Of a stretch of DNA of 64,000 nt, positions 1 through 64,000 are shown piece by piece. Each line of letters opens with the position of its first letter. Position 1 is the stretch's first letter. This DNA is from an uncultured Cytophagales bacterium (lineage in GTDB: Bacteria > Bacteroidota > Bacteroidia > Cytophagales > UBA9547): contig CAMFLX010000003.1 of the NCBI GenBank assembly GCA_945957555.1, positions 56,446 to 120,445 of the forward strand. The letters are read 5' to 3'. The translations under genes and the position numbers were made by a program. The notes below the pieces were generated by a model. That model was not told the origin of the DNA and did not search any database. It was given only the letters and a program-made list of their open reading frames with translations.

Positions 1-2
1 TA

Positions 3-1112
3 AAAGATGCAGCACAAACTGCCAAAACTTGGACCAATGTACGTAAAGCAGGTCTCTACAGGGTAGTAGTAAAAGCAAGTGGATGTACTAATACGCAGGA
101 TGACGTAACCATCACTTCTAACCTGCCAACTCCTGAGGACGGATGTGCTAAAACAGCAGGTGGGTCTCAAACCATATCCATAGTAAATCCTGGTCTAAGT
201 ACAGGACCTTATGATTGGTATACTGCTCCCACATCTGGCACTAAAGTCGGTACAGGTACTTCTATCAGCGTGAGCCCAAGTACAACCACAACCTATTATG
301 TGCAAGATGCCAGCGCGATCTCAGGCAGTGTGGGGCCAAAAACAGCATTTGCAAGTTCGCAGAACTGGGGTATCAATACTGGAAATCAATTGAAGTTTAC
401 TATTGGTAATACGATTAATATTTCTTCTTTTAAATTATTGGCAGACTATTATGCATCCTCAGGTACGATTACTGTTGAAGTTTTGGACGAGAGTGGCAAT
501 GCCCTGAATCCTGTTCAGAAATTCACTTCCAATACCTTGAGCTTTGCAGCCAACTCTACAGGTGCGCAGTTGGTACCTGTGAGCTTCAGTAACTTTACCA
601 TCAACAAATCTTGGGGTACCAATTTAAGATTGAGGATTTCTGAAAAGAGTTCTGCACTGAATCTCAACCCATATTGGAATGATGCAGGTGCTACTTACCC
701 TTACAACTCTACGCCAAGTGGCATCTTTACCATAACAGGTACAGTTGGTGGTAATGGCGATGCAAATGATTATATGTATTTCTACGATATCCAGTTCAAT
801 TCTGGTGCTGTTTGCAGCAGATTGCCAGTACTGGCGAAGATCGATCCTAACTGTATACTTACCGATGTAGAAGAACATACGTTACTTGAAAACATTCATA
901 TCTTCCCAAATCCAAGTACAGGAACTTTTATGTTGGAAATGAAGGAGGTGGCAGATAAGATTTATGTCACAGATCTGTTTGGTCACAAGGTCTTGGAAAG
1001 TTCTAATTTCCAGAATGGCGTCTTAGATCTTAATACAAACAAAGGAGGCGTTTATATTCTCCAAATAGAGAAGGATAATAATCGCAGTACTTATAAATTG
1101 GTAAAAGAATAG
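3..1112 (+). CDS. 5'-truncated secreted protein with type IX secretion (T9SS) type A C-terminal sorting domain
   Basis: Frame 3 is open from the window edge (…VRKAGLYRVVVKASGCTNTQDDVTITSN…), so the listed ORF start at 270 is internal. C-terminus IFPNPSTGTFMLEM…GVYILQIEKDNNRSTYKLVKE is a typical T9SS CTD. Confidence 0.85.
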   Translation, partial: KDAAQTAKTWTNVRKAGLYRVVVKASGCTNTQDDVTITSNLPTPEDGCAKTAGGSQTISIVNPGLSTGPYDWYTAPTSGTKVGTGTSISVSPSTTTTYYVQDASAISGSVGPKTAFASSQNWGINTGNQLKFTIGNTINISSFKLLADYYASSGTITVEVLDESGNALNPVQKFTSNTLSFAANSTGAQLVPVSFSNFTINKSWGTNLRLRISEKSSALNLNPYWNDAGATYPYNSTPSGIFTITGTVGGNGDANDYMYFYDIQFNSGAVCSRLPVLAKIDPNCILTDVEEHTLLENIHIFPNPSTGTFMLEMKEVADKIYVTDLFGHKVLESSNFQNGVLDLNTNKGGVYILQIEKDNNRSTYKLVKE

Positions 1113-1136
1113 TTTTCCTTTTTTAATAGATAAATC

Positions 1137-1173
1137 AAGGGTCTTGTTTCTGAAAAGAGACAAGACCTTTTTG
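1137..1173 (+). terminator. Rho-independent terminator
   Basis: GGTCTTGTTTC-tgaaaa-GAGACAAGACC followed by TTTTTG, just after the stop at 1112. Confidence 0.75.
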
Positions 1174-1271
1174 TTGAGTATGGGTCAAACTTAAAAAATA
1201 ATTTCAAAGCCATTAAACCTTTGAAAGAATGGACTGTCTAAGAGACTAGAAACATTTAAACAAAGAAAAAC

Positions 1272-1670
1272 ATGAAAAAGGTAATCTTCTTATGGATCAG
1301 TTTTATGACAATACTGAGCTTTGCACAAAGCGCAGATAAGGTAGCAAAAACCCCAGAGCAAAAAGCAGCGCATCATTCTGAGATGTTAACCAAAAAGCTT
1401 TCGCTGAGCCCCGAGCAAAAACAGAGCGTCTATACGCTCATTCTTGATAGGGTTAATAAAGCTAATGCAGTAAGGGCAAAATACACCACTGGTGACAAAA
1501 AGGGTATGCACAAAGAGTTGAAACCGATAATTGACGATTTCAACACCAAGATCAAAGCAATCCTTACGCCAGATCAAGTTACCAAATGGGAGCAGTTTAA
1601 AGCCGAAAAGAAAGCAAAAAGAAAAGAGGCCAAAGAAGCCGCTGCCACAGATGATGGTATCGACAATTAA
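1272..1670 (+). CDS. small secreted Spy/CpxP-like (DUF4890-like) protein
   Basis: Signal peptide MKKVIFLWISFMTILSFAQS, then charged helical LSLSPEQKQSVYTLILDR… ILTPDQVTKWEQFKAEKKAKRKEA. Confidence 0.7.
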   Translation: MKKVIFLWISFMTILSFAQSADKVAKTPEQKAAHHSEMLTKKLSLSPEQKQSVYTLILDRVNKANAVRAKYTTGDKKGMHKELKPIIDDFNTKIKAILTPDQVTKWEQFKAEKKAKRKEAKEAAATDDGIDN

Positions 1671-1689
1671 AGATAAGAGTTCGGTGATT

Positions 1690-1722
1690 TGAAAGGGCTT
1701 CTCAATTGATTAGCCCTTTTGA
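1690..1722 (+). terminator. Rho-independent terminator
   Basis: AAAGGGCT-N12-AGCCCTTTT after the stop at 1670. Confidence 0.65.
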
Positions 1723-1954
1723 GTTTTAGTGAATCAGAAAATTTTCCTCATTAATTTATATAATCTAGAATACAATTTTGATCTGTTTCGATTCCCACGT
1801 ATTTTTCTTAAAACTTTTAAGATAAGATTGTTCACAATATCGAAGCCAAAAACATAACCTACTATTCACAGGTTGTTACCTTACAATATTCATTTTTTAT
1901 AATATATTTATGGAAATTATGTCAAAGTCAATCTTAATACAAAATTGCAGGAGT

Positions 1955-4900
1955 ATGAAGAAAATATTCATCAGTATCATATTACTATTCTATTCGGGAA
2001 TCATAGCACAAAACAAAATGACTGAAAAACACAAAGCGCAGTGGGACAGCATGCAAACCGCCTATAACAGCGGTTTTATTGAAGATGCCCTGAAAATCAC
2101 TGAGAAAATAATTACTCAAACTAAAGCCGAAGCCAATACCCCAGAATACATCAAAGCTGTTATTCACAAGATTAATTTTATCAAACAAAAAGAAGAAGAA
2201 GCAACAGTAGTTGCGATCAAGTTTGTGGAAAAAGAAGCAGAAACGGCTACGTTTCCTGCTAAAAACCTCCTAAATTATTTAGAGGCCAGTCTCTATGATG
2301 AATACTACGACAACAATAGATGGGAAATTAATCAAAGAACTGCTTTAGATGCCGAAAAGCAGGGTAGTGATATAGCTACGTGGACCACCGATCTTTTCTT
2401 TGCTAAGACCAAAAGTCTCTACATGGCTTCTCTTAACAATGAAGTAGAACTTCAGAAGATCAAGGTAGATGCTTTTGACGCCATCATCATCAAAAAAGAT
2501 GGAAGGGCCTTGAGACCTACACTGTATGATTTTTTGGCTTTTGAAGTATTCAACTACTATAACAATACTTATGAAAGAGACCTTACCGTTACGGAAAAGT
2601 TTGTACTCAAAGACGATGCATACTTTGGCGATGTAGATGCATTTATCCAGATCAAACCAACAGAGAACTATGATAAATCTGCCAAATTCAGTGCCTTTTT
2701 AGTGCTCCAAAAGATTTTAGCTTTCAGAAAACAACAAGGAAGCGTAGCACCTCTGGTAGATGCAGACCTGATCAGGCTGGATTTTGTAAACAAAAACTTT
2801 TTGGACAAGAGAAAGAAGGACCTCTATTATAAAGCTCTCGTGGCGCTAGAGAAAAAATACATCAGCGACAGTATGTCTACAGAGGCTGGGTATAAAATCG
2901 CTGAATACTATGAATCACTCGGCAATAGCTTTGATGCCCACAAAGACACTACGCAGAGATGGCTGTTAAAAACAGCCTTAGAAAAGGCACAAGAAGTACT
3001 CAACCGATTCCCCGATTCACGTGGCGCGGCACTCTGCGGTAAACTGATGGAGCGGATCAAAAGAGAGGAGTTGAGTTTTGAAGGCGAGGAGATCATCAGT
3101 TCAGACAAGGCTTTTAAACTTTTAGCCAAGTATCGGAACTTAGGAGATTTGGAGTTCAAGTTTTACAAAATAACGCATGATGTCCTTAAAAAAATGGGCA
3201 AGAGAGATTATGACTACGATGACAAAAAGCACCCTCTCAAAAAGTACTACACTGAGGTTTCGAAGAGCAAACCCGTTGCGAGTAAATCTATTTCTTTGCC
3301 ACAAACTGGCGACTATCAAAGCCACAGTGTAGAGATTCCGTACGATGCCCTGCACAATGGTATCTATATCATGTATGTTGGCAAAAAGGGATTTACGGAT
3401 AAAAACATTTTGGTACACGAAGTCCTTCAAGTTTCGAGACTCAGTTATTTGGAAAACGCAGTGGCTGGCCAAAAAGAAATATATGTGTTAGATAATCAAA
3501 CAGGTGCTACCATAGCAGGAGCAAAAGTCGAAGTTTGGAAACAGTACTACGATTATCACAAAAGCAAAGAGGTCTCTACTCGGATCACCAATAAGGTAAG
3601 CGACGTTCAAGGCAAAATATTGGTTTCAGGTTTTAAAGATGAATACTACGGCTCTTATCATGTTAATATAGGAACGAAGACGGATTCCTTATTTAACGAT
3701 CTTCCTTTTAGGTATAACGAACAAATCAACATGCCATACCCTGAAACGGAAGAAGTTGTTACGCAGAAGCAGATCAAAATCCTTACGGATAGAGCCATCT
3801 ACAGACCGGGACAAACTGTTTATTACAAAATCATAGCCTATTCATCACTTAAAAACAAAGCACAAGTTATTCCTAACTTGGCGTCAAGCATTGTGCTACG
3901 TGATGTAAACTATAAAGAGGTTGCCACACAAGACTTTACCACCAATGCCTTTGGTTCCGCGAATGGTTCATTTACCCTGCCCAGTTCTGGGCTTACGGGC
4001 AATCATACCTTGCAGATCAATACCACTGGTGGCGTCTACGGTTCGGCGAGTATCAATGTAGAAGAATACAAACGTCCGAAATTTGAGGTAAGGTTTGATC
4101 CCGTAGTCAGTTCTTATAAGTTAAATGAAGAAGTAACTGTAACGGTAGACGCTCAGTCCTATGCTGGAGCAGCCATAGACGGTGCACAAGTGAGTTACAA
4201 AGTAAATAGAACCTACAGATACCCCATGTCTTGGTATAGGTACTGTTATTGGTTACCTACACCCAAAAGCACACAAATCACCTTTGGGGAAGCCAAAACC
4301 GATGCCACAGGTAAAGGAAAGATCATCTTTAAGGCACTACCAGACGAAGAGGCCTACCAAAAAGACAAAGCCATTTTTACGTACGAAATCATTGCCGATG
4401 TTACAGACATCAACGGAGAAACACATAGCAGTACTACCTATGTAAATGTAGGTGCTGTAGGCTTTGAAATTACAAACAGTATCGCAGACCCTGTCGTATT
4501 GGAGCAAAAAACCAGCATCAGTCTAAGCATCCAAAATCTCAATGGGAGTCCCATCAAAAACACTACCCATGTAGAAATCTTCAAACTTGTAGATCTTCAG
4601 AAATACCTGAAGCCGCGCTATTGGGAAAGACCTTCACAGTTCTTGATGAGCAAAGCACAGCACGATGCACTCTTTAATGATGAGATCTATGATGCAGAAG
4701 ACGAGATCTCGAAGTTTCCTGTTAAAGCATCGGTCTATAAAAATACCTTTACTAACGATGGTTTGATAAGTATTCTTTCAGAAGCTTACCAAAACTGGGA
4801 AACAGGAGCCTACTTCATGCAAGTAAAAAGTACTAGCGAAGCTGGTGAGGCAGTTGAGGAAAAGATATACTTCAAGATCGCCTCAAAACAAAAATCATCG

Positions 4901-7900
4901 GTTGACTGGAGTACTTTGGCATCTATAGAAATAGACAAAACCAGTTTGGTGCCTCATGATAAGTTTAATGTGAGCTTCAAATTCGAAGAAAAAAACCTGA
5001 AGCTCTTTTATCAATTTGCAGGCGAGCATCAAAAGATCAACCAATGGATGGATGGCAAAAACGTCAAAGCACTCACCTATACTGCTACAGAGCCTGGCAG
5101 TGTAGCAGTAGCGATTACCTATGTCTGGAAAAACAGAACCTATAGCAAATCTCAAAGTGCATATATAGACGATGTAGAAAAGAGGCTGAACATCAAGTTC
5201 GAAACCTTCCGCGATAAGTTGCTTCCCGGCCAAAAAGAAACATGGAAACTCAAGATAGATGGTTACAAATCTCAAAAGGTTCAACCTGAGTTTTTGGCCT
5301 TGCTGTACGATGCCTCTTTGGATCAGTTTGCGACTAACAGCCTTTACTTGAGTTATACCAATTATTGGAACAGGCTCAACATTGCCGATGTGGGCGCTAT
5401 TACCTCTATCAATTACGAAGATAGCTACAGTTTTACCGCAAACGACATTGTGGTAGACCCCAAAGAATACGACAGCTGGAAATATCCTTTGGAAAGATAC
5501 AATCGCTACGGTTATGCTGTAGGAGGAATGGCCGCACCAATGAAGTCTGCCATGAGAAAAGGGGATATGGAAGACAAGAAGATGAAAGAGTCCGGAACTT
5601 ATGACTTTGATCGAAATGAATCTCCAGAAATGGAGGCCGCTGCTCCTATGGAACAAGAAGAGGTAGTGGTGGGCTTTGCGGCACCAAAGAAAGAAGAAAA
5701 AACATCCACCACTATCACATCCAAAGAAACCAAAGAAGAACCGCAAATCCGTAAAAACTTCCAAGAGACTGCATTTTTCTACCCAAGTCTCAGTACTGAT
5801 AGTACAGGTTCAGTATCCATCAGCTTTACCATCCCAGAAGCCTTAACACGCTGGCGCATGATGGGTATGGCACATACCAAAGACATGAAGCTGGGTTTCA
5901 TAGAAAATCAGTTGGTGACGCAGAAGGATCTCATGGTAAGTCCTAACGTACCCAGATTCTTTAGAGAGGGAGATGTGATGACGATCCAAGCCAAGGTCAA
6001 TAACCTTACCGACAAAGAACTGAGTGCTGCTACCAAGATAGAATTCTTCAATGCGCTTACGATGCAGCCGATCAATACCACCTTGCTGGTTGATAAAGAT
6101 GAGGCCAAAACACTTAAGATTTCGGCCAAACAAAGTGCAATGGCGGAGTGGAGGGTGAAAATTCCAGAAGGCATTGAGGCCATTACCTTTAGAATCTTTG
6201 CAAGTAGCGACACCCACAGCGATGCCGAAGAGAACACAGTAGTGGTGCTTTCCAATAAAATGCTCGTAACAGAGACCATGCCAATAGCTGTAAACGCTGG
6301 TGAGACCAAATCCTTCAAGTTTGAAAAACTACTCACCAGTACTTCCAATACTTTAAGGAACCATAGGCTCACCTTTGAATATACCAGCAACCCAGCTTGG
6401 TATGCGGTACAGGCCTTGCCATATCTCATGGAATATCCTTATGAGTGCGCAGAGCAAACCTTTAGCAGGTTCTATGCAAATGACTTGGCAAGCTACATTA
6501 GCAACCAACACCCCAAAATCAAAGAAGTATTTGACAATTGGAAAAAGTTAGACAGTAAGGCACTACTTTCTAATCTAGAGAAAAACCAAGAGCTCAAAAA
6601 CATTATGATCGAAGAAACACCATGGTTACGCGACGCGACTGATGAAACAGAAGCCAAGAAACGCATCGCCTTGCTTTTTGATGTAAACAAGATGAGTTAC
6701 GAAAGGAATGCTGCGCTGCAAAAACTTCAGAAAATGCAGTTAGGTTCTGGCGCTTTCCCTTGGTTTTCAGGTATGTACCCAGACCGCTACATTACACAGC
6801 ACATCGTGGCAGGGATAGGTCACTTGTACAAGATCAAGAACGAGATCACCGATGTAGAATCAGAGATCGTCAAAAACGCAATTGGCTACTTAGACAAGGA
6901 ATTGGTCAATGACTTGGAAGAAATCAAAAGGTTGGTTGCTCAAAAGAAAACCACCCTTGAAGAGAATCATTTGGGCTATTCACAGATTCATTATTTGTAT
7001 GCAAGAACCTTTTTTAATTTAGAGATGAATTCTCAAACCAAAGAAGCTTATACCTATTTCTTGGGTCAAGCCGAAAAATACTGGTTGAGCAACAACCGCT
7101 TTTCTCAAGGAATGGTGGCAATCGCATTGTTTAGAAACAAGAAGGTTGAAGCCGCTCAAAAAATCGTGAAATCCATCAGCCAATACGCACTTGAAAACGA
7201 AGAAATGGGTATGTATTGGAAAGAAAACTATGGATACTACTGGTATCAAGCGCCTATAGAGAGCCAAGCCATGATGATCGAGATGTACGCCGAAGTCACC
7301 AACGACACCAAAGCAGTAGATAAACTCAAGCTTTGGTTGCTGAAACAGAAGCAGACGACGCGCTGGTCAACCACCAAGGCCACATCAGAAGCCTGCTATG
7401 CTTTGCTGATGAAAGGCACTGATTTCCTTTCTGAAAACGCCAAGCCGATCATCAAGCTGGGTACGCAAGAATTGAAACTTACCGAGTCTAATACCGAGGC
7501 AGGTACGGGTTATTTCAAGACTGCCTTTGAAGGTAAGGACATCAAAAAGGATATGGGGCAAGTTTCAGTGACTAATACCAGCAAGATCGCCAACTGGGGT
7601 GCGATGTATTGGCAGTATTTTGAAAACATGGACAAAATAACGCAAGCCAATACTTCCCTTACGATCGACAAACAATTGTTCATTCACCAAAGAACGGACA
7701 AAGGCGATCAATTGCTGGCCATAGACCAAAATAATCTGAAGATTGGCGATTTGCTTACGGTACGTATCGTCATTAAAACAGATAGAAACTTGGAATATGT
7801 ACACTTAAAAGACATGCGTTCTGCAGGGTTTGAGCCCACCAACGTACTTTCAGGCTATCGCTGGAAAAACGGCTTGGGTTACTACGAAAGCACAAGAGAT

Positions 7901-8071
7901 GCCTCTACCAACTTCTTTGTAAGTTATTTGTCAAAAGGTACTTATGTGTTTGAATATGACTTGAGGGTTTCTCATAAAGGAGAATTCTCCAATGGCATCA
8001 CCAGCATACAGTGTATGTACGCTCCAGAGTTCAGTAGTCATTCGGAAGGTCTAAGAGTGATGGTGAAATAG
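1955..8071 (+). CDS. alpha-2-macroglobulin family protein (MG domains, thioester)
   Basis: ~2040 aa; MG2-like TDRAIYRPGQTVYYK, A2M-like ALTRWRMMGMAHTKDMKLG, thioester YPYECAEQTFSRFYAND. Start set at MKKIFISIILLFYSG (signal peptide) rather than the upstream ATG at 1910. Confidence 0.93.
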   Translation: MKKIFISIILLFYSGIIAQNKMTEKHKAQWDSMQTAYNSGFIEDALKITEKIITQTKAEANTPEYIKAVIHKINFIKQKEEEATVVAIKFVEKEAETATFPAKNLLNYLEASLYDEYYDNNRWEINQRTALDAEKQGSDIATWTTDLFFAKTKSLYMASLNNEVELQKIKVDAFDAIIIKKDGRALRPTLYDFLAFEVFNYYNNTYERDLTVTEKFVLKDDAYFGDVDAFIQIKPTENYDKSAKFSAFLVLQKILAFRKQQGSVAPLVDADLIRLDFVNKNFLDKRKKDLYYKALVALEKKYISDSMSTEAGYKIAEYYESLGNSFDAHKDTTQRWLLKTALEKAQEVLNRFPDSRGAALCGKLMERIKREELSFEGEEIISSDKAFKLLAKYRNLGDLEFKFYKITHDVLKKMGKRDYDYDDKKHPLKKYYTEVSKSKPVASKSISLPQTGDYQSHSVEIPYDALHNGIYIMYVGKKGFTDKNILVHEVLQVSRLSYLENAVAGQKEIYVLDNQTGATIAGAKVEVWKQYYDYHKSKEVSTRITNKVSDVQGKILVSGFKDEYYGSYHVNIGTKTDSLFNDLPFRYNEQINMPYPETEEVVTQKQIKILTDRAIYRPGQTVYYKIIAYSSLKNKAQVIPNLASSIVLRDVNYKEVATQDFTTNAFGSANGSFTLPSSGLTGNHTLQINTTGGVYGSASINVEEYKRPKFEVRFDPVVSSYKLNEEVTVTVDAQSYAGAAIDGAQVSYKVNRTYRYPMSWYRYCYWLPTPKSTQITFGEAKTDATGKGKIIFKALPDEEAYQKDKAIFTYEIIADVTDINGETHSSTTYVNVGAVGFEITNSIADPVVLEQKTSISLSIQNLNGSPIKNTTHVEIFKLVDLQKYLKPRYWERPSQFLMSKAQHDALFNDEIYDAEDEISKFPVKASVYKNTFTNDGLISILSEAYQNWETGAYFMQVKSTSEAGEAVEEKIYFKIASKQKSSVDWSTLASIEIDKTSLVPHDKFNVSFKFEEKNLKLFYQFAGEHQKINQWMDGKNVKALTYTATEPGSVAVAITYVWKNRTYSKSQSAYIDDVEKRLNIKFETFRDKLLPGQKETWKLKIDGYKSQKVQPEFLALLYDASLDQFATNSLYLSYTNYWNRLNIADVGAITSINYEDSYSFTANDIVVDPKEYDSWKYPLERYNRYGYAVGGMAAPMKSAMRKGDMEDKKMKESGTYDFDRNESPEMEAAAPMEQEEVVVGFAAPKKEEKTSTTITSKETKEEPQIRKNFQETAFFYPSLSTDSTGSVSISFTIPEALTRWRMMGMAHTKDMKLGFIENQLVTQKDLMVSPNVPRFFREGDVMTIQAKVNNLTDKELSAATKIEFFNALTMQPINTTLLVDKDEAKTLKISAKQSAMAEWRVKIPEGIEAITFRIFASSDTHSDAEENTVVVLSNKMLVTETMPIAVNAGETKSFKFEKLLTSTSNTLRNHRLTFEYTSNPAWYAVQALPYLMEYPYECAEQTFSRFYANDLASYISNQHPKIKEVFDNWKKLDSKALLSNLEKNQELKNIMIEETPWLRDATDETEAKKRIALLFDVNKMSYERNAALQKLQKMQLGSGAFPWFSGMYPDRYITQHIVAGIGHLYKIKNEITDVESEIVKNAIGYLDKELVNDLEEIKRLVAQKKTTLEENHLGYSQIHYLYARTFFNLEMNSQTKEAYTYFLGQAEKYWLSNNRFSQGMVAIALFRNKKVEAAQKIVKSISQYALENEEMGMYWKENYGYYWYQAPIESQAMMIEMYAEVTNDTKAVDKLKLWLLKQKQTTRWSTTKATSEACYALLMKGTDFLSENAKPIIKLGTQELKLTESNTEAGTGYFKTAFEGKDIKKDMGQVSVTNTSKIANWGAMYWQYFENMDKITQANTSLTIDKQLFIHQRTDKGDQLLAIDQNNLKIGDLLTVRIVIKTDRNLEYVHLKDMRSAGFEPTNVLSGYRWKNGLGYYESTRDASTNFFVSYLSKGTYVFEYDLRVSHKGEFSNGITSIQCMYAPEFSSHSEGLRVMVK

Positions 8072-8095
8072 GAACATAGAACATAAGATTTTAAC

Positions 8096-8136
8096 AAAAA
8101 AGCTCCTGTTGTAAGATTGCAACAGGAGCTTTTTCT
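8096..8136. terminator. bidirectional Rho-independent terminator between convergent genes
   Basis: AGCTCCTGTTG-N8-CAACAGGAGCT with flanking A-run and T-run. Confidence 0.85.
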
Positions 8137-8185
8137 TTATGAATTATTTATAGTAATCAGCAAGTATACAGTACTTAATGATTGA

Positions 8186-10621
8186 TTATTCCTTTATAAT
8201 TTTAAAGAGCTTTATCTGACTTCTGAGATCCTTTACTCTTAAAAAGTACAATCCACTGGGCAAACTCGTCAAATCGAGCTTATTATTTACAGTATCTACA
8301 ATTTCATCTCCCAATAAACTAAACAATGTTGCATCAGTGCTTCCCTCCAAGTTTAAAATACCAGAAGTAGGATTGGGAAACACGTTTACTGATGCCGATT
8401 CTTTTTCCGTATCTAGACGAGTGATGATATCGCCAGGTGCATACACAACAGAACCTTTGCTTAGTCCGAAACCACAGTTACTAGCATCATACACATTAGA
8501 GACCTTGTAAGTTGTATAAGCAATTGGCCTCAATGTAAATATATATGGATTATTATAGATGTTAATTAAGGAATCAACACCACCTCCATTGAAATATACA
8601 TGCCAAGGCGATTTGCCTTTTAGATCGATCCGCAGCTTTAAAAATTCATTACTGGAAGCTGAATCTATGCGTGACAAATAAGCTGATGCTGCGGTATCCG
8701 TATTAACTGTAAAGTTTGCCGAACCAGAAAGTGAAGCTAAACCATGAGGATTACTCACTTGCACTAATTGATAGCTGGTATTTTTGGTAGGATTAAAAGT
8801 AAGGGTGATTTGTTTTTCCTTTATATCTCTAAGTTCAAAGATTTCCGCACCATTGGTATACTTAATATCCCATGGTGGATTTCCTGTAAATGAAATATAC
8901 GCATCAACCTTAGACAATTTACAAAGTGTACTTGAACCATACATTTGTGCTGTACTAGCTTCTGTCATTATTAAGTTATTTGAAATAATACCCTTACCAT
9001 TGGCTAGATAATAATTTCCCTTACTAGGTGCCAGAAATGTAATGACTATAGTGGTATCATTAATCTGTTGATAAGATGTAATCTTTTGCTGACCAACTAT
9101 GGTTTTGAAATACGAACTATTGCTAAAGTATATGGAATCTCCAATCTCGGTACAATTCGGATCATTTGCACAAAGTGTACCTTTGCCAATATTGGTTAGA
9201 TTTCCTGTTATGGTAACCGTCATGGGTACATTTTCTTGCCATGTAGTTGGAGCTAATACATTAAAACTAGGAGGAACAGCTCTTACATAACCCAAATTTA
9301 AACCATTTGAGGTAATCAAATAATTATAATACCCATCTTGGGGAAATGTCGCATTGATAGCTATATTGTTATCATCTATAATTTCTAGTTGTTCAATTGG
9401 TATTTCTTTAATGGATAGAGTTGATGAACCAGAAAAGGCAAATAATAGAGAATTGCCAATCGGTTTACAATCTATGGGATTATTCTTGCATTCATCACTA
9501 TTTCCTATTTTAATCCCTTTGGAACTAATCACTAATCGCGAACTGGTATTAGCTTTTACTGTCATGGGGCTAATCGTATAGCTAGGGGAAATAACATTAA
9601 TTCGTCCTGTTAATCCACTTTTAGATCTGAGCAAATAATTACCCGATTTAGGTAAAGTTATAGTTGCTTCAGCATTATATTCATCTATCTGAACATAGTT
9701 TTGCAAAGTAATATTACCTAAAATGTTTACTGTTGGATTGATTGAGTTTGCTGTGTAAGTAAGAGTATCGCTGATTATTTTACATTTGGGATCCGAACCA
9801 CATTCACTTCCTTTACCGATTTTAGTATAAAGTCCTTTTAATTTGATCCTATAAGTATTGTATTCATATAGATTCGGTGCTATAATCTCAAAATATTGAG
9901 GAAGTATATCAAACCTAGTGGAAGAAAATGCACCAGAGGTATAGTTGCTATATACGGGTTGATTAAGTGTATTCAAATAATAATAGCTAGAGTTAATAGC
10001 AGGGAGTTCAATCGTTAATTCAGCATTTTTTTCATCAATTTGTTTGTATGATTTTATTGGAAAAGAACCATCCACAGTAGTAGAACCAGAACTAAAATAA
10101 AACAATGGGCCAATTGCGCTACAATTAGTATCATTATCACAAGTATTCCCCTGACCTATATTAGTGTTATCACCTGTAATAGTAACTTTCAATTCTTGAC
10201 CTGAGTAGCCCGAATTGGGTGTTATTGTAAATCTTTTATAAGGATCCCCAACTCGAAACGTTCCCAAGAAGCCATAATTATTAAATGTACTTAAATAATA
10301 ACTTTGGGAATTTGTTGGCAATTTCACAAAAAATTCGGCTGAGTCTGGAGTAACTAATACAAAATTTTGGATACCTAATTTTTGATTCATTACTTCAGGA
10401 GAATAACCATAATACAAATAGTTGCCAATATAATTACAATCACTATTTGTTTTAAAACAAGTAGAATCTCTTGTAATCGGTCCATTGTTACTTTTGATAC
10501 TGAGTTTTATCAGTTTTCCGGGCTTCCCCTCTCTGGGGGTAATGGTTAATTCTGCTTTCGCATTCAAACACATGAGTATCACACAAATCGTGAGCGCTGT
10601 TTTTAGGTACATCTTTTTCAT
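8186..10621 (-). CDS. large secreted repeat protein with T9SS sorting domain
   Basis: Signal peptide MKKMYLKTALTICVILMCLNAKA; five ~85-90 aa repeats with TxIGxGxxCxxDPxCxxIG; two GNPPWDIKY/GKSPWHVYF-type domains; C-terminal VFPNPTSGILNLEG…LPSGLYFLRVKD. Confidence 0.85.
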   Translation of the reverse strand: MKKMYLKTALTICVILMCLNAKAELTITPREGKPGKLIKLSIKSNNGPITRDSTCFKTNSDCNYIGNYLYYGYSPEVMNQKLGIQNFVLVTPDSAEFFVKLPTNSQSYYLSTFNNYGFLGTFRVGDPYKRFTITPNSGYSGQELKVTITGDNTNIGQGNTCDNDTNCSAIGPLFYFSSGSTTVDGSFPIKSYKQIDEKNAELTIELPAINSSYYYLNTLNQPVYSNYTSGAFSSTRFDILPQYFEIIAPNLYEYNTYRIKLKGLYTKIGKGSECGSDPKCKIISDTLTYTANSINPTVNILGNITLQNYVQIDEYNAEATITLPKSGNYLLRSKSGLTGRINVISPSYTISPMTVKANTSSRLVISSKGIKIGNSDECKNNPIDCKPIGNSLLFAFSGSSTLSIKEIPIEQLEIIDDNNIAINATFPQDGYYNYLITSNGLNLGYVRAVPPSFNVLAPTTWQENVPMTVTITGNLTNIGKGTLCANDPNCTEIGDSIYFSNSSYFKTIVGQQKITSYQQINDTTIVITFLAPSKGNYYLANGKGIISNNLIMTEASTAQMYGSSTLCKLSKVDAYISFTGNPPWDIKYTNGAEIFELRDIKEKQITLTFNPTKNTSYQLVQVSNPHGLASLSGSANFTVNTDTAASAYLSRIDSASSNEFLKLRIDLKGKSPWHVYFNGGGVDSLINIYNNPYIFTLRPIAYTTYKVSNVYDASNCGFGLSKGSVVYAPGDIITRLDTEKESASVNVFPNPTSGILNLEGSTDATLFSLLGDEIVDTVNNKLDLTSLPSGLYFLRVKDLRSQIKLFKIIKE

Positions 10622-10839
10622 AGACAAATATTTAGTAAAATCATTATTAGAATGAAGACTCCAATTTTTAGTTTCGTTCCTGAAAATCAATAACATAATT
10701 TTAAAAATTCATTGATCAGATATAAATTGGGCGATTTATAGCATGTTCATTTATTCAAAAATAAAGACCCTATACTTTTATAATATGGATTGGTATACTT
10801 GGTCAGTGGTGCTATTTTTCTACTTTTATGCACTGGCCG

Positions 10840-11010
10840 AGAAAAAGTTTTTGCAACATTGGCAAACTCCTTTTGCTCGAAAACATAAATGGTTTTGCTC
10901 CGTCGACAAGGTGTTTATGTACCGAAACAGCTTTCGCCATGCAACAAAAATAGTTTCTCCCCGCAGCAAAAACACTTTGCTGATAAGGCCAAAACTCAGA
11001 TTTTTTGCCT
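10840..11010. repeat. degenerate ~21-22 bp periodic array (AAA-N4-5-TTTTGC consensus)
   Basis: TTTTGC-like cores have their G at 10853, 10875, 10897, ~10918, 10936, ~10958, 10979; an A-run precedes most cores by ~11 nt. Confidence 0.5.
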
Positions 11011-11050
11011 TAAAAACAAAAACACCCTCACAGATGTGGGGGTGTTCCCT
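11011..11050 (-). terminator. Rho-independent terminator of thrA
   Basis: AACACCCTCAC-agat-GTGGGGGTGTT; on the minus strand followed by TTTTTGTTTTT. Confidence 0.85.
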
Positions 11051-11074
11051 TTATTTTAAAGAAGATAAAATCGA

Positions 11075-13531
11075 TTATTTGATCATGCTACCTACCTTGA
11101 TCACGTCGGCAAATACACCAGCTGCTGTAACTTCAGCACCGGCTCCTGGGCCTTTAACCACCAAAGGACGGTCTTTGTAACGCTCCGTAGTGAAAGAAAT
11201 AATATTGTCGCTTCCTTGCATGGAGTAGAAAGGGTGGTTGCCGTCAACCGCCTTCAAAGTCACTGTAGCTTTACCATCTTCCAAAGTTGCTATGAACCTC
11301 AGGACTTTGCCTTCTTTCTCAGCAGCGGCCCTACGTTTTTCAAAGTGATCGTTGGACTTATTCAATTCCGCAAAAAACTCCTCTACCGTTTTGGCATCCA
11401 CACAGTTTTGTGGTAAGATATTTTCTACCTGTACATCAGAAGGTTCTAGCTCAAAACCAGAGTCTCTTGCAAGAATCAGAATCTTACGAGCTACGTCCAT
11501 ACCGTTTAGGTCATCACGCGGGTCTGGTTCTGTATAACCCTTTGCCTTAGCATCTTTCACAATATCGTGGAAGCTGGTACCTGCTTTGTAAGAGTTGAAT
11601 ATAAACGATAAAGTACCAGAAAGCACCGCTTCGATTCTAATGATACGATCTCCACTGTTTAATAAATCTTTTAAAGTACCTATGATTGGCAAGCCAGCAC
11701 CCACATTGGTTTCATACAGAAACTGAACGTTGTGTTCGGCCGCCGCCCTTTGCAGTTTCTTATAGTACTCATAAGGCCCAGAATTGGCTACCTTGTTAGG
11801 TGTAACCACGGAAATACTAGACTTTAAGGTAGATTCATAATACTTGACAATATCTTTGTTGGAAGTATTGTCCACAAATATTGAATTGGGTAAGTTCAAC
11901 TTACGCATCTTGTCAAAGAAAAGATCAAGATCCGCAGCCTCACCTTTATCATCTAAGGCTTTTTCCCAATCATTGATATCTATCCCAGTCGGTTTCAACA
12001 ACATCTTTTTGCTGTTTGAAATACCGACGATATTGATTTCTACCGATTTATTTTTAGCTAAATATTCCTTTTGTGCACTGATTTGTTTGAGTAAGGTTTT
12101 ACCAATGAGGCCAAGACCTACCACAAAAACATTGAGTGTATGCAAGTCGGATGCAAAGAAACCTTCATGTAGCGCATTTAAAGCCTTAGACAAATCCGAC
12201 TTCTTGATAACCACAGAAAGATTATATTCTGAAGAACCCTGTGCTATAGCGATTACGTTGATCCCATTAATCCCCAAAGCCTTGAACATCTTAGCGGAAA
12301 TTCCAGGGGTATGTTTCATGTTTTCACCAATGATCGCAATGATAGAGACCTCATTATCAATCTTAAGTGGTTCCAGTTTTCCAGATTTGAATTCATTTTC
12401 AAACTCATCTTCGAGTACGCTCTTTGTTTTTTTAGCGTCTGAAGGCGTTACCGCAAAACTGATCGAATATTCAGAAGAAGCTTGAGTGATCAAGATAATA
12501 TTGATCTTGTTTTTGGCCAGGGCCGTGAACAATCGCCCAGAAAAACCAGCTTCGCCCATCATACCACTTCCTTGCACATTTACCAATGCAATATCACCAA
12601 TGGAAGTGATACCTTTTATGGTATAATTGCCCTGAGCTGAATTATCAGTGATCAAAGTGCCAGGATGGCTTGGGTTAAAAGTATTTTTAATGGAAATTGG
12701 GATCTTTTTTGCAAATGCTGGCAACAAAGTAGGTGGATAGATCACTTTTGCACCAAAGTGTGAAAGCTCCATTGCCTCTATATATGATACGTTGGGTAAG
12801 GTAAAGGCATTCTTCACCACACGCGGGTCTGCAGTAAGCATACCATCCACGTCGGTCCAAATCTCTATTTCCTCACAGTCCAAAGCGGCACCTATGATTG
12901 CTGCAGTGTAGTCAGAACCACCTCTGCCCAATGTTGTGGTTTCGTTTTTATCAGTCGATGCCACAAAGCCCGTTACAAGTTGCAAAGATTTATTGGCTTC
13001 AAAATAGTTTTTAATGTTCACTTCGGTGGTCTTGAAATTCACCTTGGCGTTTGTAAAAGTATTATCGGTCTTGATCAAAGTCCTGGCATCTACAAATTTT
13101 ACATCAGGTTGTTCTTGACGAATAATTTCTGAAATAATATAAGTTGAAAGTCGTTCTCCAAAACTCACCACAATGTCTTTGGTACGGTCAGAAAGCTCTC
13201 GAATCAAGAAAATTCCTTGGAGAATGTCCTCAAGTTCATTGAGATACATCTTTACAGACCCCATAGCTTTGCTTTGATTTTTGGCCTCAATTAAAGCATT
13301 AATAACCTCAAAGTGCTTGTTTTCAATGTTTTTTACGATTGTCTTATATTTTTCATCACTTTGTGACGCCAATGCTGCTGCTTCCAGCAAGCTATTGGTT
13401 ATACCAGACATAGCAGAGAAAACCACCACTATCCTTCCGTGCTTTTTTTGAGCATCAGCTACTATAGCCAACATCTTTGAGATGTTTTCGACTGAGCCTA
13501 CAGAAGTACCACCAAATTTTAATACTCTCAT
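11075..13531 (-). CDS. thrA: bifunctional aspartate kinase / homoserine dehydrogenase I
   Basis: MRVLKFGGTSVGSVENI (AK), tandem ACT, VGLGLIGKTLLKQI and NVGAGLPIIGTLKDLLNSGD (HSD). Confidence 0.96.
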   Translation of the reverse strand: MRVLKFGGTSVGSVENISKMLAIVADAQKKHGRIVVVFSAMSGITNSLLEAAALASQSDEKYKTIVKNIENKHFEVINALIEAKNQSKAMGSVKMYLNELEDILQGIFLIRELSDRTKDIVVSFGERLSTYIISEIIRQEQPDVKFVDARTLIKTDNTFTNAKVNFKTTEVNIKNYFEANKSLQLVTGFVASTDKNETTTLGRGGSDYTAAIIGAALDCEEIEIWTDVDGMLTADPRVVKNAFTLPNVSYIEAMELSHFGAKVIYPPTLLPAFAKKIPISIKNTFNPSHPGTLITDNSAQGNYTIKGITSIGDIALVNVQGSGMMGEAGFSGRLFTALAKNKINIILITQASSEYSISFAVTPSDAKKTKSVLEDEFENEFKSGKLEPLKIDNEVSIIAIIGENMKHTPGISAKMFKALGINGINVIAIAQGSSEYNLSVVIKKSDLSKALNALHEGFFASDLHTLNVFVVGLGLIGKTLLKQISAQKEYLAKNKSVEINIVGISNSKKMLLKPTGIDINDWEKALDDKGEAADLDLFFDKMRKLNLPNSIFVDNTSNKDIVKYYESTLKSSISVVTPNKVANSGPYEYYKKLQRAAAEHNVQFLYETNVGAGLPIIGTLKDLLNSGDRIIRIEAVLSGTLSFIFNSYKAGTSFHDIVKDAKAKGYTEPDPRDDLNGMDVARKILILARDSGFELEPSDVQVENILPQNCVDAKTVEEFFAELNKSNDHFEKRRAAAEKEGKVLRFIATLEDGKATVTLKAVDGNHPFYSMQGSDNIISFTTERYKDRPLVVKGPGAGAEVTAAGVFADVIKVGSMIK

Positions 13532-13732
13532 TTCCTAAAAATAAATGCCTAAGCAAAAACAAAAGGCAAAATTAGCAGGAATTATGATTTTTAAGTAAAA
13601 TATACTGGCTTTTTTTGGGATAGCACATCTCAGTAGATTCTAGCCCAGTAAATGAAACTTTATTCCACGAGTGCATAAAGAATTTGAAATTAATTCGCTA
13701 CTATTGATTAGGTTAATCGAAAATTTAAATTC

Positions 13733-14320
13733 ATGAATCCAATTTTAAACAAAAACCTCTTTCTGGTGAAAGAACATATGGGCATGTTCAAGGCTGCTAA
13801 CAATTTTGACATTTACGATCCTCAGACCAACGAAAAGATTTTATTGTGCAGGGAAGACAAGCTTGGCTTTTTCACCAAGATGCTTCGATTCACCGACTAC
13901 AAGAGAATGACTCCTTTTGAAATTGAGATTAAAACACCCGAAGGTCAGAAAGTACTGACCGTAAAGCGCGGAATCTCTATCTTTCTGTCAAAAGTGCAAG
14001 TATTGGACGAAAACGATCAATTGGTAGGTAGTTTTAAACAAAAGTTCTTTTCTATCGGTGGTAAGTTTGACGTAAGAGATGCCAACGATACGGTCTTGTG
14101 TAGTCTCAAGGGCAAATGGACAAGCTGGGACTTTGGCTTTATCAAAGATAAAACTGAGTTTGCAAGAGTAACTAAGAAATGGGCTGGACTCGGCAAGGAG
14201 CTATTTACTTCAGCAGACAACTATGTACTAACTATAGGCGAACAAGTACCTGCTGATAACCAAATGAGAATTTTGATTTTAGCAGCAGTAATGTGTATTG
14301 ATATGGTCTTGAAGGAATAG
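13733..14320 (+). CDS. LURP-one-related / Tubby-like (phospholipid scramblase-related) protein
   Basis: Pattern …FFTKMLRFTDYKRMTPFEIEIKTPEGQKVLTVKRG…VGSFKQKFFSIGGKFDVRDAND… matches LOR/scramblase-like fold. Confidence 0.65.
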   Translation: MNPILNKNLFLVKEHMGMFKAANNFDIYDPQTNEKILLCREDKLGFFTKMLRFTDYKRMTPFEIEIKTPEGQKVLTVKRGISIFLSKVQVLDENDQLVGSFKQKFFSIGGKFDVRDANDTVLCSLKGKWTSWDFGFIKDKTEFARVTKKWAGLGKELFTSADNYVLTIGEQVPADNQMRILILAAVMCIDMVLKE

Positions 14321-14365
14321 ACAGTAAACGGAATATTTGGGAATCATTAATTTGGTTCCCAATGT

Positions 14366-15112
14366 TTACTTGATAAAATACCCTAAACTCAAGCCAAAAG
14401 TGCTGGTGCTGTATCTATCAGTAACTACATTATTATTTGGATTTTGAGGCAACGCATATTGGTTACCCACACCATACATGTACTTAAACTCTATCATATA
14501 TTCCTTATACTCATAGGCAAGGCCCATATTGATACAAAGGTTCTCTCTTTTATGATAAAGTGCATTTGCATCTGTATTGTCTGGAGCTTTTTGAAAAAGA
14601 ATGACTCCCTCATTAGTGGAAGTAGTAACGTTGGTTTGATTTAATAAAATATTTGAAGTTCGAGTAGTTTGAAACATATCTTTGAACTTGCCACTCAAAT
14701 GAATTTGATATCCAAACCCAAACAATAACTTAAAATTGCCAAAGTCTGAATTGAGTTTGTAGTAGATATTAATAGGAATCTGAACACTATTTAAGTATAT
14801 GGTTCGTTCTTGTGCGCTAGTGGTCGTAATTATAATGAGGTCATTAGTGTTCTCCGTTCTAATTTGTCTACGGGTATAATTGTACTCAAATCCAGTTCTT
14901 AAACCAAAGTTGTTGTGAAATCCATAATCATAGACCAACCCCAAACCAAAACCCAGCTTATAAGGTTGTTTTAGTTTTACGTAAGGAATATTGGTGTAGT
15001 AATTCATTGATTTCCCCAATAAGGGACTACCATAAAGTGCAAATCTGTGTTTGCTTTGTGCTTGAGTTTGCAGCGCTACCAAAGCTAGCATTGATATCAC
15101 TAATATTTTCAT
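14366..15112 (-). CDS. outer-membrane beta-barrel (PorT-like) protein
   Basis: Signal peptide, alternating strands, C-terminal aromatic strand STFGLSLGYFIK. Confidence 0.7.
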   Translation of the reverse strand: MKILVISMLALVALQTQAQSKHRFALYGSPLLGKSMNYYTNIPYVKLKQPYKLGFGLGLVYDYGFHNNFGLRTGFEYNYTRRQIRTENTNDLIIITTTSAQERTIYLNSVQIPINIYYKLNSDFGNFKLLFGFGYQIHLSGKFKDMFQTTRTSNILLNQTNVTTSTNEGVILFQKAPDNTDANALYHKRENLCINMGLAYEYKEYMIEFKYMYGVGNQYALPQNPNNNVVTDRYSTSTFGLSLGYFIK

Positions 15113-15119
15113 CAGAGTT

Positions 15120-15581
15120 TTAAGACCTATTTATCAGATAAACTTCAGCATTAGTTGCCTCATTTATATGTATTTCCAAAATTAGATATTTTTTATCAAC
15201 AGAAATGATTTTATATTCTTCTGTAATGTTGTTTATAACGGCCTTGATTACTTTATTATTATAAGAGTATTTGCCCTTACGTATTTTTCTGTTACTCGGG
15301 TTATATTGCGATAACTCGTCGTTTATTTTAAAACTATATTCCATGCCTAACAAGTTTTTTAAAGTGCCGACAAGCAAGTTTACTGAAAGGGCGCTATCTT
15401 TTTGTCCTATAAGCTTATCTGTAAATTGAGTCGAAACATGAGTGCCCTCTTCATCTACAGACACATCCCCAATATCAACCTTGTAGATCTCCCAAATTCC
15501 TAAAACATCTTCCTTTGTTTGGGCAGATATTGAACTTGTACAAAATAAGCTCAATAGAACTGAAACAATGTATCTATTCAT
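15120..15581 (-). CDS. secreted lipocalin-like protein
   Basis: Signal peptide; DVLGIWEIYKVDIGDV lipocalin-like start; resembles 55984..56433. Confidence 0.5.
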   Translation of the reverse strand: MNRYIVSVLLSLFCTSSISAQTKEDVLGIWEIYKVDIGDVSVDEEGTHVSTQFTDKLIGQKDSALSVNLLVGTLKNLLGMEYSFKINDELSQYNPSNRKIRKGKYSYNNKVIKAVINNITEEYKIISVDKKYLILEIHINEATNAEVYLINRS

Positions 15582-15684
15582 TTAAAAGTGTTTATTTCCA
15601 ATATACGTAAAAATTTTGTTTAAAGAGGATATTGTTATGTTTTTCCAAGAAGAATAATATTAATATAACATTGCCACAGGTCGG

Positions 15685-15718
15685 TTTGTTTTTATATTGT
15701 AGATTATTAGTATCTTAG
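15685..15718 (+). promoter_or_regulatory. putative Bacteroidota promoter upstream of fbaA
   Basis: -33 TTTG (15685-15688), 22-nt spacer, TATCTTAG (near TAnnTTTG) at 15711-15718. Confidence 0.4.
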
Positions 15719-15754
15719 CATTTTGAAACCATTAAACATTAAGAATACGATCAA

Positions 15755-16837
15755 ATGAGTACAGCGACTACATTTAAACCGGGTGTTGCCACGGGTGACG
15801 AAGTTCAGGAAATTTTCAAGCATGCTAAGAAAAACTTGTATGCTTTGCCAGCTGTTAACGTGGTAAGTACCAGTACCGTAAACAGTGTGATTGAGACAGC
15901 AAAAGAGTTAAACTCTCCAGTTATCATCCAGTTTTCTAACGGTGGTGCACAGTTTTATGCTGGAAAAGGTTTGAATAACGATGGTCAGCGTGCTACTATA
16001 GCTGGTGGTATTTCTGGTGCATTGCATGTACATCAAATTGCAGAATTATATGGTGCTACGGTGATTTTGCATACAGATCATGCTGCCAAAAAATTATTGC
16101 CTTGGATCGACGGTCTTTTGACTGCTTCTGAAAACTACTATAAAGTTCACGGTAAGCCTTTGTATAGCTCACACATGTTAGATCTTTCTGAAGAACCTCT
16201 TCACGAAAACATAGAGATTTGCAAAAGATACCTTGAGCGCATGAGCAAAATGGGTATGACATTGGAGATCGAGCTAGGAGTAACTGGCGGAGAGGAAGAC
16301 GGGGTAGACAACTCTGGCGTACACCAAGACGACTTATACACTAAACCAGAAGAAGTGGCTTATGCTTACGAAGAATTGAAAAAGGTAAGTGATAAATTTA
16401 CTATTGCTGCGGCATTTGGTAACGTGCACGGTGTATATAAGCCTGGTAACGTGAAATTGGAGCCAAAAATCTTGAAGAAATCTCAAGAATTTATCCAATC
16501 TAAATATGGTATTACTGCAGAGAAGCCTCTTGATTTTGTATTCCACGGTGGTTCAGGTTCTTCAGTAGAAGAGATCAGAGAAGCGATTTCTTATGGAGTA
16601 GTTAAAATGAACATTGACACAGACTTACAGTGGGCATATTGGGAAGGGATTCTTGGTTTCTACAAGAAAAATGAAGGTTACTTGCAAGGCCAATTGGGCA
16701 ATCCAGAAGGTGCTGATGCTCCAAATAAAAAATACTACGATCCAAGAGTTTGGTTGAGAAAAGCTGAAGATACATTCAGAGCTAGATTGAAAAAAGCATG
16801 TGAAGATTTGAACAACATCAACACATTGTCTTTGTAA
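15755..16837 (+). CDS. fbaA: class II fructose-bisphosphate aldolase
   Basis: ALPAVNVVSTSTVNSVIETA, VILHTDHAAKKLLPW, DFVFHGGSGSS, KMNIDTDLQWAYWEG. Confidence 0.97.
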   Translation: MSTATTFKPGVATGDEVQEIFKHAKKNLYALPAVNVVSTSTVNSVIETAKELNSPVIIQFSNGGAQFYAGKGLNNDGQRATIAGGISGALHVHQIAELYGATVILHTDHAAKKLLPWIDGLLTASENYYKVHGKPLYSSHMLDLSEEPLHENIEICKRYLERMSKMGMTLEIELGVTGGEEDGVDNSGVHQDDLYTKPEEVAYAYEELKKVSDKFTIAAAFGNVHGVYKPGNVKLEPKILKKSQEFIQSKYGITAEKPLDFVFHGGSGSSVEEIREAISYGVVKMNIDTDLQWAYWEGILGFYKKNEGYLQGQLGNPEGADAPNKKYYDPRVWLRKAEDTFRARLKKACEDLNNINTLSL

Positions 16838-16862
16838 TCTACCAAATTCATAAGCAAACAAG

Positions 16863-16895
16863 AAAGGCTACCAAATTTGGTAGCCTTTCTTGTTT
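16863..16895 (+). terminator. Rho-independent terminator of fbaA
   Basis: AAAGGCTACCAAATTTGGTAGCCTTT followed by cttgtttt. Confidence 0.75.
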
Positions 16896-16973
16896 TAGTG
16901 CCTTATAACTAATCATGGATAACTTTTGAATTTAAATTATGAACTAATTTACTTGATCGTATTTATTTTGTAA

Positions 16974-17036
16974 TTTATTAAATGCAACATGGTTGCATTT
17001 AATAAAAAGCATACATATATTTGCAACACTATTGCA
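16974..17036 (+). promoter_or_regulatory. two Zur/Fur-like operators (TGCAA-N5-TTGCA) overlapping a predicted promoter
   Basis: 15-bp perfect arms TTTATTAAATGCAAC-atg-GTTGCATTTAATAAA (16974-17006) and TGCAACACTATTGCA (17022-17036); -7 TATATTTG at 17016-17023. Confidence 0.65.
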
Positions 17037-17052
17037 TTAGTTTGTAAAAGAT

Positions 17053-18249
17053 ATGAAAAGATTGCCAGTTACAGTATTAAGTGGTTTTTTAGGGGCCGGT
17101 AAAACCACGTTGTTGAATCATATACTCCATAACAAGGAAGGGTTAAAAGTAGCCGTAATCGTAAACGATATGAGCGAAGTTAATATAGATGCTCAGTTAA
17201 TAAAAAACGAAAACAGTCTTTCAAGAACAGAAGAGAAATTAGTAGAAATGAGCAATGGCTGTATCTGTTGTACGCTTAGGGAAGACCTCATGCTTGAAGT
17301 ACAGAAGCTAGCCAAACAAAATAGGTTCGACTATTTGCTCATAGAAAATACAGGTATAGGCGAACCCTTGCCTGTAGCCCAAACCTTTTCTTTTGCAGAT
17401 GAAGAACAAGGCTTGGATCTAAGTAAATTCAGCTTTATAGACACTATGGTTACTGTGGTTGATGCGCTAAATTTTACCAAGGACTTTGGGAGTTATCAAT
17501 ATCTAATTGACAGAAACCTTCAAACAGATGAGACTGATGACCGTACCTTAGTAAACCTTCTTACTGACCAGATAGAGTTTGCTAACGTGATTTTGGTAAA
17601 CAAGGCCGATATGGTAAGTGCCGAACAGCTTGGGATGTTAAAAAGTGTCATGAGAAAACTCAATCCGGCTGCTAGAGTCTATGACAGTAGTTATGGTAAG
17701 GTTGCTTTAAGTAAAATTATAAATACGGGCCTGTACAACGCCGAAGAGGTGTCTGGATTGGCAAGCTGGAAAAAGGAGTTGGAGAATGACCATAATCCAG
17801 AGACAGAGGAGTATGGTATTAGCTCGTTCGTATTTAGGAGCCGTAAACCGTTTCACCCACAAAGATTCTGGGATTATTTGTCAAATAACTATCCATCAAG
17901 TATTATTAGGAGCAAGGGCCTCTTTTGGTTGGCATCAAGGCCCGCCGATGCCATCAATTGGAGTCAGGCAGGTGGTTCTTTGAAAGCAGAAAGGGCAGGT
18001 GTTTGGTGGGTAAGCATGCCTTTTAAGGAGCGAACCATGTATCCAAGTTTTATAGAAAATCAAGATGAAATAGAGGAGCGTTGGGACAAGGAGTTTGGTG
18101 ACCGAATGAATGAAATGGTAATAATAGGACAAGACTTACAGGAGGATGAAATAATCAATGAACTAGAACAATGTCTCTGCAATGATAAAGAATTAGTTGA
18201 CTTCAAGCTGGGTAAGAAGTTCGAGGATCCTTTCCCTCTGCTGTTTTAG
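17053..18249 (+). CDS. COG0523/CobW-family GTP-dependent metallochaperone (ZigA/YciC-like)
   Basis: [15 protein letters not shown] (Walker A), [11 protein letters not shown] (CxCC), VNKADM, C-terminal CobW_C domain. Confidence 0.93.
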
Positions 18250-18351
18250 ATGTCAAATAGCTCCCACATCGACCAGTTGCAATACAGATTGATAGCATTT
18301 GGAATCTTAAAATTTGGCCTTCATGTATACTAGCTATATCAAGGCTAAATT

Positions 18352-19395
18352 TTATCTTTTGTTGTATTTTGGAGTATTGTTATCCAGAAAATTGCTACTT
18401 GCCCTATTCCAATTGTCAATAAGACGTGACCTATTGTTATTCAGATCAGTATTTACTTTGTTATAATCAGCAGCAGCCTTGTTGAGCTCAGCAATCTGTT
18501 TATTGTAGTTGTCCACATCCTCTTTAGTCCTCTCACTCGGTTTTTTAGCTTCAAATACCACTTTTAGTTTATCGAAATTTTCACTTTTGAGCATATAATC
18601 GGTAAAAATCTTAGTTTTGGTAGTTTCCTGCTTATAAAAGTTCAACATTTCGCGGCAGGCCTGAATCAATGTATTGTCTTTACCCTCAAAGGCTTGTTTT
18701 TTTACCAAATTGGCAATGCCCTCATCGGTGAATTGCTTCAAGGAGTTGTTATTCTGCTCTATGGCACTGAAATCCTTTTTGCCGATTGCCTCCAACAAAT
18801 AGACCTCTTGTTTATAGCTTTTAAAAAAGATCAAGTAAATGACCCTATGATAGGCATTTACCTTGGATGCCTTTTCCACTTTTTGGCTAAAAGCTGTTTT
18901 GTCATCCAGAAGTGTGATGTTATTCTTTTTGGCAAACACTTCAGTGCTTCTGATAAAACTGTCTCCTGCCTTATTTTGCTTCTCGTTGGCCAAATCCTGT
19001 GCTAACAAATAGGCCTCCATGGCGTCATAAGACTGTTCTGCTACATCTTCCATATTCACGATCTTAGCATAGTCGTCGTTGAGAATGTCGTAAGTAATGC
19101 CTAAATAATGCGTCGCAGAATCTTTCAAAGCCTTGTCGCCTTGAAATGCAGGCATAGTCGAAATCTTTTTCTTGGCTTCTTTTACGCTATTGATCAACTC
19201 AAGCCTTCTTTTCTCTATTTTTCGAGCCGTTTTGCCATGGGCCACCGCACTGGTATAGCTTAAGTAATCTTCTGTGATGTCTCTATGATAGGTAGAGATG
19301 TAGTTTAAGTATTCAACGGCACTATTAAAGTTTTGTGAAAATACTTGAAGGCTGAATAAAGCCAATAAAAGTGTTAAATAAGTCCTGTTATGCAT
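18352..19395 (-). CDS. secreted helical protein of unknown function (LIC11966-like)
   Basis: Signal peptide, all-helical, ends LIDNWNRASSNFLDNNTP; same layout as 32528..33574. Confidence 0.55.
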   Translation of the reverse strand: MHNRTYLTLLLALFSLQVFSQNFNSAVEYLNYISTYHRDITEDYLSYTSAVAHGKTARKIEKRRLELINSVKEAKKKISTMPAFQGDKALKDSATHYLGITYDILNDDYAKIVNMEDVAEQSYDAMEAYLLAQDLANEKQNKAGDSFIRSTEVFAKKNNITLLDDKTAFSQKVEKASKVNAYHRVIYLIFFKSYKQEVYLLEAIGKKDFSAIEQNNNSLKQFTDEGIANLVKKQAFEGKDNTLIQACREMLNFYKQETTKTKIFTDYMLKSENFDKLKVVFEAKKPSERTKEDVDNYNKQIAELNKAAADYNKVNTDLNNNRSRLIDNWNRASSNFLDNNTPKYNKR

Positions 19396-19407
19396 ATGTC
19401 AATGAAT

Positions 19408-21504
19408 TTATTTTGCTGTAAATGTAATCAAATCAAGCATTATTTTGTAAGACTCTTGGACAAAAATGTCTCTTTCGAGCTCTTCGATCACCTCTTTTTG
19501 CACATCATTATATACGGTATCCAATTGTGCGATTTGGTTTTCGATCTTTGTCGCTGTTACTTTATAGTCCTTAGGGTTTGTTTCATTAAGTTTAGCTAGG
19601 TCCTCTACCCAAGATTTATAACTTTTCAGGATCGGATACATTCCTTTAACGGTGAGGGGTATGGCCGTTTCCTCAAGCTTTGCAAGAATGGAAGGTGTTT
19701 GTTCAATAGCCGTCTTGAGGCGAGTAAATGAAGCATTTGTACTTTGTCTTTTCGCTGAGTTCTCCTTAAGTTTCGTAAGAGGCAACGCAGGTAGTGCTTT
19801 AAAAAGTGGCTTTTTGGTGGTTTCGTCATTTTCCAAGGCATGTATGTAGGCCTCTTCGCCAAAACTCATCTTTTTATATAGATCAGGCATGGATATGTCT
19901 GGGCTTACGCCTATCTTTTGGTTGCTTTTACCCGTAAGTCTATAGAGTTTTAATCTAGTGATGCTCACGCCTCCTAGACCCGTTTTGGTTAAGTCTGCGG
20001 TAGGTTCTGTATCCATATCCACTCCTAATGGGATGGTACTTTGTCCGGTAGCCTTTCCATAAGTTTGGCTTCCGACTATTACCGCTCTGTTATAATCTTG
20101 TAAGGTAGATGCAAAAATCTCAGAGGCAGATGCACTTTGCCCATTTACCATAACCACCATGGGACCGTCGTAAATGGTGCCGCGGTTCAAGTCTTTCATT
20201 ACAATAGGTGCTTTGGCTTGGTCTTTTATAGAAAAAAGTGGTCCTTCTCCTATAAAAAGTCCTGATAAATCCTGGGCTTCACGCATAGAGCCGCCACCAT
20301 TGTATCTGATATCGAAGATCAAGCCCTGTATACCTTCTACTTTGAGTTTGATGATTTCTTTAGCCACGTCATTGGCGCAACCTAGGCCATTATTGTTATC
20401 TGAATCTACATAAAACCCAGGCAAGGAAATATATCCAATCTTTTTAGTGCCGCTGATCACATAGCTCTTGATAATGTTCCTGTCGTTTTTGACTTTGTCT
20501 TTGGTGAGGCTTACTTTTTTTATGCTACCATCTGTCTTTTGAACGAGTAAATCAAGATGATTAACTTCCTTTTGACTTAAGATAGCGTCGAGTTCTTCTT
20601 CTCCAAGTTCCTCCATGTCTACAGCTTTGCCGTTGTAGGTAATGGATTTGATCAAGTCTTTTTTATGCAACTCATTGGATTTCCAGGCGGGCCCACCTGG
20701 CATGATGCCCGAGATCTCCAATTCTCCTGTGGCGTTTTCTTCTACGGCTATGCCAAATACGTAGTCGTTGGAAGATAGCGATGTGAAAAACTCAGCCCAA
20801 GATTGTTTGGAGAAATAACTAGAGTGTGGGTCAAACAAATGCACAAAGGCTTCAAAATAAGTCTCACACAGTGTGTTTGTTATTTTGGAATCGGAAACAA
20901 TAAGTCTTTCTAGCTTTTTGCGTTGTCTTTTAATAACCTTCTTCCTGATCTCGGCTTCTCGTGCTGCAAAATTAAAATCCTTGGCATTTACTTTATCTAT
21001 ATTTTCATAGATCAGTTGCCAAAGTGTTTGATATTTGATTTTTTTAAGCCAAGCGGCTTTAAATGCTTGATCATCTTTGAGATATGCTTCATTTTCTCTG
21101 TTGATGTAGATCGTATCCGCATTGGTATAACTAGGTGTGGTAAGGGCTATTTCATCTAGCGTCTTAAGTGCAGACTTTACCCTAGACTTATAAATTATAG
21201 ACAACGCATCTATAAATTGCCAATTACCTTGTGTAAACTCTTCATCAAGTTTGGTTTCAAATTTCTTGAGTGCGGTTACATCTTGGTCTAGCAGTAGAAG
21301 TCCCTGTTCGTCTATGTCGTAAAGAGTAGCCGCAAAGAGTTTTTTGGAAAACTCATCGTCAACCAATTTGGGTTCGTAGTGGTTCTTGCTGAATAGCTCG
21401 TAAATCATCTTGGGCTCCAACCTGAGATGATCGTCTGCCAAGTTCTGGCTTATCAACAGCGATATAGGCAACAAGGCTATTGACAATATATAAAAATGGC
21501 GCAT
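19408..21504 (-). CDS. prc: carboxy-terminal processing peptidase (tail-specific protease, PDZ + S41)
   Basis: LSSNDYVFGIAVEENATGELEISGIMPGGPA (PDZ), VMVNGQSASASEIFASTLQDYNRAVIVGSQTYGKATGQ (S41 catalytic). Start set at MRHFYILSIALLPISLLISQ. Confidence 0.93.
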   Translation of the reverse strand: MRHFYILSIALLPISLLISQNLADDHLRLEPKMIYELFSKNHYEPKLVDDEFSKKLFAATLYDIDEQGLLLLDQDVTALKKFETKLDEEFTQGNWQFIDALSIIYKSRVKSALKTLDEIALTTPSYTNADTIYINRENEAYLKDDQAFKAAWLKKIKYQTLWQLIYENIDKVNAKDFNFAAREAEIRKKVIKRQRKKLERLIVSDSKITNTLCETYFEAFVHLFDPHSSYFSKQSWAEFFTSLSSNDYVFGIAVEENATGELEISGIMPGGPAWKSNELHKKDLIKSITYNGKAVDMEELGEEELDAILSQKEVNHLDLLVQKTDGSIKKVSLTKDKVKNDRNIIKSYVISGTKKIGYISLPGFYVDSDNNNGLGCANDVAKEIIKLKVEGIQGLIFDIRYNGGGSMREAQDLSGLFIGEGPLFSIKDQAKAPIVMKDLNRGTIYDGPMVVMVNGQSASASEIFASTLQDYNRAVIVGSQTYGKATGQSTIPLGVDMDTEPTADLTKTGLGGVSITRLKLYRLTGKSNQKIGVSPDISMPDLYKKMSFGEEAYIHALENDETTKKPLFKALPALPLTKLKENSAKRQSTNASFTRLKTAIEQTPSILAKLEETAIPLTVKGMYPILKSYKSWVEDLAKLNETNPKDYKVTATKIENQIAQLDTVYNDVQKEVIEELERDIFVQESYKIMLDLITFTAK

Positions 21505-21530
21505 TGGAATAGGGTGGTGGATAAGTTCGC

Positions 21531-21821
21531 TTATCCTTTGAGCCTTGACTTGATACAGTCTATCAAATCTTGTGGTACGGGCTTGTTGTCTATTTTTTTC
21601 TGGATTACATCTTTGACACATTTCTCCATGTCATAAAATGCCATAGACTTCTCACAGCACTTGATTTTACTGTTAAAGTATTCCATTTGTTCCACTGTAG
21701 CCTCTCCGTCTAGGATCAGATTAATGATTTCTAAACACTTTTCCTTACCTTCTGGTGTATCCACATCATTGTTATGTTTAGACACAGGCTTTTCGTTTTG
21801 ACCTTCAAAAAACGAATTCAT
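21531..21821 (-). CDS. small anti-sigma factor-like protein (degenerate ZAS)
   Basis: Follows the sigma gene; LILDGEATVEQMEYFNSKIKCCEKSMAFYDMEKCVKDVI resembles short Bacteroidota ZAS anti-sigma factors. Confidence 0.7.
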   Translation of the reverse strand: MNSFFEGQNEKPVSKHNNDVDTPEGKEKCLEIINLILDGEATVEQMEYFNSKIKCCEKSMAFYDMEKCVKDVIQKKIDNKPVPQDLIDCIKSRLKG

Positions 21822-21848
21822 ATAATTTTAAAGCTTAATAATTCTCAA

Positions 21849-22478
21849 TCAGTCTGAATCTTTATACCCCATTTTAAGGGCATAAGATTTCAATTTTTCC
21901 TTTAGCAACATTCTCGCCCTATGCAGTCTGGATCTTACTGTACCTATGGGTATATTCAAGATTTTCGACATTTCCTCGTAGGTAAAACCCTCAAGGTCGC
22001 AAAGAATGATCACCGTTCTGAAATCCACATCAAGTGCGTTAAGAGCATTGGTGATTTCGTCACCGAGCATCTCGCTCACAGCCTCTACCCTCAAGTCTGG
22101 CGTGATAGGTACATTGATGTCTTCCGAATTATAGTAAGTTTCTACGTCTTGATAATCAACCTTGTTGGGTTCTTTAGACTTCTTACGATATTCGTTTATG
22201 AAGCTGTTTTTCAGAATTCTAAACAACCATGCTTTTGCATTAGTTCCCTTTTGAAAAGAATGGAAAAATCTATATGCTTTAAGGTATGAATCTTGTACCA
22301 AATCTTTGGCCTCATCCTCATCCAGTGTAAGTCTGTAGGCGAAATTGTACAGAGGGGTAATTAGGGGCATAAATTCCACCTCAAAATCTCTATCTTTTTG
22401 AAATTTCTGATCGGGGGTAAGCTCTACCTCACTATCAGTGAATTCCAAATCTTCTATATTTTCGTTTTCCTCTACCAA
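21849..22478 (-). CDS. ECF-type RNA polymerase sigma factor
   Basis: YNFAYRLTLDEDEAKDLVQDSYLKAYRFFHSFQKGTNAKAWLFRILKNSFINEYRKKSKEP (sigma2), FTYEEMSKILNIPIGTVRSRLHRARMLLKEKL (sigma4). Confidence 0.95.
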   Translation of the reverse strand: MVEENENIEDLEFTDSEVELTPDQKFQKDRDFEVEFMPLITPLYNFAYRLTLDEDEAKDLVQDSYLKAYRFFHSFQKGTNAKAWLFRILKNSFINEYRKKSKEPNKVDYQDVETYYNSEDINVPITPDLRVEAVSEMLGDEITNALNALDVDFRTVIILCDLEGFTYEEMSKILNIPIGTVRSRLHRARMLLKEKLKSYALKMGYKDSD

Positions 22479-22699
22479 AATACTCGTTTGCCCAAATATA
22501 TGGGCTTATTATTAATTATGCAAAATAATGAAATGCAATCGTTGTGAAAACTCGGCAAACGACCTTAAACCTCGGTCAAAACCAGCTGGTACTCGGTAGA
22601 CAAGAAAGTTAATTCTTGTCGTTTTAAAAATTTTTAGGAACATTGCTGATAAACTGGAAACTAGTTATATTTTTACAGTATAAATTTAAAAATATAACT

Positions 22700-23125
22700 A
22701 TGCCATCACCCGCTTCAGAATGTTTGTATTGCCAAAAACTACCCGTTTTGGACGAATTAATGATCAAAATCTGTGATTTGAGTGTATCGCAGGTTTTCTT
22801 GTTTAAAGAGCAAAGCTATAGTGGCCGCTGTAATGTAGTGTATAAAGATCACGGCGTGGAACTACATGACCTTAGTGATGTGCAAAGGAATGCTTTTATG
22901 GAAGACGTAGCCAAAGTGGCCAAGGCAATTCAGTCGACTTGTAACCCTACCAAGATCAATTATGGTGCCTATGCTGATAAACTTTCACACCTACACATCC
23001 ACCTGGTACCGAAGTATACGGAAGGTTATGGTTTTGGTGGAGTGTTTGAGATGAACCCACAAAAGACGTATCTGTCCGAAGGTGAATACACAGACTTGGT
23101 CGCAAGGATCAAAGCGAACTTATAA
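22700..23125 (+). CDS. HIT (histidine triad) family protein
   Basis: HLHIHLVPKY motif, ECLYC N-terminus. Start set at MPSPASECLYC. Confidence 0.9.
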   Translation: MPSPASECLYCQKLPVLDELMIKICDLSVSQVFLFKEQSYSGRCNVVYKDHGVELHDLSDVQRNAFMEDVAKVAKAIQSTCNPTKINYGAYADKLSHLHIHLVPKYTEGYGFGGVFEMNPQKTYLSEGEYTDLVARIKANL

Positions 23126-23231
23126 GGAAGAAGTTTGCGATACATGTGTACGACTTTGTGAGGTGGTACACATGTGTCGTGAGGAAACGCGTTCCATACG
23201 AATTGAGATCAAATATTGATTTTATGTAGGG

Positions 23232-23263
23232 TTCATACTTTATCCTAGGAGTATCTAGGGAGT
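23232..23263. repeat. 32-bp dispersed motif, copy 1 (TTCATAC-N2-TATCCTAGG-N6-TAGGGAGT)
   Basis: Same words and spacings as at 63574-63605; contains 11-bp-phased TATCCTAGGAG/TATCTAGGGAG. Confidence 0.55.
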
Positions 23264-23266
23264 AAC

Positions 23267-23479
23267 CTACTCTTTGGTCCTATACAGCAACTCGGAGATG
23301 TCTACATCTAGGGCCAAAGCCATCTCTCTGAGTGATACCAAAGAGGGTTGTTGCTCGTTGTTACAGATTCTGGAAATAGTAGCTTCGGTTTTATTCATAA
23401 GTCTTGCGAATTCTTTATTGGTCATTTTCTTTTCGAAAAGAACAACTTTTATTCGATTAATTTCCAACTTTTCGGTCAT
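23267..23479 (-). CDS. XRE-family HTH transcriptional regulator
   Basis: MTNKEFARLMNKTEATISRICNNEQQPSLVSLREMALALDVDISELL. Confidence 0.88.
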   Translation of the reverse strand: MTEKLEINRIKVVLFEKKMTNKEFARLMNKTEATISRICNNEQQPSLVSLREMALALDVDISELLYRTKE

Positions 23480-23579
23480 ACGATTATCATTCTACATCAA
23501 ACTATTGACCAAATTTAATAATAATCAGTATGTTGTGAAATCATAAAAAGTTGTAAATCAATTTATTAAAAGCAAATTA

Positions 23580-23617
23580 TTGACACAAAATAATAATTAA
23601 TTATTATTTTGTGTCAA
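23580..23617. promoter_or_regulatory. perfect 38-bp palindrome, candidate operator
   Basis: TTGACACAAAATAATAATT|AATTATTATTTTGTGTCAA, no spacer, between divergent XRE gene and 23661 ORF. Confidence 0.65.
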
Positions 23618-23660
23618 CTTATTATTATTTTAGGTAACTTTATACTATTAAAATATTTTT

Positions 23661-23963
23661 ATGAAACAGCTAAATACTACCATCGATGTCAAAGAATTGA
23701 TCATGCAGCTCTTGAAGCAAGACCTCAAGATCTTTAGGCTGCGTCAAGGTCTAAACGACTTAGGCTTTTCGTCTGAGTACTACTATACCGACCTGCCTCA
23801 TATCGTCTACGGCCTCATGGGTATCCCCAAAGATCAGTTTGACGAGGCAGACGAACGTTACACCAAACTCCTGCATACCTTTAACTTACAGAACCTCGGC
23901 GACGAAAGCTACCTCGACATGGCTTGTGCTACTTTGTGGGTGGGGCTGGGGAAGAAGCTGTAG
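23661..23963 (+). CDS. small hypothetical protein (100 aa)
   Basis: Intact ORF downstream of the palindrome; acidic/helical; no motif recognised. Confidence 0.6.
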   Translation: MKQLNTTIDVKELIMQLLKQDLKIFRLRQGLNDLGFSSEYYYTDLPHIVYGLMGIPKDQFDEADERYTKLLHTFNLQNLGDESYLDMACATLWVGLGKKL

Positions 23964-24098
23964 TTATTCGAATTCTACAATATCTGCTGTGATAATACAT
24001 TTTATTGGGGTTAATTAATTGATTATCTTAACTTTTTTATAAAATCTGTGATTCCGTAATTATACTTAACTCATTAATTGAATTTATCTTATTAAAAG

Positions 24099-24315
24099 TG
24101 AAACAACCGACACAAATCTTAAACAACCAGCACAAAAATGGAATCTTGAGCACCTGATGTTAAAGAATGAACCCTAGATACAAAAAGTGAAGCGTTGAAG
24201 CCATGATGTGAAATATTGCGTCCATTGTTTTAAATAATAAGGCCGTCGTGTTAAAAGAGGGAGCCATTCTTTCAAAAATTGTCTTGAATATGTTAAAATT
24301 GTGACAAACAAAATA
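24099..24315. repeat. degenerate tandem array, ~21-bp period
   Basis: Unit starts (first A of AAA/GAA/AAG) at 24101, 24121, 24141, 24162, 24190, 24211, 24232, 24253, 24274, 24295; C at offset +12 in the first eight units. Confidence 0.65.
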
Positions 24316-24350
24316 AAAAGGGGCTTGTGCAATGATCACACAAGCCCTTA
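24314..24350 (-). terminator. Rho-independent terminator of the 24372..24992 gene
   Basis: GGGCTTGTG…CACAAGCCC; on the minus strand followed by CTTTTTATTTT. Confidence 0.8.
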
Positions 24351-24371
24351 GTTAATCAGGGAAACAATGGT

Positions 24372-24992
24372 TTAGGGTATTCTAGGTACAAAGGACGCCC
24401 AAGGGCTCCAAGAGCCGTAGTAGCCTTTGCGCAGGATCTGGCGGTTGCGGAACCATACCCTTTGACCAGGAACAAGGCCTTTTACCGTGGTTTTGGAGAA
24501 ATACGTTGCATCTAGATTTACACTGGTTTCTCCTGCATCCATGCTTTGTTGCCACTGGTGCGCACCCGAGCCAAAGCCAGTGAGCATGACTTCGCCCATG
24601 GCTTCACCGTCTGTAACGGTATTTTGCAGAACGATGCGTTTACCATCTTTTTTCAGGCTCATGCCAGAGCTGATGATGATCAATTCGGCATTCTCCATGT
24701 CGTTATCGGCGGCTTCTTGTACATCTTTTTGTAGAGAACGTAAGTCAGCCTTTACTGCTTTAAGCACCAAATTGCAGAGTGCGCATGAAGTTTGTGTAGG
24801 AGTGGCATCAAGGGCAAGCTGCAGCTTTTCGAGTAGATTCACATCTTCCTGCAACTGATTAAGTTTATCGACTGAGTTGGGGAAGTGATTGTTCTTGTAC
24901 ATGGCCGAATGTATTCGCCTTGCATAAGAGATAATGTCGGGTACCTTGTTTGGCAGATTTAATACTGCCAATAAACGAAAGATGATGGTCAT
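24372..24992 (-). CDS. hypothetical protein with FnIII-like C-terminal region
   Basis: C-terminal GSGAHQWQQSMDAGETSVNLDATYFSKTTVKGLVPGQRVWFRNRQI…GSWSPWASFV looks FnIII-like. Start uncertain (24992 or 25085). Confidence 0.55.
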   Translation of the reverse strand: MTIIFRLLAVLNLPNKVPDIISYARRIHSAMYKNNHFPNSVDKLNQLQEDVNLLEKLQLALDATPTQTSCALCNLVLKAVKADLRSLQKDVQEAADNDMENAELIIISSGMSLKKDGKRIVLQNTVTDGEAMGEVMLTGFGSGAHQWQQSMDAGETSVNLDATYFSKTTVKGLVPGQRVWFRNRQILRKGYYGSWSPWASFVPRIP

Positions 24993-25261
24993 TTTGGTAA
25001 TAATTTTAAATTGTTGAAGGATTATTGTTATGGCCATAATGGCAAAATGAAATGCTTTGGGGTAATTTATGGGTGCTCTAATCATATGCTTGATGTTTAT
25101 GGGAACCTTTGATAAAGATCGTATCTGAGTTTCTCAATGAGTGTCCCAATAGAGATTTTTTGAAGTAAAAATTCCCAAACCAAAAGACATTGAATCATCT
25201 GATTACACAATTATTGGCATTGATTTTGTAAGATTGTTGAAGATTTTTAACACTAGCTTTT

Positions 25262-26068
25262 ATGAAAAGAACAACCAGAGTAATATTCCTTTTTATAGTG
25301 TATACATTTGTATGTCAAGGGCAAAATACATACATAAACAGGGGTTATGTAGGAGCTTCAGTTTTTGGAGATGTGCCCTTGTTTAACTTTCTAGCCAATA
25401 AGTATCCGATAGGTTTGGGAGGATCTGTGGCTATTTTTACACCCAAGATCACACTTTCTGATTCTCAAAAGGTTTGGTTACGGTTTGGGGGATCTATTTG
25501 TGCGGGTGCTCAAAACGAAAAGATAATTATGGCTCCAGCAGGCACTGTGAAAGTTAGTAATGGTTATCTTGGTTTGAATCTTATTGCCAGAGTGAGCGTG
25601 GAAAAACATAAGAGATGGAGGCCTTTCGGTGAATTTTTGATCGGTAAAAGTATTTTTGAGTCGCAATTTAGAGCTTCGTATGGCCTGGTTCAACATCCTG
25701 TAATCCCACAGCATTATAATGCCACACCAATACACTTTGGACTCTCTGGCGGATATATGTTACGCTTAAGTGATGCGTTCTCGTTTGAATGGAAGCTGAC
25801 CTACTTGCAATGTTTCAAGAAGATTGATTTTATAGCTGGCGATCGTGTGGTGAATGATATGCCTGATGTGAGTTACACGGTACCATCTTTGCTCATGTTT
25901 CATGTGGGTTTCTTGGTGAGAATTCCAAAATTTAGCAGGGGAACAAATACTACCTACGAGCCAAGTACTCCCCATAATCTTGACCCAGAGCCTTATTATA
26001 ACACCCCTACTCCAGAAAAGTCTGCACCGAAGAAAGAGGGATCTTCTAAATATAAGGTTACACCCTAA
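25262..26068 (+). CDS. outer-membrane beta-barrel family hypothetical protein
   Basis: Signal peptide, alternating strands, Pro-rich C-terminal tail. Confidence 0.6.
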   Translation: MKRTTRVIFLFIVYTFVCQGQNTYINRGYVGASVFGDVPLFNFLANKYPIGLGGSVAIFTPKITLSDSQKVWLRFGGSICAGAQNEKIIMAPAGTVKVSNGYLGLNLIARVSVEKHKRWRPFGEFLIGKSIFESQFRASYGLVQHPVIPQHYNATPIHFGLSGGYMLRLSDAFSFEWKLTYLQCFKKIDFIAGDRVVNDMPDVSYTVPSLLMFHVGFLVRIPKFSRGTNTTYEPSTPHNLDPEPYYNTPTPEKSAPKKEGSSKYKVTP

Positions 26069-26103
26069 GTTTATAATAATAGAGCCGAAAGTTCCCATAA
26101 AAC

Positions 26104-26135
26104 GTTGAAGCCATCGCATTTGCGATGGCTTCAAC
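26104..26135 (-). terminator. hairpin/terminator between convergent genes
   Basis: 15-bp perfect arms GTTGAAGCCATCGCA-tt-TGCGATGGCTTCAAC; on the minus strand followed by GTTTTATG. Confidence 0.55.
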
Positions 26136-26162
26136 AAGCTTGAGTCTTGACTCTTATGTCTA

Positions 26163-28052
26163 TCAATAAAGAACCCTAAAACGAATCGTATTTTCTATTT
26201 CTTTCATTTCTTTTTCAAGATCCCTATCGTGTACGTTTTCTATATCGGTGATCACATAGCCAATGGCCTCATTGGTTTTTAAATATTGACCTACGATATT
26301 GATATTGTACTTGGCCAACACGTTGTTGATTTTCGCCAAAATGCCTGGAGTATTGCTGTGTACGTGCATCAAGCGGTGTGCTTCTTTCAGTGCAGGCAGT
26401 TGGATCTCCGGGAAGTTCACGCTTCCATAAGTGCTACCTGTGTTCACATATTGAATGATTCTGTTAGGCACAAACTGACCGATGTTGTACTGGGCTTCTT
26501 CGGTACTACCACCAATGTGAGGTGTTAAGATTACGTTTGGCAAACCACGAAGTGGTGTCTCAAAGCGCTCATCGTTGGTTTTAGGTTCGTAAGGGAACAC
26601 GTCAAACGCCGCTCCACGAAACTTACCTTTTTTGTAGTATTTTACAAATGCGTCAATATCAACTACGTGGCCACGAGCAAGGTTCATAAAGATCACACCG
26701 TCTTTCATGGCCTCAAACTCAGCCTCACCGATTAGGTTTTTATTGCTTGCACGGCCGTCAACGTGTAATGAAATTACATCTGCAATTTTTAACAAGTCGT
26801 GCAAAGTATTGCATTTCTTGGCGTTACCTAGTTGTAGTTTTTCAACCACATCGTAGTAGTATACTTCCATACCTAAGTTTTCGGCAATCACCGAAAGTTG
26901 GGTACTGATGCTGCCATAACCCACCAAACCTAGTTTTTTACCGCGGATCTCGTTACTGTTGCCTGCTGACTTGTCCCATTCACCAGTATGTAGTTTTTCG
27001 TTTTTGATCGGGATGTTTCTCATCAAAAGAATCATCTCGCCAATCGCCAATTCAACTACCGAGCGGGTATTGCTATAGGGTGCGTTGAAGGCCACAATGC
27101 CTCTTTTCACACATCCTTTTAAATCTATTTGGTTGGTACCTATACAAAATGCACCTACAGAAAGCAATTTGTTGGCGTTTTGTAAGACTTTTTCAGTGAC
27201 CATGGTCTTACTGCGAATGCCAAGAATAGATACATTCTTGATTTTCTCACAAAGCTCGTCTTCGTCCATAGCCCCTTTATGGAATTCTACGTTGTATCCT
27301 TCATCTTTGAAAAGTTTTACAGCACCTGGGTGTACGTTTTCAAGAAGGAGCACATTGATCCTGTTTTTAGGATATGAAGTTGCTGCGGGTACGCCAGCAT
27401 GAAACAATACCTCGTCCACACTTGGTGCCACGTGATCAGCGTTTTTAACCACGATATCCCGAGTCACGTTTTCGGTAAATGCATAGAATCGAGTAGCAAC
27501 TCCTTCTGCCTTTACTTCATAGTCGGTATAGCCGTCGCCTATCATGTATATTTCACCGTCAAGGTTTAGCGATTTTACTTTTTTGGCTTTCCCTTTATTT
27601 TGGCTCAGCTCGTTACTCGTGTCTAGTCCCACAATATTCCCTTCGTTGTCGAAACGGAAACTGTTGGCCAATATGTGATCTTTGTGAATGCCATATTCTA
27701 AGACTACTGGCTCTATGAACTCACGGAAGCCGTTGGAAAGGATGTATATATTGTCTGAATTGTTTACAAAAAATGCCCTGTTTCGCTTTACCGATTCAGA
27801 GATTTGTCCTCTGAGGCGATCTACCAAGAGTGGTAGGTGTTCTTTATTGGCATTGAGCAAAGCAATACGTTGGTTCAAGGAATCAATCAAGTCGATTTTA
27901 CCTTCCATGCCCAAATCGGTAATCCTTTTGATTTCCGCCAAAGTGGCTGCGCGCTTGTCAGAAGGCACAGCAATTTCGCATAGCACGTCCAATGATTCTA
28001 CTTTGGCAAATGTACTATCGAAGTCGAATACGAAATATTTGTTTTGTTCCAT
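26163..28052 (-). CDS. serA: fused phosphoserine phosphatase-like HAD + D-3-phosphoglycerate dehydrogenase
   Basis: N-terminal HAD (FVFDFDSTFAKVESLD… IYMIGDGYTDYEV), then PGDH (VGAFCIGTNQIDL, LGLVGYGSISTQLSVIAENLGMEVYYYD, NLARGHVVD, LTPHIGGSTEEAQ) and C-terminal ACT. Confidence 0.93.
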   Translation of the reverse strand: MEQNKYFVFDFDSTFAKVESLDVLCEIAVPSDKRAATLAEIKRITDLGMEGKIDLIDSLNQRIALLNANKEHLPLLVDRLRGQISESVKRNRAFFVNNSDNIYILSNGFREFIEPVVLEYGIHKDHILANSFRFDNEGNIVGLDTSNELSQNKGKAKKVKSLNLDGEIYMIGDGYTDYEVKAEGVATRFYAFTENVTRDIVVKNADHVAPSVDEVLFHAGVPAATSYPKNRINVLLLENVHPGAVKLFKDEGYNVEFHKGAMDEDELCEKIKNVSILGIRSKTMVTEKVLQNANKLLSVGAFCIGTNQIDLKGCVKRGIVAFNAPYSNTRSVVELAIGEMILLMRNIPIKNEKLHTGEWDKSAGNSNEIRGKKLGLVGYGSISTQLSVIAENLGMEVYYYDVVEKLQLGNAKKCNTLHDLLKIADVISLHVDGRASNKNLIGEAEFEAMKDGVIFMNLARGHVVDIDAFVKYYKKGKFRGAAFDVFPYEPKTNDERFETPLRGLPNVILTPHIGGSTEEAQYNIGQFVPNRIIQYVNTGSTYGSVNFPEIQLPALKEAHRLMHVHSNTPGILAKINNVLAKYNINIVGQYLKTNEAIGYVITDIENVHDRDLEKEMKEIENTIRFRVLY

Positions 28053-28370
28053 TTTTTTAAATTAGTACAAGGTACTGAGTGCCAAGTACAACGTTTTACA
28101 AATTAAGGAGCTAGGATAAAGGATTGAGTTCATAAAACACTGAACTCATAACACAATACGCTCAACTCTTTTGCGCTGCAAATTTCATGTATTTTTTTGT
28201 AAAGTAAAAACTATACTTAACCCCTTTTGGGCATCCTGCGTTATTATCCAGTTATTCAGAAAATTTTAGTCATAAATTGCAATATTTTATTAGAAAATGA
28301 ATACTCCGATGTCATAAATTACCAAGAGAAAGAAAAAATAACTATTTTTAGAGCATCAATGCGCTGTGCT

Positions 28371-29219
28371 ATGGATCTAAGACGAATTTTACCATTTGTA
28401 TTATTATGTATGTGTTATTTAGGGTTCGCTCAAAAAAGGGGTGGCTACAACTCTAAAGACCCCTATACATTTACCCAGTTTTATATAGGCATACGGGGTG
28501 GGGGGGCGCTCACTGGCGTAAAAGTTTATGACAGATTTTCTTCATTAATTTCCATTGATTCTATTCCAGAAAATTATGATAAGAAATATGTAAATTATAA
28601 GCGTTTGACCGCATTTTCTGGCTTTGAGATTGCATTTACCTACAAAAGTCAGTTTACCATAAGTTTACAACCCAGTTACAGAAGGCAAAGTTTTGGTTAT
28701 TACTACAGCAACGGTTGGTATGACACTTCAGGAACTTATTTGAAACTTAAAAATACCGTTAATATCAAATCAGATTATATCTCATTGCCCCTGATCCTTA
28801 GGTATGATTTTACCAAAACTGCACTCCGTCCATTTATTATGGCGGGCATCTTTTACGATATCAGGAGCCAATCTTACAAAACACTCACTATACATGCAGA
28901 AGATACAGAGGCAGGTGGAAACAGTAGTTATCAAAAGGAGCAACTTGCCTCTACAGCCAATGCGATCTTTATCAGATCAGCCATTGGCTGGCTTGCTGGG
29001 GCAGGCTGTAGCTATAGATTGGGTAATATTAGGGTTATTGCTGACCTGAGCTACAGATCAGGAATGCATAACATCGTCAATCAGAAAAACCGGTACGATA
29101 ACATATTTAGCCCTACGGGCGATGTAATGGACAACTTAAAGTTGAATCAATTCCAGTTTAGCATCGGTTGTTTATTTCCAATAAAATACCTCACAAATTC
29201 ATACGAAAGCGTTGACTAA
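28371..29219 (+). CDS. outer-membrane beta-barrel (PorT-like) protein
   Basis: Signal peptide MDLRRILPFVLLCMCYLGFAQ, beta-barrel pattern FIMAGIFYDIR…AGAGCSYRLGNIRVIADLSYRSG. Confidence 0.7.
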   Translation: MDLRRILPFVLLCMCYLGFAQKRGGYNSKDPYTFTQFYIGIRGGGALTGVKVYDRFSSLISIDSIPENYDKKYVNYKRLTAFSGFEIAFTYKSQFTISLQPSYRRQSFGYYYSNGWYDTSGTYLKLKNTVNIKSDYISLPLILRYDFTKTALRPFIMAGIFYDIRSQSYKTLTIHAEDTEAGGNSSYQKEQLASTANAIFIRSAIGWLAGAGCSYRLGNIRVIADLSYRSGMHNIVNQKNRYDNIFSPTGDVMDNLKLNQFQFSIGCLFPIKYLTNSYESVD

Positions 29220-29223
29220 TATC

Positions 29224-30432
29224 ATGAAAAATACGGCTAGAATCATATCGATCATTCTGTTGGCACTTTTGATCAACAGTTGCGACATCAGTAAAAACAA
29301 AAAGGAAGGCCCTGAGTATGTATTGAAAATATACAATACCACATCTATAGCTGCAAGTTTCAAACCAAAGGATGTGGTAACATTGCCTGACGGCTCTTAC
29401 TTAGTATTGTCTACCACTCCAATTCCCAACAGCAGTTTTTCAGGAATCAGTGTGAGCAAGATTTCCAGTACTGGTGAGTTTATGGGCTCAGCAACGCTTG
29501 ATGCCAATTGGGCCTATGCAATTCCGAATTTGTTTGCGATCAACCAAAAATATTATACCATAGCCATGGATGTCACTTCTTTGAGTGCTTTGCTTATAGA
29601 AGTGGATCAAAACTTGGTTGCAAAACTTTCCAGTACTATTGATGCGATCCAGTATCCCATCAGCGCAGGTTTGGACGGAGACAATCAGTTTGTGATCCAG
29701 TCCTACAATAGGGAGGACAAGGAGACGATTGTCTCCAAGGTAAATATCTCTGGCGCGGAAACTGCCAGAAAGTCTTTTCCTATTGGTTTTGGTGATAACG
29801 ATGTAGAGGTGCCCATTCTAAGGCATTTCACTCGTGAAGATGAGAGACTACCCTTTCTTTCAGGAAGTTTAGGTGGTGGCAGATTCTACTTCAACGGCTT
29901 TTATAACTATCATTTAAGTACTGTATATTTCAGTTTTGGGTCTAGCGCTGTAAAGCCAGGTTATCTTCTCGGTTTCGAAACAGATCGAATGATCAACGGC
30001 TTTTTGCCTTTGGGGGGAGGATTTTTTGCATTGAGTAAATCAGACTATAAAAACTATGAACTTATTCCCCGTGTTCAATTGAATACCGCCGATGCACAAT
30101 TCAGTTCTAATGACGACCTTAAAGGTGGTTATAAACTTCCAGAATTAAAAGGCAATACCAGTATCAAAATTAGGCGACTTACCCTCAAAGGAAAGGACGT
30201 TGTAGTTTATATCAGCGATACCAAAGGCAAGCAGTTAGTCTTGTATTTTTATGATGCTAATTCTGGTGTTTTGCTATCAACTAAATATCTGGGGGACTCC
30301 AATCCTTTTGAAATGGGAGGAATCGTAGTAACACCTACCAATAGTTTGGTGATTATTGGTACCTGTTATGTCGGAAGTCGCTATCCTAAAATTTGTTATT
30401 TCAGTTTGACGGAAAATCAACTAACTTTGTAG
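29224..30432 (+). CDS. hypothetical lipoprotein, beta-propeller-like
   Basis: Lipobox LLINSCDISK; repeated strand motifs. Confidence 0.6.
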   Translation: MKNTARIISIILLALLINSCDISKNKKEGPEYVLKIYNTTSIAASFKPKDVVTLPDGSYLVLSTTPIPNSSFSGISVSKISSTGEFMGSATLDANWAYAIPNLFAINQKYYTIAMDVTSLSALLIEVDQNLVAKLSSTIDAIQYPISAGLDGDNQFVIQSYNREDKETIVSKVNISGAETARKSFPIGFGDNDVEVPILRHFTREDERLPFLSGSLGGGRFYFNGFYNYHLSTVYFSFGSSAVKPGYLLGFETDRMINGFLPLGGGFFALSKSDYKNYELIPRVQLNTADAQFSSNDDLKGGYKLPELKGNTSIKIRRLTLKGKDVVVYISDTKGKQLVLYFYDANSGVLLSTKYLGDSNPFEMGGIVVTPTNSLVIIGTCYVGSRYPKICYFSLTENQLTL

Positions 30433-30449
30433 CCTACTCATTTTGGTTA

Positions 30450-30956
30450 ATGAAATACTTATTTTTGACAATTATAGTCTCGGGCTTGTTTCAAAATCTT
30501 TTAGCTCAAACGGATCAAGAGATCAGCAATTATAGAATTGTGTTTCCAGAGTATGTTGCACCAAAAACAGACTCAGCAACATCTTCAATCGTTACATTAA
30601 AAGGAAAGGTCGAAAATATTGAATTTAAGCTCAATATAGATTCTGCTGTTGCGTACATAATAGACACGATAACCCGCAATAATAAAAACATCAAAAAAGC
30701 AAAAGGATACAGGATTTCGGTATACAATGGTCCTGATAAGGCCGAGATGAGGAAAGCTAAAGAATACGTGTATGCGCTATTCCCAGATGTCAATATATTA
30801 TCTGAATACAAACAACCTGACTACAAACTTAAGGTTGGCGATTATTTAACACGATTTGAGGCCTTTGAAGCATTGGGTAAGATTTCGGTTCAATATCCTA
30901 ATGCGCTTATCGTCCCAGAAATAGTTGATATTAATCCTCCAAAGAGCAATGAATAA
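30450..30956 (+). CDS. secreted SPOR-like domain protein
   Basis: KGYRISVYNGPDKAEMRKAKEYVYALFPDVNILSEYKQPDYKLKVGDYLTRFEA. Confidence 0.75.
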   Translation: MKYLFLTIIVSGLFQNLLAQTDQEISNYRIVFPEYVAPKTDSATSSIVTLKGKVENIEFKLNIDSAVAYIIDTITRNNKNIKKAKGYRISVYNGPDKAEMRKAKEYVYALFPDVNILSEYKQPDYKLKVGDYLTRFEAFEALGKISVQYPNALIVPEIVDINPPKSNE

Positions 30957-32148
30957 GGTAGCGGTAATAGGCCAGATCAAACGATTGGCTAAAGATTTTT
31001 CTCAAGATACGATAAAGGATAGACAACACATACACGCACATCCAGAGCTCTCATTCAAAGAATACAATACCTCCAAATACATACAACAAAGACTTCTGGA
31101 CTTTGGCATCAGTGATTTCCAAACCATTGCAGGTACGGGCTTGGTCGTGCTCATCAAAGGTAAAAACCCAGACAAAAAAGTAGTTGCCCTAAGGGCAGAT
31201 ATAGATGCGCTTCCTATCAAAGAACAAAACGATGTGCCCTATAAATCTACCAATGAAGGCGTTATGCATGCTTGTGGTCATGATGTTCATACATCTTCAT
31301 TGTTGGGAACCGCTAGAATATTGAATCAACTCAAAGATGAGTTCGAAGGTACGGTAAAGCTTCTTTTCCAGCCAGGAGAAGAGCTGTTGCCTGGCGGGGC
31401 GTCGCTCATGATCAAGGAGGGTGTTTTAGAAAACCCAAAACCAGCCAATATATTCGGTCAACATGTGATGACTTTCTTGCCTGTGGGTAAGGTTGGCTTC
31501 CGACCTGGCATGTATATGGCTAGCGCTGATGAAATCTATGTAACGGTTACTGGCAAAGGTGGTCATGCAGCCATGCCTGATAACAATATAGATCCCATAG
31601 TAATCGCTTCACACATCATAGTAGCTTTGCAACAAATTGTAAGTCGTGTTGCTAACCCAAAGATCCCATCGGTGCTTTCATTTGGCAAGTTCATAGCAGA
31701 AGGTGCTACGAACGTGATTCCCAATGAGGTGAAGATAGAGGGCACTTTTAGGACACTCAACGAGGAGTGGAGACAAAAAGCACATGAGAAGATGAAGAAG
31801 ATGGCGGAAGGCATGGCAGAGGCTATGGGTGCTGTTTGTGACTTCGATATCAGAAAAGGTTATCCATATCTTAAAAATGCTGAAACACTTACTCTTGATG
31901 CAAAAGCAGCTGCTATTGATTATTTGGGAGAAGAAAACGTGGTCGACCTTGATATTTGGATGGCAGCGGAGGACTTTGCCTTCTATACCCAACATATAGA
32001 TGCCTGTTTCTACAGATTGGGTGTTAGAAACGAAGACAAGGGTATTGTATCAGGCGTACATACGCCTACTTTTAATATTGATGAAAACGCGCTTGAAATT
32101 GGTTCAGGCATGATGGCTTGGCTCGCAATTCAAGAGCTAGAGAAATAA
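30949..32148 (+). CDS. M20-family amidohydrolase
   Basis: DRQHIHAHPELSFKEYNTSKYI, GVMHACGHDVHTSSLLG, LLFQPGEELLPGG, GKGGHAAMPDNNIDP. Confidence 0.95.
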   Translation: MNKVAVIGQIKRLAKDFSQDTIKDRQHIHAHPELSFKEYNTSKYIQQRLLDFGISDFQTIAGTGLVVLIKGKNPDKKVVALRADIDALPIKEQNDVPYKSTNEGVMHACGHDVHTSSLLGTARILNQLKDEFEGTVKLLFQPGEELLPGGASLMIKEGVLENPKPANIFGQHVMTFLPVGKVGFRPGMYMASADEIYVTVTGKGGHAAMPDNNIDPIVIASHIIVALQQIVSRVANPKIPSVLSFGKFIAEGATNVIPNEVKIEGTFRTLNEEWRQKAHEKMKKMAEGMAEAMGAVCDFDIRKGYPYLKNAETLTLDAKAAAIDYLGEENVVDLDIWMAAEDFAFYTQHIDACFYRLGVRNEDKGIVSGVHTPTFNIDENALEIGSGMMAWLAIQELEK

Positions 32149-32358
32149 ACACCTTATCTATTCACATTTTGCACATAAATTAGAAAAAATGTAACTTATC
32201 GTAAAGTGTTGATCATTAATCAAATCTGAAATTTTGATACTTAAAAAATCCAACAACCATACAGTCTTTGTTAAATAAAATTTCATATCAAAATAGTTAT
32301 ATTTTTTTTTGTTTTAGACTAGATATTTGTGTTTTTTGTCATAAAAAGTACAAATTGT

Positions 32359-32391
32359 CTTGCATTCTATGAAATAAATGGTTTAACTTTG
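32359..32391 (+). promoter_or_regulatory. putative promoter with ~130-nt leader
   Basis: CTTG-N21-TAACTTTG (TAnnTTTG match) upstream of the CDS at 32528. Confidence 0.35.
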
Positions 32392-32527
32392 TACTAATAT
32401 AAATCAATTCTTAATCAGTGTGTTATGTAAAGGTTAAGTAACCTTTCATAAATCGGCTTACATAAAAAGATAAAAGTCGATCTTCTTTCGAAATTTTAGA
32501 ATCATTCTAACAAAAATACATATTACA

Positions 32528-33574
32528 ATGAAATCGACATTTAAATATTCATTCCTCATTTTAGCAATTGCCAGTCATCTATTCCTTTTGGCGAGAACAA
32601 ATTCTAATGTGGATGAGAGCAATTTTCAATACGAGAAAAAATTCAAAAAAGTAATGGAGAGCCATGGCAAAGTGATTAGTCATGTAATCTATTTCAGTGA
32701 TCATGTTGGAGACTTGGATAAAAATCCCAATCAAATCTTGATCAGAAAGAGTGCTCTTGAAGATGATATAAATACTGAAATATCTAGACTAAAGAGTATT
32801 GAGAGCTCATCTGACAAAGAACTTTTGGATTCCGTCGTGATGTACTACGATACACTTAGAAAAAGTATTTCTTCGGAATATGACGTAGCAATCAACTTAA
32901 GAATGAACATGGATTATTCACATTCACATGTGCATTCATTTTTAACTTTTTTGGATGAAGCTGACCGCAATATTATGAAAGCGGAAGAATTCTTGTACAA
33001 AATGGAATTGAGGTATGCTAAGAGGCATGAGTTTTCATTACCAAAAGAAGAAGAAGAAATCAGAAAGAACATATTAAAAAATGATGCGGTAATTAAATAT
33101 CACAATAAATTGTTTCTTGAATTTTATAAGATTTACTCTGTTGAAAACGATTTTTTAAAATTGTCAGCAGTACGAAAAGATTCAACAGTAAAGATCGCAA
33201 GGAAAAATTTTGCAGATGACCTCTTTCATGCAGAAGAAACCGTACAGAAGTTGGGTACTTTTGATGGTGACGCTTCTCTTTTGAGCACTATTAAAGTATA
33301 TTTCCACTATTTAAGAAGTGAAAACTTTAAAAATATTGATTTCTATAACGAGTACATTAAAAATGTAGAAAAGAAACATACTAAAAATCATGTCGATACG
33401 CAAAAGCATGATCAAACACTTAGAGTTGCACAATCAAAACTCAATACCCCGACTTCTCAGCAGAAAAAGGATGAAGAATTTCTAAAGGGGCTCACATTGA
33501 GAGACCAAATTGTCGAAAAGGTTGAAGATGCTTCATTTAAGTTTTTATATGAACACAGTCCTTCATTTGACTAA
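32528..33574 (+). CDS. secreted helical protein of unknown function (LIC11966-like)
   Basis: Signal peptide, all-helical, 348 aa, ends VEDASFKFLYEHSP; resembles 18352..19395. Confidence 0.55.
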   Translation: MKSTFKYSFLILAIASHLFLLARTNSNVDESNFQYEKKFKKVMESHGKVISHVIYFSDHVGDLDKNPNQILIRKSALEDDINTEISRLKSIESSSDKELLDSVVMYYDTLRKSISSEYDVAINLRMNMDYSHSHVHSFLTFLDEADRNIMKAEEFLYKMELRYAKRHEFSLPKEEEEIRKNILKNDAVIKYHNKLFLEFYKIYSVENDFLKLSAVRKDSTVKIARKNFADDLFHAEETVQKLGTFDGDASLLSTIKVYFHYLRSENFKNIDFYNEYIKNVEKKHTKNHVDTQKHDQTLRVAQSKLNTPTSQQKKDEEFLKGLTLRDQIVEKVEDASFKFLYEHSPSFD

Positions 33575-33588
33575 GTAATCCAAAACCT

Positions 33589-33636
33589 CTCAAAAGAAAG
33601 GTCTTCGTGAAACTCACGAAGACCTTTTCTTTTGAG
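33589..33636. terminator. bidirectional terminator between convergent genes
   Basis: CTCAAAAGAAAGGTCTTCGTGA-aac-TCACGAAGACCTTTTCTTTTGAG, one bulge. Confidence 0.85.
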
Positions 33637-33647
33637 AATTCCTATTT

Positions 33648-34430
33648 TTATACTGTTTTGTTTTTTACCACCAACTCTGCTAAGTCATAAACTTTAACCT
33701 CGGCTTCTTTCTCTTTATTCTTGATACCGTCGCTCATCATGGTCATACAAAATGGACAGGCTACAGCAATAATATTTGATTGAGTGCCTAAGGCTTCTTC
33801 AGTACGTTCTATATTAATGTCTTTATTACCATGTTCAGGTTCTTTGAACATTTGTCCCCCACCAGCACCACAACAAAGCCCTTTAGCCCTCGAACGCTTC
33901 ATCTCAGTAAGGTCCGCATCTAGCGCTTCTATGATAAATCTGGGTGCTTCATAAATATCGTTGGCTCTACCAAGATAACAAGAATCATGGTAAGTGATTT
34001 TCTGTCCCTTAAAGGCTCCCCCAGCAACTTTAAGTTTGCCTTCAACTATGAGTTGCTGGATCAGGAGACTATGGTGGATTACCTCGTAATTTCCTCCCAG
34101 TTCTGGGTATTCGTTTTTTAATGTATTAAAGCAATGAGGACAGGCAGTTACTATTTTCTTGATTCCATAGCCATTGAGAACTTGTATGTTGCTCAAGGCC
34201 ATCATGTTGAATAAAAAATCATTGCCAGCCCTCCGAGCAGGATCTCCAGTACAAGATTCTTCAGTACCCAGTACTGCGTAGCTTAATCCAACCTCATCTA
34301 GAATCTTGGTCACGGCCACAGTTACTCTTTTATATCGGTCGTCAAAAGCTCCAGCACAACCTATCCAAAAAAGTATCTCTGGGACTTTGCCTTGAGCGGC
34401 AAGCTCTGCCATGGTGCGTACATTGCTCAT
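33648..34430 (-). CDS. (Fe-S)-binding protein with two CCG domains (heterodisulfide reductase B / LutA-like)
   Basis: IVTACPHCFNTLKNEYPELGG, ITYHDSCYLGRANDIYEAPR, GLCCGAGGGQMF. Confidence 0.9.
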   Translation of the reverse strand: MSNVRTMAELAAQGKVPEILFWIGCAGAFDDRYKRVTVAVTKILDEVGLSYAVLGTEESCTGDPARRAGNDFLFNMMALSNIQVLNGYGIKKIVTACPHCFNTLKNEYPELGGNYEVIHHSLLIQQLIVEGKLKVAGGAFKGQKITYHDSCYLGRANDIYEAPRFIIEALDADLTEMKRSRAKGLCCGAGGGQMFKEPEHGNKDINIERTEEALGTQSNIIAVACPFCMTMMSDGIKNKEKEAEVKVYDLAELVVKNKTV

Positions 34431-34555
34431 AAGATCTAATTTTTAAAAATATTCCAAAAATCTAAGCCTCAGGTAAGAAGACCAAAGTATGTATGATATA
34501 CAGTGGAAATATCCAAAAACTTACATTTAATACGTCCTTTTCTGTGAGAATGTTA

Positions 34556-34996
34556 CTAATCGCGCAATTTTTTAAAAAACTGCTTTAGGAGTTCGGAGCA
34601 TTCGGCCTCTAAAATCCCTTTTACAATTTGACATTTCGGATGTACTAATCTTTCAGAAATAAAGGTATAACCCTTTTTGGGGTCAGATGTGCCATATACG
34701 ATTTGAGGAATCTGTGACCAGCCCAAGGCTGAGGCACACATGGAGCAGGGCTCTAAGGTGACATATAATGTGCAGTCTATGAGGTATTTGCTGCCGAGAT
34801 AATTTGCCGCTGAGGTAAGTGCTATCATTTCTGCATGAGCAGTAACATCGTTGAGCAATTCAACTTGGTTGTAACCTTTGCCAATGATCTTATTGTTACA
34901 GACCACTACTGCGCCAATGGGAACCTCATTTTTTTCTAAAGCATATTTGGCTTCTTTTAAAGCCTCTTTCATGAAGTATTCGTAAGAATATTCCAT
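34556..34996 (-). CDS. tadA: nucleoside / tRNA adenosine deaminase family protein
   Basis: VTAHAEMIAL (HAE) and TLEPCSMCASAL (PCxxC). Confidence 0.85.
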   Translation of the reverse strand: MEYSYEYFMKEALKEAKYALEKNEVPIGAVVVCNNKIIGKGYNQVELLNDVTAHAEMIALTSAANYLGSKYLIDCTLYVTLEPCSMCASALGWSQIPQIVYGTSDPKKGYTFISERLVHPKCQIVKGILEAECSELLKQFFKKLRD

Positions 34997-35635
34997 TTAT
35001 TTAGTTTTGAAAGGATTTTCAGGTTGCTTGCCTTTGTTAGGATTTTTTTTGTTACTCTCCATCATTATCGGTTTGTGTTTATTGGGGATCAAATTGATCT
35101 TTGCAGTAGCCATAATTGATTGGGCAGTGAGCTGATATTTGTCTTTGTATTTCTCAGGGCAATTAAAGCTAAATTGGTATATCTCACCATTTTGCAAAGC
35201 ATATTTCTTGAAAGTATACACCTTTATGATAGGTTTAACGGTCTGATTGCTACTTTCGTCTTGTATTTCAGAGACATATTCAAACTCTACAAAATCTCTA
35301 TTTTTTACAGTGATAATCGTATCTCTAAAGAAAGTAACCTTGCTGAAATTATTGTTGATCGTGGCTTTGTACACATCATGCAACAGCTTAATGTCATTAC
35401 CCCATACTCCATTTGAAACATTATATCCAAAATCTGCAAATCTGTCTGGGCTTATGTACATGGCTATGGGTTTGCGGTATGATGGGTATTTGGTTGCTAT
35501 ATCATTGTCCGACATGATTACAAAATCTGCAGGAAGTTTAATGCTTACGTTTTTGTCAAGGTTTACTTTTACCAACTTGGTCTGAGCTGAGGTAAGCAAT
35601 AGCAATATCAACAGTGCCGAAACTTTTTTGATCAT
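34997..35635 (-). CDS. secreted hypothetical protein
   Basis: Signal peptide, directly upstream of the tadA-like gene; no family recognised. Confidence 0.55.
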   Translation of the reverse strand: MIKKVSALLILLLLTSAQTKLVKVNLDKNVSIKLPADFVIMSDNDIATKYPSYRKPIAMYISPDRFADFGYNVSNGVWGNDIKLLHDVYKATINNNFSKVTFFRDTIITVKNRDFVEFEYVSEIQDESSNQTVKPIIKVYTFKKYALQNGEIYQFSFNCPEKYKDKYQLTAQSIMATAKINLIPNKHKPIMMESNKKNPNKGKQPENPFKTK

Positions 35636-35727
35636 GAGATTTGAGAATTTATTACAAACAAAATAAAAAATGTCATTAATAACAATAACCCAATTACAAT
35701 ATACCCGTAAGAATATTTGTTACCAAC

Positions 35728-36633
35728 ATGTATAGATTTATTTTAAATATAATTTTAGCATTGTCGCTCATTGGCAATGTGATCTCGGCTAAAGAAAACA
35801 AGGATGTATCTAAAGCTTCAACAACAAACTCTTGTAAAGAGAATTTGTATGAAGTGTGTATTGATAAAAAGAATATGTCTGATGTCCAACTCTTGACTTT
35901 ATCCGAAATTAATATCTCAAAACATGAAATTAGTATTATCGAAAAAAAGGTAGAAAAGCTTTGTCAAGTGTTGAAAAGCAAGAAAGCAGAACTCTCCGAA
36001 GTAGGGTTTGTAACATTTACTTTTAACTATGTCAAAAAACAGTATTTGATTAATTATAAAGCAGATGCAGAATTTTCAGAGCTGTTTAAAACCAATACTT
36101 ATGATTGTGTGACAGGAACTGCTCTTTTTGCGTTATTATTTGAAAGGTTTGAGATCAAATACCAGATTTTGGAAAGCTATTCTCACGTATGCATAAAAGT
36201 ACAAAATGATTCGATGAATATTCTTCTTGAATCAACTCTAAAGGATGGGATCTATACAGATGGTAAGAAGATCTATGAGATGGTTCATAAGTTTCATTCT
36301 GAAAGAAGAGACTTGGTTGTAAAAGTCTTTAATGCGTCTTACAAACCTTTAAATTCAAATTATTACAGCTCAAAGATCGACCTAACTCAGCTTATTGGAA
36401 TCCTATATTTCAACAAGGCCGCTCAAAACCTTGTCGAAAAGAAATACGAACAGTCAATTTATTTCGCAAAATTCGCCAATGCTTTATACCCTTCTACAAG
36501 GACCCAAGGTTTCTTGGTTTATTCTATGGATCTTTTGCTTAAAGATGATTCGGTAGATTATAAAACTAAGGTAACCTATTATAAGAAATATAAGTATCTA
36601 ATAGGAGAATCTCTGTTGGTGTTAAAACAATAA
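35728..36633 (+). CDS. secreted transglutaminase-like (cysteine-protease fold) hypothetical protein
   Basis: TNTYDCVTGTALFALLFERFEIKYQILESYSHVCIKV: Cys then His spacing as in transglutaminase-like proteins. Confidence 0.5.
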   Translation: MYRFILNIILALSLIGNVISAKENKDVSKASTTNSCKENLYEVCIDKKNMSDVQLLTLSEINISKHEISIIEKKVEKLCQVLKSKKAELSEVGFVTFTFNYVKKQYLINYKADAEFSELFKTNTYDCVTGTALFALLFERFEIKYQILESYSHVCIKVQNDSMNILLESTLKDGIYTDGKKIYEMVHKFHSERRDLVVKVFNASYKPLNSNYYSSKIDLTQLIGILYFNKAAQNLVEKKYEQSIYFAKFANALYPSTRTQGFLVYSMDLLLKDDSVDYKTKVTYYKKYKYLIGESLLVLKQ

Positions 36634-36637
36634 ACAT

Positions 36638-38197
36638 ATGGAAACGATCATGCAACATTGGTGGTACATTGTACCATTATTTCTTATTGCGGTTGCAATA
36701 AAAGATGTTTTCTTTAACAGAAAACATACCATTAAACACAATTTCCCAGTAGTGGGTCACTTGCGTTATTTCTTGGAAAAGATAGGCCCAGAGCTTAGAC
36801 AATATATAGTTGCCAATAATAGGGAAGAGTTACCTTTTACTAGAAGTGAGCGGTCTTGGGTATATGCGTCATCCAAAAAGGAGAACAATTATCAAGGTTT
36901 TGGTACTGATCAGGATTTGAGTAGGCCTGGTCATATCTTTATCAAGCCCAGTTTGTTTCCTTATAAACTTAGTCTTGCGAATCACCCCAACAAGAAGGAC
37001 CCAACTTTTGTACCTTGTGCAAAGGTTATGGGTGAGTATAATAAAAGAAGGAAACCCTATAGGCCATATTCTGTTGTAAACATTTCTGGGATGAGTTTTG
37101 GTTCTCTGTCAGCGAAAGCTGTTGAGAGCCTTAATAAGGGGGCTGCAAAAGCTGGAGCATATCAAAACACAGGAGAGGGGGGACTTTCACCTTATCACAA
37201 CCAAGGTGCTGATATTATGTTCCATTTTGGGACAGGGTATTTTGGTGTAAGGGATAAGGAGGGTAATTTCTCTATGGAAAAATTGATAGATGTGGTGAAT
37301 CAAAACCCTAATATTAGGGCTATAGACGTTAAGCTGTCTCAAGGTGCAAAACCAGGAAAGGGCGGGGTACTACCTGCTGCAAAGATCACTAAAGAGATCG
37401 CAGATATTAGGGGTATTCCTATGGGGCAAGATGCGATCTCTCCAGCTACACACTCAGCGTTTAGTAATATTCCTGAATTGCTCGATTTCATAGAGGCTAT
37501 TGCAGATAAAACAGGGCTTCCTGTTGGTTTTAAAGCCGCTGTAGGTAAAATGGAAATGTGGGAGGAACTTGCAGATGAAATGATCAAACGCAATACAGGT
37601 CCAGATTTTATTACCATAGATGGTGGTGAAGGAGGTACAGGAGCAGCTCCGCCAGCATTTTCAGAGAGTGTTTCTTTGCCTTGGGTATATGGTTTTGCCA
37701 ATGTATATAAAGTATTTAAGGATAAAGGCTTAACTGACAGAATCGTGTTCTGTGCTTCGGGTAAGTTGGGTTTTCCTGCAAAAGCCATGATGGCTTTTGC
37801 GATGGGTGCTGATGTTATACACGTGGCAAGGGAAGCTATGATGTCTATTGGTTGTATACAAGCACAGGTTTGTCATACCAATAAATGTCCTACAGGGATT
37901 GCGACTCAAAATAAATGGTTGCAAGGAGGTATAGACATTACCTTAAAGTCAGAAAGGGCTTATAACTATATTACAACTTTAAGGAAGGAAATCCTTGAAA
38001 TTACGCATGCCTGCGGTTATGAACATCCTACACAAATGCAAATGGAGGACATAGAACTGAGTATGGGAGATAATAATTTCACTTTACCACTAAGGGATTG
38101 TTATGGTTATCAAAAGGTTCCTGTAAAATTTGAAAACATGCAGTTGCTCAAAGATTGTCCACATTTAGGAAATATTAAAAAGATAGTTGAGTCCTAA
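36638..38197 (+). CDS. FMN-binding glutamate synthase family protein
   Basis: VNISGMSFGSLSAKAVESLNKGA, VDVKLSQGAKPGKGGVLPA, ITIDGGEGGTGAAPPAFSES, CPTGIATQ. Confidence 0.93.
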   Translation: METIMQHWWYIVPLFLIAVAIKDVFFNRKHTIKHNFPVVGHLRYFLEKIGPELRQYIVANNREELPFTRSERSWVYASSKKENNYQGFGTDQDLSRPGHIFIKPSLFPYKLSLANHPNKKDPTFVPCAKVMGEYNKRRKPYRPYSVVNISGMSFGSLSAKAVESLNKGAAKAGAYQNTGEGGLSPYHNQGADIMFHFGTGYFGVRDKEGNFSMEKLIDVVNQNPNIRAIDVKLSQGAKPGKGGVLPAAKITKEIADIRGIPMGQDAISPATHSAFSNIPELLDFIEAIADKTGLPVGFKAAVGKMEMWEELADEMIKRNTGPDFITIDGGEGGTGAAPPAFSESVSLPWVYGFANVYKVFKDKGLTDRIVFCASGKLGFPAKAMMAFAMGADVIHVAREAMMSIGCIQAQVCHTNKCPTGIATQNKWLQGGIDITLKSERAYNYITTLRKEILEITHACGYEHPTQMQMEDIELSMGDNNFTLPLRDCYGYQKVPVKFENMQLLKDCPHLGNIKKIVES

Positions 38198-38246
38198 AAA
38201 TGGGTAGAATTAAAGTAATCTAGTCGAATTGGATGTTCTGGAAATT

Positions 38247-38280
38247 AAAGCACTTTCTTCTTGGAAGTGCTTTTTATTTT
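38247..38280 (+). terminator. Rho-independent terminator
   Basis: AAAGCACTTtCTTCTTGgAAGTGCTTTTT. Confidence 0.75.
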
Positions 38281-38344
38281 TAACAGTAGTATTTCTTAAA
38301 ACATTTATAGCGCTTAGGCGTAAAATCCTTAAAAATTTAAGAAT

Positions 38345-38731
38345 ATGAATACTTGGACTGAAGAAGATTTTATTACTTATCTATATCATATTGTAGCGGA
38401 TGCTGACCTTGAGACTGGTGTGAAGGAAATAGCCGTTATTAAACATAGGGCATCGACAATTATTTCTAAATATCTAAACAATCCTACATATTCTTATGAA
38501 GCATCGCTAAAAAAGATTCAGGATACAGAAGGAGTAAGTTTGATTCAAGCTGAGGAGATCGTTAAGAAACTTATTCTTAAGTTTCAACTCCCAAAAGAGG
38601 TCAAGAATGCTATTTTTGAAGATATTAATGCCATTGCCCTTGCTGATGAGCGTCTTACAGTATCAGAGCAAGAAACCATTGGTTTTATCAAAAGGACACT
38701 TTTGGCCACGGAAATGCCACTGAGTTGGTAA
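38345..38731 (+). CDS. TerB-like small helical protein
   Basis: NAIALADERLTVSEQETIGFIKRTL resembles the TerB helix-turn 'A.ADG.ls..E...i..i'. Confidence 0.5.
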   Translation: MNTWTEEDFITYLYHIVADADLETGVKEIAVIKHRASTIISKYLNNPTYSYEASLKKIQDTEGVSLIQAEEIVKKLILKFQLPKEVKNAIFEDINAIALADERLTVSEQETIGFIKRTLLATEMPLSW

Positions 38732-38890
38732 TTTTAAGCCTTCTTGACAAAAACGCTAAACCCTTAAATCTAATATTCTGAGCTACAAAAGCATCTTTGA
38801 AAATATTATGCAATAATTTTTGCAGATGAACTTGTAATATCAATTAAAATAATTTAATTTTATATTAAAATAGTACAAAAATAAGATATT

Positions 38891-40225
38891 ATGAATCAAA
38901 TTAACTACAGTTACGAAATCCTCATCATTGACGGGTTGGGTAAGTCAGAAATTACAACTGTAAAGTCATTGTCGAAGGCCTTGGGTTATTCGGAGAAACT
39001 TTGGGAAGATGCAGAGATCAAAGATGGTGCAAACGAGGCATTCATAGAAGACAAGATTCAAGGATTAAGTCTTCAAGTAAACAAAGTTGGTGATGGGTCT
39101 GATGTAAGTAAAAATGCACATGAAGCTGCTTTTTTATTGAGTGTCAAAAGCCCCAATTTTGAGAAAATTGAACCTTTTAGATTTAAACTCTTGCAACACA
39201 TTATTCACAAGCTTGGTTTTGTGAGTGCTAGAGTGGTTTCAGATACTGTTTCAGAAAAAATAGCAAATAGCATATATCCACATATTAAGGATGTTGAAAA
39301 TGCATTTAGAAAGAACTTAGTGAAGACCTTTACACAGAAAGAAGGCTTTTCTTGGCTCGATGTCGTAGCTCCCAAATCTGTTCTTGAAGGGATACAACAA
39401 AGGAAGGCCGTAACGAATGTTTTTGATGGATTGATCGATACCAGTGCATCATTCACTAATTTTTCAGATCTTACAGAAATGCTTTCGAAGGTGTCATATG
39501 CAGATATTAGCTTTAAGACTAATTGGGCGGCACTCTCAGAACTAAGAAATAAAGTGCTGAGCTATGCACCATTGGTAAAAGAAGATTATAATCTTGCTCA
39601 CAAGGTATCCAAAGAACTATTGAGCATAATTGCACAAAACGATGGTGCTCTGCGCTACGTTAAAAGTGCTCCTGTCGAGCCACTAAAGGCTAGTGTATCG
39701 ATTTCATCAAAAGCAGTTACGCCAGAGTCTGTATCGGTACCAGTTCCAGAGCCTATCATTGAAGTTAAAAAAGAGACACCTCCACCCGTTGAGAAAAAAC
39801 CTGTCGTAAATTTAGTGTTTACAGAGGAACCAGAAGTTAAGAAGGAACCTGTATTGGCAAGTGTGCCATCGGAAGTAGGTGCAAGTAATAGTAATGGGGA
39901 ACAAAAAGTTACAGAGCAGGTAAGTTCTAAAATCTCGAGTGCTGTCTTAGAAGAAGACAAACCTTACGTGAGCAAAGCTACTACTGGAGCATTTGACATT
40001 ATCTCAGAGCAGGTATTTCTTTCCGAACTCAAAGAATTTGAACGTTCGCAGAATGGTCAATTGGTAAATCTTAAATTGTTTGTGACCCACGTATTGGGTG
40101 ATAAAGGATACTCGTCTGGTCCAGCATACTCACTTTCAAAATCATTGAGTGAAAGTGGTAAAGTTACTGTATATGACACCAAAGACAATGTGGGGCTGAT
40201 TGTAAAAGCCATACGTTCTAACTAG
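38891..40225 (+). CDS. Swt1-like HEPN-domain protein with degenerate active site, disordered linker and C-terminal winged-helix-like domain
   Basis: SIYPHIKDVENAFRKNLVKTFTQKEGFSWLD…FTNFSDLTEMLSK…NWAALSELRNKVLSYAPLVKEDYNLA matches the Swt1-HEPN pattern; RNKVLS in place of RNxxxH. Confidence 0.55.
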   Translation: MNQINYSYEILIIDGLGKSEITTVKSLSKALGYSEKLWEDAEIKDGANEAFIEDKIQGLSLQVNKVGDGSDVSKNAHEAAFLLSVKSPNFEKIEPFRFKLLQHIIHKLGFVSARVVSDTVSEKIANSIYPHIKDVENAFRKNLVKTFTQKEGFSWLDVVAPKSVLEGIQQRKAVTNVFDGLIDTSASFTNFSDLTEMLSKVSYADISFKTNWAALSELRNKVLSYAPLVKEDYNLAHKVSKELLSIIAQNDGALRYVKSAPVEPLKASVSISSKAVTPESVSVPVPEPIIEVKKETPPPVEKKPVVNLVFTEEPEVKKEPVLASVPSEVGASNSNGEQKVTEQVSSKISSAVLEEDKPYVSKATTGAFDIISEQVFLSELKEFERSQNGQLVNLKLFVTHVLGDKGYSSGPAYSLSKSLSESGKVTVYDTKDNVGLIVKAIRSN

Positions 40226-40266
40226 GAATCACGTAAATTTATATAGTGTAGTGGTATGTAGCATAT

Positions 40267-40299
40267 ACCTCCAAGGTTTAGACTTTGGAGGTTTTTTTG
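40267..40299 (+). terminator. Rho-independent terminator
   Basis: ACCTCCAA-N10-TTGGAGGTTTTTTT. Confidence 0.85.
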
Positions 40300-40303
40300 T
40301 GTC

Positions 40304-42463
40304 TTACTTTTCCAAACTAATGTTAAAATCAGCGCCCATTACAAGTTTTCCTTCAACTTCACTGTCTGCACCAGGAACCTGTAACCCTTTGATTTTGGTA
40401 GTTTTCCCCTTACTGAGTAAATCATAAATTTGCTTATCACTGAGTTTTTTTCCTAAGATCTCAAAAGGAATCTTAAAACCACAAATCTTGAAGTTGCCGC
40501 AACCGTAAGCTGCACTCCCTTTTCTGAGCAGGTGTTCTTTACATTTAGGACAAAAGAGTGCTTGGATATTGATTTCTTCTTTTACCTTAGCCTCTTTGGG
40601 TTTAACTTCTTTTGGGGCTTTCTCAGGTTTTTCCTCTGGTGCAGGTTCAGGAGCGATAGTTATGGTGCGATATTGATAGGCATTGCTTTTTACTTCATGG
40701 GTTAGCTCTACCACCATTTGGATCAATTCCTGTTTAAACGTCTCCATCTGATATTCACCCTTTTCTATTAGTCTTAGCTTCTTTTCCCAAGCACCAGTAA
40801 GTTCTGAACTCTTAAGAAGTTCGTTTTGTATCGTATCTATCAGATCTATACCCGTTTGCGTAGCAAAAAGGTTCTTCTTCTTTTTCTCAATGTATCTCCG
40901 CTTGATGAGCGTCTCTATAATATTTGCACGGGTAGAAGGTCTACCGATACCATTGTCTTTGAGTAGTTCTCGCATTTCCTCATCTTCCACTTGTTTGCCG
41001 GCTGTTTCCATGGCTCTGAGTAAAGTTGCTTCCGTAAAAGCTTTTGGAGGACTGGTCTTGCCCTGATGAATTCTAGGCTTATGAGGTCCTTTCTCGCCTA
41101 CTTCGAAAATCGGCATGATTTTCTCCTCATCCTCTTCTTTTTCGTCGTCCTCTTTGTCTTTTTTAACCTTAACATCGCTGGCATATACCAGTTTCCAACC
41201 TGGATCTAAGATCTGTTTTCCGGTAGCTTTAAACTCGATTTGTCCGACTGTACCTAATACGGTGGTATTAGAAATTTTACATTCTGGATAAAAGACTGCA
41301 ATGAACCTGCGTGCAATAAGATCATACACTCGCTTTTCTTCTGGAACTAAGCCAACAGGCAATACTTCTGTGGGTATGATAGCATGGTGATCCGTAACTT
41401 TCTTGTCATCAAATACTGCTTTAGATTTAGGGATCGGTTTTTCAAGTATTGGTGCCGTAAGATTTTGATAGTACTGCATACTTTGAAGAATACCTCCCAC
41501 TTTTGGGTGTAAGTCTTCCGACAGATAAGTGGTGTCTACCCTTGGGTAAGTGACAAATTTTTTTTCGTAAAGATTCTGGACATACTTTAAAGTATCCTCC
41601 GCTGAGTAGCCAAATTTTTTATTGGCTTCCACTTGGAGTCCCGTGAGGTCAAAAAGCCTTGGATTGCCCTCTTTACCGTCCTTTTTTTCAAAACTCGTAA
41701 CTGTGAATTCTGGATGCTGTTCCAAATATGCTAAGCCCTTGGTGGCTCGATCCACATTTTGAATGCGCTCAATGGTAGCAGTAAACTCTGTCTCACGATA
41801 CATTGTTTTCAGTTCCCAATAGTCCGCAGAAGTAAAGGCATTTATTTCCTTTTGTCTTTGGACGATCATGGCCAATGTGGGTGTTTGCACCCTTCCAATG
41901 GACAAGACCACCTTGCCCTGTCCAAATTTTTTGGTGAAAAGGCGCGTAGCATTCATACCTAAGAGCCAATCACCAATGGCTCTGGCGCTCCCTGCGGCAT
42001 ATAAATTGTTGTATTGAGCACTTTCTTTAAGATTTTTGAATCCTTCACGAATGGCTTGTTCGGTAAGCGACGAAATCCAAAGACGTTTTACAGGAACCGA
42101 ACATTTGGCTTTAAGTAGCACCCAACGTTGAATGAGTTCACCCTCTTGCCCCGCATCACCACAGTTGATCACTTCTTCACAATTGCTTACTAAGTGTTCT
42201 ATGATTTTAAACTGTTTTTCTACGCCTCCATTGTCAATCAGCTTGATACCAAAACTTTGTGGAATCATGGGAAGATCCGCAAGTCGCCACATCTTCCATT
42301 CTGGTACATAGTCGTGGGGCTCTTTAAGTGTACAGAAATGTCCGAAAGTCCAGGTGACTTGGTAACCATTACCTTCATAGTACCCATCTTTACGTTGTTT
42401 TGCACCGATCACCTCAGCAATATCCTTAGCAACGCTGGGTTTCTCAGCTATGCAAACTTTCAT
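40304..42463 (-). CDS. topB: DNA topoisomerase III
   Basis: MKVCIAEKPSVAKDIAEVIGA (Toprim), CGDAGQEGELIQRW, SIGRVQTPTLAMIVQRQ, YPRVDTTYLSE, C-terminal Zn ribbon. Confidence 0.95.
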   Translation of the reverse strand: MKVCIAEKPSVAKDIAEVIGAKQRKDGYYEGNGYQVTWTFGHFCTLKEPHDYVPEWKMWRLADLPMIPQSFGIKLIDNGGVEKQFKIIEHLVSNCEEVINCGDAGQEGELIQRWVLLKAKCSVPVKRLWISSLTEQAIREGFKNLKESAQYNNLYAAGSARAIGDWLLGMNATRLFTKKFGQGKVVLSIGRVQTPTLAMIVQRQKEINAFTSADYWELKTMYRETEFTATIERIQNVDRATKGLAYLEQHPEFTVTSFEKKDGKEGNPRLFDLTGLQVEANKKFGYSAEDTLKYVQNLYEKKFVTYPRVDTTYLSEDLHPKVGGILQSMQYYQNLTAPILEKPIPKSKAVFDDKKVTDHHAIIPTEVLPVGLVPEEKRVYDLIARRFIAVFYPECKISNTTVLGTVGQIEFKATGKQILDPGWKLVYASDVKVKKDKEDDEKEEDEEKIMPIFEVGEKGPHKPRIHQGKTSPPKAFTEATLLRAMETAGKQVEDEEMRELLKDNGIGRPSTRANIIETLIKRRYIEKKKKNLFATQTGIDLIDTIQNELLKSSELTGAWEKKLRLIEKGEYQMETFKQELIQMVVELTHEVKSNAYQYRTITIAPEPAPEEKPEKAPKEVKPKEAKVKEEINIQALFCPKCKEHLLRKGSAAYGCGNFKICGFKIPFEILGKKLSDKQIYDLLSKGKTTKIKGLQVPGADSEVEGKLVMGADFNISLEK

Positions 42464-42820
42464 CTTGGTCTGTGTGCCTTCCTCTGTCATATCCAATCGA
42501 CATGCAATTTCGTATTTTTTCAGGGAATTGTGAAGATGACTTTTGTAAATGATAGTTTCATGTTTGATTCAGATCTAGCCATAGCCTCCAAATCCAATGT
42601 AGGGGGCCAATAATCAATTTTTATCTCTTAAATTTTTTGAAGATTGGTCATTATTTAGGTTAGTTTTTATTAACCTTCATTTTCATTAAATTTTTTGGTC
42701 AAAACTTATTTTAGATTTTGATCGTAATGGCCTTTTAATTTAAATAAATGGATTATAACAACTGTACACTAATTTTTCAAAAGAATGTGTACATTGTGAC
42801 GGATATAACTGAAATATGGC

Positions 42821-43711
42821 ATGATGACGCTCAACATATTACACAAAAGAGAGATCGAGCAAGTACCTTCTGCCTCTGGTATAGAGGTTTATAATGATTT
42901 TTTTTACGTGGTTGGGGACAATTCACCTTGGCTGTTCAAACTCGATAGTAACTACACTATTGTAGAGAAGTTTCAAATAGCGAGTTCTGATGCTTTGATA
43001 AACGGCCAAATTGCAAAAAAAGACAAACCTGATTTTGAAGCCATGACACTAGTGGTCAATGGTAATGAAGATGAGTTGCTTATATTTGGGTCGGGTTCTA
43101 AATCGCCTTTGCGTGATGGATTGGTACGAATTCTGATTGGTAAAAATCACGAAGTTCTTCATTTCTCGCTTTCAGAACTTTATGAGGTTATTAGAAAAAA
43201 AGGTGGTCTTGGCAAGAAGGATCTTAATATTGAAGCAGCTACTGCCGATGCTAAAAATTTATATTTATTCAATAGAGGCAAGAATAGGATTATCATTCTT
43301 AAACTTAAAAAATTTCTGAAGTATTTAAATGGAAAGTGCATTTGCCCTGAGCCTAAAATACTGAAAATCAAATTACCGAAAATAGGTAAAATCAAGTCCG
43401 GGTTTTCTGGTGCTACCACAAGCCCTGATGGAAAATCGCTTATTTTTACGGCATCAGTCGAAAACACATCAGATTGGGTAGATGATGGAGAGATCCTAGG
43501 CAGTTTTGTTGGTGTTATACCTTTGAGAAAGCTTCTTGATCAAATGGTAGCAAAATGTATTCCCATAGTTGCTGTGGACAAAGTGTTGAAAATCAAAGTA
43601 GAATCTGTTTCAGTAAGTCATGTAGATGCATTAAATGGTATCCACCTACTCTTAGTCACTGATAGCGATGGCAAAGAGTCGGAGCTGTTGGAGGCTGTAT
43701 TGCATATTTAA
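42821..43711 (+). CDS. beta-propeller-like hypothetical protein (DUF6929-like)
   Basis: Repeated strands; IEQVPSASGIEVYNDFFYVVGDNSPWLFKLD, FEAMTLV, NIEAATADAKNLYLFNRG. Confidence 0.5.
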   Translation: MMTLNILHKREIEQVPSASGIEVYNDFFYVVGDNSPWLFKLDSNYTIVEKFQIASSDALINGQIAKKDKPDFEAMTLVVNGNEDELLIFGSGSKSPLRDGLVRILIGKNHEVLHFSLSELYEVIRKKGGLGKKDLNIEAATADAKNLYLFNRGKNRIIILKLKKFLKYLNGKCICPEPKILKIKLPKIGKIKSGFSGATTSPDGKSLIFTASVENTSDWVDDGEILGSFVGVIPLRKLLDQMVAKCIPIVAVDKVLKIKVESVSVSHVDALNGIHLLLVTDSDGKESELLEAVLHI

Positions 43712-43792
43712 AACAGGACTCTTTTCGAATAAACATCTATCTGTCACTAAAATGATCTACTTTTGTGGTCGATTGATCAATAAACACGGTAT

Positions 43793-44605
43793 ATGAAGTA
43801 TAAGATGTTGGTGTTGGATATGGACGACACCTTGCTCACAGATGAGCACAAAATTTCTCAGAGAAATAAAGACCTTTTATTCAAAGCCCAAGACTTGGGC
43901 GTATATGTGGTTCTTGCTTCAGGAAGGCCCACACCGGCTATGACCTATTTTGCTGAAGAGCTTGAATTGCCAAAATATGGTTCTTACATGCTTTCTTACA
44001 ATGGTGCTGTGATCACCGACTTAAAAAACAATGAAATCGTTTTTGAACAAAGTTTAAGTAAGGAAGATATACATGAACTATACGATTTTAGTGTGGCCAA
44101 TAAGGTGCACATTCTTACGTACATTGATGGGCATATAGTGGCAGAAACCGAATCTGAGTATATCAATATGGAGAAGTATATTACTGGAATGCCTCATCGT
44201 AAGGTGTCTAGTTTTAAAGATGCCGTATATACTTCAGCTATTAAGTGCATTCTATTGGAATATCCTGAATACCTGAAAGAGGTGGAAATGAAGTTAAAGC
44301 AAGCCATGCCTCATAAGAGTGTAACGACCTCTAAGCCCTTTTTTTTGGAAGTCACACAGAAGGGCATAGATAAGGCTGCTAGTTTGGCGAGGTTGGCAGA
44401 ACGTCTTGGTATAAATGCAGCCGAAATTATTGCAGTTGGCAATGCCAATAATGACTTAAGCATGATAGAATATGCAGGGTTGGGAGTATGGGTAGATAAT
44501 GTAACTCCAGAACTCAGAAACAAAGCAAATGTAGTAGTAGCATCCAATAACAATGATGGCGTTGCTGAGGTCGTTGAAAGATTTATATTGCCATTTCACG
44601 TATAG
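43793..44605 (+). CDS. Cof-type HAD-IIB hydrolase
   Basis: LVLDMDDTLLTDEHKIS, GVYVVLASGRP, VGNANNDLSMIEYAG. Confidence 0.93.
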   Translation: MKYKMLVLDMDDTLLTDEHKISQRNKDLLFKAQDLGVYVVLASGRPTPAMTYFAEELELPKYGSYMLSYNGAVITDLKNNEIVFEQSLSKEDIHELYDFSVANKVHILTYIDGHIVAETESEYINMEKYITGMPHRKVSSFKDAVYTSAIKCILLEYPEYLKEVEMKLKQAMPHKSVTTSKPFFLEVTQKGIDKAASLARLAERLGINAAEIIAVGNANNDLSMIEYAGLGVWVDNVTPELRNKANVVVASNNNDGVAEVVERFILPFHV

Positions 44606-44807
44606 CAGTACAGAATAATACTTATATATTTGCGAATAGATTTTGAAACGCACTTGTTGTCATTTAATTGCGTATCTTTATATAAATTATCGAAATTGCA
44701 AATGTCCCAATTCTAAAAAATTAAATAAACATTTTTTTTTAGAATCATGTTACAATTTAGTAATTTTCGGAATTGATAATTAAACCAATCTCTCAAACAA
44801 AAATTTA

Positions 44808-45833
44808 ATGGGTCTTTTTGATTTTTTTACAAGTGATATTGCTATTGACTTAGGCACAGCCAATACTTTGATTATTCATAACGATGAGGTTGCCGTAGAT
44901 GAACCATCCATCATAGCCATGGACAAGCTCACGGGCAAGGTGCTTGCTATAGGGACTCAGGCTATGCAAATGCACGAAAAGACTCATGAAAACATAAAGA
45001 CCATTAGACCCTTGAAAGACGGTGTGATTGCAGACTTTGCTGCCGCTGAACATATGATTAGGGGCATGATTAAATTTATCGACAAGAAAAATGCTTGGAT
45101 TCCCAAAAGCTACCGTATGGTGATTTGTATTCCTTCAGGTATTACTGAAGTTGAAAAAAGAGCCGTACGTGACTCTGCAGACCATGCTGGAGCTAAGGAA
45201 ATCTATATGATACACGAGCCCATCGCCGCTGCCCTAGGCATCGGTATTGACATAGAAAGACCAATGGGCTCTATGGTCGTAGATATTGGTGGTGGTACTA
45301 CTGAGATTGCCGTAATCGCTCTTTCAGGAATTGTTTGTGACCAGTCTATACGAGTAGCGGGAGACGTGTTCAATAGGGATATCCTAGATTATATGCGCAG
45401 ACAACACAATCTTCTGATTGGTGAGCGCTCTGCAGAACAAGTAAAGATCCACGTTGGATCTGCCCTTACTGAACTAGAGAATCCTCCACCAGATTATGAG
45501 ATCAGAGGGCGTGACTTGATGACAGGAATTCCTAAAGTTGTAAAATTGTCATATTCGGAAATTGCTTTTGCACTTGATAAATCTGTTTCAAAAATAGAGG
45601 AGGCGGTACTCAAAGCATTGGAGATTTCACCACCAGAACTTTCTGCGGATATTTATACCAATGGTATCCATCTTACAGGTGGTGGAGCCTTGCTAAAGGG
45701 GCTTGACAAAAGATTAGCTGCCAAGACCAAACTGAAGGTGCATGTGGCAGAAGATCCACTAAAAGCTGTAGTACGGGGCACTGGTTTGGCACTCAAAAAT
45801 CTACAGAAATTCAAGACAGTATTAATGAAATAA
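44808..45833 (+). CDS. mreB: rod shape-determining protein MreB
   Basis: IAIDLGTANTLI, IPSGITEVEKRAVRDSADHAGA, VVDIGGGTTEIAVIALSGIV. Confidence 0.98.
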   Translation: MGLFDFFTSDIAIDLGTANTLIIHNDEVAVDEPSIIAMDKLTGKVLAIGTQAMQMHEKTHENIKTIRPLKDGVIADFAAAEHMIRGMIKFIDKKNAWIPKSYRMVICIPSGITEVEKRAVRDSADHAGAKEIYMIHEPIAAALGIGIDIERPMGSMVVDIGGGTTEIAVIALSGIVCDQSIRVAGDVFNRDILDYMRRQHNLLIGERSAEQVKIHVGSALTELENPPPDYEIRGRDLMTGIPKVVKLSYSEIAFALDKSVSKIEEAVLKALEISPPELSADIYTNGIHLTGGGALLKGLDKRLAAKTKLKVHVAEDPLKAVVRGTGLALKNLQKFKTVLMK

Positions 45834-45839
45834 TCTACT

Positions 45840-45864
45840 GCCCCGCTCGATGCGGGGCTTTTTT
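45840..45864 (+). terminator. intrinsic terminator between mreB and mreC
   Basis: GCCCCGC-tcgat-GCGGGGC-TTTTTT. Confidence 0.9.
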
Positions 45865-45872
45865 AAAAATAA

Positions 45873-46709
45873 ATGCACAGGTTCTTCGTATTATTTAACA
45901 AGTACAAGACATTACTTTACTTCTTGGCATTACAAAGCCTTTGCTTTTGGCTTATTATTGTAAACAATAAGTACCAAAATGTTTATGTATTTAATACAAG
46001 CAACCGAACCATAGGTAAGGTTCTTGCCTTTAACAACCAAGTAAATGAATATCTTAATTTGAGGCAAGTTAAAGAGACTTTAGCGGCCGAGAATGCTGAA
46101 TTAAAGAAAATAATTCTTTCAGGTAAAATTCCAGTAGACAGCACACTCAAGAAGGGTACAGACTCTTCTTACTTGAATCGCTACTCAGTAGTAGTTGCTA
46201 AAGTTATCAATAACTCAACGACAGAAAGCAAGAACTTTTTAACCATCAATAAAGGAACTTTGGATTCTATATATGTAGATATGGGTGTGATCGGTTCTAA
46301 TGGCATAGTAGGGAAAATCAAGTCTTGTTCCAAGCATTTCGCTACGGTGTACTCTGTACTTCACACGAATAACTCAGTTTCAGCGAAGCTGAAAAAGACA
46401 AATACTGAAGGATCTGTTATATGGGATGGTGGGGATCCCACCATTGTATTACTTAAGAACATTCCAAGACACGTAAAGGTAGCAGTTAGTGATACAGTAG
46501 TTACTTCGTCTTATAGTGATGTATTTCCAGAGGGAGTAATGATTGGTAAAATAGTCGAGATCAAGCAAAAGGGTGAAGAGGCTTTTTTTAGGATTAAGGT
46601 TAAGCTGAATACTGATTTCAGAAGTCTTGGATATGTATATGTGGTGAATAACAAATTGAGGCCAGAGAAGGACAGCTTAGAAAGCCTTCTAAAAAAGGAA
46701 AAAGAATAG
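45873..46709 (+). CDS. mreC: rod shape-determining protein MreC
   Basis: Single TM, LTINKGTLDSIYVDMGVIGSNGIVGKI, position in mre operon. Confidence 0.95.
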   Translation: MHRFFVLFNKYKTLLYFLALQSLCFWLIIVNNKYQNVYVFNTSNRTIGKVLAFNNQVNEYLNLRQVKETLAAENAELKKIILSGKIPVDSTLKKGTDSSYLNRYSVVVAKVINNSTTESKNFLTINKGTLDSIYVDMGVIGSNGIVGKIKSCSKHFATVYSVLHTNNSVSAKLKKTNTEGSVIWDGGDPTIVLLKNIPRHVKVAVSDTVVTSSYSDVFPEGVMIGKIVEIKQKGEEAFFRIKVKLNTDFRSLGYVYVVNNKLRPEKDSLESLLKKEKE

Positions 46710-46714
46710 ATCAA

Positions 46715-47230
46715 ATGAACCCTTCATTAATCATAAAACATCTCTTGTCGTTCATTTTTGTGGTAGTCCTACAGATTACTATCTTTTTGCATACTTCCAT
46801 TTTTTCGGTTGCGTATTGCTATATCTATGTAGCATTCGTTGTATTCTTGCCTTTGTCTATCAATAGGTCCTGGTTGATGACCATCGCTTTTTTAAGTGGT
46901 ATCGTTATTGATATGTTTTATAATACCCTTGGCATTAATGCATTTGCATGTGTGACATTGGCATTTTTCAGGAATAAGATATTTTATCTTTTTTTGGGCT
47001 CCTCCGATTTTGACGAGAATAGTCCTATTTCATTGGCCAACTTAGGCATTGGCATTTTTATTCCTTACGTTACTATCCTTTTATTTATGCATCATTTTTT
47101 AATATTCCTCCTGGTTAATTGGGATAATGGAAAATATTTTTATGTCTTTTATACTAGTATCTTGAGCACATTGCTGACGCTGTTTGTGATTATCACTGGT
47201 GAGTATCTATTTTTTAGAGAAAAGAGATAA
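46715..47230 (+). CDS. mreD: rod shape-determining protein MreD
   Basis: Polytopic 171 aa membrane protein between mreC and mrdA. Confidence 0.92.
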   Translation: MNPSLIIKHLLSFIFVVVLQITIFLHTSIFSVAYCYIYVAFVVFLPLSINRSWLMTIAFLSGIVIDMFYNTLGINAFACVTLAFFRNKIFYLFLGSSDFDENSPISLANLGIGIFIPYVTILLFMHHFLIFLLVNWDNGKYFYVFYTSILSTLLTLFVIITGEYLFFREKR

Positions 47231-49047
47231 TGAGGGAAAACAAGATTTTTATACTGCAAATTGCTATCGTCTGTATTAGTGTTATTTTCATTATAAGGCT
47301 TTTCGTAATTCAAATCATCGACACCTCCTATAAAGAGGAGGCGATGAACAATGCTGTTCGAAGAGAAATCGTGTATCCTTACAGAGGCATTATATTTGAC
47401 CGTAACGATAAGAAAATGTTGGTGGCTAATACTTCTGTATATGATGTGATGTTTACCCCCAAGAAGCTTAAAATAGAGGACACCTTACATTTTTTAAAAT
47501 CCTTCGGCCTTAGCAAGGAAGAGTTTCGCCAAATTTGGGTAAACGCTTGTGACAAGAAAAAAGGGAATTCCTATTATAAAGCTTCTGTGTTTTTACCCAC
47601 ACTTAGCACACAAGATTATGCTCGCATACAAGAGAAGCTAGTTAATTACCCTTCTATGTATGTAAACGTAAGATCAGTACGTAATTATCCCGATGCTTGT
47701 ATGGCCAATGCTCTGGGTTATATTGCAGAGATTAGCGAAGGACAATTGGCTAAATACGGCAAAGAGAATTATCAGCCTGGGGATTTTATAGGTTTTTCTG
47801 GTTTGGAAAAAGAATATGAGAAAGAACTAAGAGGCAAGAGAGGAGTGAAATACGTTATGGTCAATGTACATGGCGTAGAAAAAGGTTCTTTTTTGAGTGG
47901 GCGTTACGATACTGCATCCATAGCAGGGGTTGATATCACCTCCACTATAGATCTAGATCTGCAGGTTTATGCTGAAAAACTCATGCAAAACCAAACGGGT
48001 AGTGTGGTAGCCATTGAGCCCAGTACTGGGGAAATTCTCTGTTTTGTGTCTGCTCCAACTTATGACCCTAATATGCTTGCAGGTAAAGAGTTCTCTAAAA
48101 ACTTTAAGAAACTAGACAGAGATAGCTCTAAGCCGTTGTATTGTAGACCCCTTATGGGTTTGTATCCTCCCGGAAGTACCTTTAAGCCGATTAATTATAC
48201 AGTCGCTAAGATGCTGGGCGTCTTGGATACGAATCAAGTGTTTCCTTGTGCGAGGAATTTGGTCAACTGCCATGGACATCACAGTTCTGCTAATTTTCAT
48301 ACAGGTGTGCAATATTCTTGTAATCCTTACGCGTACTTTGTGTTCAAAAAACTACTTTACAGAGGAAAATCATCCAACGCATTTGTAGACACAAGGCTTT
48401 CGTTTGAAGAATGGCGCGAGAACGTTATGAAATTTGGTCTTTCCCAAAGGCTAGGGATAGACTTGCCTTCGGAAAAGGCTGGCTACTTACCCACAACAAA
48501 ATATTATAACAAGTATTTTGGCGAAAATAGATGGGCTTTTGAAACCATTTATTCTTTAGGTTTAGGCCAGGGAGAGATCTTGGAAACACCGTTGCAGCTT
48601 GCTAATATCGGGGCCATATTTGCCAACAGAGGTTATTATTATACCCCACATTTGGTCAAAAAGATAGGGGATAAAGTTACCAATAGAAAAGAATATTTAG
48701 AAAAGAGGATCGTATATCAAGACTCGGTTTTCTTCAGAAGCATGGTCAATGCCATGGCTGACGTGGTCCGTGCGGGAACTGCCACAATGGCAAGATCGCA
48801 AGTCATTGAAATATGTGGTAAAACGGGTACCGCTGAGAACCCACATGGAAAAGACCACTCTCTGTTTTTTGCCTTTGCACCAAAGGACAATCCTAAAATT
48901 GCGATTGGGGTGGTGATGGAAAATGCAGGATGGGGTGCTACCGCTGCCGCTCCTTTGGGCAGTTTGGTCATAGAAAAATATTTGAGGGGTGAAATCAAAA
49001 GAACATACCTTGAGGATTATGTGCTGAAAGGTGAATTCATAGAATAA
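47230..49047 (+). CDS. mrdA: penicillin-binding protein 2
   Basis: YPPGSTFKPINY (SxxK), YSCN, KTGTAENP. Confidence 0.97.
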   Translation: MRENKIFILQIAIVCISVIFIIRLFVIQIIDTSYKEEAMNNAVRREIVYPYRGIIFDRNDKKMLVANTSVYDVMFTPKKLKIEDTLHFLKSFGLSKEEFRQIWVNACDKKKGNSYYKASVFLPTLSTQDYARIQEKLVNYPSMYVNVRSVRNYPDACMANALGYIAEISEGQLAKYGKENYQPGDFIGFSGLEKEYEKELRGKRGVKYVMVNVHGVEKGSFLSGRYDTASIAGVDITSTIDLDLQVYAEKLMQNQTGSVVAIEPSTGEILCFVSAPTYDPNMLAGKEFSKNFKKLDRDSSKPLYCRPLMGLYPPGSTFKPINYTVAKMLGVLDTNQVFPCARNLVNCHGHHSSANFHTGVQYSCNPYAYFVFKKLLYRGKSSNAFVDTRLSFEEWRENVMKFGLSQRLGIDLPSEKAGYLPTTKYYNKYFGENRWAFETIYSLGLGQGEILETPLQLANIGAIFANRGYYYTPHLVKKIGDKVTNRKEYLEKRIVYQDSVFFRSMVNAMADVVRAGTATMARSQVIEICGKTGTAENPHGKDHSLFFAFAPKDNPKIAIGVVMENAGWGATAAAPLGSLVIEKYLRGEIKRTYLEDYVLKGEFIE

Positions 49048-49049
49048 TC

Positions 49050-50318
49050 ATGTATCGGACAGAAGACGACTTTACGACAAGTATTGACTGGATCACCATT
49101 GGATTGTATCTTTTGTTGGTACTATTGGGTTGGCTCAATATTTATGCGGCCACTTACGATCCCGAAGTAAACTACAGTATTTTTGATCTGAGCCAAAACT
49201 CTGGAAAACAGCTGTTATGGATTGGCACCTCTCTTGTGTTACTTACCATTATTTTATTGGTTGATTTTAAGGTAATAGATATTCTGAGTTATATAATCTA
49301 TGGCTTTATTATCTTGATACTTGTTTATGTACTGATTGCTGGTGTTACTGTGAATGGTTCTAAGTCTTGGTTGGTTATAGGCGAATTTCGGCTTCAACCT
49401 GCTGAGCTAGCTAAGTTTTCCACAGCCTTGGCGCTTTCAAGGCTATTTAACCAGAATAGCACTAAGCAGCTGATGCCAGATACTATATTATTAATGTATG
49501 CAATTATTTGTATACCCGTCGCATTAATTTTTCTTCAAGGTGATACCGGTTCAGCCATGGTTTATACTATGTTTTTTGTAGTGTTATCTCTTATGGGTGA
49601 GCAATTATCTGGGGTTTTTGTAGTCATTGGGCTAATCTTGGGAACCACTCTAGTGATTTCGTTATTGATGAATTTTACTGCATTTTTGGTTTTGGTCTTG
49701 ATTATGGGATTTATATTCTATTTCTTTAACAAAAAGAAAATCAAAAACTTCATTTTCATATTGTTGGGAATGGGTATAGCTTTAGGCTTTTATTTCTCAG
49801 TAAACACAGTCATTGATAGACTTAAACCACATCAGCAAAATAGGATTAAAGCTTTCATCAATCCAGACCTAGATCCACTTGGTGCAGGTTGGAATGTTAC
49901 TCAGTCGAAGATCGCTATTGGTTCTGGTGGATTTACCGGTAAGGGCTTTTTGGAAGGTACCCAGACCAAACTAAATTATGTTCCGGAGCAACATACTGAC
50001 TTTATTTTTTGCACTGTGGGGGAAGAGCACGGCTGGATTGGTTCTTTTATTCTAATTGCACTTTACCTTAGTCTTTTCTTGAGATTGTTGTTTTTGGTAA
50101 ATAGGCAAAAGACAAAGTTCTCAAAGGTTTACGGACTTTGTGTAGTTACTATTTTATTTTTTCACTTTACTGTAAATATTGGAATGACCATCGGACTATT
50201 TCCAGTAGTTGGTATACCACTTCCCTTTTTCAGTTATGGAGGTTCGTCTTTATGGAGCTTTACCATTTTGCTTGGCATATTTATTAACCTTGATGCAAGT
50301 AGGCGATTGGTATTGTAA
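49050..50318 (+). CDS. rodA: rod shape-determining protein RodA (SEDS)
   Basis: Multi-TM; LQPAELAKFSTALALSR, HTDFIFCTVGEEHGWIGS, VGIPLPFFSYGGSSLWS. Confidence 0.97.
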   Translation: MYRTEDDFTTSIDWITIGLYLLLVLLGWLNIYAATYDPEVNYSIFDLSQNSGKQLLWIGTSLVLLTIILLVDFKVIDILSYIIYGFIILILVYVLIAGVTVNGSKSWLVIGEFRLQPAELAKFSTALALSRLFNQNSTKQLMPDTILLMYAIICIPVALIFLQGDTGSAMVYTMFFVVLSLMGEQLSGVFVVIGLILGTTLVISLLMNFTAFLVLVLIMGFIFYFFNKKKIKNFIFILLGMGIALGFYFSVNTVIDRLKPHQQNRIKAFINPDLDPLGAGWNVTQSKIAIGSGGFTGKGFLEGTQTKLNYVPEQHTDFIFCTVGEEHGWIGSFILIALYLSLFLRLLFLVNRQKTKFSKVYGLCVVTILFFHFTVNIGMTIGLFPVVGIPLPFFSYGGSSLWSFTILLGIFINLDASRRLVL

Positions 50319-50391
50319 GTTTTTTAACCTTTTTTTTATTTTATTCGTATAACTGGAGTATAATGTGTTCCGATCGAATAATTATTTAAAC

Positions 50392-51186
50392 ATGATCAAG
50401 ACTTCGCTTAAAACACTCCCTGTATATAAATTTAGTATTTTTGACAAAATATCGGGCATCGAGCATTTTGTAACTACCAGAGAGTTTGGTTCCAAGAAAG
50501 ATAGTATTGGGGGCTTCAATTTGAGTTATAAGGTAAATGACGAAGTAGAAAATGTAAATAACAATAGAAGTGTCTTGGCTGAAAGTGTGGGTGTTAAGTC
50601 CACAGATCTTTTTATCCCTGTTCAGACACATAGTAGTCGTGCTGTAATTATCAATTCTGCAAATGACCAAGAAAAACTAGATAATACTGATGCCCTCATC
50701 ACCTGTAGAAAGGGACTTTGTATTGCCGTTATGTCTGCGGATTGTGTCCCAGTATTAATATATGATTATAAAAACAGAATTGCTGCTACCATACATGCTG
50801 GTTGGAAAGGGACTGTAGACAGAATCGTAGAAAAAACCATACAAACTATGGTAGACAAATTGGGTGCAGAGCCCAAAAATATGATTGCCGGAATAGGCCC
50901 GTCTATATGCGATAAGGTATATGAGGTAGGCAATGAAGTCGCAGAACAATTTACTGTTTTTGAGGAACAGATAAAAAACAGGATCGTACTGTCACATGTA
51001 AATCCACAAAAAAAGTATTTGAATCTACAATATGCCAATAGACACCAATTGTTAAGTTTGGGTATAAAGGATGAAAACATAGAAGTAGCCAATATTTGTA
51101 CTTTCACCAACCACAGCATATTTTACTCGGCAAGGTATTTCAAGAATAACTGTGGCAGATTTGCGACAGGTATTTTGATCAAATAG
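50392..51186 (+). CDS. pgeF: peptidoglycan editing factor PgeF / YfiH-LACC1 family
   Basis: VQTHSSRAVII, MSADCVPVLIYD, ATIHAGWKGTVDRIVEKT, GPSICDKVYEVGNEV. Confidence 0.93.
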   Translation: MIKTSLKTLPVYKFSIFDKISGIEHFVTTREFGSKKDSIGGFNLSYKVNDEVENVNNNRSVLAESVGVKSTDLFIPVQTHSSRAVIINSANDQEKLDNTDALITCRKGLCIAVMSADCVPVLIYDYKNRIAATIHAGWKGTVDRIVEKTIQTMVDKLGAEPKNMIAGIGPSICDKVYEVGNEVAEQFTVFEEQIKNRIVLSHVNPQKKYLNLQYANRHQLLSLGIKDENIEVANICTFTNHSIFYSARYFKNNCGRFATGILIK

Positions 51187-51309
51187 CAACTCAATTGCCT
51201 GCTGCGATAAAATCATAATTTGTCCAAGACGGCTGTTATAATGCTACACATTGCCATAAATTTGAACTATTCATTGCCCTAAACCGTAAAAAGCAAGAAA
51301 ACATTTTTT

Positions 51310-52449
51310 ATGAATTTCCAACTCACAGAAGAGCATTTAGCTGTACAACAAAGTGCTAGAGATTTTGCACAAAAAGAACTCCTCCCTAATGTGCTTGAAA
51401 GAGATGAGAAGCAGTATTTCCCTATGGAACTAAAAATAAAGATGGGAGAAATGGGTTTTATGGGCATGATGACTTCCCCTAAGTATGGAGGTATGGGTAT
51501 GGACTATATTAGCTATGTGATTGCGTTGGAAGAGATTGCGAAGATAGATGCCTCTGCTGCTGTGATCATGAGTGTGAATAATTCCTTGGTGCTTTGGGGT
51601 TTGGAGGCACATGGTTCAGAAACACAAAAGCAAAAATATATTCCGAGACTGGCCAAGGGAGAGATTGTTGGGGCATTTGCCCTTTCTGAACCAGAGGCAG
51701 GATCTGATGCCACATCACAGCATACCACCGCTACAGATTGTGGGGACTATTATTTACTTAATGGTACCAAAAATTGGATTACAAACGGAGGTACAGCCGA
51801 TACATATATAGTAATCGCACAAACCTATCCAGAAAGGGGACATAAGGGTATTAATGCGTTTATTGTGGAAAAGGGTATGTCTGGCTTTACTGTAGGGCCT
51901 AAGGAGAATAAAATGGGTATTAGAGCCTCGGATACTCATTCTCTCATGTTCACCGATGTAAAAGTTCCTAAAGAAAATCGAATTGGAGAGGATGGCTTCG
52001 GGTTTAAATATGCAATGAAAACTCTGGAAGGTGGAAGAATTGGAATTGCAGCACAAGCATTAGGGATTGCTTCAGGGGCTTATGAACTTGCCCTGGCCTA
52101 TTCAAAAGAACGTAAATCTTTTGGTCAGCCCATCTCTAAACATCAAGCGATTGCTTTTAAACTTGCTGATATGGAAACAGAGATTGACGCCGCACGTTTG
52201 CTGTGTTTTAAAGCCGCTTATATGAAAGATACACATCAAGATTATGGCTTTGCAAGTGCTAAAGCAAAGTTATTCGCCTCAGAAGTTGCAATGCGGACAA
52301 GTATAGAAGCGGTGCAAATACATGGAGGGTATGGTTATGTAAAAGAGTATCATGTGGAGCGTATGATGCGTGATGCAAAAATCACTCAAATCTATGAAGG
52401 AACCTCCGAAATACAGAAAATTGTAATATCCCGTGAAATATTAAAATGA
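51310..52449 (+). CDS. acyl-CoA dehydrogenase
   Basis: FALSEPEAGSDA, NGTKNWITNGG, ALEGGRIGIAAQALG-like, QIYEGTSEIQKIVISREIL. Confidence 0.95.
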   Translation: MNFQLTEEHLAVQQSARDFAQKELLPNVLERDEKQYFPMELKIKMGEMGFMGMMTSPKYGGMGMDYISYVIALEEIAKIDASAAVIMSVNNSLVLWGLEAHGSETQKQKYIPRLAKGEIVGAFALSEPEAGSDATSQHTTATDCGDYYLLNGTKNWITNGGTADTYIVIAQTYPERGHKGINAFIVEKGMSGFTVGPKENKMGIRASDTHSLMFTDVKVPKENRIGEDGFGFKYAMKTLEGGRIGIAAQALGIASGAYELALAYSKERKSFGQPISKHQAIAFKLADMETEIDAARLLCFKAAYMKDTHQDYGFASAKAKLFASEVAMRTSIEAVQIHGGYGYVKEYHVERMMRDAKITQIYEGTSEIQKIVISREILK

Positions 52450-52589
52450 GCCAAGACTTGCATTTAGTTGCATTATTTCCATAAATAATAAATAAAATAC
52501 AAAATAATTTGTACTTTTTAAAGTTTTGTATTATTTTTGTCCAATAATACTTCAGAAGATTATTTTGTCAAATATTGTATTAATTTGTT

Positions 52590-53513
52590 ATGGATGATTA
52601 TAATAAAATTATCGAATCCCTTAGTGTTAGATTTATAAAATCTAGAAACTTAAAGGTCCTTAATCCTTTTTACGTAGAAAATTTCTACGATGTAGAGAAC
52701 GTAGTGGCACTTGTGCACAAAGGTGAGATTTATTTTGGTGATGAAAGAGAGAAGGTGTCCGAAACGGAGATCTTGTTTATTCCAGCAGGTAAAAACGTAA
52801 ATCTCAACTATGGCCCTAAAAACAACAATAAGATTTCTAATGAGGAATATCTTTCCAATAGAGAAAAATATGTGGGCTTAAATAGTAACCCGGAGAGAGT
52901 TGGTATGGATGAGAATAGCTTTACTGCCATCAGTTTTGATGCTAAAGTATTTGATTCTGTTAACTTTTTTACATCTTTGGATTTGCCTCCATTTGTAATT
53001 AAAGGCAACGACAAGCTTAGAACGCTTATCTTACAAACGATTAGGGAAGATTTGAATCATAAAATTGGAACTGAAAGACTAATTAAAAACTATACAGAGC
53101 AGATCGTAATCGAGGTGATTAGACATATCATTGAACACAGATTGTTTGTAGAACAATTAGCTACCAATGGCGCTTATTTCAAAGATCCTCGATTGATAGA
53201 TATCTTTATGTATATTAAGGACAACATTGCGGGCGACCTTTCCAATCAGGTGTTGGCCAAAGTAGCAAGTGTGTCTGAGGATTATGTGGGTCAGTATTTT
53301 AAGATGTTGACAGGTATCAATCCTCAAGATTATATCGAGTATCAAAGAATGGAAGCTGCGGTGAATTTACTGAGAACATCGAAAGACAGTATTCGTGATA
53401 TTGGTGCACAAGTGGGTTATAAAGATACAGCTTACTTTTGTAGAAGATTTAAAATGATGTTTGGAATACCAGCGGGAAAAATGCGTAGAAGAGAATCTTT
53501 GATTAACATCTAG
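52590..53513 (+). CDS. AraC-family transcriptional regulator
   Basis: LAKVASVSEDYVGQYFKMLTGINPQDYIEYQRMEAAVNLLRTSKDSIRDIGAQVGYKDTAYFCRRFKMMFGIPAGKMR. Confidence 0.93.
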   Translation: MDDYNKIIESLSVRFIKSRNLKVLNPFYVENFYDVENVVALVHKGEIYFGDEREKVSETEILFIPAGKNVNLNYGPKNNNKISNEEYLSNREKYVGLNSNPERVGMDENSFTAISFDAKVFDSVNFFTSLDLPPFVIKGNDKLRTLILQTIREDLNHKIGTERLIKNYTEQIVIEVIRHIIEHRLFVEQLATNGAYFKDPRLIDIFMYIKDNIAGDLSNQVLAKVASVSEDYVGQYFKMLTGINPQDYIEYQRMEAAVNLLRTSKDSIRDIGAQVGYKDTAYFCRRFKMMFGIPAGKMRRRESLINI

Positions 53514-53552
53514 GATATTTTTGTGCATCCAAATTTTTTAAGCTTCACATCT

Positions 53553-53584
53553 AGAGCACAGACATCCGACTGTGCTCTTTTGTT
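53553..53584 (+). terminator. Rho-independent terminator
   Basis: AGAGCACAG-acatccga-CTGTGCTCTTTTG. Confidence 0.85.
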
Positions 53585-53675
53585 TTGATGTTAATCTATG
53601 AAATAAGCCGTTGTTTTTACTTTATCACTAGGTTATCGATGATGAAAACGACTTAATTTGAGATAAACAGCCTTG

Positions 53676-55982
53676 TCAAATAATCATCTCTTGCCTGTTT
53701 TCAGCATCCAAGCTGTGCTTTTGATCATAGAGTTGGGCATCAACTACGGCAATGGCTACCATGTTGACAACTTCTCTTACCGAACAGCCCAATTGCAAAA
53801 TATGTACAGGTTTTTTCATGCCTAAAAGCACAGGGCCAATTACTTCAGTGTCTCCTATGGTATGAACCAGCTTATAGGCAATATTACCTGAAGCCAAGTC
53901 AGGGAAGATAAAAGTATTAGCTCCTTTTTCAGCCAGTTCACTAAATGGGTAGTTTTGCTTTTGTAAGGCCGTATTCATGGCCACATCTGCCTGAATGTCC
54001 CCTTCAATACAGAGACCCGGATATTTTTCATTAGCTTTTTTGGAGGCAAGGGCTGTTTTCAAAGGAATGTCGCCTTTGCTGGAACCGAAATTGGAGTATG
54101 ACAATACCGCTATTCGGGGTTCGATTTCCAGATTTTGTACTGCCCTTGCTGCTAAACCGATGATATCGACGAGTTCATCCACGGTAGGGTTAATATTAAC
54201 CGTAGTGTCTGCAAAGAAAAAGATCCCTTTCTTGCTATTTACAATATACATACCTGCTACTTTGGAGATCCCGTCCTCAGAGCCGATAGTATGCAGAGCA
54301 GGCAATAAAGCCTTTGGATAATCTTGTGTCAGACCTGTGATCAAGGCATCGGCTTCTCCAACCTCTACCATCATAGCACCAAAGTAGTCTCCATTCTTCA
54401 TCAACTCGCGACCTTCAATGGGTGTTACTCCTTTGCGCCGTCTTTTTTGATAAATAATCTCTCCATATTTGATCAGTAGCTCTTTTTGTTGTCTATGGTC
54501 AATAATTTCGCAACCTGTAATATCTATATTAAACTCAGTTGCCAATGTATTGATTTTTTCAGGACTGCCGAGTAAAATGGGACGTGCAATTTTTTCATCT
54601 ACTACATATTGGGCAGCCTTCAAGATTTTGATATCGTGGGCTTCAGGAAAAACCACTCGCTTAGGAGCTTTTTTCGCGTTGTTCATCAAGCTGGAGATGA
54701 GCTTTTGATCCAAGCCAAGCCTATTTTGCAACTGCATTTCATATTTGACCCAATCAGTAATCGGATATTTTGCCACTCCCGAGTTTACCGCAGCTTTTGC
54801 TACAGCTATGGAAATTTCAGTAATTAGTCTTGGGTCTAAAGGCTTTGGAATCAAATAGTTTTTTCCGAATACAATTTTATCGTCTCCATAAGCTTTGTTT
54901 ACGATCTCTGGAACAGGGCTTTTGGCTAATTCCGCTAGCGCTTTTACCGCCCCAAGTTTCATGGCTTCATTGATTTCCGTAGCCCGAACGTCCATAGCGC
55001 CTCTAAAGATATAGGGAAAACCTAAAACGTTATTGACCTGATTGGGGTGGTCGCTACGGCCCGTAGCCATAATGATGTCACTTCTGGTAGCAATGGCAAG
55101 ATCGTATTCAATCTCTGGATTTGGATTTGCCAAAGCAAAAACCACAGGATCTTTGGCCATACTTAAAAGCATTTCTGGTTTAAGTACGTTTGCAACCGAA
55201 AGCCCAACAAAAACATCTGCGCCAATAAGGGCTTCTGCAAGAGAGTTTAAATTTCTATCAGTGGCAATATCTATATGAGTACTGTTGAGGTTTGGCCTAT
55301 CCTTACGAATGATTCCATCTACATCACTCATTACCAAGTTCTCTTTTTTGAGTCCAAGTGCTAGGTATAATTTAGAACATGCTAGTGCCGCTGCTCCTGC
55401 ACCACTAAACACAACTTTGATATCTTCTATTTTTTTTCCTGTGATCTTCAAGGCATTGAGTAAAGCAGCAGAAGAAATAATTGCTGTACCGTGCTGATCA
55501 TCGTGCATAAGAGGAATACTCATCCGCTTACGCAATTCTTGTTCTATATAAAAACATTCTGGAGCCTTAATATCTTCTAAATTGATGCCCCCAAAGGTTG
55601 GTTCGAGGGAGGCCACAATATTCACAAATTGTTCTGGGTCTTCACAATTGATTTCTATATCGAAACAATCTAGACCTGCGAATTTCTTAAAAAGAACACC
55701 TTTTCCTTCCATAACAGGCTTAGAGGCATCTGGGCCTATGTTTCCCAAGCCTAAGACAGCCGTGCCATTGGTAATAACTCCAACAAGATTGCCCTTTGCT
55801 GTATATTTGTATACATCCTCTTTGTTTTCTGCGATGTCTTTACAGGGTTCAGCCACTCCTGGCGAATAAGCCAAAGCCAAGTCTGCCTGTGAAGCCATTG
55901 GTTTTGTAGGAACTACTTCAATCTTTCCTGGCCTATCGTATTGATGGTAATTAAGCGCCTGCTCTCTTCTTATTTTCGACAT
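53676..55982 (-). CDS. maeB: NADP-dependent malic enzyme with C-terminal phosphotransacetylase domain
   Basis: [50 protein letters not shown], plus PTA-like C-terminus [10 protein letters not shown]…[27 protein letters not shown]. Confidence 0.96.
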
Positions 55983-55983
55983 T

Positions 55984-56433
55984 TTATTTTTTAGTAAAAG
56001 TAAGCTTTATGACTTTGTTGTCATCTACTTGATTAATTATCAGTGTGTTCTCCTCTATTTTTTGAATCACCAGTTTTTCGAAGAATTCAATATTGGTCGA
56101 TAGTAGGGATTTTTCTTTTTGGAAGGTATAGGTTCCTTTTAAGGTTTTCCTTTTGGTTTTTATTTTAAGTTGATTTTCTTTTTTGAAATAAAACACACTG
56201 TGTAGGTATTCATCTGAAATACTTTGTGCCAAACCGTTAATTAAGTTCTGTGATTGTGTGTTGGTTGTATCTGTTAGAGTTGGTGTTTTGCCTTTTTCAG
56301 CGCTTATTACATTTTCAATTTCTACCTTAGTAATCTCCCATTTGCCAAGTAGTTCGTTTTGATCCGAAGGTCCATTTTGAGCAAAAATGAAATGCGTCAT
56401 TATAAGCAATATTTTTAGCGCAATATTTTTCAT
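55984..56433 (-). CDS. secreted lipocalin-like protein
   Basis: Signal peptide; ELLGKWEITKVEIENV; resembles 15120..15581. Confidence 0.5.
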   Translation of the reverse strand: MKNIALKILLIMTHFIFAQNGPSDQNELLGKWEITKVEIENVISAEKGKTPTLTDTTNTQSQNLINGLAQSISDEYLHSVFYFKKENQLKIKTKRKTLKGTYTFQKEKSLLSTNIEFFEKLVIQKIEENTLIINQVDDNKVIKLTFTKK

Positions 56434-56598
56434 GAAATTGAATTTTAACAAAAATAGGAAATAGAAGCAAATAACGATGTATCCACGTCCTTATTTCTAC
56501 ATACCAATGTAGCTATTTTTGTGATACCAAGTATAAATACGGAGGTGAAGTATTTAGAAATCGTATAGTATTACAAGTGCTATAGTATTATTGACATT

Positions 56599-57162
56599 AT
56601 GAGGACAAAAAGAATCTTTAGAATCACACGATACATCATCTATAAAGAGACCATGATTAATCCTAAAGAGATTTTGGGGGCCTTTCTGGGCTCTTTTGTG
56701 GGGATTTCAATTATGGGTTTACTCCAATCAAAATATTTTGGATTGAGTGATAGTATTTTCCTTATAGGTTCCTTTGGCGCTTCTGCGGTTTTGGTTTTTG
56801 GTATTCCAACAAGTCCTCTCGCTAAACCAAGAAACGTCATTGGAGGGCATTTTATTTCTGCAATAGTGGGGGTTACTGTCTCTAAGATTTTTATGGATCA
56901 AATTTGGCTTGCAGCGGCTTTGGCTGTTGCATGTTCTATAGTTATGATGCAAATCACTAAAACGCTGCATCCTCCTGGTGGAGCGACCAGTCTGTTGGCT
57001 TGTATCGGGTCGCCCAAGATATTGACATTGGGTTATTTGTATCCATTTACTCCAGTATTATGTGGTGCCGTTATTTTGGTGGGTATTGCATTCATTACTA
57101 GTAGTGAATATCTGAATAATTGGCCCTTTAAAAGGGTGAATATATTTAAGCTTAATGCTTAG
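56599..57162 (+). CDS. HPP family membrane protein
   Basis: TKTLHPPGGATSLLACIG motif in a 4-TM protein. Start may be at MINPKEILG. Confidence 0.88.
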   Translation: MRTKRIFRITRYIIYKETMINPKEILGAFLGSFVGISIMGLLQSKYFGLSDSIFLIGSFGASAVLVFGIPTSPLAKPRNVIGGHFISAIVGVTVSKIFMDQIWLAAALAVACSIVMMQITKTLHPPGGATSLLACIGSPKILTLGYLYPFTPVLCGAVILVGIAFITSSEYLNNWPFKRVNIFKLNA

Positions 57163-57168
57163 TTGTAA

Positions 57169-58149
57169 TTATTCTTTCTTCTCAGAAAGGTTTACTAATC
57201 GCAGTTTTTGTAACCATACTTTACAATCAACTGTCCAGTTCGCAAAATCAGTGCCTAATGCTTTACAGATGCCCTTGCCATGTCCCCCATTTTCATAAAT
57301 ATGCAACTCACTAGCAATGTGATGTACCAATAGAGAATCGTGGAAGCTTTGGCTATTAGCAAATGGTACCGAAGCATCGTCTTTGGCCACTGCTATAAAA
57401 GTTGGTGGGGTTTTGGCCTTTATATGTTTTTCTGAGGAGTATTCATCTATTAATATTTGCGAAGGGTAGCTGCCCAATAGATTTGTTTTTGAACCTGTAT
57501 GTGCAATAGTGGGGTCCATACTGATTACAGGATATAGTAAGATCTGAAAACTTGGTTTAGCATCTATTTTGTCTATTGTGTCTAAAGGGTCATAGACTTG
57601 TTTTTCAAAATGAGTCGCTAACATTGAGACTACATGTCCTCCCGCAGATGCGCCCAATATACCAACCTTAGAAGAATCTAAGCCCCAAGTAGCGGCATGG
57701 TATTTTACATAGCGAATTGCTCGTTGTGCATCTTGTAGAGGTACGGATTCCTTGTTCCGATGACCATCTACTGGCAGTCTGTAGGTGAGTACAAATGCGC
57801 TTATCCCCATAGTGTTGAGCCATGTGGCTATATCACTGCCTTCTACATCTATCACCACCCTTTGGTAGGCACCACCAGGACAGAGTATGATGGCCGTTCC
57901 ATTGGGTCTATGAGGTAAAAAGGGGGTTAAGGTAGGTATGGTGATTTTTTCAACAGCGCGGTCAATAGTGCAAGTTCCAGTGAGCGTACGATGGGTTATG
58001 GTTTGTTTTATTTTTAAACAAACGGAACCAGGACCTGTAGAATCAGGCCATATAGCTATTTTGTTTTGTAATGTTTGTGAATAGCCAACGGAACCCCAAA
58101 CTGTTAGTAAGGAGGGAATTGAATATTTTAAAAATGACCTAGCCATCAT
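57169..58149 (-). CDS. secreted alpha/beta hydrolase (acetyl esterase-like)
   Basis: AIILCPGGAYQRVVIDVEG (oxyanion), VGILGASAGGHVVSMLA (GxSxG), C-terminal Asp/His region. Confidence 0.9.
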   Translation of the reverse strand: MMARSFLKYSIPSLLTVWGSVGYSQTLQNKIAIWPDSTGPGSVCLKIKQTITHRTLTGTCTIDRAVEKITIPTLTPFLPHRPNGTAIILCPGGAYQRVVIDVEGSDIATWLNTMGISAFVLTYRLPVDGHRNKESVPLQDAQRAIRYVKYHAATWGLDSSKVGILGASAGGHVVSMLATHFEKQVYDPLDTIDKIDAKPSFQILLYPVISMDPTIAHTGSKTNLLGSYPSQILIDEYSSEKHIKAKTPPTFIAVAKDDASVPFANSQSFHDSLLVHHIASELHIYENGGHGKGICKALGTDFANWTVDCKVWLQKLRLVNLSEKKE

Positions 58150-58302
58150 ATGGATAGCAGCCTATGTATCGGTGCCCTTACAAAAATAGAGGACTTGTGG
58201 TCTAATTGCGATAAATTTCCACGATTAAACTGCGCAATCGATTGTGAGTGATTTGTCTACAAATAATTAAAGGGGTGGTAGATTGATAATAAAATTGAGG
58301 AT

Positions 58303-58518
58303 CTACTTTTTTTTCCCCCCCGAGTTTTTTAAGTGATCTTCAGGCCCGTGATTATCCATGTTCTGTTTGCCTTTGAGGTAGGTATATCCAAAAAAACAGG
58401 AAAGCATCAACATAAAGATAAAGTAGCTTTCATAGAAACTTGTTCTAATAGTTTGGTCGATACCAATAACTAAAAAAACTAGACTTAGTGAGATTAATAC
58501 GATTTGGAAAATCTTCAT
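58303..58518 (-). CDS. small two-TM hypothetical protein (71 aa)
   Basis: Hydrophobic MKIFQIVLISLSLVFLVIGIDQTIRTSFYESYFIFMLMLSCFFGYTYLKGK, 3 bp after lptC; ends SGGKKK-stop in a G7A8 tract. Confidence 0.65.
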   Translation of the reverse strand: MKIFQIVLISLSLVFLVIGIDQTIRTSFYESYFIFMLMLSCFFGYTYLKGKQNMDNHGPEDHLKNSGGKKK

Positions 58519-58521
58519 ATT

Positions 58522-59064
58522 TTATTTGGGGTTTCCAAAATTAGCATATTTTTTATTGATTATTCCCTTGGGGTTCTTAAACTTATACTTTTTAAAATCC
58601 TGATCAGCTTCTAGTCCGTCTCCGGTCAAAATTTCGTCTTTGTTTTCTATCCTTACAAATTTGTCGGTAGTTACCTTTTTGGTTCTAGGATTCCAATTAA
58701 GCTCCTCGCTTTCCAGTTTATCATCATTGTTTAGCGACTGAACTACCACATTGCCAACTCCTCTATACATATTGGTTGCTTTGGTATAATAGGCCTTATT
58801 GGCAGTCATTTTGGAAGAAGGTTTGTCGTTTTCAAAGAAAATGATTTCAATCCCTTTGGGGAATTCACGATCACCTGTTTGGAACTCTATTTGTTCCTTA
58901 GCCTTTACCTCGATCAGCTCTACTGCTTGATCGGTATACACCGTATGAATATTCTTTAATACACCCAAAGGCCCTTTGTAGGGCTCGTGAAACTCAACTT
59001 TGGGAGTTTCTTCGCAAGCTTGCAGAAATATTAGTAAAACGATAACTCCTACAAATTTTTTCAT
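58522..59064 (-). CDS. lptC: LPS export ABC transporter periplasmic protein LptC
   Basis: Lipobox LLIFLQACEE; GIEIIFFENDKPSSKMTANKAYYTKATNMYRGVGNVVVQS…ESEELNWNPRTKKVTTDKFVRI. Confidence 0.88.
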   Translation of the reverse strand: MKKFVGVIVLLIFLQACEETPKVEFHEPYKGPLGVLKNIHTVYTDQAVELIEVKAKEQIEFQTGDREFPKGIEIIFFENDKPSSKMTANKAYYTKATNMYRGVGNVVVQSLNNDDKLESEELNWNPRTKKVTTDKFVRIENKDEILTGDGLEADQDFKKYKFKNPKGIINKKYANFGNPK

Positions 59065-59079
59065 ATTCGAGCGTCTTAA

Positions 59080-60495
59080 TTAATCTAGCCTATATTTTCT
59101 AAACCAACGGTCTTCCAAAAAGGTAAAGCCCAAGGTGAATTTGATAAATTTTTCGGCTATTAAATTGTTGTCGGTAGTTCCCCTCTTTCCTAAAGCAAAG
59201 CTAGCATTGGCCAACATGACGTCGTTAAGCCCTTTTATGCCAGGAAGTTTAATGGTACCTCCGAAGGTAATCCCCATTTCGTCGATATGCTGTTGATTAA
59301 AGCTATAGGGCAATTGGTTGTAATAAGCTCCAGCCCTTATGTAAGATATCTTTTGGCTTTTGTTTGCTCCAAAAAGTAACAGTTTCTCAATACCAAAGCC
59401 GGCAGAAAAGGTATTTCTATAGTTAAGAGTGGCGTCATATAGCTTCCATTGTCTGTAGCCCATATCTAAATTGACAGAAATGTCTGGTAATATCATGTAT
59501 TCGTCAAGCTTTACTAATGAGAGCCCCACCTTAACATTGCCAGGTAGATTGTTTTTGTTAAGGTTTTGATTGCTTATGGTATCAAACACATATTCTGTAA
59601 GATTTGCGTCGTACACTTTTTTAGAAATATGTGAAGAGTTGCTGAGTGCGTACCCGTGCTCATAAGTTGAGCCGAAGTTTATAAAATAATGTGTTGGAAC
59701 TTTTTTGTATTCGTAAGAAGTATCAACACGCACCTTTCCTGTTAGTGAATCTGGAATTCTCTTCACTATTTTTACAGTATCGTAGTGCATAATGTTTTTC
59801 ACATAAGCGACTCCCGGTTTTAGCAATAAATAAGTTTGTCTGTTTTCATTGCTGAAAGCATATACTTTGCTCGAAGTTTCTAGTTGCGTAGTACTGTTGG
59901 TGATATAGGTTCCGAACAAGTAAGAGGTATTCAAGCCGACCATTAGATTTTTATTAACTTTCACACCATTGCCCCATAAAACTTCAGAGAGTCCTCCCTT
60001 GCCGTTGTAAGAGTAATTGTATTTCAATGAGGTTTCATTTTCCACTGGATTGGTGCCAATGATATCATAATTCATGGAAGAATAGGGTTTTGCGGCGATT
60101 ACAGAACCCCATCGATGTATTGTATTTCTGTTCTTATTCATAGGAATCATCAAAGCCATTCTGTTCAAGTTTGCCCCAAACGAGGCATCGTTCCCGTTCT
60201 TCGAATTGAACTTGGTAAGCTTTGAAGAAAGACTAAAGTCGAAGAAAGTGAATTTGGTTGGAAGAAGAGGGAAGACTTGGTTGTGGAGATAGGCTGGGTT
60301 TGACAAGCTAAGCGCATTAGGCGAATAACTTGCTGTGCCACTGTAACCCATGTCAGAATCACGATTTCCAGTTTCGTTTGAGATATCACCAAGAGCTGTC
60401 TTACTGTAAGGAGAGAGTCCTATATTTTGAGCATTTAGATTGAGTATATGAGCAACTGACAAAAAGACAAATGCTGTGAAGAAAAATTTAAACAT
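59080..60495 (-). CDS. outer-membrane beta-barrel protein (FadL-like architecture)
   Basis: Signal peptide, NIGLSPYSKTALGDI…PNALSLSNPAYLHN, barrel strands; overlaps coaX by 8 nt. Confidence 0.7.
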   Translation of the reverse strand: MFKFFFTAFVFLSVAHILNLNAQNIGLSPYSKTALGDISNETGNRDSDMGYSGTASYSPNALSLSNPAYLHNQVFPLLPTKFTFFDFSLSSKLTKFNSKNGNDASFGANLNRMALMIPMNKNRNTIHRWGSVIAAKPYSSMNYDIIGTNPVENETSLKYNYSYNGKGGLSEVLWGNGVKVNKNLMVGLNTSYLFGTYITNSTTQLETSSKVYAFSNENRQTYLLLKPGVAYVKNIMHYDTVKIVKRIPDSLTGKVRVDTSYEYKKVPTHYFINFGSTYEHGYALSNSSHISKKVYDANLTEYVFDTISNQNLNKNNLPGNVKVGLSLVKLDEYMILPDISVNLDMGYRQWKLYDATLNYRNTFSAGFGIEKLLLFGANKSQKISYIRAGAYYNQLPYSFNQQHIDEMGITFGGTIKLPGIKGLNDVMLANASFALGKRGTTDNNLIAEKFIKFTLGFTFLEDRWFRKYRLD

Positions 60496-61210
60496 TATTG
60501 TGTATCAATATTTTATTAAGACCAATGAGAACTAAATCATGAAACGCAAATTTGCTTCTATTTATTTTACTTTCAAAATAATTAGTCCATCCACCCGTCA
60601 AAATTATCTGTACTTTGGGATATTTGACCACATATCGGTCTATGATGCCCTCTAGTTCCGAGATACAGCCATTGATTACCCCACTCTTGATAGATTCCTC
60701 AGTATTGCCACCAATAAGTAGGTCAAACGTTAAGTCCATTTCAATCAGAGGAAGCCTTGAAGTAAATTCTTTTAAAGCTTGGAAGCGCATCAAGAGGCCT
60801 GGTGATATACCCCCTCCTAAATAGTTTTTGGTGCTATCGATAAAGTCGTATGTGAAGCAGGTGCCCGCTTGTATGACTAGGAGGTCACAATTTGGCATAA
60901 TACTCGTAGCACCAACCACAGCAGCCAATCGATCGGTACCTAAAGTTTGAGGAGTTTTGTATGAATTTTGGATAGGGATTTTTAAGGAATGATCCAAAAT
61001 GGTCAATCTCTCCTTATGCTCTAGCAAGTTATAAACATGCTGAAAATCAGTAGTTACTGAAGAAGTAATAATGAGATGATCGGAGTAATTGTTACAAAAT
61101 TTGAGTAATTCAGCATTTGTTAGTCCTTTATGTACGGAAAGTAAGTCTCCGTTTTCAAAAAGTCCAACTTTGGTGTTGGTATTACCAATATCAATACATA
61201 TAGACTTCAT
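60488..61210 (-). CDS. coaX: type III pantothenate kinase
   Basis: ICIDIGNTNTKVGLFENG, LGTDRLAAVVGA, VIQAGTCFTYDFID, GGGISPGLLMRFQAL. Confidence 0.96.
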   Translation of the reverse strand: MKSICIDIGNTNTKVGLFENGDLLSVHKGLTNAELLKFCNNYSDHLIITSSVTTDFQHVYNLLEHKERLTILDHSLKIPIQNSYKTPQTLGTDRLAAVVGATSIMPNCDLLVIQAGTCFTYDFIDSTKNYLGGGISPGLLMRFQALKEFTSRLPLIEMDLTFDLLIGGNTEESIKSGVINGCISELEGIIDRYVVKYPKVQIILTGGWTNYFESKINRSKFAFHDLVLIGLNKILIHNNV

Positions 61211-61240
61211 AAAAAAAATATCCCGCTATGTGGCGGGATA
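61210..61240 (-). terminator. Rho-independent terminator downstream of tRNA-Arg
   Basis: Minus strand TATCCCGC-N6-GCGGGATATTTTTTTT. Confidence 0.85.
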
Positions 61241-61248
61241 CATGTTTG

Positions 61249-61322
61249 TGTTCTCGTAGGGATTCGAACCCCAAACCTTCTGATCCGTAGTCAGATGCTC
61301 TATCCAATTGAGCTACGAAAAC
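61249..61322 (-). tRNA. tRNA-Arg (anticodon ACG)
   Basis: Minus strand GTTTTCG…TAGCTCAATTGGATAGAGCA…TCTGA-CTACGGA-TCAGA…GGTTCGAATCC…CGAGAACA; cloverleaf, no encoded CCA. Confidence 0.95.
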
Positions 61323-61657
61323 GTAAATTGGGTTGCAAATTTAATATATATTTTTTACATGTCAAAATTAATGTGATGTTCTTTATTAGGCTGTAATTCA
61401 ATGCCAGTCTAAAATCTATTATTATCTATTTACTTTAAAATCTTTTTGGGAGCCATTGTTTTCGTAGAATTGGAATTCAATCACTTGTTTTACAATTTGT
61501 TGTAAATAAATTGCTGAACAATTAGGTGATCATCTTTGGTGTAAGCTGTTAGTTTTTTTGGAATATATTGTCATGCCTGCACAATAAAATAGGCATTAAT
61601 TTTGTTTATATAGTGTTGGTTAATGTACAACTAATTAAAAATTTATTTTCAGTGAGT

Positions 61658-63151
61658 ATGGATAAAAAACAGTTTATCGTAGGAGTAATGCTGGGAGGGA
61701 TGCTCGGAGGGGCATTTGCTCTAGGCGCACACAAATTTTTTATAGAGGACAAAAGATATGAATCTTTGTCATATAGAGGAAATACGGTGCTTTCGGGTTA
61801 TACAGATACCACAAATGCTGTTCAGCCTCAAGGACTTAATTTTATTTATGCAGCAGACTACGTGAGACCCGCGGTGGTGCACATCAAAACCATGTATGAA
61901 GTCAAAGAGGTCGCACAAAAGCAGCAGCAACAGATAGACCCTTTCTTCAGAGAGTTTTTTGGTGATGATTTTGGTGACGGGGGTGGTTTTAGAAATCAGC
62001 CCAATCAACCGCAAGAGGCAGCGGGTTCAGGTGTAATTTTGTCAGAAGATGGTTATATAGTCACTAACAACCACGTGATTGAAAGGGCGGATAAAATAAA
62101 AGTTATCTTGGACGACAAAAGGAGCTATGAAGCCAAACTCATTGGTACTGATCCGACTACAGATCTAGCTTTGCTTAAAATTGAAGAAAGAGGCCTTTCT
62201 TATGTACAAATGGGTAATTCAGATAATGTACGAGTTGGTGAATGGGTACTTGCAGTAGGTAATCCATTTGATTTGACATCTACAGTAACGGCAGGTATAG
62301 TGAGTGCTAAAGCTCGTAATATCAATATTTTACGAAGTAAGAGTAACTATGCAGTAGAGTCCTTCATTCAGACGGATGCTGCGGTAAATCCAGGCAACAG
62401 TGGTGGTGCGTTGGTCGATCTCAAAGGTAGATTAATTGGGATCAATACCGCGATAGCAACTCCTACAGGTACTTTTGCAGGATATTCTTTTGCGGTGCCT
62501 TCTTCTATAGTAATGAAGGTCGTGGAAGATTTGAAACAATACGGAGAGGTACAAAGGGGATTATTGGGGATCAACATCCAAGACGTTTCTGCCGAATTGG
62601 CAAAAGAGAAGAGCCTCAAAGACGTATCGGGTGTCTATGTGGCAGGTGTGAATGAAAATAGTGCCGCGGCAGAAGCAGCCATCAAAGAAGGTGATGTGAT
62701 TACTAAAATAGAAGACATTACCGTACATTCTTCTTCGGAACTTCAGGAGGCGGTGGCGCGCCATCGTCCAGGTGACAAGATCAAGATTACTTATTTGAGA
62801 AAAATGGAGGAAAAGACCACCTATGCGACTCTTAAGAATAAAATGGGCAAGGTTGCAGTAGTTAAGAAAGAAAGTGTGGAGGAAAAACTAGGCGCTGACT
62901 TTGCCGAGCTTACGGATAAGGAAAAAGAAAAACTCAAACTCAATAGTGGTTTAAAAGTCTCAAAACTTAGAAATGGCAAACTTAAAGATGCAGGTTTGGT
63001 GGAAGGTTTTGTAATCACCAAATTCAATGATATCAAAATTAGGAACAAAGAGGATTTGGTAGCTTTTCTGGACAATACGCAGTCGCAAGGGATTCTTATA
63101 GAAGGCAAGTTGCCAGACGGTACGCTGAAACATCATGCTTTGACATGGTAG
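61658..63151 (+). CDS. degP: Do/HtrA-family periplasmic serine protease
   Basis: VTNNHVIERAD (His), TTDLALLKI (Asp), AAVNPGNSGGALVDLKG (Ser), two PDZ domains. Start set at MDKKQFIVG. Confidence 0.95.
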   Translation: MDKKQFIVGVMLGGMLGGAFALGAHKFFIEDKRYESLSYRGNTVLSGYTDTTNAVQPQGLNFIYAADYVRPAVVHIKTMYEVKEVAQKQQQQIDPFFREFFGDDFGDGGGFRNQPNQPQEAAGSGVILSEDGYIVTNNHVIERADKIKVILDDKRSYEAKLIGTDPTTDLALLKIEERGLSYVQMGNSDNVRVGEWVLAVGNPFDLTSTVTAGIVSAKARNINILRSKSNYAVESFIQTDAAVNPGNSGGALVDLKGRLIGINTAIATPTGTFAGYSFAVPSSIVMKVVEDLKQYGEVQRGLLGINIQDVSAELAKEKSLKDVSGVYVAGVNENSAAAEAAIKEGDVITKIEDITVHSSSELQEAVARHRPGDKIKITYLRKMEEKTTYATLKNKMGKVAVVKKESVEEKLGADFAELTDKEKEKLKLNSGLKVSKLRNGKLKDAGLVEGFVITKFNDIKIRNKEDLVAFLDNTQSQGILIEGKLPDGTLKHHALTW

Positions 63152-63173
63152 TCTATTATGAACAACTATAACG

Positions 63174-63200
63174 AAAAGGGGCTTTTATGCCCCTTTTTTT
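63174..63200 (+). terminator. Rho-independent terminator of degP
   Basis: AAAAGGGGC-ttttat-GCCCCTTTTTTT. Confidence 0.88.
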
Positions 63201-63251
63201 ATTGTTTTGAGGAGGCTGATGTAGCCATTAATTTTGTAAGAATCGATTTAA

Positions 63252-63424
63252 CCCAGATTATGCATTAGAAATTTTCTGCGACAAAATGCTCCTTCAAATT
63301 CACTTCGATACTCATTTTTCTTCATTCAAGCTAGCAGTACTAGCTTTTCATTCAGAAAAACTCCGTGTCTTATGACTTTATTGTATCATTTCGTCTCGAT
63401 ACAAAGTCTAATGCATAATCTGGG
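63252..63424. mobile_element. non-autonomous MITE-like element flanked by TTAA
   Basis: Perfect arms CCCAGATTATGCATTAGA…TCTAATGCATAATCTGGG inside TTAA on each side (24-bp perfect IR 63246-63269/63407-63430); interior also imperfectly palindromic, with AAGCTAG-cagta-CTAGCTT at the centre. Confidence 0.65.
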
Positions 63425-63573
63425 TTAAATGGTATTTTTGATAGAATAGTTAAAGTTCTTTTTAGTGAATGATTTGCAAGCATGCTTCTGCATGAATAGG
63501 TTGGACTAAAAGCTGTTTGTGTGATTTTTGATATATTTTTTCAAAATTTAAGTTGAGTATTTTTTGAGTAGTT

Positions 63574-63626
63574 TTCATACACTATCCTAGGCTTTGGTAG
63601 GGAGTTGCTAGGGAGATGGGTGGGAG
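63574..63626. repeat. 32-bp dispersed motif, copy 2, extending into an 11-bp-period repeat
   Basis: TTCATAC-N2-TATCCTAGG-N6-TAGGGAGT, with TTGGTAGGGAG/TTGCTAGGGAG/ATGGGTGGGAG units at 63594, 63605 and 63616. Confidence 0.6.
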
Positions 63627-64000
63627 TTGCCTGCCATGATCTGCGTTTACGACTGCGTAGGAGGCTATTTTGTTTATTTAAAATAACATATTTTTTGACA
63701 AAAACAAGAGCTAATGGAAATTTATTTTATGTAATATGGAAGGTGGTATTTTGATGGTTTATATTCAAATATCTAGTTGTCAGCATGATATCTCTAGATT
63801 GCTGTGTGGCTCTGCTTCTTTATTTGTAAATTTAGGGATAGCTTAAATGCGCGTTTTAATCTATTTTTTTAAGTATTTTTGCTTGTTTTTTATTCCCATA
63901 CGTGTTTTGAGTATCTTTTGGGGAGTTTTAAATGGGGATTTCACATTCAACCCAAAAATCTCAATAGAAATTTATTGCGACCCACAATTACTTCATACTG

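Follow-up and report, generated by a model that had tools for sequence, protein, structure and literature searches.

A probably nuclease-dead HEPN domain between largely retained flanking domains in a Cytophagales protein

In a window of 64,000 nucleotides, the whole stretch of DNA analysed here, we found a gene on the + strand (38891..40225; 444 aa from an ATG, uninterrupted by stops) whose product probably derives from a three-domain RNase of the Swt1/Abi2 type, is nuclease-dead and would act, if it acts at all, by binding. The frame, whose features all lie on the same strand, encodes in order an alpha+beta domain, a degenerate Swt1/Abi2-type HEPN domain, a disordered linker and a winged-helix-like domain. 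Its ancestor would have been an RNase with an N-terminal alpha+beta domain, a HEPN domain of this type and a winged-helix-like C-terminus, encoded by a stand-alone gene as in the closest relatives. Judged by sequence, the catalytic His has since become Ser and the HEPN domain has lost a segment of 40 residues together with many otherwise fixed residues, with the flanking domains mostly kept. RNA cutting would thereby have been lost, and, less certainly, the protein may have been kept for a role of its flanking domains in recognising a ligand, a nucleic acid or a partner, the HEPN remnant perhaps serving as a dimerisation scaffold and the whole being a regulator without catalytic activity or a decoy for active members of the family. 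The intact frame, a host-like codon usage in each region and a terminator-like hairpin of its own argue for this explanation. The gene offers a testable case of how nuclease activity is lost from a probable suicide RNase while parts with a possible sensing or aiming role are retained.

Taken alone, the protein has no significant match in Pfam, NCBIfam or PHROG, and PADLOC gives only a weak match to PDC-M34B (E 0.0012), so that the HEPN assignment rests on relatives. A HEPN profile built from relatives only, the window protein being left out, matched it with 93-98 bits over aa 114-249, against 13.7 bits at most in 1000 shuffles. The match falls into two stretches, aa 114-201 and 202-249, which follow each other directly in the protein but are separated by 40 skipped positions of the profile; the second half alone (aa 203-258) reached 26.9 bits vs 7.2 for shuffles. 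Several relatives match Pfam HEPN_Swt1 (PF18731), L034, L022 and L029 exceeding the Pfam cut-off. Made through its kin in this way, the assignment appears sound, and by this indirect profile homology we regard the protein as a HEPN_Swt1 (Abi2-Swt1 group) homologue, but one that falls outside the active RNase class, given RNKVLS where the catalytic R-x4-6-H is expected. The original prediction had likewise proposed a Swt1-type HEPN, at about residues 92-245; the homology stands, with bounds at aa 114-250 (39230..39640). That reading had overlooked that aa 1-113 form a separate alpha+beta domain, that about 40 residues are deleted directly before the motif and that the C-terminal domain is a module that recurs on a PIN_8 nuclease.

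In the Swt1-like HEPN group (Abi2/Swt1; Anantharaman et al. 2013) the catalytic motif is only partly conserved, the eukaryotic Swt1 HEPN itself has been called inactive, and non-catalytic HEPN domains (MtlR, Swt1), thought to bind RNA, form a recognised category (PMC3710099). Dead HEPN domains as such are already known; the window protein is a variant with a deletion and retained flanking domains. Its likeness to Swt1-like HEPN (PF18731), shown through the relatives, is that of HEPN homology; it differs in lacking the His and about 40 residues, and in that its HEPN domain is flanked by uncharacterised alpha+beta and winged-helix-like domains, not by a PIN domain. The non-catalytic HEPN repressor MtlR, a motif-less HEPN proposed to bind RNA, offers a functional comparison only: no sequence match to it was found, its domain order is another, and the window gene lies outside a mannitol operon.

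The remnant of the catalytic motif, RNKVLS (39545..39562, aa 219-224), reads as originally predicted, with R219 encoded at 39545-39547 and Ser at the His position, aa 224 (39560-39562). On either side of the motif the window protein aligns in register with the relatives-only profile ('RnkvaHnnlltkkdle' in the profile, 'RNKVLSYAPLVKEDYN' in the window), so the loss of the His is not a misalignment. Orthologues retaining the motif, with a local misalignment here, had been named as grounds for refutation; orthologues do retain it, but not because of a misalignment. R-x4-H is kept in 24 of the 25 relatives with a readable motif helix, the exception being L041, a distant 23-bit match (a further match, L073, stops before the motif and is outside these 25); the loss of a His that relatives keep is real. 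R219 and N220 are retained. No other R-x4-6-H occurs in the HEPN domain, the only other one in the protein being RFKLLQH (aa 97-103), inside the N-terminal alpha+beta domain.

The deletion lies between aa 201 and 202 (39493..39494), where profile positions 90-129 have no counterpart and where about 40 residues present in all long-form (close) relatives are absent. The spacing from F to R is 28 residues in the window protein, 63-72 in the relatives and 35 in the compact PDC-M34B proteins. Because compact HEPN_Swt1 proteins have a shorter spacing, most of the missing segment is a family insert; that it is a family-specific insert only was rejected in part, since the window protein falls 7 residues short of even the compact HEPN_Swt1 core and lacks the N-W/Y-x2-3-F element (W-x2-F in the compact forms) that long forms and compact proteins both have. 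In the tree a 100/100 split separates the long from the compact forms and places the window protein among the former, its position there not being settled, and a deletion is therefore the simpler reading. Such a deletion would make catalysis less likely still, and a non-catalytic protein is well supported by the altered sequence.

Relatives are rare in Bacteroidota. Among 391 genomes of the order, the search returned 5 others at E up to 0.01, including L006, which we rejected as kin since its match is a TonB-like linker, and among 396 genomes of the phylum relatives turned up in 7 others. Searched with the alignment, GTDB yielded three loci, in Thermoflexibacter ruber, a Cytophagaceae MAG and Nonlabens ulvanivorans. 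The proteins of these three and of genus g156 are stand-alone and align with the window protein over the full length, in the same domain order, at 29-34% identity, but none has lost R[NH]xVAH or the segment missing from the window protein. Scans of genome and viral collections with single-protein patterns found nothing, nor did a viral scan with the alignment; no phage match to the window protein was found, and plasmids gave one weak match, a Nostoc BREX-associated HEPN protein. None of the nine other genomes of the host family holds a relative, and no close relative appeared in the genomes searched. In the host genome we found no paralogue of the gene. As an active HEPN_Swt1 partner there, the only match (E 0.19) was weak and is no clear relative; it is a CBS protein with RNDVMH (L065:1408-2436, -), possibly a further HEPN protein of the same genome. 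In genus g156 the three-domain HEPN gene was found in six genomes (L066-L071) among varying, ordinary chromosomal neighbours, a setting unusual for a defence gene; the closest relatives are likewise solitary, with ordinary chromosomal genes alongside.

Conservation is uneven across the three domains. Where four relatives are invariant, the window protein keeps 9 of 11 positions in the N-terminal domain and 15 of 20 in the C-terminal domain but 23 of 52 in the HEPN domain, where 11 are deleted and 18 changed, whereas in leave-one-out controls each relative keeps 71-93% of the HEPN invariant positions (Fisher test, HEPN vs N plus C, p 0.006; p 0.08 without the deleted positions). The window branch takes up 0.17 of the tree length for the N-terminal domain, 0.38 for HEPN and 0.30 for the C-terminal domain; in 60 bootstraps each, HEPN and N-terminal shares do not overlap, and the overlap of HEPN with the C-terminal domain (0.13) makes that difference not significant. 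Among the intact orthologues of the six g156 genomes the HEPN domain is the most conserved (87% vs 74% and 77%), and dS greatly exceeds dN, as in the L066/L067 HEPN comparison (dN 0.007, dS 0.98), many of the other dS values being saturated. Best kept in these orthologues and worst kept in the window protein, the HEPN domain thus marks a reversed order of conservation, which fits early decay or a shift of selection away from the nuclease and towards the flanking domains.

Slow decay, in which the RNase was inactivated, the HEPN domain is drifting and the rest has not yet broken, is the main rival and in our judgement an unlikely one. It would agree with a single copy that is absent from the nine other family genomes, with a different gene content beside topB in two related genomes, and with relaxation of the HEPN domain and possibly, slightly, of the C-terminal domain too. 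Yet 444 codons have stayed open at 29-34% identity to the nearest relatives, several HEPN changes (His to Ser, an in-frame deletion, many fixed residues) have accumulated with no stop, the N-terminal domain is as conserved as in active relatives, and codon usage is coding-like throughout. Under the preferred reading of a nuclease-dead binding protein, the RNA-binding regulator originally proposed may be one option among several. More tentatively, and as a possibility rather than an expectation, a stably kept dead HEPN RNase may have been repurposed as a regulator or decoy by way of its N-terminal domain and a winged-helix module exchanged between HEPN and PIN nucleases; since no paralogue was found in the host genome, a decoy would lack a known target there.

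The gene stands alone, with no neighbour resembling a partner and no adjacent antitoxin gene of an MNT-HEPN or other toxin-antitoxin pair. A TerB-like gene (window 38345-38731, encoding 128 aa) lies 160 bp upstream of it and was rejected as a partner or antitoxin, as it is present in related genomes that lack the HEPN gene; several TerB-like paralogues occur in related genomes and one more in the host genome. The convergent neighbour on the other side is a gene that we take, from its sequence, to be topB (DNA topoisomerase). Other genes occupy the 3' side of topB in two related genomes, and the window gene is thus accessory. Between the convergent genes, 3' of the HEPN gene, lies an intrinsic-terminator-like hairpin with a T-run (40267..40292), an 11-pair stem followed by TTTTTTGTGT. 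Codon usage of all four protein regions resembles that of other window genes, as does G+C (0.387 vs 0.381).

This setting bears on the improbable alternative that the protein has kept RNase or toxin activity with an altered active site, or is toxic through RNA binding alone. Motif-less HEPN proteins have been reported as effective toxins (PMC3710099), and the retained R219 and N220 would suit such a reading, but the HEPN domain offers no substitute motif, the segment before the motif is deleted, no neighbour is antitoxin-like, and the TerB-like gene does without the window gene elsewhere.

For the flanking domains we turned to an AlphaFold model based on an alignment of four sequences (mean pLDDT 67, pTM 0.50), which the model of an intact relative resembles. 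The N-terminal domain (38891..39229, aa 1-113) is modelled as E-H-E-E-E-E-H-E with pLDDT mostly 75-94, and shares 26-40% identity with the same domain in four relatives. The HEPN region is modelled all-helical, as expected, although among the Foldseek matches listed a recognisable HEPN was absent even for the intact relative, both models resting on four sequences. A long linker followed by a compact C-terminal domain had been predicted and is borne out: the Pro/Glu/Val-rich linker (39641..39997, aa 251-369; shorter in most relatives) is predicted to be disordered, with pLDDT <50 over aa 259-368, and the C-terminal domain (39998..40222, aa 370-444), delimited by the model and by an alignment that includes the C-terminus of a PIN_8 nuclease, shows three helices (373-386, 394-404, 409-421) and two strands (425-432, 436-443) with pLDDT mostly 80-89. 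Foldseek against the PDB and a viral library yielded nothing with E of 0.001 or less; its weak neighbours include the PII-like SbtB and PadR, LmrR and TFE-alpha, all winged-helix ones at E >0.1, and these would belong to the N- and C-terminal domains, respectively, by size and fold class only. Sequence searches of the PDB with profiles of the whole protein and of the N- and C-terminal domains gave no credible match, and no Pfam model covers the outer domains of the three-domain architecture that the intact relatives define.

In fold class, the three helices and two-strand wing of the model agree with the winged-helix-like C-terminus first proposed. The last ~80 residues of a PIN_8 nuclease (L030:2173-3327, -) are the same domain as window aa 370-444, hinting at a module common to HEPN and PIN RNase classes, which may be a general targeting module for RNases. 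With 9 K/R and 8 D/E the domain is not basic, which leaves nucleic-acid binding by it unproven. The specific suggestion of a LOTUS/OST-HTH RNA-binding regulator, attractive for a small winged helix that also ends a PIN_8 nuclease, is highly improbable, as there is no Pfam OST-HTH match at E up to 10, the profile search of PDB sequences gives only weak PadR matches (E 0.23), and the winged helices among the 50 Foldseek matches listed are PadR, LmrR, TFE-alpha and alike, with no LOTUS domain among the PDB matches listed.

Distant kin were found in defence operons. The closest PADLOC candidate system is PDC-M34, a DUF5343 protein with a compact HEPN_Swt1 protein, two pairs of which we observed (L037:686-1902 and L039:1411-2648, the latter on the - strand). 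The first half of the HEPN domain matches PDC-M34B, more strongly in the relatives (E down to 2e-13) than in the window protein; in contrast to PDC-M34B proteins, which keep R-x4-H, the window protein has the extra N- and C-terminal domains, and its gene lies beside the TerB-like and topB-read genes rather than an M34A (DUF5343) neighbour. The Nostoc plasmid protein, a distant relative, is encoded between brxC and pglX in a BREX operon (L009:2743-3972), and backup HEPN RNases in BREX loci have already been described (PMC12839542). A further likely operon (L031:4675-11564, -) combines an Eco57I-type methylase (DUF7149/DUF7814), a HEPN_Swt1-like protein with RNKVMH and an OLD-like AAA ATPase. 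In three relatives (L022:6858-8162; L029:6184-7611, -; L072:844-2370, -) some 120 residues separate two R-x4-H motifs, of which the second falls within a HepT- or DUF4145-like stretch in two cases; by sequence all three are probable tandem HEPN proteins. In L040 (-), a HEPN-like stretch with RCKIAH is N-terminal on an apparent STAND-type NTPase with repeats.
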